Of a DNA stretch of 64,000 bases, positions 1-64,000 are shown piece after piece; position 1 is the stretch's first letter; each line of letters begins with the position of its first letter. The stretch is taken from NCBI RefSeq assembly GCF_009389715.1, contig NC_052399.1, positions 16,805,646 through 16,869,645 on the forward strand. Direction: 5' to 3'. Made by a program: the position numbers and the translations under genes. This DNA comes from Phoenix dactylifera. Lineage: Eukaryota > Streptophyta > Magnoliopsida > Arecales > Arecaceae. The notes under the pieces were generated by a model that ran no database searches, had not been told where the DNA came from, and saw only the letters and a list, made by a program, of their open reading frames with translations.

Positions 1-244
1 TAGTGGCATGATACACATCATAAAGGTGGTCAGACAAAGCACTAAGTATTCTATTATAGCAGTGGTACTCTACTTGCTCATTAGTCATTTGTGAAGGTAA
101 CTCTTGATTAGACCGTGGTTCCTCTATTGCAGATACAAGTCCTAACACAGTCAACCAATATTTAAGTTGTCTTTGCCACCTACGAAAATTTTGTCCACTA
201 AATTTTTCAGGCTTAATACTATTAGCTTCTTCCATATTTGCCAT
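1..244 (-). CDS. Ty1-copia retrotransposon gag, N-terminal part (runs off the left edge)
   Basis: Reading the minus strand from the ATG at 244-242 gives 81 open codons to the window edge. The product starts MANMEEANSIKPEKFSG and continues with a W-x-x-x-L-K-Y-W-L segment and a later YHCYNRILSALSDHLYD stretch. This is the typical start of copia-type gag (UBN2/retrotran_gag family): short acidic leader, 'F-x-G-x-N-F-x-x-W' and the capsid-like helix. Gag forms the cytoplasmic particle that packages element RNA. The rest of gag and all of pol lie outside the window. The LTR and an unusual repeat-filled leader lie upstream on the same strand (up to 2160). No stop or frameshift appears in the visible part. 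Whether the whole element is intact cannot be judged. Confidence 0.8.
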   Translation of the reverse strand, partial: MANMEEANSIKPEKFSGQNFRRWQRQLKYWLTVLGLVSAIEEPRSNQELPSQMTNEQVEYHCYNRILSALSDHLYDVYHAT

Positions 245-484
245 TCTAAATTTTAAACTCTAAGTTTTTAAAGTTTAAAAAAGGGCAGTAGAGTATTCAG
301 CTGTGAGGAAAAATAATAACAATAATGTCACTAATGAATAAATTTAAACAAGATGTTCCTAAGAGTATCTCTTAATAATATACAATGTAACAATAACTTT
401 ACTAATAATTGTAAAGGAAAACAACCCTAATGTCACCAATTAAATTTAATACTTATATCTTCACCAAAACTATTTTTTTTAAAA

Positions 485-1405
485 TCAGAACAGTAAACTT
501 TTTTTTATATATATTAAATAGTAAACTGTTTTTTTTTTAAAGCAGTAAACTATTTTCTTAATTAAAAACAGTAAACTATTTTTTATATTAAAACAATAAA
601 CTGTTTTTTTTTAATTAAAACAGTAAACTGTTTTTTTTTTAACAGTAAATTGTTTTCTTTGATTAAACAGTAAACTGTTTTTTTTTATTAAACAGTAAAC
701 TGTTTTTTTTATTTAAAACAGTAAACTGTTTTTTTTTTAATTAAACAGTAAACTGTTTTTTGTTGAAACAGTAAACTGTTTTTTTTGTTGAAACAGTAAA
801 CTGTTTTTTTTTTTTTAACAGTAAATTGTTTCCTTTGATTAAACAGTAAACTGTTTTTTTTATTAAACAGTAAACTTTTTTTTTTAATTAAAACAGTAAA
901 CTGTTTTTTTTAATTAAACAGTAAACTGTTTTTTTTGTTGAAACAGTAAACTGTTTTTTTTTGTTGAAACAGTAAACTGTTTTTTTTTTTAACAGTAAAT
1001 TGTTTCCTTTGATTAAACAGTAAACTGTTTTTTTATTAAATAGTAAACTGTTTTTTTTTATTAAAACAGTAAACTGTTTTTTTTTTTTTTGATTAAACAG
1101 TAAACTGTTTTTTTTTTTGTTAAAACAGTAAACTGTTTTTTTAATTAAAACAGTAAACTGTTTTTTTTTTTAAATTAAAACAGTAATATGTTTTCTTGAT
1201 CAAAACAGTAAACTTTTTTTTTTATTAAAACAGTAAAACAGTAAACTGTTTTTTTTAATTAAAACAGTAATCTGTTTTCTTGATCAAAACAGTAAACTTT
1301 TTTTTATTAAAACAGTAAAACAGTAAACTGTTTTTTTTTTTTTAAAATTAAACAGTAAACTGTTTTTTTTTTTTATTAAGCAGTAAACTGTTTTTTTATT
1401 AAACA
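485..1405. repeat. Array of about 36 palindromic AACAGTAAACTGTT units in the copia leader
   Basis: A tandem array with a period of roughly 23-30 bp. Each unit has a conserved core AAACAGTAAACTGTTT, which is itself a short palindrome (7-bp arms AAACAGT/ACTGTTT around AA), followed by a variable T-run and a short AT spacer such as ATTAA or GTTGA. Some units vary (AAATTGTT, TAATATG, AATCTG), and higher-order blocks recur (for example the units near 640-760, 815-950 and 990-1080), showing that several units were copied together. It lies between the element's LTR and its gag ATG, so it would be part of the 5' leader RNA, where each unit could form a small hairpin and the T-runs become A-runs on the element's sense strand. 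Confidence 0.9.
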
Positions 1406-1659
1406 GTTTAATATTAAAATTGAGAATCTAAAGCTAAACTATATATATATTATTATTTAAAGTGTATTCAGCAATGATTTCTATCAAAGATGAACAAAAA
1501 CAGTGTTCAACTATGCATCTTGCAGAATATATAAACATATAGATGAAACAATATAACAACGGTTTTAGAATGTTGATCTATCAAGATGCTTTGTAGATAT
1601 TTAAATCACATAAAAAGAAAATCTAACAATTATAATAAAATAGTGGTAAGAAAATATCT

Positions 1660-2160
1660 GGCCTGTGAGGTGTGAGAGGCACGCCAAAAGACGCACTGTC
1701 CTAAAACCGTTGTTGCCTCCCCACGTGCAGGTATTGGCGGTCAGCGACGGCTCCAAGATACAACCCAAACGGCTCACAGCGGGCCTAATCTACAGTGCAC
1801 GTCTGTAGTAGGCAGATTACCTAGTCTATATCGGTTGCCCAATAATATAGAAAATTGTAAAAGAGAGAATGGTGGTAGAGAGAAACAATGAGAGGAAGAA
1901 GAAGGGTTTTGTATTGTATTTTTTTTTTTTAGATACAAGGAATGGCTCTTTTATAGGCCTTTTGTCATCCAACCATAACGGTTGAATACTTATGGCCTCA
2001 TTAAGGCCATAATGAAAGATAATGGGAAGTTTTGAAACTTCCAAATGGAATTTGAAAAACTTAAAGATTATAACAACTCTTTTTTAAAAAATTTGGGGGT
2101 TACAAATCTTTTTTATTTACACCTCTTTAAAACTTTTCAAAATTTATTCAAATTCCAACA
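1660..2160 (-). mobile_element. Copia-type LTR on the minus strand (left edge not resolved)
   Basis: Read on the minus strand, a block beginning at 2160 with TGTTGGAATTTGAATAA is a classic copia LTR start. A TATA box (TATAAAAG, complement of 1948-1955) lies about 205 bp inside, followed by a T/A-rich region and a GC-richer R/U5-like block at about 1690-1830. The order LTR, leader, gag (ATG at 244) on one strand supports a single element whose 3' half is outside the window. I could not find a clear primer-binding site or the CA end of the LTR; the left boundary is somewhere between about 1430 and 1690. The 5 bp after 2160 are AGTTC, the expected place of a target duplication whose partner lies outside. 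Confidence 0.6.
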
Positions 2161-2730
2161 AGTTCTACGTTATTTAAATTCATAAAATTTGATGAAATGG
2201 TCGCTATTTATTATGTTAGACTTGACAACTTTCATATACAAGTTCAAGAAGTATACATGCAGCGTTGATGTTATCATGATTTAATGATGTGAAGTCAAGG
2301 AGGGTTATGAAGTATAGCGGATGTCCAAGTGCACCGCATATCAAAACATCCAAATTTGAAGCGCAGAGAAAGAAAGAAAGAAAGGACATGCTAAACATCC
2401 AATGCCAAAATTGAGTTATTTTATATTTTGCAATAAACCTTGGTTGTCACGAGCAAAAGGAGCATACTGAAAGAAATCTATAAGATTTCAGGATTTCTAC
2501 GTATGAGTTGGCAAACATTATTATCTTAAAATAATGCAGATTCTGAAATCTAAAATGAGTCCTATGCGATGATTCTGAGATTTCTCACTATCTTAACATC
2601 ATCAAGAAGGTAGTACAGTTTAGTGGAGGCCTTGAACAAATTTCACCTTTATCAAGATTGGAAGAGTATATGGGAGAGGTTTACTGATAGTTATTGAAGG
2701 GTCAACACCATAAAGAAAACATAAAAAAAA

Positions 2731-2774
2731 TATGTGTATGCATGCGCGTGTGCGCGTGCGCGCGCGCGCGTGTG
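2731..2774. repeat. Alternating purine-pyrimidine tract (TG/CG)n
   Basis: About 44 bp of nearly perfect purine-pyrimidine alternation (TGTGTATGCATGCGCGTG then GCGCGCGC and GTGTG), followed by a short GAGAGA run. Such CG-rich alternation is the sequence type that can adopt Z-DNA under supercoiling. It lies 50 bp upstream of the TRIM element inserted at 2824. Confidence 0.75.
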
Positions 2775-2823
2775 AGAGAGAGACAGTGTGTGAGTTTCTT
2801 TGGAGAGGTTGATGTAATATATT

Positions 2824-3428
2824 TGTTGTGGGAATAAAGGGTCTCGGACTTAGTCCCATATCGACTGAATAGCGAAAAGATCTGTGCCTTAAATGGAGGG
2901 CTCGATTATCCTTTCCTCAGGAGGTGCCTTTTAAAGGATAAAACCATGAGGGGAGTAAGCTGCCCATGACACGCGTCGCGCGATACGTACGCACTTCCCC
3001 AAAGTGGACAATACTTTCTGTGGGGACGCAGTCTTCTTTTCCTGTTCTAGTTCGATGGGGGCTAAGGTCTGAGGTCGGGGTTCCCCGACCTCAACAATGG
3101 CGCGCCAGATAGGGGCCCTTGACCTCAGTACAGACCTTTCCGCTGAGGGGGCTGATATTGTGGGAATAAAGGTTTCAGATATAGTCCCACATCGACTGAA
3201 TAACGAAAAGGTCTGTGCATTAAATGGAGGGCTTGATTACCCTTCCCTCAGGAGGCGCCTTTTAAAGGGCAAAACCGTGAGGGGAGTAAGCTGCCTACGA
3301 CACGCGTCACGCGATACGTACGCACTTCCCCAAAGCGGACAATACCTTCTGTGGGGATGCAGTTTTCTTTTCCTCTTCCAGTTCGGTGGGGGCCAAGGTC
3401 TGAGGTCGGGGGAACCCCGACCTCAACA
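2824..3428 (+). mobile_element. TRIM element, complete, 605 bp, 5-bp target duplication ATATT
   Basis: Two near-identical direct repeats, 2824-3096 (starts TGTTGTGGGAATAAAGG, ends CCTCAACA) and 3153-3428 (starts TGATATTGTGGG, ends CCTCAACA), flank only 56 bp. The internal piece begins directly after the left repeat with ATGGCGCGCCAGATAGGGG, the position and form of a tRNA primer-binding site, and ends with a purine run GAGGGGG, a polypurine tract, next to the right repeat. The 5 bp ATATT occur on both sides (2819-2823 and 3429-3433). This is the full architecture of a terminal-repeat retrotransposon in miniature: no coding capacity, mobilised by enzymes of other elements. Each LTR contains a 'TAGTCCCA(C/T)ATCGACTGAATA' type block. 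Open reading frames here are chance products of the GC-rich LTRs. Confidence 0.93.
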
Positions 3429-3433
3429 ATATT

Positions 3434-4655
3434 CTAAAAGCGGTATGCAAGCAACATTCCAGCCTTGCTGTTGTCAATGCAAACTTTTCTTGTAGGAGTC
3501 ACAATGTTCGAGCTAGCTGGGAGGGAAGCCCTAATGTGCATGAGTTCTTTGTATTCTTCACCAAGCCCAAAAAATAACTTGGAGAATTTGATCGTTTTCC
3601 ATTTCATGCAAACATATATTCCATGTAGTCCTACAAAACTTAAGAACTATCGAGCTCCTTGTAACAAAATAATGCACAATCGAAAACAAACCTCTGCAAC
3701 ATTATCCATCATCGTCATCCAAACCTAGCTTTAATCAAGCTCCTTACCTATTTGCCCACCTTTTCCCCCGCAATTCAGCAATCATTGAACTGTTAACGAA
3801 AGGATACAAGTCTGTTCCTTCATTCATGGTGGTTTGCTCGTAAAGAGTCAACTACCATATGATCGTACTTCCCAGCTCACATTATTGAAGAAGATTTTTC
3901 TCCCAGCAGAAATTGTTTCCTTTGATCTTATACGATAATGCATATTAAATTGAACCCAATATCCTTCTGCCTCTCTTCATAAGGGTTATGTCCGTGGGAG
4001 AAAAAATGAAATTTTCTATATAGACAACATTTTTTTTCCCGAATGAAAGATGGTTTCTCGTCATCAATTCTCTAAGAGAATAAATAAGCATTTAAGCATA
4101 CTAAAGCGTGTTCGGAAGAACAACTCCTCCAACAAACAGTGAAACAGCGAGTACTGAAATGCACAAATAAAAGGTTAGGAAAGACAGACAAGCTTCTTCT
4201 CAAGAGAACAATATATGTATGACGAGAGGCTCGGGTTCAAACTCCTTTATTATTTGGATCACTAAACAAAATGAACTTTGGCTAATTAACCTAGATTACA
4301 AGAAGAAGCATGCATCACGGACATGCTAGATTTATTTAAGAACATTTAAATGCTTAAGGAAGCTTCCAGTGCATATTTGCCAAAATGAGAGGCTAAGAAG
4401 TTATGCTGGTTGCTATTTTGAGTTCTACGTTACATGACCTGTCGGAAGACAGACTACTCACAAAATATGAGAAGCACTACTCCTTCTGTAATCGAAGAGT
4501 TGGAAGTGTAATTAATCATGAAACCTTTAATATTTTGCGAGCTCTCTCTTACATATATTCCTTCATCAGAATACCAGACTCCGAAAATTTAACACACCGC
4601 CAGTTTGATACTTACTCATGTCAAATAGGAAACAAACCCATCCGCTTGGAATCAC
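3434..4655. other. Intergenic, 3' side of the SPEAR/TIE gene
   Basis: AT-rich DNA with no recognisable gene. The part next to 4656 probably holds the 3' untranslated region of the minus-strand gene. No repeat structure was seen. Confidence 0.5.
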
Positions 4656-6032
4656 TCATATGGACAATTTAAGCTCCAAATCTAGCTCTTGAGAGTCACC
4701 TGAATCAGAGTTCTGACAGATTGAACCCATTGAATGACATTGATCTTGTTGTATATTCTTTTGCACCGAATCCTACAAGCATAAGTTTTTAGCTACAATA
4801 TCAGAGCTAGTTGATAATATAAATTTTCTAAACATAAAAATGAAAAGAAAAAAAAACAAGAGAGAGACACAGTAGGGTTCTAAATTAATAAACCTCCAAT
4901 ATGGTTTGCGTCAAAAGCGGTAGCGTCACAGCTGGTTTTACGAAATGATGGGGCGGCATCATGTTATTGCTGCTGGATATAAGGATATGATAGGATTCAT
5001 AAAAACGTTGAAAGATGTATTCTTAATGGCAATATACTCATCGGAAACTATGCTGGGATTATAAGCAAAGAGAAAGCACTCGGTAAGTACCTAGCTGTTG
5101 CACCAGAATGGTAATCACCAAATCTAATATCTGTTATGTCACTGCCTCCAAATTTCATCTGTAATCGAATGAACTCGTATCATTAAAACAAGGAAGTGTA
5201 TATGAAAGTTTCATTATGAGGCTATGGCAACGTTAGAATTTAATTTTGTTTCCTTATCATCTAGTATGCAGAATATTAAGCTTGATATGATATAGGGATT
5301 AAAGGTGATTGATGAATATGGAGAGTATAATTTATCTTATATTGAAGCAGAAAACTAGTATTCCACCTAAAGATTTAGGAGCAACATCCCTTGTCTATAG
5401 CAGTCCTGGTAGACATGAATTAAGACATGGAAACTATGACTAATTATGACATGGTAAGAAGGCTTCCCGAGCAAAAGGGTGTAAAACATGGAGGTGTCGC
5501 ATGTCAGACATCCTTGGGTTGCACACACAACCTTTTAGCTTGTTCAGACCATGAATTTCTGTTGGAATCGAGTTTGACATACCATGGTGTTTGGATGAAC
5601 ACCGCAGAGGTAAGATGTAGTAGCAATTGAGGAAGCATGAGGAGATGATGGAGATCCCATGTGTACTCTTGCATCCTCCTGCTTGAAAAAAAAACGCAAT
5701 AAAGAAATTTGCAACCATCAAGGGATATAAAAAACACAGGACTTCGATAAGAACAGCTTGTAAGTCTGGAAAATAATCATCAAATGTGACACACGCAGAC
5801 GCATGGACACAGAGTAGAGAGACACCTCGCTGAGATTGGTATGAAATGGAGGATGAAGTGAGGCGCGATAGCCAGCCATCATTTGATTGTGTAATCTGAT
5901 CTTCTCCAATTGAGCCACCCCAAGGCCTCTCCGCGGCAGCTTTGGCTGGTCTGAATTGCTTTTCTTTCCCCTTCTTGATGACCCTGACCTTCCATTACCC
6001 AAGCACATCTCGCCATAGAGGCTGCCGCCCAT
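4656..6032 (-). CDS. SPEAR/TIE-type EAR-motif transcriptional repressor adaptor, 188 aa, five exons
   Basis: Exons on the minus strand: 6032-5826, 5678-5583, 5158-5091, 4972-4894 and 4772-4656 (stop TGA 4658-4656). All introns are GT-AG, phases agree throughout, and the coding length is 567 nt. The protein starts MGGSLYGEMCLGNGRSGSS, then a basic stretch RRGKKSN, then the SPEAR signature GLGVAQLEKIRL (residues 36-47). It ends with the EAR motif LDLELKL (180-186). This combination is that of SPEAR/TIE proteins, related to SPOROCYTELESS/NOZZLE. In that family the N-terminal helix contacts TCP transcription factors and the C-terminal EAR recruits TOPLESS co-repressors in the nucleus, modulating leaf and reproductive development. 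The family assignment rests on both motifs and on the 'DSxxK...HSMGS' segment before the EAR. Exons 3 and 4 are the least certain; intron 1 uses a weak donor (GTGTCT). A CT/GA-rich repeat lies in the likely 5' UTR. Confidence 0.85.
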
Positions 6033-6070
6033 CTCCTATCCACTCGAAAAGAACGGCCTCCAAGCTGACT

Positions 6071-6095
6071 AGAGAGAGAGAGAGAGAGAGAGAGG
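6071..6095. repeat. (AG)n microsatellite in the 5' UTR of the SPEAR/TIE gene
   Basis: Twelve uninterrupted AG units about 40 bp upstream of the ATG at 6032. Read on the gene's strand this is a CT repeat, a common feature of plant 5' UTRs and core promoters. Confidence 0.85.
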
Positions 6096-6129
6096 AAGCC
6101 GATAAGAAGGAGACACATCCACGGCTCCT

Positions 6130-9100
6130 TTTTAAGGCGTTTCCTAAAAGTAATTAATGTTTCGCTGGACCGAATTTTGATGAAGATTTAGTGTGATATT
6201 CTATGATTTTCTCGTTTGTTCCATCATACATCTTTTTTGGAAAGTCACAAAAGCCATCTAGAATATCTAGATACAGAAGAAATTCATATTTATATTTACT
6301 TGGAACATATACAAATAAATATTAAATATTAAAAATATGAATATAAATATAAATAAATATCAGATAGTCAAATTTTGTGACCATAAAATCAAAGGTATCA
6401 ATTATATAAAATATAAATTAAGTTTGTAATATATTTATATGATCATTGATCGCCACTAAAAGTTCATAAATGATATATAAGAATAAATAAGAGTGCAAAT
6501 AATAGTTGTCTATTTATATTTATATCTGTTTCTTTAAAATATAGACATGAATATTAATCGGCATAATTTTCTTTTATAAAATAGGAGTTTACCCACCCAA
6601 ATTATTATTAAAAAAAGCTTTATGTATTGTACAGATGTGTGTACTAGCCTATTGCTGAACGAAATAAGGCCAAAAGAGATGGATAGTCGGATACTCATAT
6701 TGATATCTATATCCGTATAGATTTGGATACTCAAAAAAAAAAAATATTATGCAATCTACTTCCACCCGTAGAGCTGCCTTGTGTTAAAGACGGTCCAAAA
6801 ATACTCAAAAGCTTAATTTACTAAGGATTCTAGGTACTAGATTCATGTCAAAAAACTAATGCCCGAATAACTTAGCAAATGGTTTATTATCAAAAAAAGA
6901 TCCATCATTCTCTCACTAGTAGGGAAAAGAAATCTTAGAGAGATCCTAGCAAATATATCTGTCATCAAGACACTTAAAACGTGGGCTGAATGTATCAATA
7001 TTTAGTAGTACAATGAAAGTTTCCTTGGAATCTCCACACGGCTTGTCACGTGGGGAATATTTAGGCATATCTTTTCGAGGGGTCAATACAATCTAATTCC
7101 TTTATTCATAATTGTAAGCTAGCCTGTGCATGCAAACACCAAGAATGGAAAGCCAAAAAAAAAAGGCAACTTGTAGTGGAACGACGAAGGATTGTTGCAT
7201 TGGAGCAAGTTAGTCCAAGACTTACGAATCAACTTGGGCTCACGAGTCACGATAGAAATTTAATTGAGAAAACAATACAAGAAACGACAAACAAAATACT
7301 CAGCTTTAACCTGATGAACATGGTTTTGATTATTGAGCTTCAATCTGGTATATCAGCCAGGATTAGTTGAAGTTATTTCTCAATAATATTTTGATGATAA
7401 CATTATACTATCTAATTAGGTTGGGTTAATCAGGAAAGCCATTGTAATATACAAGTTAATTCGTATTGGTTCTAGATCGGTGGCGTCGTCTAATCTTCAA
7501 TATTTTATCAATGCTAATATGCTTTAAACCCATTTTCCTTGTAAAAAAGACGCTTAAAACCGATCCAGGTTTAATTCCATTTGACCTGGGCCAGCGAAAA
7601 CTACGGGTCTGACAGAAACCCTGCCCTTTTTTTACTCCTCCTTTCTTTGAGAAAATAATCTCAATCCTAAGTCGCCCCTATAAAATAACTTCAAAAAGGT
7701 GGTGAAAGACGCCAGACGTGAGGCTTATTATTTCACCTCCCTTACGTCTCCGTTCAAGGGTCGGTTGTATCATTCTACATGCATGAAGTGCAGACCACTT
7801 GACATGATTTGGTTGTCTGTTGCTTGTTGCGAGCCAGTTGACGTTAAATAATAATAATAATAGCAATAATATTTCGGAAAAACAAATCTACTAGCCGTAA
7901 TGTGAGGGACTGACAGAGCCCGGAAACCTAAAATGACCAGAAAGGTGACTTAGATTCACCGGATTGAAAGATTTGTCGTATCTGCAAAAGATCTACAAGA
8001 GATTAATTTGTCAGATTTTGTCCATATGCTGGCTACGTTACTGGGAAGGATGGTAGGATATCGATCCGTTTTCAGTCAATGGGGTGGATATTAACTTAAA
8101 GCAAGGGTAAAACTAGTGAGATTCCATTGTATTTTTTAAAAGGCACTGTGATCTAACCTCCCACCTTACCCCCAAAAACAAAGGGAAAACTGTAAGCAAT
8201 GGTGAAAAAAATTGGAGAAGTTGTGAGGATCTACGTTTGTATTCTCTCAAGGAAGTCCAAATTATGCGTTTGTATTCTCTCAAGGAAGAAGAAGAGATAA
8301 GAATTAACTGCACCAAATATTTGAGAAAACATATCTCATAATTCAAATAAAGAACCTTTTCCTATTGAAGGTTGGGTGCAACTATTGTAGCCCAATTTGC
8401 TTATTCTTCATATACTGCAAGAAGCTATTTGTAAAACTCCCATTAAGGAAGCTAACTGTGATTGCATTGCCTTGATAATTTTGTGATGATAAGTTTCGAT
8501 CTTGAAGACATATAGGATATACTAGACTAATATTATTTTCAGTTTTTTCTTTGTTATTCAATTTTTAATTGGTTGGTATCTAGTTTTAAGAATTTTATAG
8601 AATACACAAAAAGAAAATTAACAGGACTTGTGATATGGCTCGAATACCACAAATTTGGGTCCGCTGCAAAAAAAATATTTGACCTTTATTAATTGCCTTC
8701 TTGCTGAAGAAGGTGTTGTATTATATGAATATCAATAAAAATAAGTACCTAGGAAGAATCTTTGTTGATTTGCAATCTACAATATCGTAGCTAAGTAACA
8801 AGATGAAAGACTCAAATATTCATAAATAAAAGAAAATTATTGCTTTATGTTGAAGTTAAGGCTTCATAATATTTTAAATATGCATGATTTAAGGACAACC
8901 ACCTTCTTTCCCACTTTCAAAGGGAAACATTTTGCAGAAATATTTTATTTTATCTAAGTATCCAAAACTTGCAAGCGTTAAAAAGTGATACAATTTTCAA
9001 TATTGAAAATATTTAAATTATTATAACTTTTTGATTTACCAAATAGATGATTTTGATGACATGATGCACATTAAAACCTATAAAATTGCCAAATATGTAT

Positions 9101-12100
9101 GTTTTAAGATGTGTAGATCACAATTAATGATGTCGATTTTAAAATATAATGTAATTTCACTCTCTTTTTCAACATCTAGATCTTAACCCAAGATATCATA
9201 GGTGTTATGAGAAAAGATCAAACGGTTAAGATAAATTATTGGTGCCTCCTTCAATAGCTAATTAGCTCGGGTTCTCACTACTTTTAAGACAAAGATGCCA
9301 AAACTATCGAGCTTTTTCAAATTGATATTCAGGTGATATAGATGTTACGAAAAAAAGATCAAATTTGGACCCATGCGCTTATTGCAAATCATAGCAGTCT
9401 CGATCATATGGCAACCAAAGCTATCCCAACATACCTAACTATCTATATTGACAACCATCGAATCTTCGCATATTAAAAAACACGAGAACAGATATTTTGG
9501 TAAAAATGTGTTATCTAAGCCATGTCGTGCGCAACTTTTGCACCTTTTACCATGGTTGTGCTTGATGAGTATTTACAACAAATACGCGGGCATGGGATTG
9601 TGTTATAATGTCCATACATGGTTGATATATAATATCCATCATGCAGAATACTTATGCTAGCTCGTTGGTGCACACGGTTTACCAATTAGTTTTCCTAAAA
9701 AGAATACATATAATATATATTTTTTACATGCATTTTACTCACAAATACTTATTATATAATTTTCTCTTCTAATTTTTATTGAGCACAAGTGTCCAAAAAT
9801 TTGGGGATGTGGACAGGACAAATTTGATTAGGTCATATATGTACATTATCAAATATCGAGATCCGCACTCAAACCAACCCAACCACGCGAATGTGGTGTT
9901 TGATGTAAATTTAACCAACTCTTTATTTCTTAAGTCAGGCACAATCCAAATTAGCTTAAGTCAAGTCAAGCCAAGTTGCATCGCGAATGATGAATATAAT
10001 TATCAAGCCACCAACATATATTATACAACTCATTTAAATGACAACATGTAATCGTATGCTTTGGGCAACTAAGTATCGAGTTTTGCATTAGCTTGGATTA
10101 GACCAGTTGGGTTGCACAAGTTGTAAACCCTAGACCAACTAAACTAGCAAAAATTGGGTTGGCATTTGGAAGCCCAAAACTTACGTTATGACATAAAATT
10201 CGATTGGGTTGGTTTAATTCCGAGTGACATATTTATGCACTTAGCACTAAAATATCACTTGGGAGTTCTGACTATTATTTGGACTGAGTTTCAAATATTG
10301 ATATGATGATGACGACCGAGGTGGTAGCAATAGTAGTGGAGACAATGAAGATAGTGGCTAGTAACTGTGGGATGCTAGTGATGTAGCGGCAGCATGCAAA
10401 TGATGGCGGTGGCAATAGTGATGATGGGGGCACAGACAACATGGTGCAGCGGTGGAGCCGGTGTCGGAGACTTTAGTGGCAGGAATGGTATGGTAGATAT
10501 GGTGAGAGTAACAATGGTAATTATTATGGTAGTAGTGCTAGTTGGTGGTGGTGGAGACAATGGAGATGATGGTGATGAAAACAATAGTGGTGGTGGAGAT
10601 AATGGCCATGATTGTGGTAGAACAGTGATGATAAGGTGGCGATTGATGGTTGTTGTGACAAAGATGAAGACAATGACACTTATGGTTGAGTTGATGGAGG
10701 TGGAGCTGATGGTGGTTACAACGATATAAGTTTTTTATTTTTAAAAATAAAAAAATAATAAATACTGTATTAGCATGAGACATGCATTTTATCTTGACTA
10801 TTCTATTTTTAAAAATAAAAAGAAGGAAAAAAAGTGATGTCAAAGAAGCTCATTGGTTACGTCATTCTGCAAGCTTTATTGGTCGAGGTGGAAGGCATCA
10901 GCAAGAGCGGCGGAGGACAAAATCCATGCAAACATCTAACACTTTATTATTTAGCTCCAGCTCATGAAAGTGTACCTACTGTGCCATGACGTAGCCCTTT
11001 ACGTCAACATGCCAAGTTGCCGCTGAAACCCAACAAACGCATCTTCGCCTCTTTTTTCTTATATAAAATTTGTAAGAGCCTTCACAAGACTTGGTTTCCC
11101 CGGCTAGTCAGCATTACTCGCAACCCTAACGTTTTATTCCTTTACATATTTTAGTAATCAGCTTTTTTTTTCTTCTTCTTCTTTTTTTTTTTTTCTCTTT
11201 TTGACAATTTATACATCTAGAACCAACAAGCACTCTTATTTCCATGCACACATATAAATCTTTAGTATACTTGCTTGTTGACGATGGGATGGAATACCAT
11301 ATCGCTCGTGAATCATGCTAACTTTGTTTGTATCGTACATAACGGTTTGACTTGAAGGAGTTTTAGGTCTCACTCCTTGCACATTTCACCTATTTACATC
11401 CATTTGTACCTATGACTAGTTACATAAACCCATTTACAACTATTTGTACAAGTTTTATTTGCACCAAGGATATGTGTGCGTACTTGCTTACCTGTTTTCA
11501 GTTTTGTTCCTCTAACCAAACCATGTCCATTTGGTTCACCAACAACTTATCTTCGGACAGATATTTGTTAAACTTGTACACTAAAATCAAATTAAGACTA
11601 GTTCTTTTCAGGTGCTTACTTCTTCCACCGGAAGAAGTTCTATGTATAATTATTTCACATTTCTACACGTAGGATCTTTCTAGTTCCTGCCTCCCTCGTA
11701 ACATTCCACTAGTTATTCTTGTCTCATTTGCTAGGGTTCATTGTATTAGGTAGCACTCCCTCCCTATGACGTATGCTCGTTTGCTGGGTAGGCTATCAAG
11801 CACAGTGCCTTCTAGAGACCAATGCAGCACCAAATTCAATCCCTAATTCTCTGTCAAAGAAAGGAACATTGAAACATAGAATGATTACATATAAAATAAG
11901 GTTGGTTTGGTTTTCATGATGAGTATAATAATAAAAATGAAGGAAAGTGGAGGTACGAAGATTTGGGAGGAAACCTAGAATATCGAATGTAGAATGTGTC
12001 TCCATGCATCCCCTTGAAAATATTGCTCTCCATGATTTAGTAGCCCCGGTTGGGAGATGATCTCGACTCAATAAACTAACCTTTCACAAACATGTGGAGC

Positions 12101-13705
12101 GTAAGCAATACAATGTAGGGCTTGTTTGAATACTTGTTTCTTCTTCTTCTTCCTCTTTTTGGTCCACGAGCACGTACACATGCACACCGACATTAGAACC
12201 AAAAATTAAGTAGCGCACACAATTCGATTGTTGATAAGTTATCACAATTAGACCGTAACCCGTTTATACTGACATCGATCTGTTGGTATCTGGAGAGAAG
12301 TTGTGTTCGAATTTCAAAGAGATTTCCTAAGGATTAGAGATGATTAATCTCATAAAGGAAATCTCTTTTTCTTAAGACAAATTGAAGATTGATTCCATTC
12401 ATTATCTCATCCATTTAATATAATCTTTTCTTTAAAATTATTTTTTTTAAAAAAGAAGAAGGAATAGGCGAGCGCCATCATTTATCCTAATGTGCACTCG
12501 GAAGTCGGAACCTCTTTACTAAAGAGTGGGGTCCCAACTGTTAACTAAGGCTAAGAGACTCTCGCTATAAGGGGTTTGAGAAAGGTCAAATATATGCAGT
12601 TTTGCCCCCCACATTATATGGAAGGCCGTTTTCATGTTTTAAACCAACTGCCTCCAAGTTGCAATAGAGAAACCTCAGTAGTGCAACACGACTCAATCTC
12701 ATGGAAAGTAACTTAAAATTAAGTCGGACTCATTTATTTTGCTTACTTTAGAAATTTTAATTATGTCCTATACAATGCTTTGTTCTATCATGATCTTTTT
12801 TAGAAGTGCTTCAGCAAATTCTTAGTTGATGATGAAAGGAAAAGAGCCTTTACGCGCTAGCTCTCAAATATCTTACAATCTGGTGAGATTGCATTTAATA
12901 ATTTAGCATGGATTAAATAATAATTTAGAAGCAATTTTTGACCAAAGCTTATCAACATTTCTTCTTCGTACGTGCAATATTGCATGCACCCCATACTATA
13001 ATTCGAGAAACACGCTAAAGGACGGTGGCCCTTGTAACTTATTTGGAGGTGTCGAGTTCAACGCCAAGGGTGTAAGAGATCAATAACAGATATGGGAAAC
13101 TAGTGACAGAGTCCAGGATTTTGGCGATCATTTCCACCATTAAGACTGTATACAGATCTTGCTCGCGATATTCCCTTCTTGTATATATCTTGGTGGTTGT
13201 ACCAAGTACTTGATATCAGATCTCGCCTTTGTCACGGTTGAGTGTTAGGTGCCAACTTTCAAGCAATCAAAAAAAAAAAAAAAACATCTCACAAGGACCA
13301 AGTGGACGGCAAAGAGAGAACCTGTAAAAGATTTTTTTTTCAAAAAAATATATTTTGGTCTCCATAGTCCTTTTTTTATTATTTTTTGCTTTCTTCGGTG
13401 CCAAATACTATGTATAGGTTCAAAATTCAAACCAAATGATGTCATTCTCCAAAGATTCTCAAAATATTGAATAAAATAACTGCAGTTGCTTTCTTACCTC
13501 CAAAAGAATGTCCCTGATCTACAGCATAGATGCTCCAACTAGCTATTTGTAGCAACTTTCAAATTCTCATATTCTCGTCAACTTAAGAATTCAAATCTAT
13601 TTAAATCTAATCATAAGCACCACGATCGGCCCGTGGTTAGCTTTTATGAATTCGTGCTGCAGCGTTTTTAATCCACACACGCTATAAGCCAAGTTCACTT
13701 TGATA
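6130..13705. other. Long AT-rich intergenic region without recognisable genes
   Basis: About 7.5 kb upstream of the SPEAR/TIE gene. Short open frames are present, but none shows a known motif, consistent codon use or splice-linked extension. The part near 6130-6350 would hold the promoter of the minus-strand gene. Local features: a 20-bp direct repeat TTTGTATTCTCTCAAGGAAG near 8235 and 8269; a TATATAAA box at about 11060 on the plus strand with two upstream ACGT-containing sites but no gene recognised downstream; and a triplet-rich stretch at 10.3-10.7 kb. The rest looks like old degraded repeat DNA. Confidence 0.5.
10375..10730. repeat. Degenerate GGT/GAT triplet-rich low-complexity stretch
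   Basis: Dominated by imperfect GGTGGT, GATGGT and ATGGTA triplets on the plus strand. Because the period is three, it yields open frames on both strands with biased composition (runs of V, M, G, D one way and P, T, I the other). No domain is visible and the bias follows from the triplets, so it is scored as a repeat and not a gene. Confidence 0.7.
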
Positions 13706-13710
13706 CTATT

Positions 13711-13847
13711 TATAACAAATCAGGACCTCACCCAGAATAATTAGTCAGAAGGTATTCTTTAGGTTTCTTAGTTTTGTGTAAGTAACCAAAATCTTTTCGG
13801 CGAATAACCGATGTGAAACTAAACACATGTCTTTACGAGTTCTTACA
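13711..13847 (-). mobile_element. Relic TRIM-type LTR
   Basis: On the minus strand this 137-bp block reads TGTAAGAACTC... to ...GATTTGTTATA and contains the family hallmarks TCACATCGGTTATTCGC and GGGTGAGGTCCTGAT also found in the complete element at 38959-39388. Just outside, 13696-13708 is a degenerate complement of the initiator-tRNA primer-binding site (..TTTGATACTA..). This shows that it was the 5' LTR of an element whose interior and other LTR have been lost. No perfect target duplication remains. Confidence 0.7.
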
Positions 13848-14276
13848 CTAAAAGCAAGGAAGAAAATATGACAATATATAAAAACAACACCGGATTTCAC
13901 CATCGAACTGTGAAGGCAAAGGGAAGGGACACGAAATCTTTAGTCAGTATGAAATATTCTAAGTTTATGTGCAAGCATGTGATAGCCCAAGAGCATAGCA
14001 ATTTGATGAAACAATTCCTATGGATACTGCCATTAATTAGAAAAAGGACTGATAACCAACCACATAGTTCATGTTCACATATTGGGATGCCACAAAATCA
14101 ACAACTCCTGGTTGTTTGTCAAATGGCGTTGAATGGAGATACATCCCACACTCCTGCTTTAAGGTTCCATAGAATTACTATGTGTTGATTGGTTGAGAGC
14201 TAATTAAGGCTGTCTATTTTCAATCTGTGGTCAATCAACCTATCTTTGTTTTTTAGCTTGATGACAAGAGAAACCA

Positions 14277-14280
<4 letters not shown>

Positions 14281-14370
<90 letters not shown>
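14281..14370. repeat. (AT)45 microsatellite
   Basis: Ninety bases of uninterrupted AT. It creates a spurious 'IYIYIY' open frame on the minus strand. Confidence 0.97.
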
Positions 14371-14373
<3 letters not shown>

Positions 14374-15120
14374 GGGTTCCTTCTTCCAAGGTAATTGACC
14401 TATCGAATCATTTCCATTTCCGAGGCTTGAGACTAGGTTGTCATTATCCTCCGAATGGGATTTTTCTAATGCTTCCATGGGAGACAAAATCTCGCATAGA
14501 AAACGGCACCTTTCTGGCTTGAGATGCAGTTCTGAGAAAATTAGCTTGCCGGAATATTTTATGGGTGTAGCTACCATCAAATTAAGAAGCTTCGCTGGCT
14601 TAAAAGCTTGTTGTGATTGCACCTTTCATGCTATTTGAGTGTTCTTTCCTCTTTCCAATTTTTGATGTTTCCTGTGGAAAATTATTGAGAAAATGAATGA
14701 ATGAATGAGTGCATCAAAAACGTTATCACTCGGCTAGTCATGGCTCATGAACGTGAGAAATATCACCAAATTTCAGAAAGCATTTAATATAGACCATGAC
14801 GCTCGATCAACTTTTTTTCTTGGTCAAGACATCCTATCACATAATCTCGCAATTATTGGTGTTGTTATACGATGATCAAGAAGTCCACCTATTGTGGTGA
14901 CAGATAAAGGACATTAATTACGTTGTGAAATTACTACAATACTACAGCATCAGCAGTCTTCCACCATTAAAAGTTCTTTAGCATGGTCAAGATCATCCCA
15001 TGATAAATTTAACAGCAACCAAGTCAGGTTTCTTTTCTTCGGCACAAGTTTTCTCAAACAGCCTTCATCATTACATCAAACCTAATTAAGCTGCAAAACC
15101 CAGCAACAAGAGGATATTAA

Positions 15121-15601
15121 GAGCTCGTTTGGTTCGCGGAAAGTATTTTCCCTCCTAGGAATATGATTCCTGCAAAGCAGATTCCTAGAAAAAGGATGCC
15201 TAGGAAAGTACTTTTGGCATGTTTGGTTGACCATGGGAAAGTGACAAATTTCCAAAGTGCTTATGTTTGGTTGATCATCCACTTTCCTGAGAAAGTTATA
15301 TATAATTCCTATTATACCCTTAATAAAAATTAGGTCTTTAATGCCTCTTTAATGCTTCTTTAATGCTGAATGATTTTTTTAGAAAAAAATAAAAATAGAG
15401 TGATTTCCGCCTCATGGAAAAGTAACTTTCCCATATTTCTCATGGGAAAGACTTTCCCATGAAATGTGGAAATCATATTCCCATGGGAATACAACTTTTC
15501 CTTCTCTCTTCTTTGAAAACTCCAACCAAACAAGAGGCATCTCATTACTTTCCTGTTGACCACACTTTCTCTCCTTCTTTTTCCGCGAACCAAACGAGCC
15601 C
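15121..15601. mobile_element. PIF/Harbinger-type (Tourist-like) MITE, 481 bp, TSD TAA
   Basis: The ends are inverted: GAGCTCGTTTGGTTCGCGG at the left, and the complement of GGGCTCGTTTGGTTCGCGG at the right (15583-15601). The trinucleotide TAA flanks both sides (15118-15120 and 15602-15604). The unoccupied site is preserved in the neighbouring duplicate at about 16891-16893 (GATATTGAGAGGC), so the insertion limits are fixed by comparison and not only by motif. The GGGC-x-GTTTGG terminus with a 3-bp TAA/TTA duplication is typical of Harbinger-derived MITEs. The interior has more inverted patches (for example TTTCCCATGGGAA-like segments at 15170-15250 and 15415-15490), suggesting a fold-back structure. 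It has no coding capacity. Confidence 0.92.
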
Positions 15602-15974
15602 TAAGAGGCATCAACATACACATCACAAGGAATGGTGCCACCAAATGCTATTGAGAAATATTGAATGAAAAGGGAGCCCATGCTTCGCCACACCATTAAG
15701 TTATACATTCATATTTAGAAAAAAAATGGAAAATGAAGTTCAAATGTATGATCAGTTCGAGAATGATCGATGACTGCAAACTCCTAAGATGATGTCACAT
15801 GAAAACTCCCTTGCAATTCTGCAAGGCTGTTCTCTTTATGTTCTCTTTATGATGGCATGAGCTTAGATTCAGACCAGGGGATCTCACTCTTACCTAAGGA
15901 TGCAAATGGGCCGAGCCATGGGTCAACTCTTGCACTGTTTGGGCTGGGTCTCCAACCTAGACCCATCGATGTTT

Positions 15975-16445
15975 ATTTAATATTTTTAATTAAGATTTTT
16001 TTTATGAATATCCTTCCAAATATCAAATTTTACATGAATATCTTTCCAAAATTAATTTTTGCATATATGCCATTGTAAAACACTTGTTTTTCTATTTTAT
16101 CCTTTTTTTATTTTTATTTTTGCATATGTACCCACGCCATCCAAAATCGTTAAAAAATTAATGATTTCAAATTAAAATGACTAAAATACCCTTAATGGGT
16201 GGATGTGCAAAAAGAAATATTTATAAGACGATCACGATGGGGGACAAAAAAGTAGATTTAAAATTTTATTTTATTTTTAATTAAAATAAATATGGTTTTT
16301 TATTAATGGTATTAAAAGAATCGTTATATTATGGCATTTATGCAAAAACAGTATTTTATAAAGGTACAGAAATAAATATAAATTTATAGAATGTATTCAC
16401 GCAAATTTGAATTTTTTAAAAAATATTCATGCAAAAATATCATAG
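15975..16445. mobile_element. Possible old AT-rich MITE (copy B counterpart 17262-17700)
   Basis: An AT-rich block whose two ends are roughly inverted: ATTTTTTTTATGAATATCC at the left and the complement of GATATTTTTGCATGAATATTTT at the right. It contains the repeated phrase ATGAATATC(C/T)TTCCAAA. It is present in both duplicate copies, so it predates the duplication. No clear target duplication was found and the limits are approximate. It could also be plain AT-rich spacer. Confidence 0.35.
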
Positions 16446-18185
16446 GTTTCTTTCCAACTTTAACCAAAGAGAAGCATAGAACGGGCATCTTGTAAGCATA
16501 AAAGATACATCAAGAAAGAAAATCACCTAGTGAGATGCCCATCAACCAAGCTTTTAGATAACTCCTCCATCTAATTTTTGAGGAAACGATCAGGCAAAGG
16601 AGCCTGATCACTTTCAGCTGGTCCACCTATTGGTGTTGTTATACGATAATCAAGAAGTCCACCTATTGTGGTGACTGATAAAGGACATTAGGTTGTGAAA
16701 TTACTACAATACTACAGCATCAGCAGTCTTCCACCATTAAAAATTCTTTAGCATGGTCAAGATCATCCCATGATAAATTTAACAGCAACCAAGTCAGGTT
16801 TCTTTTCTTCGGCACAAGTGTTCTCAAACAGCCTTCATCATTACATCAAACCTAATTAAGCTCCAAAACTCAGCAACAAGAGGATATTGAGAGGCATCAA
16901 CATACACATCACCAGGAATGGTGCCACCAAGTGCTATTGAGAAATATTGAATGAAAAGGGAGCCCATGCTTCGCCACACCATTAAGATATACATTCATAT
17001 CTTAAAAAAAGCTGAAAATGAAGTTCAAATGTATGATCAGTTCGAGAATGATCGATGACTGCAAACTCCTAAGATGATGTCACATGAAAACTCCCTTGCA
17101 ATGCTACAAGGCTGTTCTCTTTATGATGGCATGAGCTTAGATTCAGAACGGGGACCTCATTCTCGCCTAAGGATGCAAATGGGCCAGGCCATAGGTCAAC
17201 TCTTGCACTACTTGGGCTGAGTCTCCAACCCAAGCCCAATATTGACGTTTATTTAATATTTTTAATTAAGATTTTTTTATAAATATCCTCTTAAATATCG
17301 AATTTTATATGAATATCGTTCCAAAATTAATTTTTGCATATATACCATCGTAAAATACTTGTTTTGCTATTTTATCCTTTTTTTATTTTTATTTTTGCAT
17401 ATGTACCCATGTCATCTAACGATGTTAAAAAATTAACGATTTCAAATTAAAATGACTAAAATATGATGTGCAAACAAAATATTTATAAGGTAATCACGAT
17501 GGGGGACAAAAAAGTAATTTTAAAATTTCAATTTATTTTTAATTAAAATAAATATGATTTTTATAAATGGTGTTAAAATTGTTATATTAGGGGCATTTAT
17601 GCAAAAGCAGTGTTTTATAAGGGTACAGAAATAAATATAAATTTTAAGAAAGTATTCACGCAAATTTAAATTTTTAAAAGAGGATTCATGCAAAAATATC
17701 ATAGTTTTCTTTACAACTTTAATCAATGAGAACTATAGAACTGGCATCTCGAAAGCGCAAAAAATAAATCAAGAAAGAAAATCACCTAGTGAGATGCCCA
17801 TCAACCAAGCTTTTAGATAACTCGTCCATCTAATTTTTGAGGAAATGATCAGGCAAAGAAGCCTGATCACTTTCAGCTGGTCCATCAAATTAGCAATTAT
17901 ATGTTGCATACATGAAGCCATATAACTATTATAAAAATCAGGGATATCGTGTATATTAGATTTTGATTTCCACATAACAAGAACAAGATTAAATAAAAAT
18001 CCAGAAATAAGAAATGTGACATTATGAAACCTGGAAAAGTAAGTAATTTGACCAAGTCTCGTCTGCACTCATTATCATTTATCACTGATGCACTTCCTTC
18101 CTTGAATAATTATTACATATCAGCAGAATAAAATCATTCATGGGAATTAGCAATTAACATATTGACAAGTTTGGTAATTTTAATT

Positions 18186-18655
18186 AACAAGCTTAGTAGG
18201 AACATTTGACAAAGTTATCCATAGCATGGATCCAGTGTGCTTAGCCTCATGTATCACCATCCAATTTGTAATACCATTTGCCTCTCTATAAACATATACA
18301 ACTCCAAAAGATTGCAGAGCTACTCTCAATTTCCAGCAATCCTGTTGAAACAAATGAGAACTAATCTCAAAAGGTACGAACTCAGTTAACTATCCAACAA
18401 CTGCCGACGAATTATCTTTAGGAATAATTTGAGTTGCCTTGAGAATTCTGATAGCATACCTATGCAATATGAAGCTCTACCATAGGAACTGCGGTATCAA
18501 CCAATCTAACTCCACCTGCCGCAACCAAATCTTCACTAGTGCTTCTTGTAACAAAACTACCTCCATCCGGTTACCTCCATTCAGAATATTACCATCAAAA
18601 TTAACCTTGAGAAAACTAGAGGATGGTGGCTCCCAAGTAAGGTAAATCCTCCAAG
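18186..18655 (-). pseudogene. LINE 3' fragment: degenerate RNase H domain
   Basis: The minus strand from about 18655 reads EPPSSSFLKVNFDGNIL, the start of the RNase H (RVT_3) domain of plant L1-type LINEs. It ends near 18186 with YVYREANGITNWMVIHEA and a terminal stop. The intact LINE in this window has HLKVNFDGSRS and SHVFREANSAADWVASFA at the equivalent places. In-frame stops and frame changes lie between. It is a short, old remnant of the 3' end of a LINE; no reverse transcriptase part was seen upstream. Confidence 0.75.
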
Positions 18656-18818
18656 AACTTTCTAAAAAAGATTAGTTTTTAGTGTGATTCAAAAAATAAA
18701 TTTATGATAATTTTGTTAGTGTTATTAGAAAGGTTGGAGTTTTTATGCCGGGGAACTTTATAAGAAAGGTTGAAGAAAGAGTTATATAACACCTAAATTT
18801 TGAAGAACTTATCTAGTG

Positions 18819-19229
18819 TGTAACAATTTAGCACCTTATATAAAAAGAGTAGCCAAAAAGTATTATTTAAGTTCTTTGGACTTATATAAGTACTCAAGAG
18901 TATCTAGTGTATAATCAATGCAGGACTAAATATATGTCTGTATGGTTCTCATGTAAGCTCTGGCATTCTTGCCAGATTAAGGGTCCAAATCCAATCACAA
19001 ATACTACAAGTAGCCCATGGTCAGTTCTAATAGATCTACATTGCATTATTTTCTAGATCACATAAGCCATAGGCCGAGTCTGCTCTGATACCACCTGTAA
19101 CAACTAAGGATTTCATCCAAAAGGACTAGCTGAAAGATATTATTTGAGTTTATTGGTCTTCTATAAATACTTAGGATATACCCAGTGCATAGTCGGTATG
19201 AGACTAAACAAATACCTGCATGATCTACA
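18819..19229 (-). mobile_element. TRIM relic with exact initiator-tRNA primer-binding site
   Basis: Two direct repeats of about 134 bp (18819-18951 and 19096-19229) share TGTAACAA, a TATTATTTxAGTTxxTTGG(A/T)CTT-type segment, the CxCAGTG-ATAxTC motif and GGACTAAA. Between them lie 144 bp. At 19082-19093 the complement of TGGTATCAGAGC, the classic initiator-methionine tRNA primer site, stands two bases from the right repeat, so the element reads on the minus strand. The flanks (TAGTG and CAATG) agree at only three of five positions, so the target duplication has decayed. LTR order and length match the complete element at 38959-39388, making this an older relative. Confidence 0.8.
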
Positions 19230-20128
19230 CAATGCGATTCAAGAACTTCTTTAGTGTGTTAACTAGATCTTGAACAATTTATAAACCAAAGTTAAAACTT
19301 GAAAATCAATAATTTTTTTGTCCACAAAAAGTGAATATAACAAAGATCTTTCTTGTTTTTTTAATTGCATAAGATGTAAAAAGTTGATGCACATGTAAAA
19401 AGCTAAGAATAAATAAAATTAGGATTTTTAGCAAAAATATTAACAAATGATTGAAATTGATTTTCCCTTTAATCTTTGCAGAACATGTTCCCAAAACTTA
19501 GGGTTTCTTGAAACATAAGATAGTTTAACAAATAATTTAGCAAAATATTATTAAAAAAATGCCAGTACCTGCATTTCTCATAGCCCAACTTAAACACTTC
19601 CTAGATTTTGCAAAATTTAGATTTTGATAATACCAAATTGCTTCTAGAGGCCCAATTAGTAACTGCAAAACCAAAAAACTTCCCTCTTTGAAAAATGAAG
19701 CAAAGATCTTCAAATGAGTCTGGCGGGCCTAACTATGCAGTTCTAGGAAAAAAAAGTTACGAAATCATCCGGTTTTGGCTGGACTTTGCTAATGTTAACC
19801 AAGCTCAGCAACTGATGGTTCCAATTAAAAGATTTTGGCCGAACGTACATCAATAGAATTTCCTGATTTGGCACAACAAGACACCCCAAAACTAGGGTCT
19901 AGGGTTTATTTACCGTGGTCGTTCTTTCATTAGCTTGCAATATGTGTGCTTTTTATGTGGGAAAGGAGAATTGAGCACTTTGGAACCCAACATCTATATA
20001 CGGCAACTCTTTATGCTCCCTTGTGAGCATCCAAAAAGAATTTTCTATGACTTTTGTCTGAATTGCTAAAATTTAGTCAGCAATTTAATTGTAGATATGG
20101 AGGGTCGGAGGATAGAAATAAATGCAGA
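19230..20128. other. Intergenic, no gene seen
   Basis: AT-rich spacer between two TRIM elements. There are no motifs, repeats or coding patterns that I can support. Confidence 0.5.
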
Positions 20129-20133
20129 TGCAT

Positions 20134-20756
20134 TGTTAGAACGGAAAAGTGACTGCGTCCCAGCGTAAGGTATTATCTGCATAGGTACTAGCCCCTTGGG
20201 CGCGTCGTGGGCTACCCTCATGGTTTTGTCCTTTAAAAGGCGCCTTAGCGATAGAGAGTGCTGGAGCAGCTCAGCTAGAGCATCGGTATTGTTCGCCTTG
20301 CGAGGGAAGGGGTGACCCCTCGTTATAAGGCATAATCCTTTCCGCTACTCTTACAATGTGGGACTAAAGTTCCGGGTCCCCCATCCGCCCCCAATACTAC
20401 TCCTCCAGCGGAAAGGATTCTTGCGAAGGAGTTTCAGTAGGGCCCTTCCTCTAGGGCCATCTATTAGAGCAGAAAAGTGTCCTCTAGGGCCATCTATTAG
20501 AGCGGAAAAGTGACTGCGTCCCAGTGCAAGGTATTGTCCGTGCCTTAGCGATAGAGAGTGCTAAAACAACTCAACTAGAGCATGAGTATTGTCCGCTTTG
20601 GGGGTCCGCATAGGTATTAGCCCCTCACGGCTTTGTCCCTCTCTTAGGAGGGCGCCTTGCGAGGGAAGGGGTGACCCCTCCTTATAAAACACAATACTTT
20701 CCGCTACTCTTCCAATGTGGGACTAAAGTTCCGGATCTCCCATTCGCCCCCCAACA
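20134..20756 (-). mobile_element. TRIM element, complete, 623 bp, target duplication TGCAT
   Basis: Two LTRs, about 20134-20394 and 20497-20756, surround some 100 bp. On the minus strand the element begins TGTTGGGGGGCGAATGGG and ends GTTCTAACA. TGCAT is found on both sides (20129-20133 and 20757-20761). The LTRs contain GGCGCCTTTTAAAGGACAAA and CGAGGGGTCACCCCTTCCC blocks. The first is shared with the TRIM at 2824-3428 (CCTTTTAAAGGxxAAAACC), so the two are relatives in opposite orientation. The interior carries ATGGCCCTAGAGGAAGGGCCC near the 5' LTR (primer-site position) and GGAGGAGTAG before the 3' LTR (purine tract). A phrase of some 37 bp (CCTCTAGGGCCATCTATTAGAGC...AAAAGTG) is locally duplicated at 20449-20508. 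The LTRs differ by indels, so it is not very young. Confidence 0.92.
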
Positions 20757-20761
20757 TGCAT

Positions 20762-21532
20762 ATCAAATAACTAAGAGGGAAGGATAATAATGCACATATT
20801 ATTATCTTTATAATTGATTCAAAAAAACTTCATTAGTTAAATCTCTTCCAATTTAGATATGTAAGAGTAAGAAATGGGGGATAACCATCCAAATACTTTT
20901 CTATGCACAGGAAGTTTAGGAAAAAGATATTAGTCGATATAGAAATACAATTTTTTTAATCTTTAGTAATAAAATTGGCAGTTGCATAGCATGTGTATAG
21001 CGATTATTCGATGCTAGTGTAAGGGCTTATTCTTTTTTTTTTTTAAAGAGCTGTCTACAGTATTAAATTAATTTTTTTTGCTAAAACCAATATTAAAAAA
21101 AATATAACACTCAATTCAAGTCATACATGTTGCTGTTACGAGTATATCAAAAAAAAACTTTTACTGGTACTTAACACTAAAATATAGAATTATATTAAGA
21201 CTGTATTTTGTATGGATTATAACTTTTGGAGAGATATCTCCTTTATTGTAGGATGGATAGGATATTTCACAGAATAAATTATTTTCGTGGTTGTTCATAT
21301 TTTATTGCAAGAATAAATTTGCTCAATCAATTTTTGGTGTGATTAAAGAATGGATAAAGATTTTAAATGTAATTGAAAGAAAATCTCATCTATTTTACAG
21401 GATAATTCTATTCCACTGACGGAATAGAATTATCTAAAAAGAATTTAATTTTTGGACTTGTCGCAATAAGTTTATGTCACATATGTTTTGGGAACGCCGC
21501 CAAGTCGTAACTACTTTATTACCCCTAACTCC
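20762..21532. other. AT-rich spacer with a perfect 14-bp inverted repeat
   Basis: No gene is seen. A hairpin GATAATTCTATTCC / GGAATAGAATTATC with a 6-nt loop lies at 21401-21434. It could be part of a decayed MITE, but outer inverted ends were not found. Confidence 0.6.
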
Positions 21533-21564
21533 TTTTTTTTTTTTTTTTTGGTGAAAACGGCAAT

Positions 21565-24474
21565 TCATATAGCTCTAAATTGAGTACATCCGGCCATATC
21601 AAAATAAAGTAAAGAGTGCAACGTAGAAGGAATATCTCCTAACGATGTCCAAATGACCTCTTCGGAGTGCCGAGCGGCAAAAGAGGCGACCCAGTCTGCT
21701 GCACTGTTCGCCTCCCGAAAAACATGTGAAACCTGGAAGACGCTCAACTCCTGAGCCAATCTCCGAATCTCACGGATGAGAGGATGATCATCTCCATATC
21801 TGTCCACTCCCCGAATCCACTCTATCACCACAGAGGAGTCTCCCTCAAGGCAAATGTGCTCAGCACGCAGTACCCGCCTCGCATAGGATATCCCCTCCCA
21901 GGCTGCCCGCAGCTCCGCACCAACTACGGTAAATCCCGGCGCGCGGCAGCCACCAGCTGCTATCAAACTACCGAGATGGTCTCTGATAACAAAGCCAACT
22001 CCTCCTGACACCCCATCAGCCGACCTACTACCATCAAAATTCACTTTGAGATGACCAAGGGGTGGGGGTACCCAAGAGACTAGGGCGAACCTGGGCGCTG
22101 TGACAGCAGAAAGAGTACCCCAGGTGTCCCTGGCCATCTCAGGAGAGAAAGTAAAAGCAGCAGTAGAAACCTCCCTAGCAAGACGCATGGCTCTGTCCAC
22201 CACCATCCGCGGGGGAAACCGCCTGCCTTCAAAAATGCCGGCGTTCCTATCCAGCCAGATAGAATGAGCCAAATATGCCCCCCGGATCCCGGCCTCAACC
22301 GTGCTAGGCCGCCGCATAGCCACTCTCAACCAATGAATCAAATCCTGTGTCGACTCGACTGAATGGGGTAGCAATGTGGGCGATCGGCTCCAAATGCCCC
22401 TAGCTCTGGGGCACTGCAAAAGAACATGATCCATCGTCTCCTCAGTCTCCGTACACTCATCACAACACTGAGTGATCCTCACCCCTCGCCGTGCCAGTAA
22501 GCTCCTGGTCGGTAGGCAACCCCACGCTACCTTCCAGATGAAGAGCGCCACACGCGGGTAAATCCGCATCCTCCAGATCCATCCTCCCTCTATCTGTCGT
22601 GCTGGCTCTCGGCTCAATAATGTGTGGATATCCCTGGCTCGCACCTGCGATCGCCCTGTCGGCATCCAGACTAATCTATCCGCCCCTCCCTGGGCAAAAA
22701 TAGGTAGGGCCAGGATCCTCTCTGCCAACTGCTCCCCGAAAGCCTCCATGATCAGCTCCATCCTCCAGCGGTCCCCCTCCGGCTCCATCAAGTCACTGAC
22801 CCTGAGACCGGCTAACCTCGATGTGTCCACTGTAATCGGAAGTCTACTCATAGGCTGCTCCGTCACCCACCGGTCCTCTAACACATCAATAGATCGACCA
22901 TCACCAATGGCCCATCTAATCTCCGGGAACACCAACCCTGCTCTAGCACAAATTTCCCTCCATATCGGTGAGTGGCGTCGCCCCGACCGGGCACCCGGCA
23001 CTGGATCGCCATACTTGGCCCTCATAAGTGAAGACCACATGCCATCAGGCTCCAACACCACTCTAGCAGCGTGTCGTGCAGCTAGAACCTCACGCCTCGC
23101 CACCAAAGACTGCACACCCAAACCACCATATCTCGTCGGCTGACATACAACCTTCCAAGCCATAAGATGGATACCCCTTCTGCCTCCAGTCCTTCCCCAA
23201 ATAAAATCCCTGAAGATCTGCTCAATATTCCTAACTGTAGCTACCGGTATAAGAGAGTTAGATAATAAGTAAATCGGGATCGAGGAAAGAACTGACCGTA
23301 CCAGTATAATCCTGCCCATCATGGAAAGAGAGTGTATCTGCCACCCCTCCAGCCTATGCCGGATACTGATCTCAAGAGAGGTGCAATCACTGCTGCGCAG
23401 ACGCTGACCAGAGATAGGGACTCCCAAATACCTTAATGTGCCCTCCTGCTCTCCCACCCCCAGAATCTCCAGTATAGCGGTCTTCACATCTGGTTTGGTC
23501 TTCGGGCTAAAACAAATTGCTGATTTAGATAAATTAACCCGTTGACCAGACATAGAGCAATAATCCCGCAAGATCGTCCAAATGATCCATGCTGCCTGTC
23601 TAGTCGCACGGACTAACAGAAGACAATCATCGGCAAATAGTAGATGAGAAATCGGGGAGGCATCCGGCACGGGCCTATAAACCTCTAGCTCCTGGGTGGT
23701 CACTGCCTGCCGCAAGGTCCTGGAAAGCGCATCTGCACATATAATAAACAGTAATGGGGAGAGGGGACAACCCTGACGCAGCCCACCAGAGGACACAAAG
23801 TACCGTGATGGCGTTCCATTTACCAAAATGGCAAAGGAAGGGCCTCTGATACACCCCATGATCCATCTGATCCATGCCTCGGAAAATCCAAACCCCTGCA
23901 AGGACTGCTGTACAAAATCCCACCTCATCCTATCGTATGCCCTCTCCATGTCAAGCTTGACCCCCATCAGACTCCTCCTACTCGACGCCCTGCCAAGATC
24001 ATACATAAACTCCTGGGCAATAAGAACATTATCTGTGATACTCCGTCCTCCCACAAAAGCCCCCTGCTCCGGACTGATCAATCTCGGAAGTATGATCCTC
24101 AATCTGACAGCTAGTAACTTCGCCGTCGCTTTGTACAAGGTAGTACAGAGACTGATCGGGCGAAAGTGACTAGGCTCCGAAGCATCCTGACGCTTCGGTA
24201 TCAGAGTGACTAGGGTCCTCTGCCAATCTGTAGACATCACTGCTGTGTTGAAAAACTGCTGTATGGCCGCCGTCACCCCCTGACCAACAATCATCCAGTA
24301 CCTCCGGAAGAATAACGGTGGAAAGCCGTCCGGACCCGGCGCCTTGTCCCCCTCAAGGGACCACATCACCTCCCTAATCTCACAATCCAATACCGGCCTA
24401 GACAGTGCGACTATATCCTCCTCTGCCACCCGTGCCACTGGCGCTACAATACTCCCTGAGCTCCCAGTACCCAT
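21565..24474 (-). pseudogene. LINE ORF2, reverse transcriptase, zf-RVT and RNase H part
   Basis: A 969-codon open frame. It starts inside ORF2, because its first Met is not the true start: the upstream endonuclease frame joins it through a one-base shift around 24490-24510. Motifs, numbered in this piece: APGPDGF (45-51); KLDMERAYDR with the first catalytic Asp (D175); LRQGCPLSP (232-240); FADD, the polymerase active site (280-283); then the thumb. A zinc-binding-like CDEC-x8-DH-x4-C follows in the middle third. The C-terminal RNase H begins KVNFDGSRS and includes GAELRAAWEG, LEGDSS and FREANSAADWVA, matching the D-E-D-D set. The enzyme copies element RNA into DNA at a nicked target in the nucleus. 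All core catalytic residues I can check are present, so only the frame change stops expression as one protein. Confidence 0.92.
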
Positions 24475-25706
24475 CTGCTCAGACCATCTGGCCCAGAAGA
24501 AACCCTCCGCACCCTCCGAATCAAATCTGGATCCTCCACTAACTGCCCATCCTCATCCCTAATTACCCTGATCCTGTTCCGATGCCTCCTGATCACTGCC
24601 GACTGGTGGAAAAACCTAGTATTTCGATTCCCCTCCTGGATCCACTGCACCCTCGATTTCTGTCTCCAAAAGATCTCCTGCTGTCTCAAGAGAGAATCAT
24701 GTAAGGATAGTAGAGATCTAAGCTCCCCCATCTCCTCCTCTACCAAACTCCCTCCCAAGGCCTCCTGAGCCTGTAATCCAGCAATAGCCTCCTCAGACTC
24801 CTCAATCCTCCTGAAGATATTCCCTACCTCCTCACGGTTCCACCTTCTCAACCTTCTTTTTGTCAGCTCCAACCGACGAGACACACGATACATAGCATCC
24901 CCTCTCACCGGTACATTCCATGCCTCCCTCACAATCTCCCAGGACCGAGGATAACATGTCCAGAACTTCTCAAATCTAAAAGGGGAATGAAAAGAGACAG
25001 CTGCATCGGTACTAACCAGTAAGGGGCAGTGGTCGGACGCAATCCTCGGCAAGTGACGGACATGGTAGTCAAAAAAACACTGGGCCCACCCCGCTGTGGC
25101 GTAGACTCTGTCCAATCTCTCCCAAACCCGGGTCTGCCCCTGCTGATTATTGCACCATGTGAATGTTGGTCCCGAAAATTCCAAGTCTATCAGTCCATTT
25201 GACGCTATAAAATCTTGAAACTCTCTGATTTCCCTCTTATAAGTGAAGGCCCTCCCCCCCATCTTCTCCTGGGGATCCGTGATACAGTTGAAGTCACCTG
25301 CCACCAACATGGGATAACCCTGAGTGATAAGCTGAGACGCCTCCGCCCACAACCGCCTCCGCACTCTATAGTCTGTACTGGCATACACAGCTGCTAAAAC
25401 CCACGGGCTCCGATTATCCTCTGATATCACTAAGATGACCTCCTGTTTACAAACATTGAAAACATCAATTTGGTAGTCACCCTGTACCCAAGTCACTATA
25501 ATACCTCCCGACAGTCCTTGAGATTCCACTGCATAAAAACCCCATGACCTCGGTATCGCCGCACGGGCCTTCTGAAGGTTTTGCCCAGAGAGCCGGGTCT
25601 CGAACAAAACACAAATTTCAGGTTTGTGCAGTTGCACCAACCTGCGGAAAGCCGGGGCAAAGGAGGGCTTACCTGCACCCCGACAATTCCAAAGGAGGGC
25701 TCTCAT
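24444..25706 (-). pseudogene. LINE ORF2, N-terminal endonuclease part
   Basis: Begins with the genuine ORF2 start ATG at 25706 (MRALLWNCRG). It reads 420 codons before falling out of frame near 24505. Endonuclease/exonuclease/phosphatase fold signatures are: NCRG with N7; LFETRLS with catalytic E36; GDFNCI (137-142); RLDRVYA (198-204); and SDHCPL with D225-H226. This domain nicks target DNA to prime reverse transcription. The reading continues in the next frame as GFFWARWSEQMG, directly joining the reverse transcriptase piece, so endonuclease and polymerase were one protein of roughly 1,380 residues. The ATG overlaps the stop of the ORF1 frame (ATGA at 25706-25703). Confidence 0.92.
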
Positions 25707-27852
25707 GGTGCACCTGGTGCGTCGGCACAGCCCACCTCCCCCGGGCCGCTGCCGCTTCTAGGTTCCAACTCCATTTCCTTACTACACAGCACAGCTCCTC
25801 CCTGCTCCAAGTCACTGTGCATCACACCCTTAGCAGTGGCCAGCAGCTGCTGAACAGTCTGTTGGTGTGACCCCCTCAGCACCTGTGCCATTTGGCACTC
25901 AGATTCCACCGACATCAACTTGAATTCTTCCCCATTACCAGCACCGCAGTATGCCTTCTCCTCCAATCCTGGGCCGCAGACCCTGCTTCCCACCAGGGCG
26001 TCAAAGGAAAGGGAGCTCCCAGCACCCTTCTTATCGCCTGGTTGGTGTACCAAACGGCACGAGTCGTCTTCCTCCCTTTCCACTGAAACCCCCATGGCCA
26101 TGGGTCGTACCACACCGGAAAGAGTGACCTCCTCGTGTTCAATGGCTTCCCCGACTCCCACCTGAGACGACGGTCCAGCGACCACTCCCGCCGGTTCACC
26201 GGTCACCGCCGCCAGCAATTCCGCCGCTACCGACGCCGCTCGGGCCAGCCCCTGCCTAAAAGGTATGCTCTCCCCCTGCCGTCGGCCCCCTCCTTCCTCC
26301 GCATGCCTCATCGTAACCATGTCCGCCGCCACATGGGGTGGCGGCGAACTCTTGCTCCGCCGGCGGCCACCTCCGGCCGAGCGGAACCCATCTCCCCGGG
26401 GGGGGAAGATCTCGTCTCGGTGCAGCATTCGGGCCGGTCACAGATGGCGTCCCGGCTGCCGGATTCGGCCCACGCGTTGGCAGCGCCCGGTGGACCTTAG
26501 ACGGACTCCGGGCCCTTTTGAGCGGACTTGGGCTCGGCCCAGCCCTTCCCAGGTCCACCTGGCCCAACGAGGGCGGCCGAGTCCCCCCACCGAGTCCCCT
26601 CACCGAGTCACAGCTGGGTTCACCCTGTTCACCTGATTGACTCAAGCCTCCGTCCATCTCCACGGACGAGCCGCCTTGAGCTAGCTTCTCCGGCGACTTC
26701 CGTCTGGCCACCTTGGTTGGCTTTTGCCAACCTTCCAAATCCTGCGGTGAAACGGGCAGCCGCGGCCCCCCATCTCCCTCACTCGGACTCACCGCAGACG
26801 TCGCCGGAGCCGAGCCCACACTGGTGCTTGCCCCTGTCTGCATCATCTTCCCTTTCCCCCCTTTCGGAGCTCCGATGCCCTCGTTCCAGCTCATAGAGAG
26901 CCAAGGGCCGTAGATCAGAGGATCTCCCGCTTCCCTTGACATCTTCCCAGTATCTGGACATCGAGCATTACTACCAGTTCCAGCCTCCATTCCACCCGTC
27001 GCCGGGGAAGAGAACTCACAAGCCGCCTCCTCATGACCGATTCGGCCGCACCTGTAACAGTAGGCAGGTAAGTTCTCGTACACAAACTCCTGCCATATCT
27101 TCCTCTCTAATCCCTCCTTAGCTCCCTTCATGAATATTCCCGGCTTTAGAGGAGCTCTTATGTCGAGCTCCACTTTAACCCGTGCAAACCCCCTCTTCCT
27201 CCCTTGATCGGTGGCTGCGTCTAAAGCCAAAGGTCTCCCCGCCGTCGCTGCAATCTGGATCAATGTCTCCTTAGCCCAGAAATCCAACGGCAACCGTGGG
27301 AGGCGGAGCCAAGCTACCACCCGTCCAGCACCACCAGAGCCGGTGATGAAGTTTGGCTTCCACCGTTCCATCGTGAGAAGCTGTCCGGCCACTAAACATG
27401 GCCCCCTCACCAGCATGGCCTCCCGATCCTCCTCACAGGCGAAGCGGACCGCCAGGACGTCGTCGGCCATTGTAACGACCTCGACGTTATAGTCCAGGTT
27501 CCCCATCCTTCTCAGCTCACGCCCAACCCACTCCGCCGGAACCTTCCGCCCCACACTTTGCATAAAAACAGAGGTACTCCTCCACTCCTTCCTGGTCATC
27601 TCTAACCTCTCCTCCGGGATCTCCAGAACTTCCGTGAAGCAGGTCTTCAGAGCTCCCAGCTCCCGCTCCGAAATCTGGTGGCGTGTCCATCGACCTTGAT
27701 TCGCCGAGCCCCTAGACACCGCCGCCCATGATACGCCCTTCGAGTCGGCCCCCAGGGGCTGGCGCCCCAACCCCCCGGGCCTCCCCGTCTCCCTCTCCTT
27801 AGCCCTACCCGGGCCTCCCCGTCTCCCTCTCCTTAGCCCTACTGTCGACCAT
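25703..27852 (-). pseudogene. LINE ORF1, RNA-binding protein with CCHC knuckle, three frames
   Basis: The likely original start is the ATG at 27852 (MVDSRAKERE). A 34-bp tandem duplication (27775-27842) shifts the frame and brings a TAG at codon 16 (27807-27805). After the duplication, a 504-codon frame (27770-26256, first codon TTG, so not a real start) carries the DUF4283-like N-terminal domain with LLTMERWKPNF and WLRLPRLPLDFW, followed by the knuckle CYRCGRIGHEEAAC. It then has a low-complexity Gly/Pro/Ser region. Around the G8 run at 26398-26405 the better frame becomes the one that runs from 26428 to a TGA at 25705-25703. ORF1 proteins bind element RNA and chaperone it into ribonucleoprotein. 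The C-terminal tail has no recognisable domain; the second shift is inferred from frame continuity up to the ORF2 start. Confidence 0.8.
27775..27842. repeat. 34-bp perfect tandem duplication in the LINE ORF1 start
   Basis: 27775-27808 and 27809-27842 are identical (CCGGGCCTCCCCGTCTCC...). The length is not a multiple of three, so it breaks ORF1 after about 15 codons. Confidence 0.95.
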
Positions 27853-28060
27853 CAGAGCCACCCAACACCCGTTTGAGGAAATCTCCCCAAGACCGCATGA
27901 CTATTGACGCGGCTCTCTCTCACTCCTCTCTCACAAATAATTATTTGATTGCCGCTCAACTCAAAAACACTCTTCCTCCGTCCAGCTGTTACCAACTAAT
28001 CAACAACGGTGGCGGTGGCCCCCATCCCCTGGTCGTTCCATCCGGTTCGTTGATCCTTCC

Positions 28061-28069
28061 CTATTTAAG
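28061..28069 (+). promoter_or_regulatory. Probable TATA box of the membrane protein gene
   Basis: CTATTTAAG, 72 bp before the ATG at 28141, is the only TATA-like element in the 260 bp between the LINE's 5' end and the gene. A start of transcription near 28095 would give a short 5' UTR of about 45 nt. The LINE has removed or displaced everything further upstream. Confidence 0.45.
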
Positions 28070-28140
28070 CAACGGTTTATCCTTTCTAACGGTTCACTTC
28101 ACTCTGGGGCCCAGACGAGGGAACTAAAAAAGAGAGAACG

Positions 28141-31100
28141 ATGGCGAAGGGCCGCCTCTCGTCTCGTAGGTCCCCGGCGGGCGAGGCAGAGGCCGTGGCG
28201 GCCCCCGGCGGCGGCGGCGGCGGCGACGACGACGATGTCGACGAGTCTAAGACCAGGAAACGCGCCTCCCTCGCCGCCAGGCTCGCCAGGAACGTGAGCA
28301 CGCGGCGGTGCCTCATCTCCGCCTTCTTGTTCCTCCTCTTCTTCCACCTCGCCAAATTCATCTCCCACTCCCCGCACCGCTTCTGCGCCTCTCCTTCCTT
28401 CGAATCCGTCCCCCGCACAACTTCTTCGGTCGACAGCATCGACGGCCTCGCCTCCGAGTTCGGATTCCTCGGCGTGCCCTGGTGTAAGCCCTTATTTCTT
28501 TCCTCCCGATCTTTGCGTGATTACTTGTCTCGGTTTCCGAAGGCATTGATTCTTGATTGATTTAACGTTCTTTTTTTCCCTCTTTCGTGGGTTATCCGAC
28601 GAGTTCTTGATTTCTTTCTTGTGTTTCATGACCCCATGGTTGATTTGGATTTCCCCTCGCCACCTTCTTAGGATCTTGGATTGGTTCGCGTTTAAGAGAG
28701 GTTTTTTTTCCCGAAGTATTCGATGATATTACAAAATATACATACATACGTTTATAACAACTATCTTGCGGAAACTTTCTTTGAGTTTGCTACTTGATCA
28801 TTGTGACTTCTTTTTCTTGAATCAATAAGTCCTTGTGGTAGTTTTCCCGGAGTTTTCTTTACTTGTTCTACTGTGTACTGGATTTAGTGGGTTTGTGTCT
28901 TTTCTTTGATTGTCCATGCTCTTCTAGTTCTACACGTAAGAATCTCATTTGGTGAGCATTCTGTTGGTTGTTCCGAAGGCATCAAAGATTGAATACAATG
29001 CACCTGTACATAGTCTGGAATCGTACAAACAAATGGCACTGATATGATCATCAATCCTGCAGCTTGCTCCTTAAATTCTTGTTATGTAGTTCCTTAATTC
29101 TTGTTGCTGGCAACAGGTAGATCGAAACATGGAAAGACGGTGGAATGGACTTCAAAGGATCTGCTCAAAGGCTTGGAGGAATTTGTGCCGATATATCAAA
29201 ATCGTCCAGTCAAGAACAACAAGGATGGGATGGGCTTCGACCACAGCTTTGGGTTATGGTTCATGACACGCTGGCTCAAACCAGATCTGATGATAGAGAG
29301 TGGTGCTTTCAAGGGGCACTCCACATGGGTCCTTCGACAGGCAATGCCCAAGAAACCGATCATATCGATATCACCTCACCACCCAGAGAAGTATCTGAGG
29401 AAAGGACCAGCCTATGTTGACAAGAACTGCACATATTTTGCTGGGAAGGATTTTGCAGATTTTGGGAGTGTTGATTGGGAATGTGTCATGGAAAAGCATG
29501 GGATTTCGGATCTTAGTCGGGTTCTCGTCTTCTTTGATGATCATCAAAATGCGTTGAAAAGGTAACTATCTTTCCTGCTGAAACCTGATTTCATATTCAA
29601 GGGATGCAATTGATCCTTACTTACATTTTACAAGTTTTGGTTATTATGCAAGATATTGGCCTAAATTTTTTATCAAATCATGCCTTTCTCCATGGTTTTG
29701 ATGCTCTGTTTCGTTTTTCTAATTTCTTTGGAGGTTATGCATGCATTACTTTAGGTTCTTCTCCGCTTCTTGTAGATCTTTAGTAGTTTTTTTCCTCATT
29801 GTAATTTATCATAGTGCTTTCAAACACATTCTGATTCTTAATATGTCAGTATATTATGTGAAGCATGGGGCCACGAGACATGGGGTTCAAAGGTTCTCTC
29901 AGTTTTTTCTATCCTATCCTTTTATATTTCACCCACAAATCTGGGTTTTCATTCTCAGTTCCATTGGACAGATTGGAGCAGGCTCTGGAAGCTGGCTTTC
30001 GGCATGTCATATTTGACGACAATTACGACACTGGAACTGGTGACCATTATTCCTTGAGGCAGATTTGTGATCAGCTTCACATAAGAGGTACCTGCTTTTG
30101 CTATTTGCTCTTATCCTTTTAACCCTTCATGCGTATTTCTTTTTATGAGTGATCTTTTTCATGACTGTCCACTGAGCAGGTGATCTTGGTCTTTTCATTT
30201 TTTATGTCATTGGCTGAGCATTGCTTGTTCTAGTATTTTTCCACTGACTTACTCATAATGTACTATCTTGGATGACTGATAGTTAAAGTTAACTTACAAG
30301 AAAGTAACTAAAGAATATAGTTAAACTAAGATATAGGAATCAGGAGAGACCACATTCTCTGGTAGAATAATCTTGCTTGTTGTTATTTGCCCTCCATGTA
30401 TAAGAAGTGCTGAGGAATCTTGCAAGTATATTTCCAACGTTCCTGATATGTTATGTTAGGATGTACTTTTTTTATAAAAAAAAAGAGATCTATTGATGCT
30501 AGCAAAAAGTATGGCGAAGCCATCTCTGATCTTGTTATGGCTAGCAAAAAGTTATTAAGTGGATAATGTACAAAGCCATCTCTAATCTTGTTATGACTAG
30601 TACAAAGTTATTAAGTTATAAGTGGATAACGTATGAACATCAGAAGTCTGGAGCATATGGCCTAGTTTTCCTCTAAAAGGACAGCAAGCCGAACAAAACC
30701 CAATGATGTTTTTAATGTCTAAGTTCAGCATTAGGAAACAAAAAGGGAAAAGCAAAAGATTGCAAGTACAAAGAACCTGAATTCGAGGTTACTGCTATAT
30801 GAGAAACTCCTATAACCTTCATTGGGGTCCACATCAATTAATTCTGTAAAAGAACTTTAATGCTATTAATGGATGTAAAAAAATATAAGCCATGTGACTA
30901 TTTTCTCATTAAAAAATTGAACTAGAAATGAATTGTTGATTCATGAAAAAGGTTCTTTTTTTCCCTTAAAAAATGTACAGTTTCCTTTAACACACATGAT
31001 TTCAATACGACATATAGGGTCATTCCATATTAAGATTCCTCAATGTCAACTTTACATTTCAATTCTCAACAACATATGCAATAGTCCTTGTAAACCTAAG

Positions 31101-34100
31101 TTTTCATTTTTAATTCGTAAGAGTCAATATCTGGGCATGGACCTCCTTTTTCCCAATTCTAATCAATTGTTTGTCTTGAACCTCGTCAACTTTGTTCCTT
31201 TCATAAACAATATCATACTGCAAAACAGGTTTTGGTTTTGCTACTTGTGTGATTCTTGTAGACTTTTGGTAACATAGATTCTTGCTCTCTTTAGTTACGG
31301 TGGACTAAAACTGTTGAATCGTTACCGACCATGATGAAGAACATAGCAATGCTGCTAGATTTTGCCCTAAAGTTTGATCACCTAGTTTCACACTAGAAGC
31401 TGCCTTGTATTTGTCCTCTTTATTGAGCTACAACAACCTGCACGGAAGCACATTAATTATGTCTATACTTAGAAAAACACCTTTCTCAGTTTTGTTTTTT
31501 CCATTTAAAAAATATTTCTATATTTGTTTGCAATGGGCTCTGCTTTGTGTATATTTCCCTTGAGAAGACATTCCTAGTGGGATACATACCTTGAAAGAAG
31601 GATGTTGATGGAGACTGATAGAGCTCTATGAATTGTCTTAAATAGGATTTTCTCTTTTTGGATTTTCTTTTTTCGTGGATATTTTGAGATTTCAGAATTG
31701 ATCATAAATAGGATTTTCTCCTTTTTTTCCTTTGTTTTTCCCTGGATTCTGTGGTTGATTTGCTACAATGAAAATTTTACCAGTCATGTGGTGTGAAAGT
31801 TGAAACTTGTTAAATGAAGTTGAATAGATTAATGAGATTTTTGATAAAATTGGCGATTTCAACAAAGGGAGTGGATGGTTTATTTAAGGGGAAATGATGA
31901 AAGCAAGGGACATTATGAGGACTTAATGAGGTCTTTGGCATGAAATCAGATCGAGAGTGATCCAAATAAAAATAGGGAATAGAATTTTCAACTATTTTCC
32001 ATATATGGGGAATGAGAGGAAGAAATTGCATTGAAGAGATAAAAGGTGGATGGTTAGAACTTTGGTGAGGAAAACATCAATATGAAGATTTGGGAATTCA
32101 GATCTGTGTTTCCTAAAAGAGTGACTGTATATCATTACTTGGGAATTTTAATTTTATGTGGAATTTGACAAAATAATTAGGCTTGCAACTTGTTACTTAC
32201 ACATTATGTTTCCTGCGTTTGTAGAAAGCAAAATTTAGAAAATAGTTTAAATGTTTTGGAACATGTTGACTACGAGCTTGACTAGTCAGTGGCACCTGTA
32301 AAAGAAGTTCCATTTAACACTTGAGACAGTAAAGAGTCAAAATGATTTAACTCGCAAGATTATCAGACTTCTTGTGGTGCCAGTGGACTAGATTTTCTGG
32401 TATTATGTGCAATATGCAAACTTGATTCACCTGATGATATTTGCATAACTTGCTGGTTGTCAAAGGTTCTTGTTCTTCTCAATCTAATTATATAAGCAGC
32501 AAGGCTTTGAGACAATTGTATCTGATATCCCTGGTCATCATGGATGTTTCTAATCAAGGTGATGAGATTTAAGGTTGGAAATAGGATGCCTAAATTGCTT
32601 ATAATCATCGTATACATGTTACACCCTTTTTGAAAATAGTTTTGTGCAAAACTTGTTTTTGTCTCATAGTTTTTGCCTTGATCCTTGTTTAGTTTATCTA
32701 GGGTTTGCATGTGTGTTAGCTGCTCATTTGTCAGTGTGGCATTGTCAGGTTGTGATCCAGAGAGGCTTCTTATTTAATATTCTAACCTTTACTTGGGAGA
32801 TATTTAAGAGTGCATGATTGGGACTACGTGATGGACATCTACTTGCATAGTGATAGCAGTTTGGTTAACCGAGAAGAGTTTACTGCCTTTTTTGTGGAGA
32901 GTTACTCAGTCAGTGATAGCCTGTCTACTATTTTGATATACTTTTACCATTGAGGCCACTATCGTGATAGATTTAAAGTTACAAAAAAAATTTATAGCAG
33001 TTTCTCATGGAGAGGCAAAACATACAAAGTTATTCGTCTTGTGAAATAGGAGTTTTGCCTCAATTTTGAATGCTGGACGCTAATGATTGGAGAGGGACAT
33101 TCAGCATTCAAAAAATGCAGATCTCCGCTAAATTTGCTTTCAGCTGAGTCTAGTTAACTTTGAACTAGCTTCCAATAAATCTGAATTAAATCTCAATAAA
33201 GTTTTAGCAAATATAAAAGTATACAAAACTACTGGAAATGAATATATTTTAAATTTTTATATTTCCACATAAATTGATGTACCTCCAAACAAGAGAAAAT
33301 CCATTACGAGAAAAATTAAAGAGAAAATGTAAGGCCAATTTTTTCTTAACAAGCCTAATTCTTCACCAAAAGGTAGTGATTTTTGAGTCGAAAAGAAAAG
33401 TAGGCAAGTGGCTCAAGAAAATCTTGTCACGTCTTAACTACTTTCCCAACACCTTTCTTGGCAATTTTCTTACTTTAATTAAACATGAGGAAATACTTAA
33501 TTTCCTTAGCTTGCCTTGCCTCTTCTTTTCTTTTCTCCTGCTGATTTATCTTTCTTTTCTTTCATTTTCTTGGTATCAGGCAGTGCCTTGCTCATCAAAT
33601 TATTATAATACTTGCTTCTCTAGGAGTCATGATGACCAAACCATTAAATCTTACAATAAAAAATTGTGTGCATTAATGAGATTTGATGTAGTGCAAGAAA
33701 AAAATCGTAGGAGGCATAGGAAATCAAAGAACAAGCAACCTAAGTAGCTTTGTATGAGGAAAAAAAGAAAATATTTAGAAAATACTAGAAATAATGAAAC
33801 TGTGATATAAAGTCTTGATCTCCAATATGCAAAAAAAAGGGAATTATTATAGACCCATAATGATGCTCCATGATAGCATGCTCATCTTGATGAGAAGCTT
33901 GACTCTCAAAAAAGAAGCTCGGACCCACAGGCCTTACTCTACTGCAAACAAAAGCTAGAAAAGTCTAGTGAGGATGAAAGGCATAGCTAGATGTCATCAG
34001 ACCTTAGTTGCCAAAATTGGGAGCGGATGCTAGAGCGGGTGTAGGGAAGCAGATATTTTAGCAACACTTTTAATATGGAAGTGCTTAAGGTAGGGGTGTG

Positions 34101-36609
34101 GCTTTGGGAGGATTCCAAAGTGGCTGTGTTACCCTAGCTAGAAGATTCCGGTTATTAAGCATTAGATAGGAGCAAATATATTTATCAATAATATGCTATT
34201 CACCAATAAGACTGGGTAGATGCAGATGTCATTCCTAGAGCTGATGGTTGAGCTAGTGGTCAGAGTGGCTGCTGCAGAGATGGGTGTAATAGCAGCTGGT
34301 GACATGGGCTTCAGATCCATGCTTGAGTACAAAGTTCATGATAGATGAAGGCAAGCACAAATGATCATGGACCTTACTGACCAATTGACCATGCTTGCAA
34401 GCTGAACATCAGTGGTAGGTAGTCGCATGTGTGCTATGATGTGTTGAGACATGAATGCATAAGATGCTGTGGGACTTACATGGTTGTGTGCAGAGCTTAT
34501 AACTCATAAACACATTGAGCATTAAATCTTTCACATGGCGTTCGAGCTAGTTTGGTTAAAGAGGTATTGGTTCTTGAAGGAGGAAGTAAACAAAAGTTGT
34601 AAATGCAACGCAGGTGGCGCAGATGTGCAGTCATTAAGAATGGAGGCTTTAGAAGTCATACAAGCTAAAAATGTCGGGGCCAAGGAGTATTCTTCTCTCT
34701 CTGAAACTTGTTTGATCAACCTCCACAATAGTGACTTTCTGGGTGCATGTAATTGCACATGTTAGTTTACAATATTGCCCCTTTTGTTATAAAATGCTTT
34801 CGGATAAGTGAAGACAATTAGGCAATTTGTGCATTGTGTCTGAAGACTCTAAACCTTGTTCAACCAACTTGTATACGGGATATATTTGTCTAATGAGATT
34901 CTCTCTTTATCAAATTAATGAAAAATTTCAGCACCAGCAGTTCTATGTGCAGACAACACCAAAAAAGTAATAAAAGCAGACTGAGACATACGAATTGATT
35001 AATGTTAGACCATTTAGTTCCTGAAACATTACCAAAAAGCATCTGCCACCTCTGCATTATAGAAACTTGAGATGCAAACGGTCTCATCAAGCAACAAAAT
35101 ATCTTGAATTTTGGTCAAATGCAATCTTCAGCCGCTCAAAATAGATACATTGAAGAGTCTCAAAGACCCAGAGAGGCTTCATCACTGTTGGCCAAAGATA
35201 GCAAATGTCATCTAGGATCTCATCTGGAAGTAATCAAGAGGTGATCATCTAAAGAGGTTCTCATGATCGTAAGAAAGCCCAAATAGCATTTTGTCTTTTC
35301 TAGTTTTCATCTTCCACTGAGTGTTATATAAATTATCCACCAGAATGGGTTCTGGCAAAGTGTAATCATATAAAAGAAGACTACTTTTTGTGCTGTTGAG
35401 CAAGTATATATTGTTAGGACTTTAATGTCCTGAGGATCAATCTTCCACGATTCTTCTCTTCCACCATTTTAGCATGTTAATGTCTAAGTATTGTCATGCA
35501 AGTATGCAATTATTAAGGTTCTCTCCCAGATCACTACTTCATCTATCTTCAGTTAGGAGAAAGATTCCTCCTTATTCGGCATACAAATCCAGATTCATAT
35601 CTTCTCTCCTTTTCTTGTACCACCATTTCAACCATTGTTGCGTAGTAGGAGCTTCATCAGTCTGCTTACTGTCTGGATCATACTCCCTCGTAACTAGATA
35701 GATGCACCTTGCCTGCAAACTTCCACCAAAATATTGGCATATTGTGCAAAGCCTGTCTCCAGTACTCATAATTTATGGGCACAGATTTCCCACTCTATGA
35801 AAATGAGAGATCCGTTTGTCATGTTTTGTGAACATATTTCTCATTAACTTCCATTATCTGTAAACTATGAAAAGTCATACTTTTGGCTAATTGTGCTGAT
35901 GGAAAAGCTCCAAAGAAATGTGACACCAGTTCCTGAATAAAATCATAAAACAAAGTATATTTTGTAGGAGTCCGGTCTCAAATTTTCTCTGCTTTTGTAA
36001 ATTATAAAGCTCTAGGCTCTTGTTGTGAACTTGTGATATGTAAATACTCTATCATACTATGCAATATGCAGCAAGGAATGGAATATGCGCAATATCTATA
36101 TATACCATTAATATTATCTCCACTTGAAGCTTCTTTTGTTATTATGATAACCTATTTCAGCTGCTATTTCCTCTTGTCCAGGTGGGGGGCACTGCTGCTC
36201 TAGGTATTGTGATGAAGCAAGGATTAGAGAGAGAAGGAAATTTTTTTGGAAGAAGGCCGTAGACATAGATGATCTATGTGGGACGGGTGATGCATGGTGG
36301 GGCATCAGAGGGCACATGCATGATGATTTTAATCGCAGCAGCGAGGCCATATCATATTATGAACATGTTCGGAACAACATGTTTGTGGAGTCGGTATTAG
36401 ATGTCTATTGGGAGCTCCCACCAGTGGCTGGTCCCTCACTCACTCATCAAACAAGATATGACCCTGCCCGTGCTCCAGATCCAATCATCGAAGATGGCAG
36501 GTTTGACTTGTTCCGAAAGCCCGGTCTAACAAGGCTTGAATGTGCTGTATTCAATGGATACACTCAGATGGTCTATCTTCAGATATCCCGACTCTTGACT
36601 GTTGAGTAA
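28141..36609 (+). CDS. Plant single-pass membrane protein with methyltransferase-like domain, 329 aa, four exons
   Basis: Exons: 28141-28483, 29117-29561, 29972-30087 and 36182-36609 (stop TAA), 990 coding nt, all introns GT-AG with consistent phases. The N-terminus is basic and low-complexity (poly-Gly then poly-Asp, 23-33). One transmembrane segment follows (about 57-75, CLISAFLFLLFFHLAKFIS) preceded by Arg/Lys, so a type II membrane protein of the secretory pathway is likely. The lumenal part has MIESGAFKGHST (173-184), resembling the glycine-rich motif I of class I S-adenosylmethionine methyltransferases and cephalosporin-hydroxylase-like proteins. It also has VFFDDHQN (252-259) and IFDDNYDTGTGDH, repeated Asp-rich ends of beta strands. 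I recognise it as a conserved plant type without a settled function and give no symbol. Catalysis is not shown. The last intron is 6.1 kb. A LINE lies head-to-head about 260 bp upstream. Confidence 0.85.
30088..36181 (+). other. Large intron 3 of the membrane protein gene
   Basis: 6,094 bp, T-rich, donor GTACCT and acceptor TTGTCCAG. It contains a local direct repeat of about 60 bp (GCTAGCAAAAAGT...CCATCTCT, 30495-30600). Several chance open frames (for example 33274-33747) lack domains. No complete transposon, terminal repeats or embedded gene could be identified; old unrecognised insertions are likely given the size. Confidence 0.6.
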
Positions 36610-37830
36610 CAGTAGAAAATTTTGTTCCAATCAACTGTACATATCTTCTTTTCTGCTGGATATGCAGGTGCAAGTGGGATCAAAGATTTGTTCAATCTAG
36701 ATATCTGCCCCTATCTCTTTACTCTTGAGTAACTGTAAAAAAATTTGTTCAAATCAACTGTAGATATATGCTTCCACAATCATTTCCAGATTCCTTACAA
36801 AAGGTGAGCAAGTTAACAGGCTTTTGTCTGGTAATTGGATTTCTATCCTCATTTTTTTTTTCCAGCATACTAGTAATTCGTTTTCTATCAGATGCATGGT
36901 TGTTGGCTTCTGTGAAATTTGAGGAAGAATTTATTTTTAGTTGGTAATTTGATATTGTTTGATGGTTAAGATTAAAGCAATGATTAAGCTGCATTTATGA
37001 GGTCAGACTTTAAGTTTGATTAATTTATTACTGTTTGTTTTGTGTATACTCTAGTGGCGTTTCATGTTACGAGGTGGTGTACCACAATGTATGTTTGAAC
37101 TTTAAATATTGACATAGCAAGGAAATGAAATTGAGGAGAGTGTTGATATCAGCTAGACTGCAGACTTCTATTTCATTTCCTGTCATTAGCAAATGAACAG
37201 TCTTAATGGAAGCAATGACGCCTCTCTGTCTTTGACAAGTAGGGTTGTTTTTCTGCTTGTTATGATATATATACCTTTGATGATCATTCTGTTTATTTGG
37301 ACATGGTGTGGTCCAAAATGGTGACAGTATAATGGTATCCAACTGTTAAAATGAGATGAAAGGGGTAAATGGTGAACATGAATAGTAGATAGGCAGGATC
37401 AGAAAAAAGTTAGGGTAGCACAGAGAGGCATTCTATTCTATATGCCATCAGAGCAGAGAAGATGAACAAAAATATTCACCTGAATGTAATTGGTAGCACC
37501 AATTATGGGCTTGGAGCACCAAGGGCAATTTATCGGCATGGTGTTCGATCGTGACAGCAGAATGTTATGTTGTTATATTGGAGATCCCGTTCTTTTTTTT
37601 TAAATTTGTTAAGATTGAGGAAATGAGTGAGCTACATTTCTAAGATCATTGTCAAGTTTAGTTGCTGTGCTGCTACTTGTTCCATTTAATATAGTGAGGT
37701 TATTTATAGTGAGTGCGTCGCAAATCAGCCTCTTATTTCGTTTTCCTTTTCTTAGAAGATGATCTCCATGGAAGAAAAATCTAAGGAACGAGTGCTTACC
37801 ATTATACCAAAAGCAATTACTATTAGTGAA
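36610..37830. other. 3' UTR and downstream flank of the membrane protein gene
   Basis: Begins with two similar copies of a segment (CTCTTGA(C/G)TxxxTGAGTAAC...AATTTxGTTCxAATCAACTGTA, 36590-36640 and 36720-36765), so the stop-codon region was locally duplicated. The rest is AT-rich with no gene. Confidence 0.5.
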
Positions 37831-37834
37831 GGCA

Positions 37835-38174
37835 CACTACTCTAATACCTCAACCGTCCAGGGGCCCTTGTAGCACGAAGCGCCTCGAGTCGACTCGACC
37901 GACACCCAACTGGCCTCCGCCACGTGTGATCCACACGCCAGAGACACCAGGCATCCACGCTGGCAGGCGGCTAGACTGACTCGGCCCTTCAGGCCTCCGC
38001 CAACAATTCCCCCCCTCTCCTCAGCGTGATGCCTGGGTCTCGAACTCGAGACCTCATGGCTTTGATACCAATTGTAACAACCCAGGACCTTACCCAAAAT
38101 GACTAGCCGGAAGGTATTGTTTGGGTTTCTTGATCTTATATAAATACCCAAGATCTACCCAGCGAATAACCGAT
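37835..38174 (-). mobile_element. Truncated small LTR element with initiator-tRNA primer site
   Basis: On the minus strand: an LTR end from 38174 to 38073 (CATCGGTTATTCGCTGGGTAG to GGGTTGTTACA); the primer-binding site TTGGTATCAAAGCC (38072-38059); a short interior; a purine tract GAGAGGGGGGG (38021-38011); and then at 38005 a new LTR start TGTTGGCGGAGGCC that runs to about 37835. The 5' LTR lacks its first part and the 3' LTR lacks its end, so both sides are broken. The R/U5 part is closely related to the TRIM at 38959-39388, but the U3 part (GC-rich, with GGCGGAGGCC twice) is different, indicating a related family with a longer LTR. Confidence 0.75.
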
Positions 38175-38439
38175 GAAGCCTCTTATTTGACGGAGCATTG
38201 AATTATTTGGTCTGTTGGTGGTGTAAAGTGGTGTCATTTTTATGGTATCCAACCGGTGAAACCGAGGTGCCAACCAGCCTTACCTCAGCTGATTGACATC
38301 CCTCTCCCAAACGGCGGATGGGTACGATAAACTTTCTTCTTTGAGCTTGTAAATCCATGGCAGCAGAGAAATAGCCGAAAGAAAATTATTGACGGCTAGA
38401 TTATAGATGCTAGTGGCCGAGAGGGCTCTGAGAAGGTGG

Positions 38440-39930
38440 CCCGAAGTAGGCGCAGATGTTTCTTCATGTTGCGAGAGATCGTGAGGTATCTGCCAATTGC
38501 TTCAGCTAATATAGATGACTGATAGGTGATAGGCGGAGCATCAATGTGATCAGCGACCCATGGGTGGATGGCTTCTCCTTGAAGCTCTGGCCAACTACGG
38601 TTAATGTCGAGGTAGTGGAGGGACTACAGGTATGCGACATCTTCGACCCTGGAGGGGCAACATGGGACAATGCCAGGTTAGGTCAAGTTTTCGGAATACG
38701 TCTTGCTAAGAGGGTTCGGTCTCTTCCAGTACCAGGGTGTGCGGGACCAGATATCCGGATTTGGAGCACCTCGTGCAGAACCGGTGTCAGGGTGGGGGAT
38801 CTCTCCTGTGTTTTCCGACGGGAGCATGAGGCAGGACCAGAGTGTACTTAAATCTAGCACTTGGGCCTTCACCTAAAGGTAGCACTGTTTTTATGGAAGG
38901 TGGTCTGGGATCGGCTGCCAATGAGAGCCATATTTAGCGGACGAGGTTTGAGGATTCCTGTGAGGACCCGTGCGGGCGTGTGTTTAGTCCCACATCGGTT
39001 ATTCGCTGGGTAGATCTTGGGTACTTATACAGGATCAAGGAACCCAAATAATACCTTCCGGCTAGCCACTTTGGGTGAGGTCCTGGGTTGTTACAAATGG
39101 TACCCGGCCCATAACCTATGTGGACTAGGGGACACTACAGCACGGATCTATTGGGACTGACCACGGGCCAATCGTGGTGTTTGTGATTAGATTTGAATAG
39201 ATATGAATCCTTAGCCTGACGAGGACGTCAGGGCTTGAACGGGGGGAATATGTGAGGACCCGTGCGGGGCGTGTGTTTAGTCCCACATCGGTTATTTGCT
39301 GGGTAGATCTTGGGTACTTATACATGATCAAGGAACCCAAATAATACCTTCCGGCTAGCCACTTTGGGTGAGGTCCTGAGTTGTTACAATTCCTTTAGAG
39401 TGCGAGGTCTGCGGTGTCGACGAGACGGTGGACCATGCGCTATTTGAGTGTTCGTGGGCAAAAGTGACTTGATAGTTGGCAGGGATTCTACGGGAGGCTT
39501 GGAGTCAGAGAGAGCGGGTTTTACGAATCATCCGCTGGTGGTCGGGCAACCCACTGACACGCCAGAAGGCTATTAGAGCGACTTACACAGTATATCAGAT
39601 CTGGCTGGCAAGGAATGTTCGAACTTTTGGTGAGCACAGCATGTCACCGAAGCTCATGGTAAAGAGCGCCTAGGTATAAGCGGCAGAGATTAGTCATGTT
39701 TCCTTCTCAGAAGAGCCTTTGACAGTTTGGAATATCTGGGATTCCCATTCTGCTCAGGCAGCACCCCGTACGGTATTTTTTACCTAAGAGCCCACACCCC
39801 CAAGCTTTCTCAAGATCAACTTTGATGGGTCTGTTTTGGATAGAGGCATGAGGAAAGATGCGAGTTTTTTCATCGGGGACCCGAACTCCAGGGTAAGCAG
39901 TGATGCTAGTTTTAGCATTCTTGCTCGGCA
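38440..39930 (+). pseudogene. 5'-truncated LINE ORF2 remnant, split by a TRIM
   Basis: Plus-strand fragments line up with the end of ORF2 of the intact LINE: VISDPWVDGFSLKLWP (38549 on) with DVLEDRWVTEQPMSRLP; VALFLWKVVWDRLPMR (about 38878-38925) with VALFIWKVAWGCLPTR; CEVCGVDETVDHALFEC (after 39388) with CDECTETEETMDHVLLQC; and FLKINFDGSVLDRG (about 39805-39850), the RNase H start. Stops and frame changes are frequent. The TRIM at 38959-39388 interrupts the codons for GLRIP|LECEVC; removing it with one ATTCC restores the alignment. No reverse transcriptase catalytic region is present, consistent with 5' truncation on insertion. Confidence 0.85.
38959..39388 (+). mobile_element. TRIM element, complete, 430 bp, target duplication ATTCC
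   Basis: LTRs 38959-39095 (137 bp) and 39251-39388 (138 bp), differing at only a few bases, both TGTGAGGACCCGTGCGGG to TGGGTTGTTACA or TGAGTTGTTACA. The primer-site position holds AATGGTACCCGGCCC, and the polypurine tract GAACGGGGGGAA stands before the right LTR. ATTCC flanks both sides (38954-38958, 39389-39393). It contains the TAGTCCCACATCGGTTATTCGC hallmark. The near-identity of the LTRs makes it the youngest of the small LTR elements in the window. Its insertion into a LINE relic gives a clear order of events. Confidence 0.95.
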
Positions 39931-40189
39931 GCAAGTCTAAAGGCGTAAGCCCAATCATGTCCATCTGAATAACGGCAATCCTGGAATACAATAGAAAATC
40001 CCTTTTTGTTTTCGGCCAAAATTCCTCTAAACGTATTTAAGTGTAAATGAGATTGAATTATTGTTCTCACGACTCTTACACTATGCTGAGAAGCATCAAC
40101 ATTTATTAATCTTCCAAACGCCTTGCGAGTATTCTTTATTAGATGCCAATGATATACATGTCTGATACCAATGTATTTCTTTCTTTCTT

Positions 40190-40520
40190 TCAAGTTATCA
40201 ATGATATACTATTTGATAATCTAATCTTATGATATACGCGTTCTCTGGCTTCTCCCTGCCATGGCCAAGGCGTGCTTCTAGCAGCTCCAAGCTCTCGCTG
40301 ATAGGTCGAGATTTTGGGTGAGATTATCGTTTGACTCCAGTTTTCCGCTGCGATGCCTCGACGAGTTCGAGACCAGCCACTCATCGGAGAGCACCAGGCG
40401 TTGAGACCTAGAAGATTGGTGGGAGACGAGGATTTTGCTTGTCTTCTTTAACGCGAGATTAGGGTTTGGGTTTGGGCTCGCCCGAGCTGACGGGAGGGAC
40501 AGTGTAGACTTGCCCATGAC
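40190..40520 (-). other. Exon-like GC-rich block with a telo-box
   Basis: On the minus strand an ATG-initiated frame from 40517 (MGKSTLSLPSARASPNPNPN...) has Ser/Pro/Asn-rich composition, and the sequence AAACCCTAA (complement of 40459-40467), a telo-box common near plant transcription starts. The frame stops after 79 codons and I could not link it to further exons. A neighbouring frame at 40193-39912 (HVYHWHLIKNTRKAFGRL...) is also unrecognised. It may be the first exon of a broken or captured gene. Confidence 0.3.
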
Positions 40521-40778
40521 TGACAGGTGCTGAGAGTGCCAATGGGGAGGTAGCTAGCCTTTATGCTGCTGCGAGTACACTGATGACGGTGGACATCAAA
40601 TCAAGTGGTGTACGATAATAATAATAATAAAAGGAAAAATAAAAGACTGGGGAAGGCAAGGCAGGCATTGGCAGCGGATCCAAGCAGGATTGCCTCAAAG
40701 GAAACGCAAGCCTCGTTCTTGTTTTGTAGCCCTTGTCGTTTTTATTTGAGAATCCACCGTGGCTGGGAACGGGGCTCA

Positions 40779-40990
40779 GCTTGCAATTTGGTTAGATTTC
40801 AGCGTTGCAAATATAGGTTATATAGAAATGATACAAAAACATCTCTGTTCATTATAGCACCCTAACGTACGTCTATCTTGCGTTGCAAATATAGGTTATA
40901 GAAACGATACAAAAACACATAAAAGTGAACCCTATTTATGCACCTATCTCTATCTCGAATCAACTTGCCATTTGGTTAGATTTCAGCGAA
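40779..40990. repeat. Short local duplications
   Basis: GCGTTGCAAATATAGGTTAT with following ATAGAAAxGATACAAAAACA occurs at 40802 and 40880, and TTGC(A/C)ATTTGGTTAGATTTCAGCG at 40779 and 40967. These are two overlapping duplications of about 80 and 190 bp. Confidence 0.8.
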
Positions 40991-40994
40991 TCAT

Positions 40995-43895
40995 GATGCT
41001 ATGCTTATCTCTAAAATAATTACCCAACTACATCGGCCATTTTGAAGCCCTCTCTCTCTCATTTATGTTTTCTTTTTGAGATACTATCTTCTGATTTCTC
41101 CCTTATTGATTCCAAAAATGGTTTCTTCTTTCTACATAGCAACATATATTACGTTTGCATCAAATAAATGTATGCATTTTTTTATTACAAGAATAAGGAT
41201 ATATTGATTCAATAGAATTCAGAATGGACCGTTTGAGTATGAAAACAAAATAAGTGGCCAACTTTGGCAAATATGAAAACGATGAATGGCTTGTGGATAC
41301 ATATTTTGGGAGAGTAATAACAACAGCTGTTCAGCCTATAAATTATTAAGATTGGTTTTGTCAAACTGTCGCCGGAGTTGTTGAAGATTGTTAGAATTAT
41401 TTTGTCAGCATTTAAGATAACCACCCTAGGTCTTATTCTCTGTATTAATAACTAAATTTTGCTGATGTATCATAATTGATCCTGTTGAAATATGTTATGT
41501 TTTCCTTACACTTTTTTCAGAAAAAGTTTGAAATAATACTGTTTTTGTAAAAGGGAAGAAGTATATTTTTGAATCTCATGAGAACTATCCTCTCTTAAGG
41601 CTCCAAGAAAGGAGGTGTAACCCAGCGGACTGCAGTTCTAGGCCGAGTGTACACCCCCAAGCACTTAAATGATCATGCCTCTCACCCCTTCAACCCTGAT
41701 CAAAGTTATCTAAAGGAGAGGTAGAAGTTGTATATACCACACGGCATGCACCTCGTGCATACGATAAATCACAATTGCTTGTTTTCATAATGGCTTTTGA
41801 TAGATAATTTTTCAGAAACGACTGAATATCATCTGCAGCATGCACGGCGACCTGGTGCATGCATGCTGTGTAGGATATAATTTCTTAAGTGAGAGGGTTT
41901 GTCGGAGCAAATTTTCATGATGCCATTATTGATGCGGACAAAAGAAATAGACAAATGGTGATGGTTGCATGAGAATCAATAATTTGGTCCTATCCGCTCA
42001 AGATATCCTAGTTGTGTAGGCCGAAATTTTCAAATAATAATAATAATACACTCAAACCATTCATTCTCTTCTTTTTTTCTTATAAAGAAATGATATACAA
42101 ATGGCACCACAATGAAACCCTCTACAGGGCTACAACTCTTTAAGGAGGACTCAACCAAATGAGGTGGCTGCGTCAAAAGTGGATTAATTGCTTGAAGAAA
42201 TCCACAAGGAAAATGTTGGGGCACAAGGCATATGGCTTGGTAGGAGGACAAGTCCCATGGATCCCGGGTTCCAATCTTTGGCTTGGGTTAGAAGACTAGC
42301 TGCAGGCAGCCGAACGTATAATTGGGGCTGTCGACATGGCCACAGGGGGGATGTACTTTGTTCGCCCACAGGTCTATCTAAATCAAAACGCCGGGTGTCT
42401 CCCCAACCACCTCCAATTCCCACAGAAAGCAGATCTCCCACACGTTCTTCTCACCGATTCCACCATCCATTCTTATTCTTTAGCTTCGTACGCTCTTTCG
42501 AATTGATTCCTTTCGTCCCCACCGTTCAGATATATATAAAATATAACCCCCATCATCATGCTAGTTAATTAATTAGCATGGCAGTGTGTGTTCTGTATTT
42601 GTAATCTGAAGAAAATGAGAAGCTTCGTCGCACGAACAATTACAACGGCATTCTTCTTAGCAGGAAAATTTTTCATCTTGCTACGTACTAAACTCCTTGA
42701 CGAGCAACTAGTTTTCGAGCATCATGCAGCAACGTTGCCGAACGCTAATTAGATTATCTCATACTTGCATCATGTGGGGCTTAAAAGATTCAATCGTTGA
42801 AGGATGAGCTCGCAGAATCATTACTACATTCATGCATCAACCAGTCGTTCCATGAAAAATTCACAGATGCCTCTGTGTATTATTATCTCCCGCACTTTCC
42901 ACGTAAAAACTTCCAAGGAAAAGCCGAAGTTAGCCATAAAGTGACTCGAGCTTTCAGGCATAAGACCAGCCGGTGTGGATTTAAAAAATTAAACTAATGG
43001 TTGAAGTACAGGCAAGAAGATTGCTATGCACAGCGAACCCACAAAAACAAACAAAAAAAAAACGATATTAATTAACAAAGGAACTGCACCACTGGTTGAA
43101 GTTATTTTTTGGCTCGAGGGAAGAAAGAGCAGATCAACATTGGAGCATATGACATCACAGCGAGGGACCACTGAAACGTTGCCATCCATTTAAAAACAAT
43201 GCCACCCTGACCGACAGGCATCAGCATTATTGCAATTTCGGAGTAATAAATTTCGCCGTTCGAAGTATTTTCAATGAATCAGGACAGAGACCGGAGAGGA
43301 GAAAAGAAAAATACGAATCGATGAACAACCAAGTTCCGTGCATTTCAATCAATAAGTTCGATGTCATAATGCCGGTTTCACATGCACACCAACAGGCAGG
43401 CATCGTTAGAATAGAAAGGAAGGGGAGAAGCGGAGCATCATTTCTAAGGAGAAAGCCTGATTCCAGGGAAACACAAATCCCCCTCCATTTCCATTGCTCT
43501 ATACTTGTTTATTCTAGGTGAAATGATGATGGAAAAGGCCTTTGAACCCTTCTGTAGACAATAAATCATAGCCCTCAAAAAGTAATGTTAGGCAGTGAAG
43601 GTCCCCACTCTCACCAAGCTTTCACAGAAAAGCTGGCTATAGAGCAGGGTTTACCATGCATGTCCAGTACTGAAAGAAAAAAAAGCCTGCATGGAAGGAT
43701 CACTACAATTTAAGAGTCTGAAACGTAGGATTTATTCATGAGGGGTTTTTCAGGTGAATAGGGACATGGAATCACCTACCCCAACCACGCCTCCTGGAAG
43801 AAGAAGACACTAGCAATCAAACGGAGGAACAATGTACTTCGGGGAGAAACCATGCAGCAGTAACCTGGCTTGTTGACGGGGTCAAGTTCTGGATA
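40995..43895. other. Intergenic, no gene recognised
   Basis: Mixed composition; short open frames only. A GC-richer piece at 42180-42480 has no identifiable product. A small palindrome CATGCTA...TAGCATG lies near 42557-42580. The stretch near 43.9-44.5 kb is taken as the 3' UTR of the Aux/IAA gene. Confidence 0.45.
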
Positions 43896-44529
43896 TCAAA
43901 ATTATTCTTATGAAGGGCAATGGTCTCGACCTGACCACAAGATCGAAACTCCAGCAAAAAGCAACAGTGCTAATGGCCACCATTCCATCATGGGACACCC
44001 CATCAGGTGCCCAAAACCATCAGAGGGGTACACAACAAAAGACACGCATGATCTACAAACCATTCAGAAGCTTTTGACCTTGAGGCTACTACCGTGCCAT
44101 GGAGGCCTGGTAGATCGTTTGTCCCTGATCACTAGAGGCCATGGACTCAGGTGATTTCCATGCTGGAAAAACATTGAAAACAGAGACAGTATGAACACCA
44201 TCAAGAGACGAGGGAATTTGTAAATAACATTTGCAAGCAGGGAACAGTGCCCGAAACACAGCAGCTGCAAACAGCAGACCAACCATTTACACAAATAGGA
44301 ATAACATGACAGGCATACAAAGACTGACGGCACAATCTAACAAAGCTTATGTCCCTGGGGGATCTTACGAGGCTAATAGAAAGTCTTAGTTCATTTGAAG
44401 CAGCAAACCACAGGATATAATAGATATATAACAGTTTCCAGATATAACCCTTTAATCTTTTGGTTTTGAGAGGGGCCCTTGCAGCCATCTGATTCACTGG
44501 TGCTTTCACTGAGGCTTCTTGGCAAAGGA

Positions 44530-47500
44530 CTAACTACGGTTCTTGCACTTCTCCATGGCCGTTGGAGCTGCAAGAAAACAGATCGACGAATTTCTGTAAG
44601 TCTGAGATAAAAAATATAATGAAACTCTATATAATTGTTGCGGCAAGCACATGTCTAATAAAATAAATGGTATGCTTAGGTATTGGGTACGACATCTATT
44701 AGAGGCAATATGCAGACAGGGGGTATAAATACTTCGACAGTGCTGAACTTTTACCACCTAACATATTCTTATTCACAAAGATGGTGGTCTTTATAGGCTA
44801 GGCCATACAAAGTCTATCTGTCAGTTCAGGGAGAATAAACAAATATTAAGAATAAGAAACAAGATATGTTAAATATACTGCAAGGACTCCGGACGTGGAA
44901 TGGATGATCAGCCACATAAGAGATGTTTTTGCTTCATAGAGTGAACTATTACTACTCTATTCATGAGAGGTGAACTTCAACAAGATCCATCAAAGTGTCA
45001 AACAGAACTATGAGCCTTTACCTGCAACTGTGTGTTGGTGAGGTAGGCAAACAAACGAATGCACTAGGTTACTGTCAAGTTGGACAACATAGCAAGGCAA
45101 GGGACAAAATCAGGATCTCAACAATGAAAGAATAAATAATGTTGTATTAAGTTAATTGATCAAAACATTTCAGGTTCCCAGACTTGGGTATCTTAAAAGT
45201 CAAAATATTAACAAGTCATGCCACAGTTTCTTTTGCTAACTTGTACTTACCAAGTCCAATTGCATCTGAACCCTTCATGATCCTTAGCCTCCTGCAAGAG
45301 TCAGTGAACATCCTGCAATCAAAGAACATCAATTACCGTACCAAAAAATAAAAACAACGCGAATTGCCAGTTGTCAAGTAGCATTCCAGCTATGCAATAT
45401 GCCAAAAGTGGAACGATAACAAAATTTACCGTCCACGACACAAATGATGATGCCAAAACAAAATGAATAACAAAAAAAACAATTTGAGCTAGGCAAAGGT
45501 ACTGCCTGCAAAAAGATAATTGATAAATAATGGTTTACAATAAACTTAGAGTTTGTTTGTTTGCAAATAACTTGCAGATGAAATGAAGTCAAACTTCTGT
45601 GAACCACGGGAGGATTGGAATGTAGGGACTAGGTAATTGGTATAAATGTGCCTAAATTAGCATCCATTAAATGTTATTTCTAGTCTGTTGATTGTTACCA
45701 ATAGTGCAATCTCATATACATTTATACCATATTAAGGGTTCATATAAGCCTATTATGCATCTTTGGGTTCTTTCCTTCTTGACTACATCCACAACATTCA
45801 CATTAGAATTACTGGATAGTGAACTTACTCCCATGGAACATCACCAACAAGCATCCAATCTCCATCTTTGTCTTCATAAGTGAGCACAAATTCAGATCCA
45901 TTCAGAAGATCCATCAACCGGCTCTCAGATAATCCATCTCTGCCTGGTATTCCGTGAGAACCACATTGGCCTGAAATGCCACAGATCACAAAAACAAGTA
46001 AACTCCTCATGCTAGCACAGCATTAGAAGCTATGAAAATATCAACTAAACGGGGGATTGCAGAGAAAAAAAATGCTTTTGGTTCGCATGATACTTCTTCA
46101 CTACTAATTTCGAACAGAAAAGCATATTGTCATGTATGTTCTTGTGAAATATTTTTTCTGATATTTCTAATAATAGGAGAAGTTGAAAAACATTCCAAAT
46201 AAAAGCCAGAGTTTGCCAACTTGATCTCCATTTCTGAAATAACCAAATAAAACTAATGCAACATAGGTGCACTCTGCCATAATATTTCTTTCCAGTGTTC
46301 AAAAATTATGGAAGGATGTGTTTCTAAACTCCTGTAAGACCGTAAGATAGGCAATTCTAATAAGATTATAGAAGTAGTCCCCTTCTACTAGTTCTGATAA
46401 AACCAGCAAAATTTTCAAAGAAAAAGGGAAAAAAAATAACATAGAAACTACAGTATTGTCAAAAGTACTCTAAAGATTCTTCTAGGCATATTAAAGTAAT
46501 AAGATATGCATCCAGTGCAGCAAATATGTTTTCAACCACCATGCATCAAAATCTATCGTTCAGCCCAGGCTGTAAAAGAAATAAATTAATTGTGTTTCTG
46601 AAGAGAAGGGCTTTCCTCAATTATGCCAAGCACAGAACATATGTCAAAACCATGGATATAATTCGATGAAGAAAACAAAAGAATAGCATTCAAATCAACT
46701 TCATCTAGAAAAAAATCAACATGAGATGGGGAAAAGGCCTGAGGCTACCAATTGTAAAGCAGCTGAACATCTTCTCAAGTGCTGAAGACAGCTCCTTATA
46801 GTTGTTGTACGTTTTCAGGTCAACTTTCCTGAGGTACGGGGCTCCATCCATGCTAACCTTGACATACAGACAACCAAATCCATGTTTCCCTTCAGCATCT
46901 TCTTTGTTCTTCAATGGGTTAGTAGCCATCGTGTTCTTCCGATAACTACGGATTGGTGGCCAACCTACCACCTGTGCCCTGTTACATAATTACATGTATG
47001 ATCATGATTAGGATTCCTTTCAAATTTATGCAAAAACTAGTCTATTTATGATTGCATCACCAATGTGAAAATTCTGCCTCGGTTACATGAACTCCAAGCT
47101 AACTAGCTAACAGAAGGATATTACTGGCGTGGAGAAGATGACTGAACAATCCAGGAAACTCTAGCCAAAAATTAGAAAGAAACATTCCTTAGCTTATAGA
47201 ACAATGAAATATCACTAAGAACAGAGAAAGGCACTAAGATGACCGATCCCTGGATTTCATAAACAGACAAAAAGCAATATCACAAAATCCATAATTTATA
47301 AACAAGTATAGAGCAATTGAAAAGGGATATCTTGTTTCATGATCGGACCCTGGATTCCGCAAGCAAAATAAAAGGTACATCCCATCCCACAAAATGTATA
47401 AACCGTAAACTGGTACAAAGCATTGGAGAAAAGGAAAATTATGTATTTTTCTTTTTCTCCTCTCCTCATGGGAGTACCATGGAGATTGGACTATGAGAAA

Positions 47501-48695
47501 ATAAGATACAGTTCAAACCAGACTCAGACAATCAAAAACAAACAACTAAAAAACATAAATGGGAAACATCAGAGCACTGACAAATGATAAACTATCTAAG
47601 CTCTATGTACCAAGAAGGGGAAAAAAAAAAAACCATGATCAGTAAAACACCACAAAGAAGAGAAGAGGTGTAACACCAGATAACAAACTCGAAACCATCA
47701 AAAGCTTCAGTAAAGCAACAAAATTGCATCAATACCAAACTTACTCCAGGAAGTCACATTCTGGTCTCATTCCTTCAGCCATGCAGAAATCAATCAAAAA
47801 GAACAAGAAAATTCTAAAATTGCAAGAAAACCCTCTTTTCGCCCAATAATATCATCAAACTTTCTCTTCTTTTAGGAAAGATAAATGCAGCATAAAAAAT
47901 ATTATGAGACTCGGATAAAGCAACCAAAAACACAGACACCATTATAAGTTCGCTTTTGACTCAAGCGGCCAAACTAAAAACTTCTCTCCTTTGTCCAAAG
48001 CAACAGCAGTTAAGAACAAAACAGAACTACTCTCTTGAAACAAGAAAAAGGAGGAAGAAAATTGTGGGAAACTGTAAGCATCCAAACAAAGACGTAGAGT
48101 TGCCAAAAAGATGGGGAAAAAAATAAAAATCAAAATCATAACTTTCTCCTCAGAAATTCTCCAAAAAGACACTTTGACGCACTTACTTGGCAGCGGGCGC
48201 GATCCCACGGTCGCTCCCACCTGAAGCCTGGGCCGGGGCAGGGGCCTTCTTCTCCTGCCCGGCGGCCTTCGCCACGGCATCCTTCCCGGCACTCCCCTGG
48301 CCCGAATGCTGCCCTCCGGCGCCGCCTTCCCCTCTGGGCGAGAACGAGACCCCGCCTTTCCCCAATTCCCCCTCCGATCCAGCCCCTCCAGCGAAGCCCC
48401 ACTCGCCGGCACGCCCATCGATCGCGTCCGAGAACCCCCTCTTGGCGCCGGACACGAAGCTCTTCGGGAGAAGCCCGAGCGTGAGACCAACCTTCTCCTT
48501 CCGGTCGGGAGACTCGGAGCCTGGGAGCCCGAGCCTGAGCTCGGTCTCCTTGAGGTTCAGCGCCTGCCGGCGGCGGTCGTCGGCGTCCTCAGCGACGGTG
48601 GCGGAGGAGGAGGCGGACGACGAGAACTTGTCGGAGCTTTCCATGGTGGAGATCTCCGATAGACCTATGTAGTCATGCTCCAGAGGCGGTGACAT
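44530..48695 (-). CDS. Aux/IAA auxin-responsive repressor, 326 aa, five exons
   Basis: Exons on the minus strand: 48695-48187, 46978-46749, 45970-45829, 45312-45251 and 44567-44530 (stop TAG), 981 nt, all GT-AG with matching phases. Domain [10 protein letters not shown] with the EAR repressor LRLGL (53-57) that binds TOPLESS. Domain [15 protein letters not shown], with degron core GWPPI (175-179) recognised by TIR1/AFB with auxin; Ile replaces the more usual Val. Domains III/IV (PB1): [17 protein letters not shown] (208-224) with the conserved Lys, and [19 protein letters not shown] carrying the acidic OPCA face; then [14 protein letters not shown] and the tail EKCKNRS with basic residues. 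It represses ARF-driven transcription in the nucleus until auxin triggers its degradation. The start [14 protein letters not shown] places it with the IAA8/9/27 group. The first exon is GC-rich with a Gly/Ala-rich linker. Confidence 0.95.
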
Positions 48696-49201
48696 TAACC
48701 CCTCTCTCTATGAAACCCCAGCTAACATTAAGAAGCGACTCCCTGAGAGATGAAGAGAAGAAGAGAAATAGGGAAGAAGAGAAATAGGGAAGAAGAGAGG
48801 AATAAAAAAAAAATCCAAAGGGAGAAAAAAAGCTCTAGGACAAAAAAAAAAAAAAGAGAGAGACCTTTGGGTTGGGCTTTGACGAAGAGAAGCCTCTCTC
48901 TTTTCTTTATTTTTTAAAATAGCAAACAGTAACAACAACAAAGGCTTCACCTTCACCTCACTCTCTCCAAACCTTTGTTTCTTTCCAAGTTTTGCAGATA
49001 ATGAAGGATATTTAGTTTTGAAGAGGAGAAAAAAGAGTGGACCGCTGGAGTTGAAAAGAGAATAAAATAGAAAGGTCAAGAGAGAGAAAATGGGAAAAAA
49101 GAAGAATTACTTTTTTATGCGATAAAGGCCGAACTCGACGCCGACAGGTGACACAGAGAGTACCGGCACTGTCCCGGATAACGTATCCCAAATTTGTTTA
49201 T

Positions 49202-49209
49202 TTTATATA
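49202..49209 (-). promoter_or_regulatory. Candidate TATA box of the Aux/IAA gene
   Basis: TATATAAA-type sequence on the minus strand (complement of TTTTATATA around 49201-49209), 507 bp before the ATG. This would give a 5' UTR of roughly 475 nt that is rich in CT and poly-pyrimidine runs, as is usual for this gene family. A (GA)n tract and a hAT transposon lie just upstream. Confidence 0.4.
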
Positions 49210-49280
49210 CATTTCCTTCTTTCTTTTTAAAGTTTAGTGGGGGATAACATGCGCTGTAAGCTTGCACGGGGCGAGGGGGG

Positions 49281-49306
49281 GGAGAGAGAGAGAGAGAGAG
49301 AGAGAG
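49281..49306. repeat. (GA)n microsatellite upstream of Aux/IAA
   Basis: Twelve GA units after a G8 run, in the proximal promoter about 75 bp upstream of the candidate TATA box; GAGA tracts are common plant core-promoter elements. Confidence 0.85.
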
Positions 49307-49543
49307 GTGATGAAAAAGGTTGTAAAGGATGGAATATCTGTGGAGGAAGCAGGGAAGAGGAGGAGATCTGAGACCCAACCTCAGGGGCGGCCCAAAACAT
49401 TTGGGGGCCTAAGGCGAACTCATAAAAAGAAGCCTTTTTTTTTTTAAATGATGAAATTTTTTTAATAAGTATAAAATACTTTAAAATTTTATTTAAAAAT
49501 AACTCGTCTAGCTTTTTGAGATGCAAAATTACTAATCAAATTT

Positions 49544-50071
49544 TTATACTAACCACCTTCTATCATATTTTTCACCATTTGATAACTTACGAATGTAATG
49601 TATTATAAAGAAGTGTCTATTATTTTCATCTTTAGAAAAATGAATATCATAATCTCTAATTAGACCTTTTTCCACTATTAAGTCTCTCAACTTTGTATCA
49701 ATATTTTTTCATTGAGCAGGATCATATAAATTTGTAAGAATAGAACTAGTTTCACAATATTTTTCCTTGTTTATTCTATCTCCATTCGATTCTTCATTGT
49801 GCTCTTCACTAGATATTGTTTCAGTAGATGTTTGAATACTACTATGAATTTGGTTGTCAATTTCATTTTGTTTCGTTCTTTTTATTTCATTTTCTAACTC
49901 TATTTCGGGTGCATGCTCTGTTGTTAATTCTTGAGTTGAATTTGATATGGTTTTTTCTTTGTTTGTGACAACAAATCTATCTAGAGCTCCTTTTTGAGAT
50001 TGAATGAGTTTATCAATTTTTCTTTTCTTTTTGAGTTTTTCATACCCACATTCATATTTTCTATTAGACAT
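49544..50071 (-). pseudogene. hAT transposase N-terminal fragment with one nonsense codon
   Basis: From the ATG at 50071 the product begins MSNRKYECGYEKLKKKRKID then LIQSQKGALDRFV, the characteristic start of a large plant hAT transposase group (TTF-type zinc-finger proteins). At codon 121 a TGA (49711-49709) replaces the Trp expected in DPA-x-WKN. Reading beyond it in the same frame gives LRDLIVEKGLIRDYD and HYIRKLSNGEKYDRRWLV, both family-typical, up to a TAA at 49546-49544. Complete relatives are several hundred residues longer, with the RNase H-like catalytic core and a C-terminal dimerisation domain; both are absent here. It is clearly inactive as a transposase. Confidence 0.88.
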
Positions 50072-51477
50072 TTTAATCTAAAAATAATATTATCAAATAA
50101 AACAATTAAAAAAACACCACAAACAAATTAAGATATAAAAAAGTTGAAAATGATAAAATTTGATTGTGTCAAAAAAAAAACAAACTCAGATCCCGACAAG
50201 TAGTGCCGAACTTGACGGGGAGGGCCGAATAGTGCCGAACTTGACGGAGAGAACTGAGAAGAGGCCGAACCGCCGAAATCACAACCAACCTACAATTAGA
50301 CAAAAAAAAATAATTGTAGTGTCTCTAACTTGAATAAATCAAAGTTAATTGGATCCAAAAATTAATCAGTTAGCCATATATTCTCTTGATTTTTTTCATT
50401 ATTGTATAACATTAAATGCAATAAGCCAATAACAACAATATGGCATATGAAAGAAACCTTATTTATATATAATTGTTCGGTGATCACATATTCACAGAAC
50501 TATTAGATAATAAAACAACAACCAACAAATACTTCCATGTGAAATAATTAGTGAATAGTGATTAGTCAATATACAACATTAAAAATTTAAAACTCACCAC
50601 TGCGGTCTGCGGCCTGGGATTTGATTTTGGCCTTTGCCCTTTGGGATTTGGGATTTGGGAATAGGGATGCCAACGGAGGACGGGAGGAGCCGACGAGGCG
50701 ACGAGGCCGGAGCCGACGAGGCGACGAGGCCGGAGCCGACGAGGCGACAGAGCCCGGAGGTCGGAGGCTCGGAGTTAGAGCCTAGAGACTAGAGTTTAGA
50801 GGAGCCGGGGGCCGGAGCCCGGAGCCCGGAGGAGCCGGAGGAGTCGGAGCCCGAAGCCGAGGACGGAGGCCGGAGCCGGAGGCCGGAGCCCGGAGGAGCC
50901 GAGGACGGCGAGCAGAGTTGGAGAGGAGATCCGGACTCCGGAGTCCGAAGCAGGGGCGGTCGAGCCTCAAGCCGTCGACGGTCGAGCCTCCCGGCTGCCG
51001 GCAGAGAAGGGAACTAGGGAAGGGCCGAAGAACTGAAGTGAAGAAGCACTGAGGGGAGATCGGGAGAGCCGGAGAGGAGAACCGAAGGTACGCTCTGTTT
51101 TTTTTTTTTTTTTGCTTTGAAGGGTTCTGCCGACTGCTGTTTAGCAAAAAAAAAACACTCCTCTTGATCTTTATTTTGGCTGTTATTCTTTCTGGAGAAG
51201 GGGGGGAGTCGGAGAGAAGGGGGAGGACCATTGCCTGTCTCAGCTGTCATAGGCTCGTAGCCATGCCCATCCAGCCGTAGCCTGTCACAGCAGGCAGCAG
51301 CGTAGCCGTCGCCTCGTCGGGAAGATGGGGATTGCGGATGCACTGTAGCAGGCCGCCGTCGCCCGTCACCCTGCTACTGCCAGCTTTCGGATGTGAAAGC
51401 TCAAAAAAAAAAAAAAAGACTCTTCACGAGTCCACAGGCAGAGCAGGGCGGGGCGGGGGGCCTTCCATGAGCCGGGG

Positions 51478-51508
51478 GCCTTAGGCGACCGCCTCGGTCG
51501 CCTAAGGC
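51478..51508. repeat. Perfect 14-bp inverted repeat near the hAT right end
   Basis: GCCTTAGGCGACCG, loop CCT, CGGTCGCCTAAGGC. It stands 14 bp inside the terminus. A related phrase GGGCCTAAGGCGAA occurs 25 bp inside the left terminus, so it probably belongs to the subterminal transposase-binding region. Confidence 0.9.
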
Positions 51509-52611
51509 TCGAGCCGGCACTGCCCAACCTAATATTCAATGGGATTTGTCTTGCTGAGTTATCCGGGTTGGGATACGGCAATGGATTATATGCCACAAGA
51601 TATTTTTTTGGGGGGGTTATTAACTTATTATATGTCAAACACTACTTGTTTACGTCAGAGTAACTTCTTGACAAACATATTCATAAGAAGTAAAAGTACT
51701 TGGAGGTAGGATGTTCAGGAAGGAAACAAAACTTTTAAATCACAAACTTTTGGTATTGAATAGGTTGAAACCAGCCTTCACGACTTCCACTTCAATCACT
51801 ATCACAATCTATTATTTTCAGAAGGCATGCGTTTCAAGATATAATTACAAGCAGAGAAAATGCATATACTATGTTAAATTTTTTTATATGATGTCACTTT
51901 ATTATTAAACAATCAAAACGTGACCAGGATAAATATTAGAATAATTATTATATTTTTTCATGGGATGAACAGCATCTTTATTATATTTCCTCTTTTCTAC
52001 ATTATGTATTTAAGTTTTTCATAGTGGTAAAGCTATTTTTACAACTTTACGCTTGATGTCCTTAGTCAAGAAATATGAAACGAGTTAGATGTCTGCTAAA
52101 ACAAAAATATACTTTTTTATTTTTTTAGTTACTTTGCATATATCTTGGTATTTTCGAAAATTATGGAGCGATAGTTTGGATATGACAATGAGGATAAAAG
52201 AATTATCTCTATGTATACATTAAAACTCTGATAAGAGAGAATATCATACTAAAGGTTTACAATATTTGTGAGAGGCCATTGTATATATATATATATATAA
52301 ATGTTACATCTATAGAGCTACTTTCTAATAGTAATACGCGCGTCATGAGTTAAAATCTATTCATTTTGATGTAAATTTAGAAAACTACTTTGAGCTCGAT
52401 TAATAAAAAATTTTGATATAAAATTATAATAATATGTTTAGAAAATCATATAATTTATGATTCATGTTTTTTATTTTTTATAAATTTCATAAAATGAAAA
52501 GAATAAGAAGCAATTGCCATAATACAATGGCACCATGCTTGTTCATTGATGCACGTTCTAGTGAAAGCCGACAAGAAATTCGACTAAAGAGGAATACTAG
52601 AGAAGCTTGGG

Positions 52612-52646
<35 letters not shown>

Positions 52647-53547
52647 TTGTTCTCTTTCAATGCTAAAAAGTTACTTTATTCTGATCCCCAATATATATGG
52701 CAAGGGGAAAGGAAAAGCTAGCCTCATTTAAACAGCCCACTCCAATCAAAAATTTAATTTCATATCAAGCTATAAAAGGAGAAAGTACTATAAAATTAAA
52801 TCTCTCACGTGAAGGTATAAAAATTGAAATTTAGCACTATGAAAAAGGAAAATTATTTATCTTTTAATAAGAGAATAAAGAGATTTTTTTATATTATATT
52901 ATTGTTTCTCCCACCTCCTTTATTTCAATCATGCCTTCACCACTGGTCATTTAGGACATTCCCGATAAGGTTATAAAAACGCAAAGGATGGCGAAATTAA
53001 AGACCCGATGGTCCAAAAATTGTACATTGGCACCATAAATTTTTTTTCTTTTTTCCAATTTATTTTTTAATAGTAGAAATCAAAACATTTTTTTTTAATA
53101 TCATGTTTTTGTTCCCTCCTCCACCGGTCATTTGGAACGCTACCGGACAGCGGAACCACCAAATCAAACGGCTCCTGATCCCCGCACCAAGTACTCCATC
53201 CACAAATCGCCACGTCGCCCTTTCTCTCCAAAATATCCACTGTTCCTGTCCTTGAGTGGGACCACGAAACGGACGACCCTGATCCCGCGTCATGCGTCCG
53301 GGCTGTTCGGGAGACAAACCCAGGCCACCTGGTATCGTGACCGCCACGCCACCGGCTACGGCCTGTCGCCGCCGCGACAGCGACCGGCCGGACGGCAGCC
53401 AGCCACCGGCACCTGTCGCCCTATACTACCGACATAGACTGCGACCGGCCCGTTTTCTCACCTTTTTTTTTCCCCAAAAGAGTTTAAAGAAAAATTCTAC
53501 GTATTCGTTAATAAATGCGGTCTCCATTGGCGAGCTGGGGGAATGTG

Positions 53548-53564
53548 CACGTGCGACCCACGTG
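53548..53564. promoter_or_regulatory. Pair of G-boxes (CACGTG) 11 bp apart
   Basis: CACGTG at 53548-53553 and 53559-53564 in a GC-rich block. G-boxes are bound by bZIP and bHLH factors; paired ACGT sites are typical of ABA- or light-responsive promoters. No gene start is recognised next to them. Confidence 0.4.
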
Positions 53565-56500
53565 TGGGAGTCAAGGGGTTCGCGGGAGTCGCCCGCGGCC
53601 ACGGCAATCGCGTCGCCTGGCCGGACTGGAGGCGGACGGCAGTGGGTCCCCCGCTGGGTTAAAGACGCGGTGCATTTGGTCTGATAAAATCCGTGGGCCC
53701 CGCGGCGTCCGCCTGCTAGCTGGCGGCACTACTGCGGCAGCAAAGCCCCTGAGCCTTCTCTTTTTTCCTGGGGAGAAGAGACCTGAAACTTAATAAAACC
53801 CAATTGCGCACCCTATATTCTCATGGGTCCAAGGATCCGCAAGCGGCGAGAACGGGTCGATCATATTTGAAGGGTTAGAGATGCACGCGGGAAAACCAAA
53901 TGGTGCTTAAAAGCTTAATTGAAGCCTAGTTGGGCTAAGGGAATATTGATTTAATTTAAGTAACATGCGAACCAGCTATATTTGTCATTTTAGTATGGTT
54001 TCGATCGCACGGAGCCCGGGCACCACCACGCCGTGAAATCATAGATTCCATGAGCCTTTTGAATTGGAGTGGATTGTATATTTTATAATTCCTTGGATCT
54101 GAGCATTTTGATGAAGGGTGCATAACACGAGAGATGTCATAAAAAAAAGCTCCGCTTTACACCCAACATAACCTCGATTAAAGCTAAGGAATGTCGCTTA
54201 GCTCTAGTACATATATCCAATCAAGCGGCTGAGATGTACGGGACGCAACGATCGGAAGGGTGCAGCATCAGAATGGGCCAGGGGCATGTACTTTATGATC
54301 TTGGCTGGCGACATTGGAAGTTGCTAAGTCCGTCCTCCTTAGAGGAAAAAAATAAAAGAAAAGTCTTGTGGTCAATTGTCAAGCGCCAAAACAGCTCTTT
54401 TGGGTCTGTCAATCCAATTGGATATTTGGTGCCCGTCTTTAAAATAAAACTTGCATGTGATATGATATGACGTCCTGTTTAGATGTCCGAAAATGCGTCC
54501 TAAATTCTACCAGTCAGAACGCAAACTTAAGAGAGAAAAAAAAAAAAAAAGTTGATTCGGAAGAAAAGTTCGATGAAAATGAGCCTGAGAAAATAGAGGT
54601 TATGCATTTCCACTTGAAACTTGATTTATGATAGTCTCTTTTCAAGATTAAAAAAATCAAATTATTCATAAATAAAAAATTTTCTACCTCTTCGGATCTT
54701 CCGACCGTCACAAGGATCACTTGTTCTTGACACCCATCACCATGAATAGATAATTCCAAGGAATCATTACCAGGGCCTCTAAGCAACCTTGCGATATAAA
54801 ATATATAAAATGAGTTTTTAATAAGCAAAATTTATAGTAAAACCATTAACAAACAAGATGATGAAAAGAGTTTTTGAATCTTTTTCTTTTAAAATACATT
54901 GAGAATGTTTAGGTATCGTGCAAACAACTAGACAGCCTTATAAACATTGATAACAAGTGCAATATCCAAAACTGAACTGCTGAAGTACAGTGAAAAAAAA
55001 AAAAAAGTTGTTATTGATCCAAGCATCCCAGGGACATCAAGATCAGCATAAAATGAGCATAGCTAGTTCATTTAGTTTGTGCATAGACATCTTCTCCAAA
55101 TCTTTGAAAAGATAGGATTTGAACATGGATTTCGGATTAAAAAAGAAAAAACTCCATCAACTCTTTCATGCAAGTTAATAGAATGGTAAAACCTAACTTA
55201 CAGTAAAGTACGTGAATAAATTTTTGACTTGCATGCGATCTGACACAGCGAGGTTGGTTCGACAAACCCGAGCGTACAGCACAGCTCGAACACGTGACAG
55301 TGCTAATCTCCAAGTACTTATTTATCCATTTCCACTTTACTTCGCGCCGAGGGGGGAGACAAAGTACGAGTGTGAGTTAAGTAGGTGCCTCCACTAGGCT
55401 GCGCGCAAAACCCCAAGCTTGGCTGCTTGGGTGGGATGACGCCTCGACAGCTCGATGAAAAGGGGGCGTTACGGAGGGGGAGGTGGCCGCGGGGCCCAGC
55501 AGGCCCATCACGGAAGAACGGTGGGCCCCAGTGCGGCGTTATGGCGGGTGGGCCCGGCCGCGCTCCCCCGTGCTCGTCTTTTGTTCCCGGGTGATGCTCC
55601 GTGGGCCCACCCCTGCCCCCCAACCCACCATACACCGGGCCCCACCCGATAGCCCTCCGCATCTCGGCCTCTCTCTTTCTGCAACGAATCTGCCATCCCG
55701 CAACGCCCCCACATGGGTGGAGGAGGGTGGTGGAAGCTACTTGTTGTCATATGCCCATGGATTTCTTAAAAATTACGGGGCATGCCATCCATGATTCGCC
55801 GCGGGGTCGAATTATTGAGCCCGCAGAATCGTACGAGCTGAGCTGGCGGATCCTGACCGGTGGCGTTTGCTGGGAGGGTATTTTCGTCATTTCGCGAAGT
55901 CTGCATGACATCCACGTGAGTCGAGATCCCGTCACCGCCCGGTCAGTTCCCGGATGGATAGCATTATTTTATTTTATTTCATGGGATGGGAGTCCAAACC
56001 ACCTGCCCCTGTTAACGTTTATTTGGTTGACCAGGGAGCCCAGACTCATGGCTGATTAGTTCTGTTTCGTTGTTTTCAGTCTCTGACTCTCTTCGTTTTC
56101 CGGTCTCGGCTTCCCGTTTCAGAGTTTCAGTTCAATGCACCAAAAAAAAGAACCAGAGGGAGGCATGATATCTATAGAAACATGCCATTATTGACTTAGT
56201 ATAGAAGCACCATTTAAGAGGTGATCCAGCGGAATCCAAAGGAACGGCAAGTTGATTTTCAATGCTCAAATTGTTGCTGACAATTTTAAGATGCTTTAAA
56301 ACTAATGAGGCTTATAAGCCAACTTGGTATATAAAAAAAAAGTTGAGTAGAGAAATGGCCGTGATGTAAAGGACAGACATGTAGCACAATGCAGCACGGG
56401 GTATTCACTCGATGGATGATTTTTCGATCCAACGTACGGGATGGTGAGTTATACTATTTGTTTGGCGATCCGAGAAGTGGACCAACTTGGCTAGTGAGAC

Positions 56501-59500
56501 TTAGGTGGAAGGGGCCTTCTTGTAGGTGGTCCTGCAGAACAAAACTGATGAGCAGTCCACCTCGAGTCTCCCTCTGTTTTCGTTTGGAGTCAAATTGGAG
56601 CCCATGCCGTAGTAGCAGTGGGCGCTCTCTTGGGACCAAGAGCAGAGGGATCTTTATTTCTTCCTCGTGGTCGACGATATAAAGGCGGGCCAAAGACTCT
56701 GTTTTTGTAGTAGTGTTCATTATCAGTACATATACATTGAACCGAAGGGGCAGGGCTGTGCGGTCGTGTCTCCCTCGGCTTCCAACAGCCGATTGTACAT
56801 TTTTTTGGCATTCAGTTCGCTTTCGCCTTCACACTCCAGCCCCAGTAGACATAAAGGGCGCTGCAGCTCCCATAGGAGAGAAGGAAAAGTTGTTGTCATT
56901 TACGCAAACTCCTCAAAGACGCAGCGAGATCCAACTTCTACTTAGCTTCCTGCCTGCCAATTATGCTCTACATGAGTCATGGTGATAATTAGCACTTAAG
57001 ATAAACTTGGAAAAAGAACGAGACATGTAAACTTTATAGGTACCAGTTAACACTAAAATATGTATATGAGTAAGTATATACCGGTATTCTGCAAGTATAG
57101 TTGTACTAAGATGAGGGACTCACCAACTTTTTGACGGCATCGCAGACAATCATTTGCCTACGGAGGACTGCATCATGTTCTTGTTCTTTTGTTACAGGTT
57201 GCTACTGTTAATAAACTCTACAGGGCTGAATAATGCAAAGAAGGCCCGATTTGTCGCCACTCACCAGCTAATGTACCGTCACACTGGAAGCTAACATTGG
57301 GAATACAGCAGCCGTCAGCCTGTTTCTGAATAAGAATACGAAAGCTTGTCAAATTTCTGACACCGTGCCGGAAGTTGGGATGTCTCGACTTCCGGCGGTG
57401 CCCACGGGGAATTTTGGCGACCCCAGTTGGCAGCAGCACTAGCAGCTGCGATCGGCTCACAGCACACGGCCTTTACCGCAGCTGGGGAGGGCCTACTGTT
57501 GGGAGAGTTGGTTTATTTCAAGGATCATCATCCATTATAGGGGTCATAATGACAGCCAGTATTCTATTCCTAAATTTATCCAAAACTGAAAAGCGAGTGA
57601 GTGAGAGTGAGAGTGAGAGAGAGAGAGAGGAAAAAAAAAAGTTTGATCCACATTAGTTGGGTGGGATCGAATAAGGACCGCACGTAGGCATGGACATGGT
57701 TATATATCTCCAAAGAGGTGGAAGCACCATCATACCACATGGCTTGCAGAGGAATGCGAAGTGGCAGACCTCCATGCATGGTGTTCCTATGAATGGCCTG
57801 CCAGCATTGATTAGAATTTAGAAGCAAAGCAGCAGAGCACCGAGAGACTACTTGACCCCCGAATCTATAATTGGGTTTGAAGTACTTTTCTTTCCTCTCG
57901 GTTGCGGCCAACTCACATCTGCTTCCATAACAGGCGTGTTGCACCGTGGTTGGGATTTCAGCTGGCCGGCAAAGCTTCTGTAGATGTCCTGGATGGAATG
58001 AGGGGATGGTAAATGAGGCGCCACCGCAGCTTCCATGAAACCCGAGTCATGAGACGCTCTCAGTGCTCGGCGTTCCGGTTTGTGACGGTGGGGCATGCAT
58101 GTAGGTCCGCCAGACGAGGAAAAGATGCCGACTTCCAACGGGTACCCTCCAAAGAAGCTCCAGAGCTGCGCAGCCCACTACTGCAGGCGAGTGGTTGCGT
58201 TGGGGCTTTCAAAGTTTGATAGCAGCATCTGGTAGAAACGCTGACTCTGAGAGCGCTTCCAATGGCAACACTGGAGAGACAAATTTAGAGGGCACCTTCC
58301 TGTCGCCGCCCGTGAGTCATAGCTGCTCCGTGCTCTCTGGCGGCAGTCATTGCCGGATTCTCTTCATGAGCTGTAAAGGAGCTAAGAGAGGGGTGAGACA
58401 AGATCTGTGGGTTGCAGTGCCATCTAATTAATGAAACAAGATCTCTATTGAGACTTTCACAGGAATGTAGTGGCACAGTTGGATACAAGAAAGAGGCCTG
58501 TTGGCAAGAAACACAAAGCTCTATCGCAGTAAATATAGGAGGATACGTTCACCTCCATTTTTATCTCAGCTCTCTTTTTTCTCAGAAAAGATCGATCCAT
58601 GTTATAAAAATAGCAACAACCAATGCAATAACTGTGACGAGCAGAAGTGCGTAGCTAAAATCTTCTGTAAGCGAATCACATAGGTTCTTGACAGGGCACT
58701 CATGGTGAAAAAAATATCAACTCCATGACAGAGAACAGGTGTGGTGGATTCCAATTTGGCGGGGTTTGCTACTATGCCTCGCAGGCCTATCACTTGGAGA
58801 GTGTGTGTAATGTAGGCCTGTAAACAATTAGTTCATCAACATGATGCAACTTCTGTTGGCTAGTATACAGCTCGTAAATACAAAAGACTGCTGCAACTTC
58901 TGTAACATAACTCCAATAAAAAGAAAAATAGTTTTTCTTTCTTCTTTCTTTTTTTTTTTATAATAGAAGAACAAGATTCAGTTCAATAGGCAGGTTCAAG
59001 TATCTTATGAAGGGACAAGGCTGTTTGCATTATCAAGACAACTTCCATCCTTACCTCCCTTATTAAAATATTTGCATAAGAAAAAAAAATTTAATATAGG
59101 TTAATACAGGGCCACGCTAATAAAAAAAAATATTATGGATGATGTAGGTTGTTACGTGATCCCTAAAATTATGCTAATACTCCTACTTTGAATCATGCCA
59201 ACCATTTACATGATTATTGTTATTATTATTTCAATTGCGCTCAATCTCCAAGTAATGGTGGTGAGTTATCCTTGAAAGCTAATACATGAGTGGACACAAC
59301 AACTTGCTATTGTGAGAGAATTCCATATTCCTGCTTTTCATATCACAAAATTCATCCAAAGCCAATCTTCCAATGATCCATTTCTGAAGAACATATCCAT
59401 TAAGATATATGCCAATGTAACAAAAAATCATGTCATCCCTTCAAAGCTGTGGCTTATCTAATTTTTATCTCATTTCTTGCTTGCATCAAGATGTGCCGTC

Positions 59501-60363
59501 CACTGCCATAATGTGCCGTAAAATACTTGTCATAGCTTGCTTTCTGTGTTACCGTGTATCGTGTAAGCAATCCATTCTTCAATACAAGTAGGCATAGTTA
59601 TACCCTATTAGGGACTAAACTTCTGTTAATCAAAGGTCTCCAAAATGTATTATTTTGTTCAAGTAGGTTCTTGTCTTTTTTTTCTCCTCCATTTTTTGGA
59701 AAAAAAACACCACAAGGCTGAGTACTAAATTGAGAAATTAGGATCTAAAATACCTAAAAAACACAACATCCCTGTAGAAAAAAAAAACATCCACATTTCT
59801 GGCCTGATTATTCATTCCCCATCTAGTTAGTGATGACAAATCCTATCCAGAAAAAGGACCAGGAACTGAGTGGCATATGAACAGCTCACTCTGAGCACTC
59901 TCAGCCCATAAAATGCATCAAAATTTTCATAATGTGATCTATTTCATATTTTCTTTGAGGAAAATAAAATGCATCCAAATTTTCACAGTGTGATCTATTT
60001 CATATTAGCTTGCAAATTCCCTTATGATACCATGCCATTACATCTGTTTTCCCACTGGATTGTTCCCTAATAATTTTCACAAAAAAAAAAAAAACTAATC
60101 TTGACTATCATCTAATGAAAAGCACTCATGCAATCTGAGGAATTTAGGATTAAATTAAGGTCAAATGAACAAGCATTCAATATTCTATTAATTCTACAAG
60201 AATCAATCTCTAGTATGTTGAGGTCACCTGATAAATGAAGCAAATATCGATGAAGCTTGAGTAAATAGCCTTTACGTTCGGCTTATTTGCCCAACTCATG
60301 TAACCTCTCGTCCAGGGATGACTCCCTACTGTGTAGGCCATCAAACCAAAAAATTGAGGAGGA

Positions 60364-60386
60364 GGGGGGGGGGGGGGGGGGGGGGG
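60364..60386. repeat. Poly-G tract of about 23
   Basis: An uninterrupted G-run (preceded by GAGGAGG) 150 bp downstream of the oxidoreductase stop codon, on the strand opposite to the gene; the gene's transcript would carry poly-C in its 3' UTR. Confidence 0.9.
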
Positions 60387-60537
60387 ATCAAAAAAACTTT
60401 AACAAACGGCCTACTATAAAAATTTGATTCTTTTTTCCAGCATTGTGCTGAGGCCCATGTGTTTCAGCCAGTATTCTGCAGCATGTGCTTCGTTTCGAAA
60501 ACCTTGAAAAAAAATCGATTCGATATCTCTCTTCCCA

Positions 60538-63495
60538 TCATCCATCCACAGCCGGAAGCAGCTCTTCCCATGTTGTGATCTTCTTTCTCGGTTTGTTTCT
60601 CAGTTTACCCTCCATCCTTTCTTTCGAGTCTATCTTTTCCCATCCACTGAACGGCACAAATCTGACATTCTTATGTTCTAGAGCCTGGAGGAGCCCCCGT
60701 CTGCCTGGTTTGGGCGAGCCTGAAGCCGGCGTCAATAACCCATTCTTGAAATCTTCCAAGATACTTGCAACCTACCATGTTAGCACCAGATATCAGTTAT
60801 GCCGGGTCAAAATGTTGGACCACAACTGGAAAACCCAGCAAAATCTCCCCACCAATTCAATTTTCAGAAGCAAACATTAAGTCCTTGATCTTAGGAGATT
60901 GGGTAAAAAAGAATAAATGGATTAGGAATTGAATCTGCTCCTTATGAGATAAAAGACTAATCAGAAGTACTATAAAATTTCCTTTTTTTTTAGCATGCTT
61001 CGAATGTTCAAAAAGGAATCTGCGGATTCTTCTTGGTAGTAGAAATAATAGAAAAGGTGGTAGTAATTATTATGTACATGCCAATATACCAATACGCATA
61101 TCACATCTTTTATTGTAATTTTACTTGTGGCAACAAAAGTCAAATCGTACTATATAATAATTCCTATTCTCCATCCAAATAATAAATGAAAAATTTAAGC
61201 ACAATACTTCTCTATAGGTCTCTACCCAAGAGAAAGACCCAAATCATTCTGTGTGTAACAATTTCTGCTCTGGGATTTGCATGTACACATATTTTGTTAT
61301 AATTTTGTTTTGCCTCCCATTTGTATGATGTTTCCAGTAATGGAGCTTATAGTATGACCATGACACTTTCTATTATGGATTGTGTCAGTCAATCTAGGTC
61401 AGTTTTCATTATGAAAAGCTGCAAACTTACTGCTCCCAAGAATTTCCCACGCACAAAATTCCATGTGTATATTTTTAACTTGTAGAAATTCTAGTCTTTC
61501 TGAATGTTGCTACTATGTACTTCTGGTGACCCACGAGTGATTGAATCATATCAGTATTACTTACAGTTTCTTCAGCACAGTATAGATTTGTAGCAATGAT
61601 CCCTGTTGGTCCTCTTTTCAACCAACCAGCAACATACAAGCCTTGCTCAACAATTGCATGCCCTGCCTGATCCCAGCTTAGAACCCTGCCTTTCATGTTA
61701 GGAACTACACCTGTTAAAAGCCATTAATGAAACAATCACTTCAGTTAGATAGCTTAATGTAGGATATAATATTGACTGGGTTCGGTAGCGTTTAAATTTG
61801 CAGCTGACCCCTATATTCATCAAAAGGTAATCCATCAACTGGTACTGACTTGTAACCAATGCTTTTCAACACCAGCCTAAACACATTAAGAATGTTAAGT
61901 TAGCTAAAAACCTGAAGTTAGCCAAAAGAAACACAGGCACTGAGAGCCAAAATTACAAAAGCTGATGTGGTAGTAGCATGCTTAAAATGACAGCACACAG
62001 AATGGGAAATACCCACCCACATTTGAGATCTTCAAACTGTCCCGTTCCTACTGCCACCTGTTTGCCAGAAGCACCATTTTCTGCATCACCAAAAATTGTT
62101 AAAGAAACTGAGCTCAGCAGCCAATTTAAAGAGTGTAACAAATTCTCACCAAAAATAAGCATAACAAAATATTAAAAGCTCCACGTATTAGTTCTGCAGA
62201 TCCAACCTTTCAAACATGTCTTCTCAAGGCGCACACGGCTAACAGTGTCACCACTCTCTGAAGGCAAAAATCTGTCAGGTTTTCTGAAGAACATGAAGTG
62301 GAGTTCTCGCTGGCCAACAATATCATGTTGTTGATGGGAAGTTGCTGCTTTGGAGAGTAACTCATAAACTCTTCGTTGTATTCTACTTTTCTTTAATTCT
62401 TCCTAGAATTAGCAAAAACAATTCGAAGTAGTGTGAAAAAAAATCAAAGTAGAGGAGAAAATTAAAAGCAAGTTCATGTAATACTGTGTTTAGTAGTGAT
62501 TGGTAATGGAAGGGAAGCATTGGTATTGTAAAATTGACAATTTCAACAACTAGATGGAAGATCTTAAGGAATGTATGTTACGAATAAGATGGAAAACTGG
62601 CAACATTGACAGCAAATATTGTAGAAAAATACTAGAATGGAGCAATGAAAATGATTTAGCAATCAAGGTTGAAAATTCTTTTTCATGATATTCTGGTTTA
62701 GATGGAAGAGTTAATAAGCCGGACATTTATGGAATAAGTAAAACTGGAAAAGTGAAATTAAATCTGACAGATAAAGCCATTTGGGAGTACAAGAATGGTA
62801 TCACCAAATACAAACAAATGTGTTGGTTGACAGGCTGGCATATCTGATTGAGCAATAAAACATCACTACATATGTTGTGAAATGAAAAATCAACTGAAAT
62901 CTCACTCAAATACAACATTTGTTTCATTGTCCTAGGATAACATAAACGAACCTCATCAGCCGGCGATGTCGCTAGGTCAGCTTTCTGGATGTGAATATGC
63001 AGATCTTTGACACCTGAATAAATCAGACAATAACATTCATGTAGGTGGAAAAAAATACTTAAAGGAAACTCCTGGCAGTATCAATACATAACTTCAATAA
63101 GAATACATGCTTTCAGGATGTGTTATTGAATCACGAAAAAGAGGATTCAAATTATACTTTTTCATGATAGTAAGTCCTGCAGGTTGAGTCATACCAAGAA
63201 TTTCACGAAGTTCCTTTGCAGTGCAAGCTGCCTGCACTGGGCCTCTTCTCCCAACCAAGTACACCTTCCTTTAGCCAGAACAAACAGAATCAAAATACCA
63301 TCAAAATGACGTGCTTTAGAAGCAAAGCAGAACTAAGAATTAACAAAACTAATTTAATCATTGTTAGCTAGTTTAAACAACAAACCTTATGGTGCTCTCA
63401 CGAAGGGAAGTTAAAGCATGCTCAGCGATATCTGTTGTTTCCAGTTCGTTTATAGGTCGCAAAAGAATACGAGCAACATCAAGAGCTACATTACC
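60538..63495 (-). CDS. Mitochondrial NADPH:adrenodoxin/ferredoxin oxidoreductase, C-terminal 317 aa
   Basis: Eight exons on the minus strand: 63495-63386, 63268-63195, 63013-62952, 62402-62207, 62080-62017, 61876-61809, 61710-61565 and 60771-60538 (stop TGA). All phases agree. The 5' exons lie beyond the right edge. Visible motifs: [14 protein letters not shown], the NADP-binding start; [21 protein letters not shown], where the Arg pair contacts the NADPH phosphate; [42 protein letters not shown]; then [19 protein letters not shown], the FAD-contacting C-terminal motif. The last exon, with [14 protein letters not shown] and KITTWEELL, matches the end of the family. The enzyme passes electrons from NADPH through FAD to a mitochondrial ferredoxin for biotin and Fe-S cluster chemistry. 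All residues expected in this part are present. The first visible exon borders a triplicated intron segment. Confidence 0.95.
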
Positions 63496-63988
63496 CTGAA
63501 GGTGACTTTATTTGGAAACTGTTGTAACTTCATTATAATGGTAACATTGGTTAAGGAAAAGAAAGCTAGATGCTGAAATTAGAAAAGTAAAAAACTATCT
63601 TTCTAGTGAATACTTATTAAGACCTTTTCTATTCACTACAACAATAAAAATAGCTGCATTACCCTGAAGGTGACTTTACTTGGAAACTGTTGTAACTTCA
63701 TTATAATGGTAACATTGGTTAAGGAAAAAAAAGCTAGATGCTGAAATTAGAAAAGTGAAAAACTATCTTTCTAGTGAATATTTATTAAGACCTTTTCTAT
63801 TCACTACAACAATAAAAATAGCTGCATTACCCTGAAGGTGACTTTATTTGGAAACTATTGTAACTTCATTATAATGGTAACATTGGTTAAGGAAAAGAAA
63901 GCTAGATGCTGAAATTAGAAAAGTAAAAAACTATCTTTCTAGTGAATATTTATTAAGACCTTTTCTATTCACTACAACAATAAAAATC
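63485..63988. repeat. 168-bp unit repeated three times across a splice acceptor
   Basis: TTACCCTGAAGGTGACTTTA recurs at 63491, 63659 and 63827, an exact 168-bp period, with copies about 97% identical. The unit includes the last intron bases and the first 11 bases of the exon that starts at 63495, so the acceptor (CTTCAG followed by GGTAATG on the gene's strand) exists three times. It ends at about 63988. Confidence 0.95.
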
Positions 63989-64000
63989 AACTTTCAGTTG

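What the first reader, a model, noticed from the sequence alone, without database searches (positions are those of the whole stretch)
485..1405. Three dozen tandem mini-palindromes inside a copia retrotransposon leader
Each unit has an AAACAGTAAACTGTTT core that is self-complementary, spaced by T-runs, and the array fills most of the DNA between LTR and gag. In the RNA it would be a string of small hairpins separated by A-runs. It may have grown by slippage during reverse transcription, or act in packaging or translation. I know of no described copia leader with such an array.
Basis: partly seen in the sequence, partly recalled or inferred. Interest (0 to 1): 0.7.

Follow-up and report, generated by a model that had tools for sequence, protein, structure and literature searches.

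The report
Palindrome array in plant retrotransposon leader
A family of recently active plant jumping genes carries, just ahead of its first gene, a string of 12 to 41 near-identical 25-letter palindromes whose number changes when the element copies itself but hardly while it sits in the chromosome, which suggests a kept regulatory or packaging signal rather than a local satellite.

Summary
The array is real: about 35 units of ~25 bp at 467-1397. The element lies on the minus strand: 5' LTR 2160-1571, primer site, array, gag ATG at 244. Its LTRs differ at 2 of 590 sites and the 5-bp target duplication is intact. It is a Ty1/copia element with the self-priming site described for the TAR lineage. 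A search of the same genome with flanking sequence only gave 40 copies; 40 of 40 carry the array at the same place, with 12-41 units. Those leaders hold 423 of the genome's 479 exact 16-mers; the other 56 match the control of 55. Duplicated copies of one insertion keep the unit number (7 of 8 pairs), whereas none of 14 close pairs of different insertions does (median difference 6.5 units), so it changes at transposition. Sister families at 48-56% gag identity lack it (0 of 7). The core diverges about sevenfold less than the spacers, but its arms show no compensatory changes, which fits protein sites better than hairpins. Best reading: a leader binding-site array, analogous to Drosophila gypsy and copia leader arrays. 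Function is inferred.

The parts
1571..2160 (-). 5' LTR, TGTTG...CAACA, 590 bp; 99.5% identical to the 3' LTR at G000:C8:16800747-16801337 (outside the window)
   Evidence: target duplication GAACT on both sides
1948..1955 (-). TATA box (TATAAAAG) in the LTR; transcription start assumed about 30 nt further on
   Evidence: start site not measured
1701..1714 (-). self-primer segment AACAACGGTTTTAG in the 5' LTR
   Evidence: complementary to 1555-1568
1555..1568 (-). primer binding site CTAAAACCGTTGTT, 2 nt after the LTR end; pairs with the LTR itself (self-priming type)
   Evidence: 31 of 40 copies keep at least 11 nt of this complement at the same spacing
1406..1570 (-). leader segment A (165 nt) before the array
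1434..1538 (-). short upstream frame of 34 codons ahead of the array
1507..1518 (-). upstream frame of 3 codons (ATGCATAGTTGA)
467..1405 (-). tandem array of about 35 quasi-palindromic 25-nt units, sense core AAACAGTTTACTGTTT plus an A/T spacer
245..466 (-). leader segment B (222 nt) between array and gag, with a splice-acceptor-like TTATTTTTCCTCACAG ending 56 nt before the ATG
   Evidence: the acceptor-like site is not significant
1..244 (-). start of gag (ATG at 244-242); the gag-pol frame stays open, 1330 codons between stops, beyond the window edge
   Evidence: frame; Retrotran_gag_2, rve, RVT_2 on three separate pieces of L009

Best explanation
Shown: the array is a fixed, length-variable part of the 5' untranslated leader of one young, self-priming Ty1/copia family. 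It travels almost only with that family, it is present in every copy found by a search that did not use it, and its unit number differs between close insertions but hardly between duplicates of one insertion. Inferred: during reverse transcription the enzyme jumps between repeat units, adding or dropping whole units and blocks. Inferred and less certain: the array is kept because its 16-bp dyad-symmetric core is a repeated recognition site for a host (or element) protein, acting on the DNA as an enhancer- or insulator-like array next to the LTR promoter, as in the leaders of Drosophila gypsy and copia. On this reading unit number would tune its strength.
For: 40 of 40 copies carry 12-41 units at the same place, though the query was only leader segment B plus gag start. 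423 of 479 exact 16-mers genome-wide sit in those 40 leaders; the other 56 match the reversed-pattern control of 55. Pairs sharing upstream flank: 7 of 8 have equal unit number, 1 differs by one unit. Pairs with different flanks at <=0.5% distance: 0 of 14 equal, median 6.5 units apart; at <=1%: 2 of 66 equal. Core differences 0.062 per site against 0.43 edits per site for spacers among 69 unit types seen in two or more younger copies. The TT centre, unpaired in a hairpin, is at 99.9-100% in 705 units of the 27 younger copies, and arms show no compensatory excess (2 both-side changes, 2.9 expected by shuffling): the pattern of a sequence-read site. Known precedent: arrays of protein sites in retrotransposon 5'UTRs.
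Against: No protein, binding or expression data. Unit scanning was anchored on the core (up to 4 mismatches of 16), which favours core over spacer; 1 of 705 younger units and 14 of 1043 in all sit at the limit. Core and spacer were measured differently (substitutions against edits with A-runs collapsed). In the 13 other, mostly older copies the centre is at 96-98% and not the most conserved part. Homogenisation by strand transfer can keep cores alike without selection. The array lies downstream of the promoter, so an RNA role is equally well placed. Absence in sister families rests on 7 leaders; no other species could be examined.
Confidence: 0.42

Rival explanations
1. Neutral by-product: strand transfer on repeats during reverse transcription keeps regenerating an array in a leader that tolerates any AT-rich, ATG-poor filler, as with the family-specific tandem arrays in the 3' regions of Ogre and Retand elements.
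For: Length is very plastic at transposition. Array edges are degenerate while inner units are more alike and form higher-order blocks, as expected from unequal exchange. Sister leaders L162-L165 have quite different AT-rich repeats (periods 61-102) and L160, L161 and L166 have none, so leaders of this lineage can take on unrelated repeats. Ogre and Retand precedent.
Against: None of 40 copies has collapsed below 12 units despite frequent block loss, although the most distant relative examined has only about 6. Core and spacers differ about sevenfold in divergence.
Confidence: 0.33
2. RNA role: the self-complementary units pair between two genomic RNAs (and within one), serving dimerisation or packaging, like the PAL sequences of Ty1 or retroviral dimer sites.
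For: Unit-unit duplex -14.6 kcal/mol against -3.2 for the hairpin; array folding z from -7 to -19 in 6 copies (20 shuffles each), the leader after the array near 0; it lies between primer site and gag, where packaging signals usually are (recalled); Ty1 PAL precedent. Among distinct cores of the younger copies 12 of 43 changed pairs stay pairable, against 7 of 42 for random single changes, a slight lean this way.
Against: No compensatory excess in the arms; in the younger copies the unpaired centre is at least as conserved as the stem; two units pair about as well in cis as in trans; any palindromic repeat gives a strong z-score.
Confidence: 0.17
3. Leader intron: primer site, upstream frames and array are removed from the gag mRNA by splicing and kept only in the genomic RNA.
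For: The best donor-like site (TAG|GTAATC, LTR) and the best acceptor-like site (55-56 nt before gag) of the transcript flank the array in 6 of 6 copies scanned; in 3 of 4 sister copies scanned (L160, L161, L162) the best acceptor-like site is 29-31 nt before gag. BARE1 of barley uses spliced and unspliced RNA pools (PMC3735527, passages).
Against: The window acceptor score is reached by 15% of shuffles (1.6% for L162); in the fourth sister copy, L163, the best site is elsewhere; the score matrix was recalled, not trained; the array is A-rich in sense (48% A, 34% T), whereas plant introns are U-rich; a planned check on 20 more copies failed.
Confidence: 0.08

Closest known systems
Drosophila gypsy insulator and copia 5'UTR repeat (PMC7168160, passages)
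   Same: Tandem repeats between LTR and gag of an LTR retrotransposon; gypsy has 12 degenerate Su(Hw) sites in 350 bp, strength depending on site number.
   Different: Plant-like host genome, unrelated repeat sequence, 12-41 dyad-symmetric 16-bp cores; no binding protein known; site number here is shown to change with transposition.
[quoted passage not shown]
   Same: Family-specific, length-variable arrays inside plant LTR retrotransposons; [quoted passage not shown]
   Different: Those are Ty3/gypsy and lie before the 3' LTR; this is Ty1/copia and lies in the 5' leader, with no sign of satellite escape.
TAR-lineage self-priming Ty1/copia elements (PMC6317226, passages)
   Same: Copia domains and a primer site complementary to the element's own 5' LTR.
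   Different: No leader array appears in the passages read; sister families here look self-priming too but lack this array.
Ty1 PAL / kissing-loop dimerisation signals (PMC5454406, passages)
   Same: Self-complementary sequences near the 5' end of a copia-type RNA.
   Different: Ty1 has three PAL sequences; here dozens of units in tandem, and no evidence of dimerisation.
Sirevirus LTR repeated motifs (PMC2829016, abstract and section list)
   Same: Many symmetric short motifs in a non-coding region of a plant copia element, suggested to be regulatory.
   Different: Those lie in the LTR, carry CGG-CCG and form CpG islands; these are AT-rich and in the leader.

Membership tests
Ty1/copia LTR retrotransposon | Paired LTRs with target duplication; gag, then integrase ahead of RVT_2 reverse transcriptase | tested here: met
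   LTRs 99.5% identical, GAACT on both sides; Retrotran_gag_2, gag_pre-integrs, rve and RVT_2 in that order on three separate pieces
TAR lineage | Self-priming primer site (complement of at least 10 nt, 0-5 nt after the 5' LTR, found within the LTR) | tested here: met
   14 nt, offset 2; at least 11 nt at the same spacing in 31 of 40 copies, some with matching changes on both sides; criterion from PMC6317226
TAR lineage | Placement with TAR in a tree of RT, RNase H and integrase domains | not tested
   no reference set of lineage sequences at hand
Retrotransposon 5'UTR insulator/enhancer array (gypsy, copia) | Tandem repeats between LTR and gag | tested here: met
Retrotransposon 5'UTR insulator/enhancer array (gypsy, copia) | Repeats bound by a host protein with enhancer or insulator effect | not testable with these tools
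   needs binding and reporter assays
3'-region tandem arrays of Tat/Ogre/Retand elements | Array between pol and 3' LTR of a Ty3/gypsy element | tested here: not met
   array is in the 5' leader of a copia element; [quoted passage not shown]
Satellite DNA | Arrays amplified outside the element | tested here: not met
   423 of 479 exact cores lie in 40 leaders; the remaining 56 match the control of 55; exact cores only
RNA hairpin/dimerisation signal | Compensatory changes that keep pairing | tested here: not met
   2 both-side changes against 2.9 by shuffling, 50 distinct cores from 263 units of 8 copies

The most novel reading that the evidence does not exclude
A plant copia family carries a self-renewing array of dyad-symmetric protein sites in its leader, a plant counterpart of the gypsy insulator, whose site number is re-dealt at reverse transcription, so each new insertion arrives with a different regulatory strength.
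Probability: 0.22. Interest if true: 0.72.

Novelty: new variant of a known kind. Interest (0 to 1): 0.52.

Why it matters
In the plant papers seen here, tandem arrays inside retrotransposons are discussed mainly as raw material for satellites. This family gives a natural experiment: the same array inherited with the chromosome (nearly stable) and through transposition (changed), which ties array change to the transposition cycle. If the units bind a host factor, new insertions would bring a regulatory block of varying strength, testable with existing plant binding data.

Tried and rejected
Local satellite: rejected, because all 40 family copies found share it and almost no exact cores lie elsewhere. 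Chance: rejected. Viral collection: the 15-mer gave 93 stretches; each of the 80 rows listed has a single match, so chance; the gag query gave one weak hit at 31% identity. Rfam: two hits below the families' cut-offs in window 1-2400, none up to E 0.1 in L161 and L162. Ribosome shunting: in the 27 younger copies the two upstream frames ahead of the array end 40 nt or more before it, no close fit to the classical spacing (which I recall); not pursued. Absence of ATG in the array (0 against 5.3 in shuffles for the window copy; 6 of 8 copies have none) follows largely from the unit lacking ATG and is not used as evidence. Pfam on the 81-aa gag start alone gave nothing. A check of acceptor-like sites in 20 further sister copies failed because my gag motif ran past the end of the fetched stretches; no count was made from them.

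Full report
What is there. The array was confirmed at 467-1397: period 25, 35.5 copies, 35 cores and 20 exact 16-mers. The window is G000:C8:16805646-16869645 of a 773-Mb genome in 2391 contigs; the copia elements point to a plant, but the species was not identified. Fetching the stretch left of the window showed the second LTR: window 1571-2160 matches C8:16800747-16801337 at 99.5% over 591 bp, and a gag-pol frame of 1330 codons is open between them on the minus strand. The LTRs run TGTTGG...TCAACA, differ at 2 of 590 sites plus one gap, and are flanked by GAACT on both sides; at two commonly used plant rates (recalled) that is 0.13-0.24 million years. Of seven other copies tested the same way, a 3' LTR was found for six (one only in part), at distances of 0.002-0.033, with exact 5-bp duplications seen in L013, L015 and L017, and in L016 when its upstream flank is set against its downstream flank; L011 (one mismatch) and L014 have none. 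Three separate pieces of the frame match Retrotran_gag_2, gag_pre-integrs plus rve, and RVT_2, the copia order. Just after the LTR, CTAAAACCGTTGTT is complementary to AACAACGGTTTTAG inside the LTR. That is the self-priming arrangement that a survey of 5410 Ty1/copia elements assigns to the TAR lineage (PMC6317226, abstract and passages). At least 11 nt of the complement is kept at the same spacing in 31 of 40 copies, including copies where primer site and LTR changed together; of the nine misses, four (L150, L151, L153, L156) had the LTR end misplaced in or near an AT run and were not fairly tested. I did not place the element in a domain tree.

Is it a family trait? Seven other array loci, which hold all the cores printed's cut-off list, were fetched; 7 of 7 have LTR, leader A, array, leader B and gag in the same order. 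A search with leader B plus gag start only, so blind to the array, scored 40 of 48 candidates and all 40 matched at 91-100%. All 40 were examined: 40 of 40 carry the array at the same place, with 12-41 units (median 25), and an ATG at the gag start. These 40 leaders contain 423 of the 479 exact 16-mers of the genome; the remaining 56 match the 55 hits of the reversed control. There is thus no sign of escape into satellites. A gag-piece protein search scored 150 of 13,007 candidates and gave 158 matches, not all listed: 39 at 83-100% identity, then a gap to 56% and below. Of three members seen only there, one was fetched: the most distant (83%, L159) has about 6 units, by origin or by decay; the other two (on C267 and C367) were not examined. 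Of the sister families (48-56%), 7 leaders were fetched: 0 of 7 have the unit. Three (L160, L161, L166) have 540-nt leaders without tandem repeats, four (L162-L165) have 837-878-nt leaders with other AT-rich repeats. L161 and L162 are 79-81% alike from about leader position 100 on, except for a block of about 256 nt where L162 has its repeats.

How it changes. Writing each unit as core plus spacer shows a shared end near gag, a shared start in several longer arrays, and block gains and losses in between, with higher-order blocks of about six units (read by eye). The cleanest result comes from copies that share upstream flanking DNA, that is one insertion duplicated in the chromosome or held on two contigs. 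In the 8 shared-flank pairs the unit number is equal (7) or differs by one (1), at distances of 0.1-1.0%; their lengths differ by 0-25 bp and single units have changed by small mutations (2-13 unit spellings per pair). Among pairs with different flanks at most 0.5% apart, 0 of 14 have equal unit numbers (median difference 6.5 units, 180 bp); at most 1% apart, 2 of 66. Pairs are not statistically independent, and six of the eight shared-flank pairs come from one group, but the contrast is large. Array length therefore changes in the transposition cycle, most simply by strand transfer between units during reverse transcription (inferred).

What it might do. Among 69 unit types found in two or more of the 27 younger copies, cores differ from the commonest form at 0.062 per site and spacers at 0.43 edits per site. 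The scan is anchored on the core, which favours it; of 705 units in those copies 1 sits at the mismatch limit. In the 8 copies, by my tally of its columns, 118 of 208 core changes fall on the four C or G positions of CAG and CTG, 90 of them C-to-T or G-to-A, as CHG methylation would give; inherited changes are counted many times. The TT centre, which cannot pair in a hairpin, is at 99.9-100% in the younger copies; in the 13 others it is at 96-98% and some stem positions are higher. Arms show no compensation: 2 both-side changes against 2.9 by shuffling among 50 distinct cores of 8 copies; in the younger copies' distinct cores 12 changed pairs stay pairable and 31 do not, where random single changes would give 7 to 35, a slight lean towards pairing. 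RNA pairing is strong on paper: array z of -12.8 with 20 shuffles and -7 to -19 in six copies, with sister leaders at -1.8 to -5.5; unit duplex -14.6 against hairpin -3.2 kcal/mol. But a palindromic repeat must score so, and pairing in cis and trans is about equally stable. I therefore rank a sequence-read (protein-site) array first, a neutral by-product close behind, RNA dimerisation third, and a leader intron last; the splice-like sites are suggestive only.

Comparison with what is known. [quoted passage not shown] In plants the arrays in the passages I read lie between pol and the 3' LTR of Ty3/gypsy elements (PMC7004042, PMC11963269, passages). Ten paper searches were answered. Nothing in their listings (two of which were cut: 15 of 23 and 10 of 102), nor in the passages I read, showed a plant copia leader with such an array; the library holds open-licence papers only, so this is weak evidence of novelty.

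Verdict. It is a new variant of a known kind.

Noticed in passing
L161 and L162, last ~430 nt of leader and start of gag: Two sister leaders (gag ~52-53% identical to the window family) are 79% alike there; by eye a stretch of about 100 nt (GTGTCTAAGAAAAGCTTGTC...GATCTGGCT) is nearly invariant among the sister tails printed. No Rfam match up to E 0.1. It may be a cis-acting signal of those families.
   Followed up: partly
L162-L165, leader: Leaders of 837-878 nt with AT-rich repeats (periods 61-102) and no ATG; the block is absent from the otherwise similar leader of L161: a second, unrelated leader expansion in the same lineage.
   Followed up: partly
L127, L129, L138, L141-L143: LTR identity to the window copy is 89-93% while the gag start is 98.8-99.6%; divergence is concentrated at LTR positions 180-360 (and 1-120 in L127) with 360-540 at 95-100%, suggesting mosaic LTRs.
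   Followed up: partly
L013, L014, L149-L157: 11 of these 11 more divergent copies have 383-451 nt between last unit and gag against about 245 in the younger ones, with extra upstream ATGs: probably an older leader version.
   Followed up: no
63484-63987: Three tandem copies of a 168-bp unit, 97% alike, running nearly to the window's end.
   Followed up: no
14280-14370: Perfect TA run, 45.5 copies.
   Followed up: no
15604-16625 and 16890-17884; 2826-3098 and 3158-3430: Direct duplications at 88% and 89% identity.
   Followed up: no
L163:1-314: GC-rich tandem array, period 69, 4.6 copies, upstream of a sister element's leader, possibly inside its LTR.
   Followed up: no
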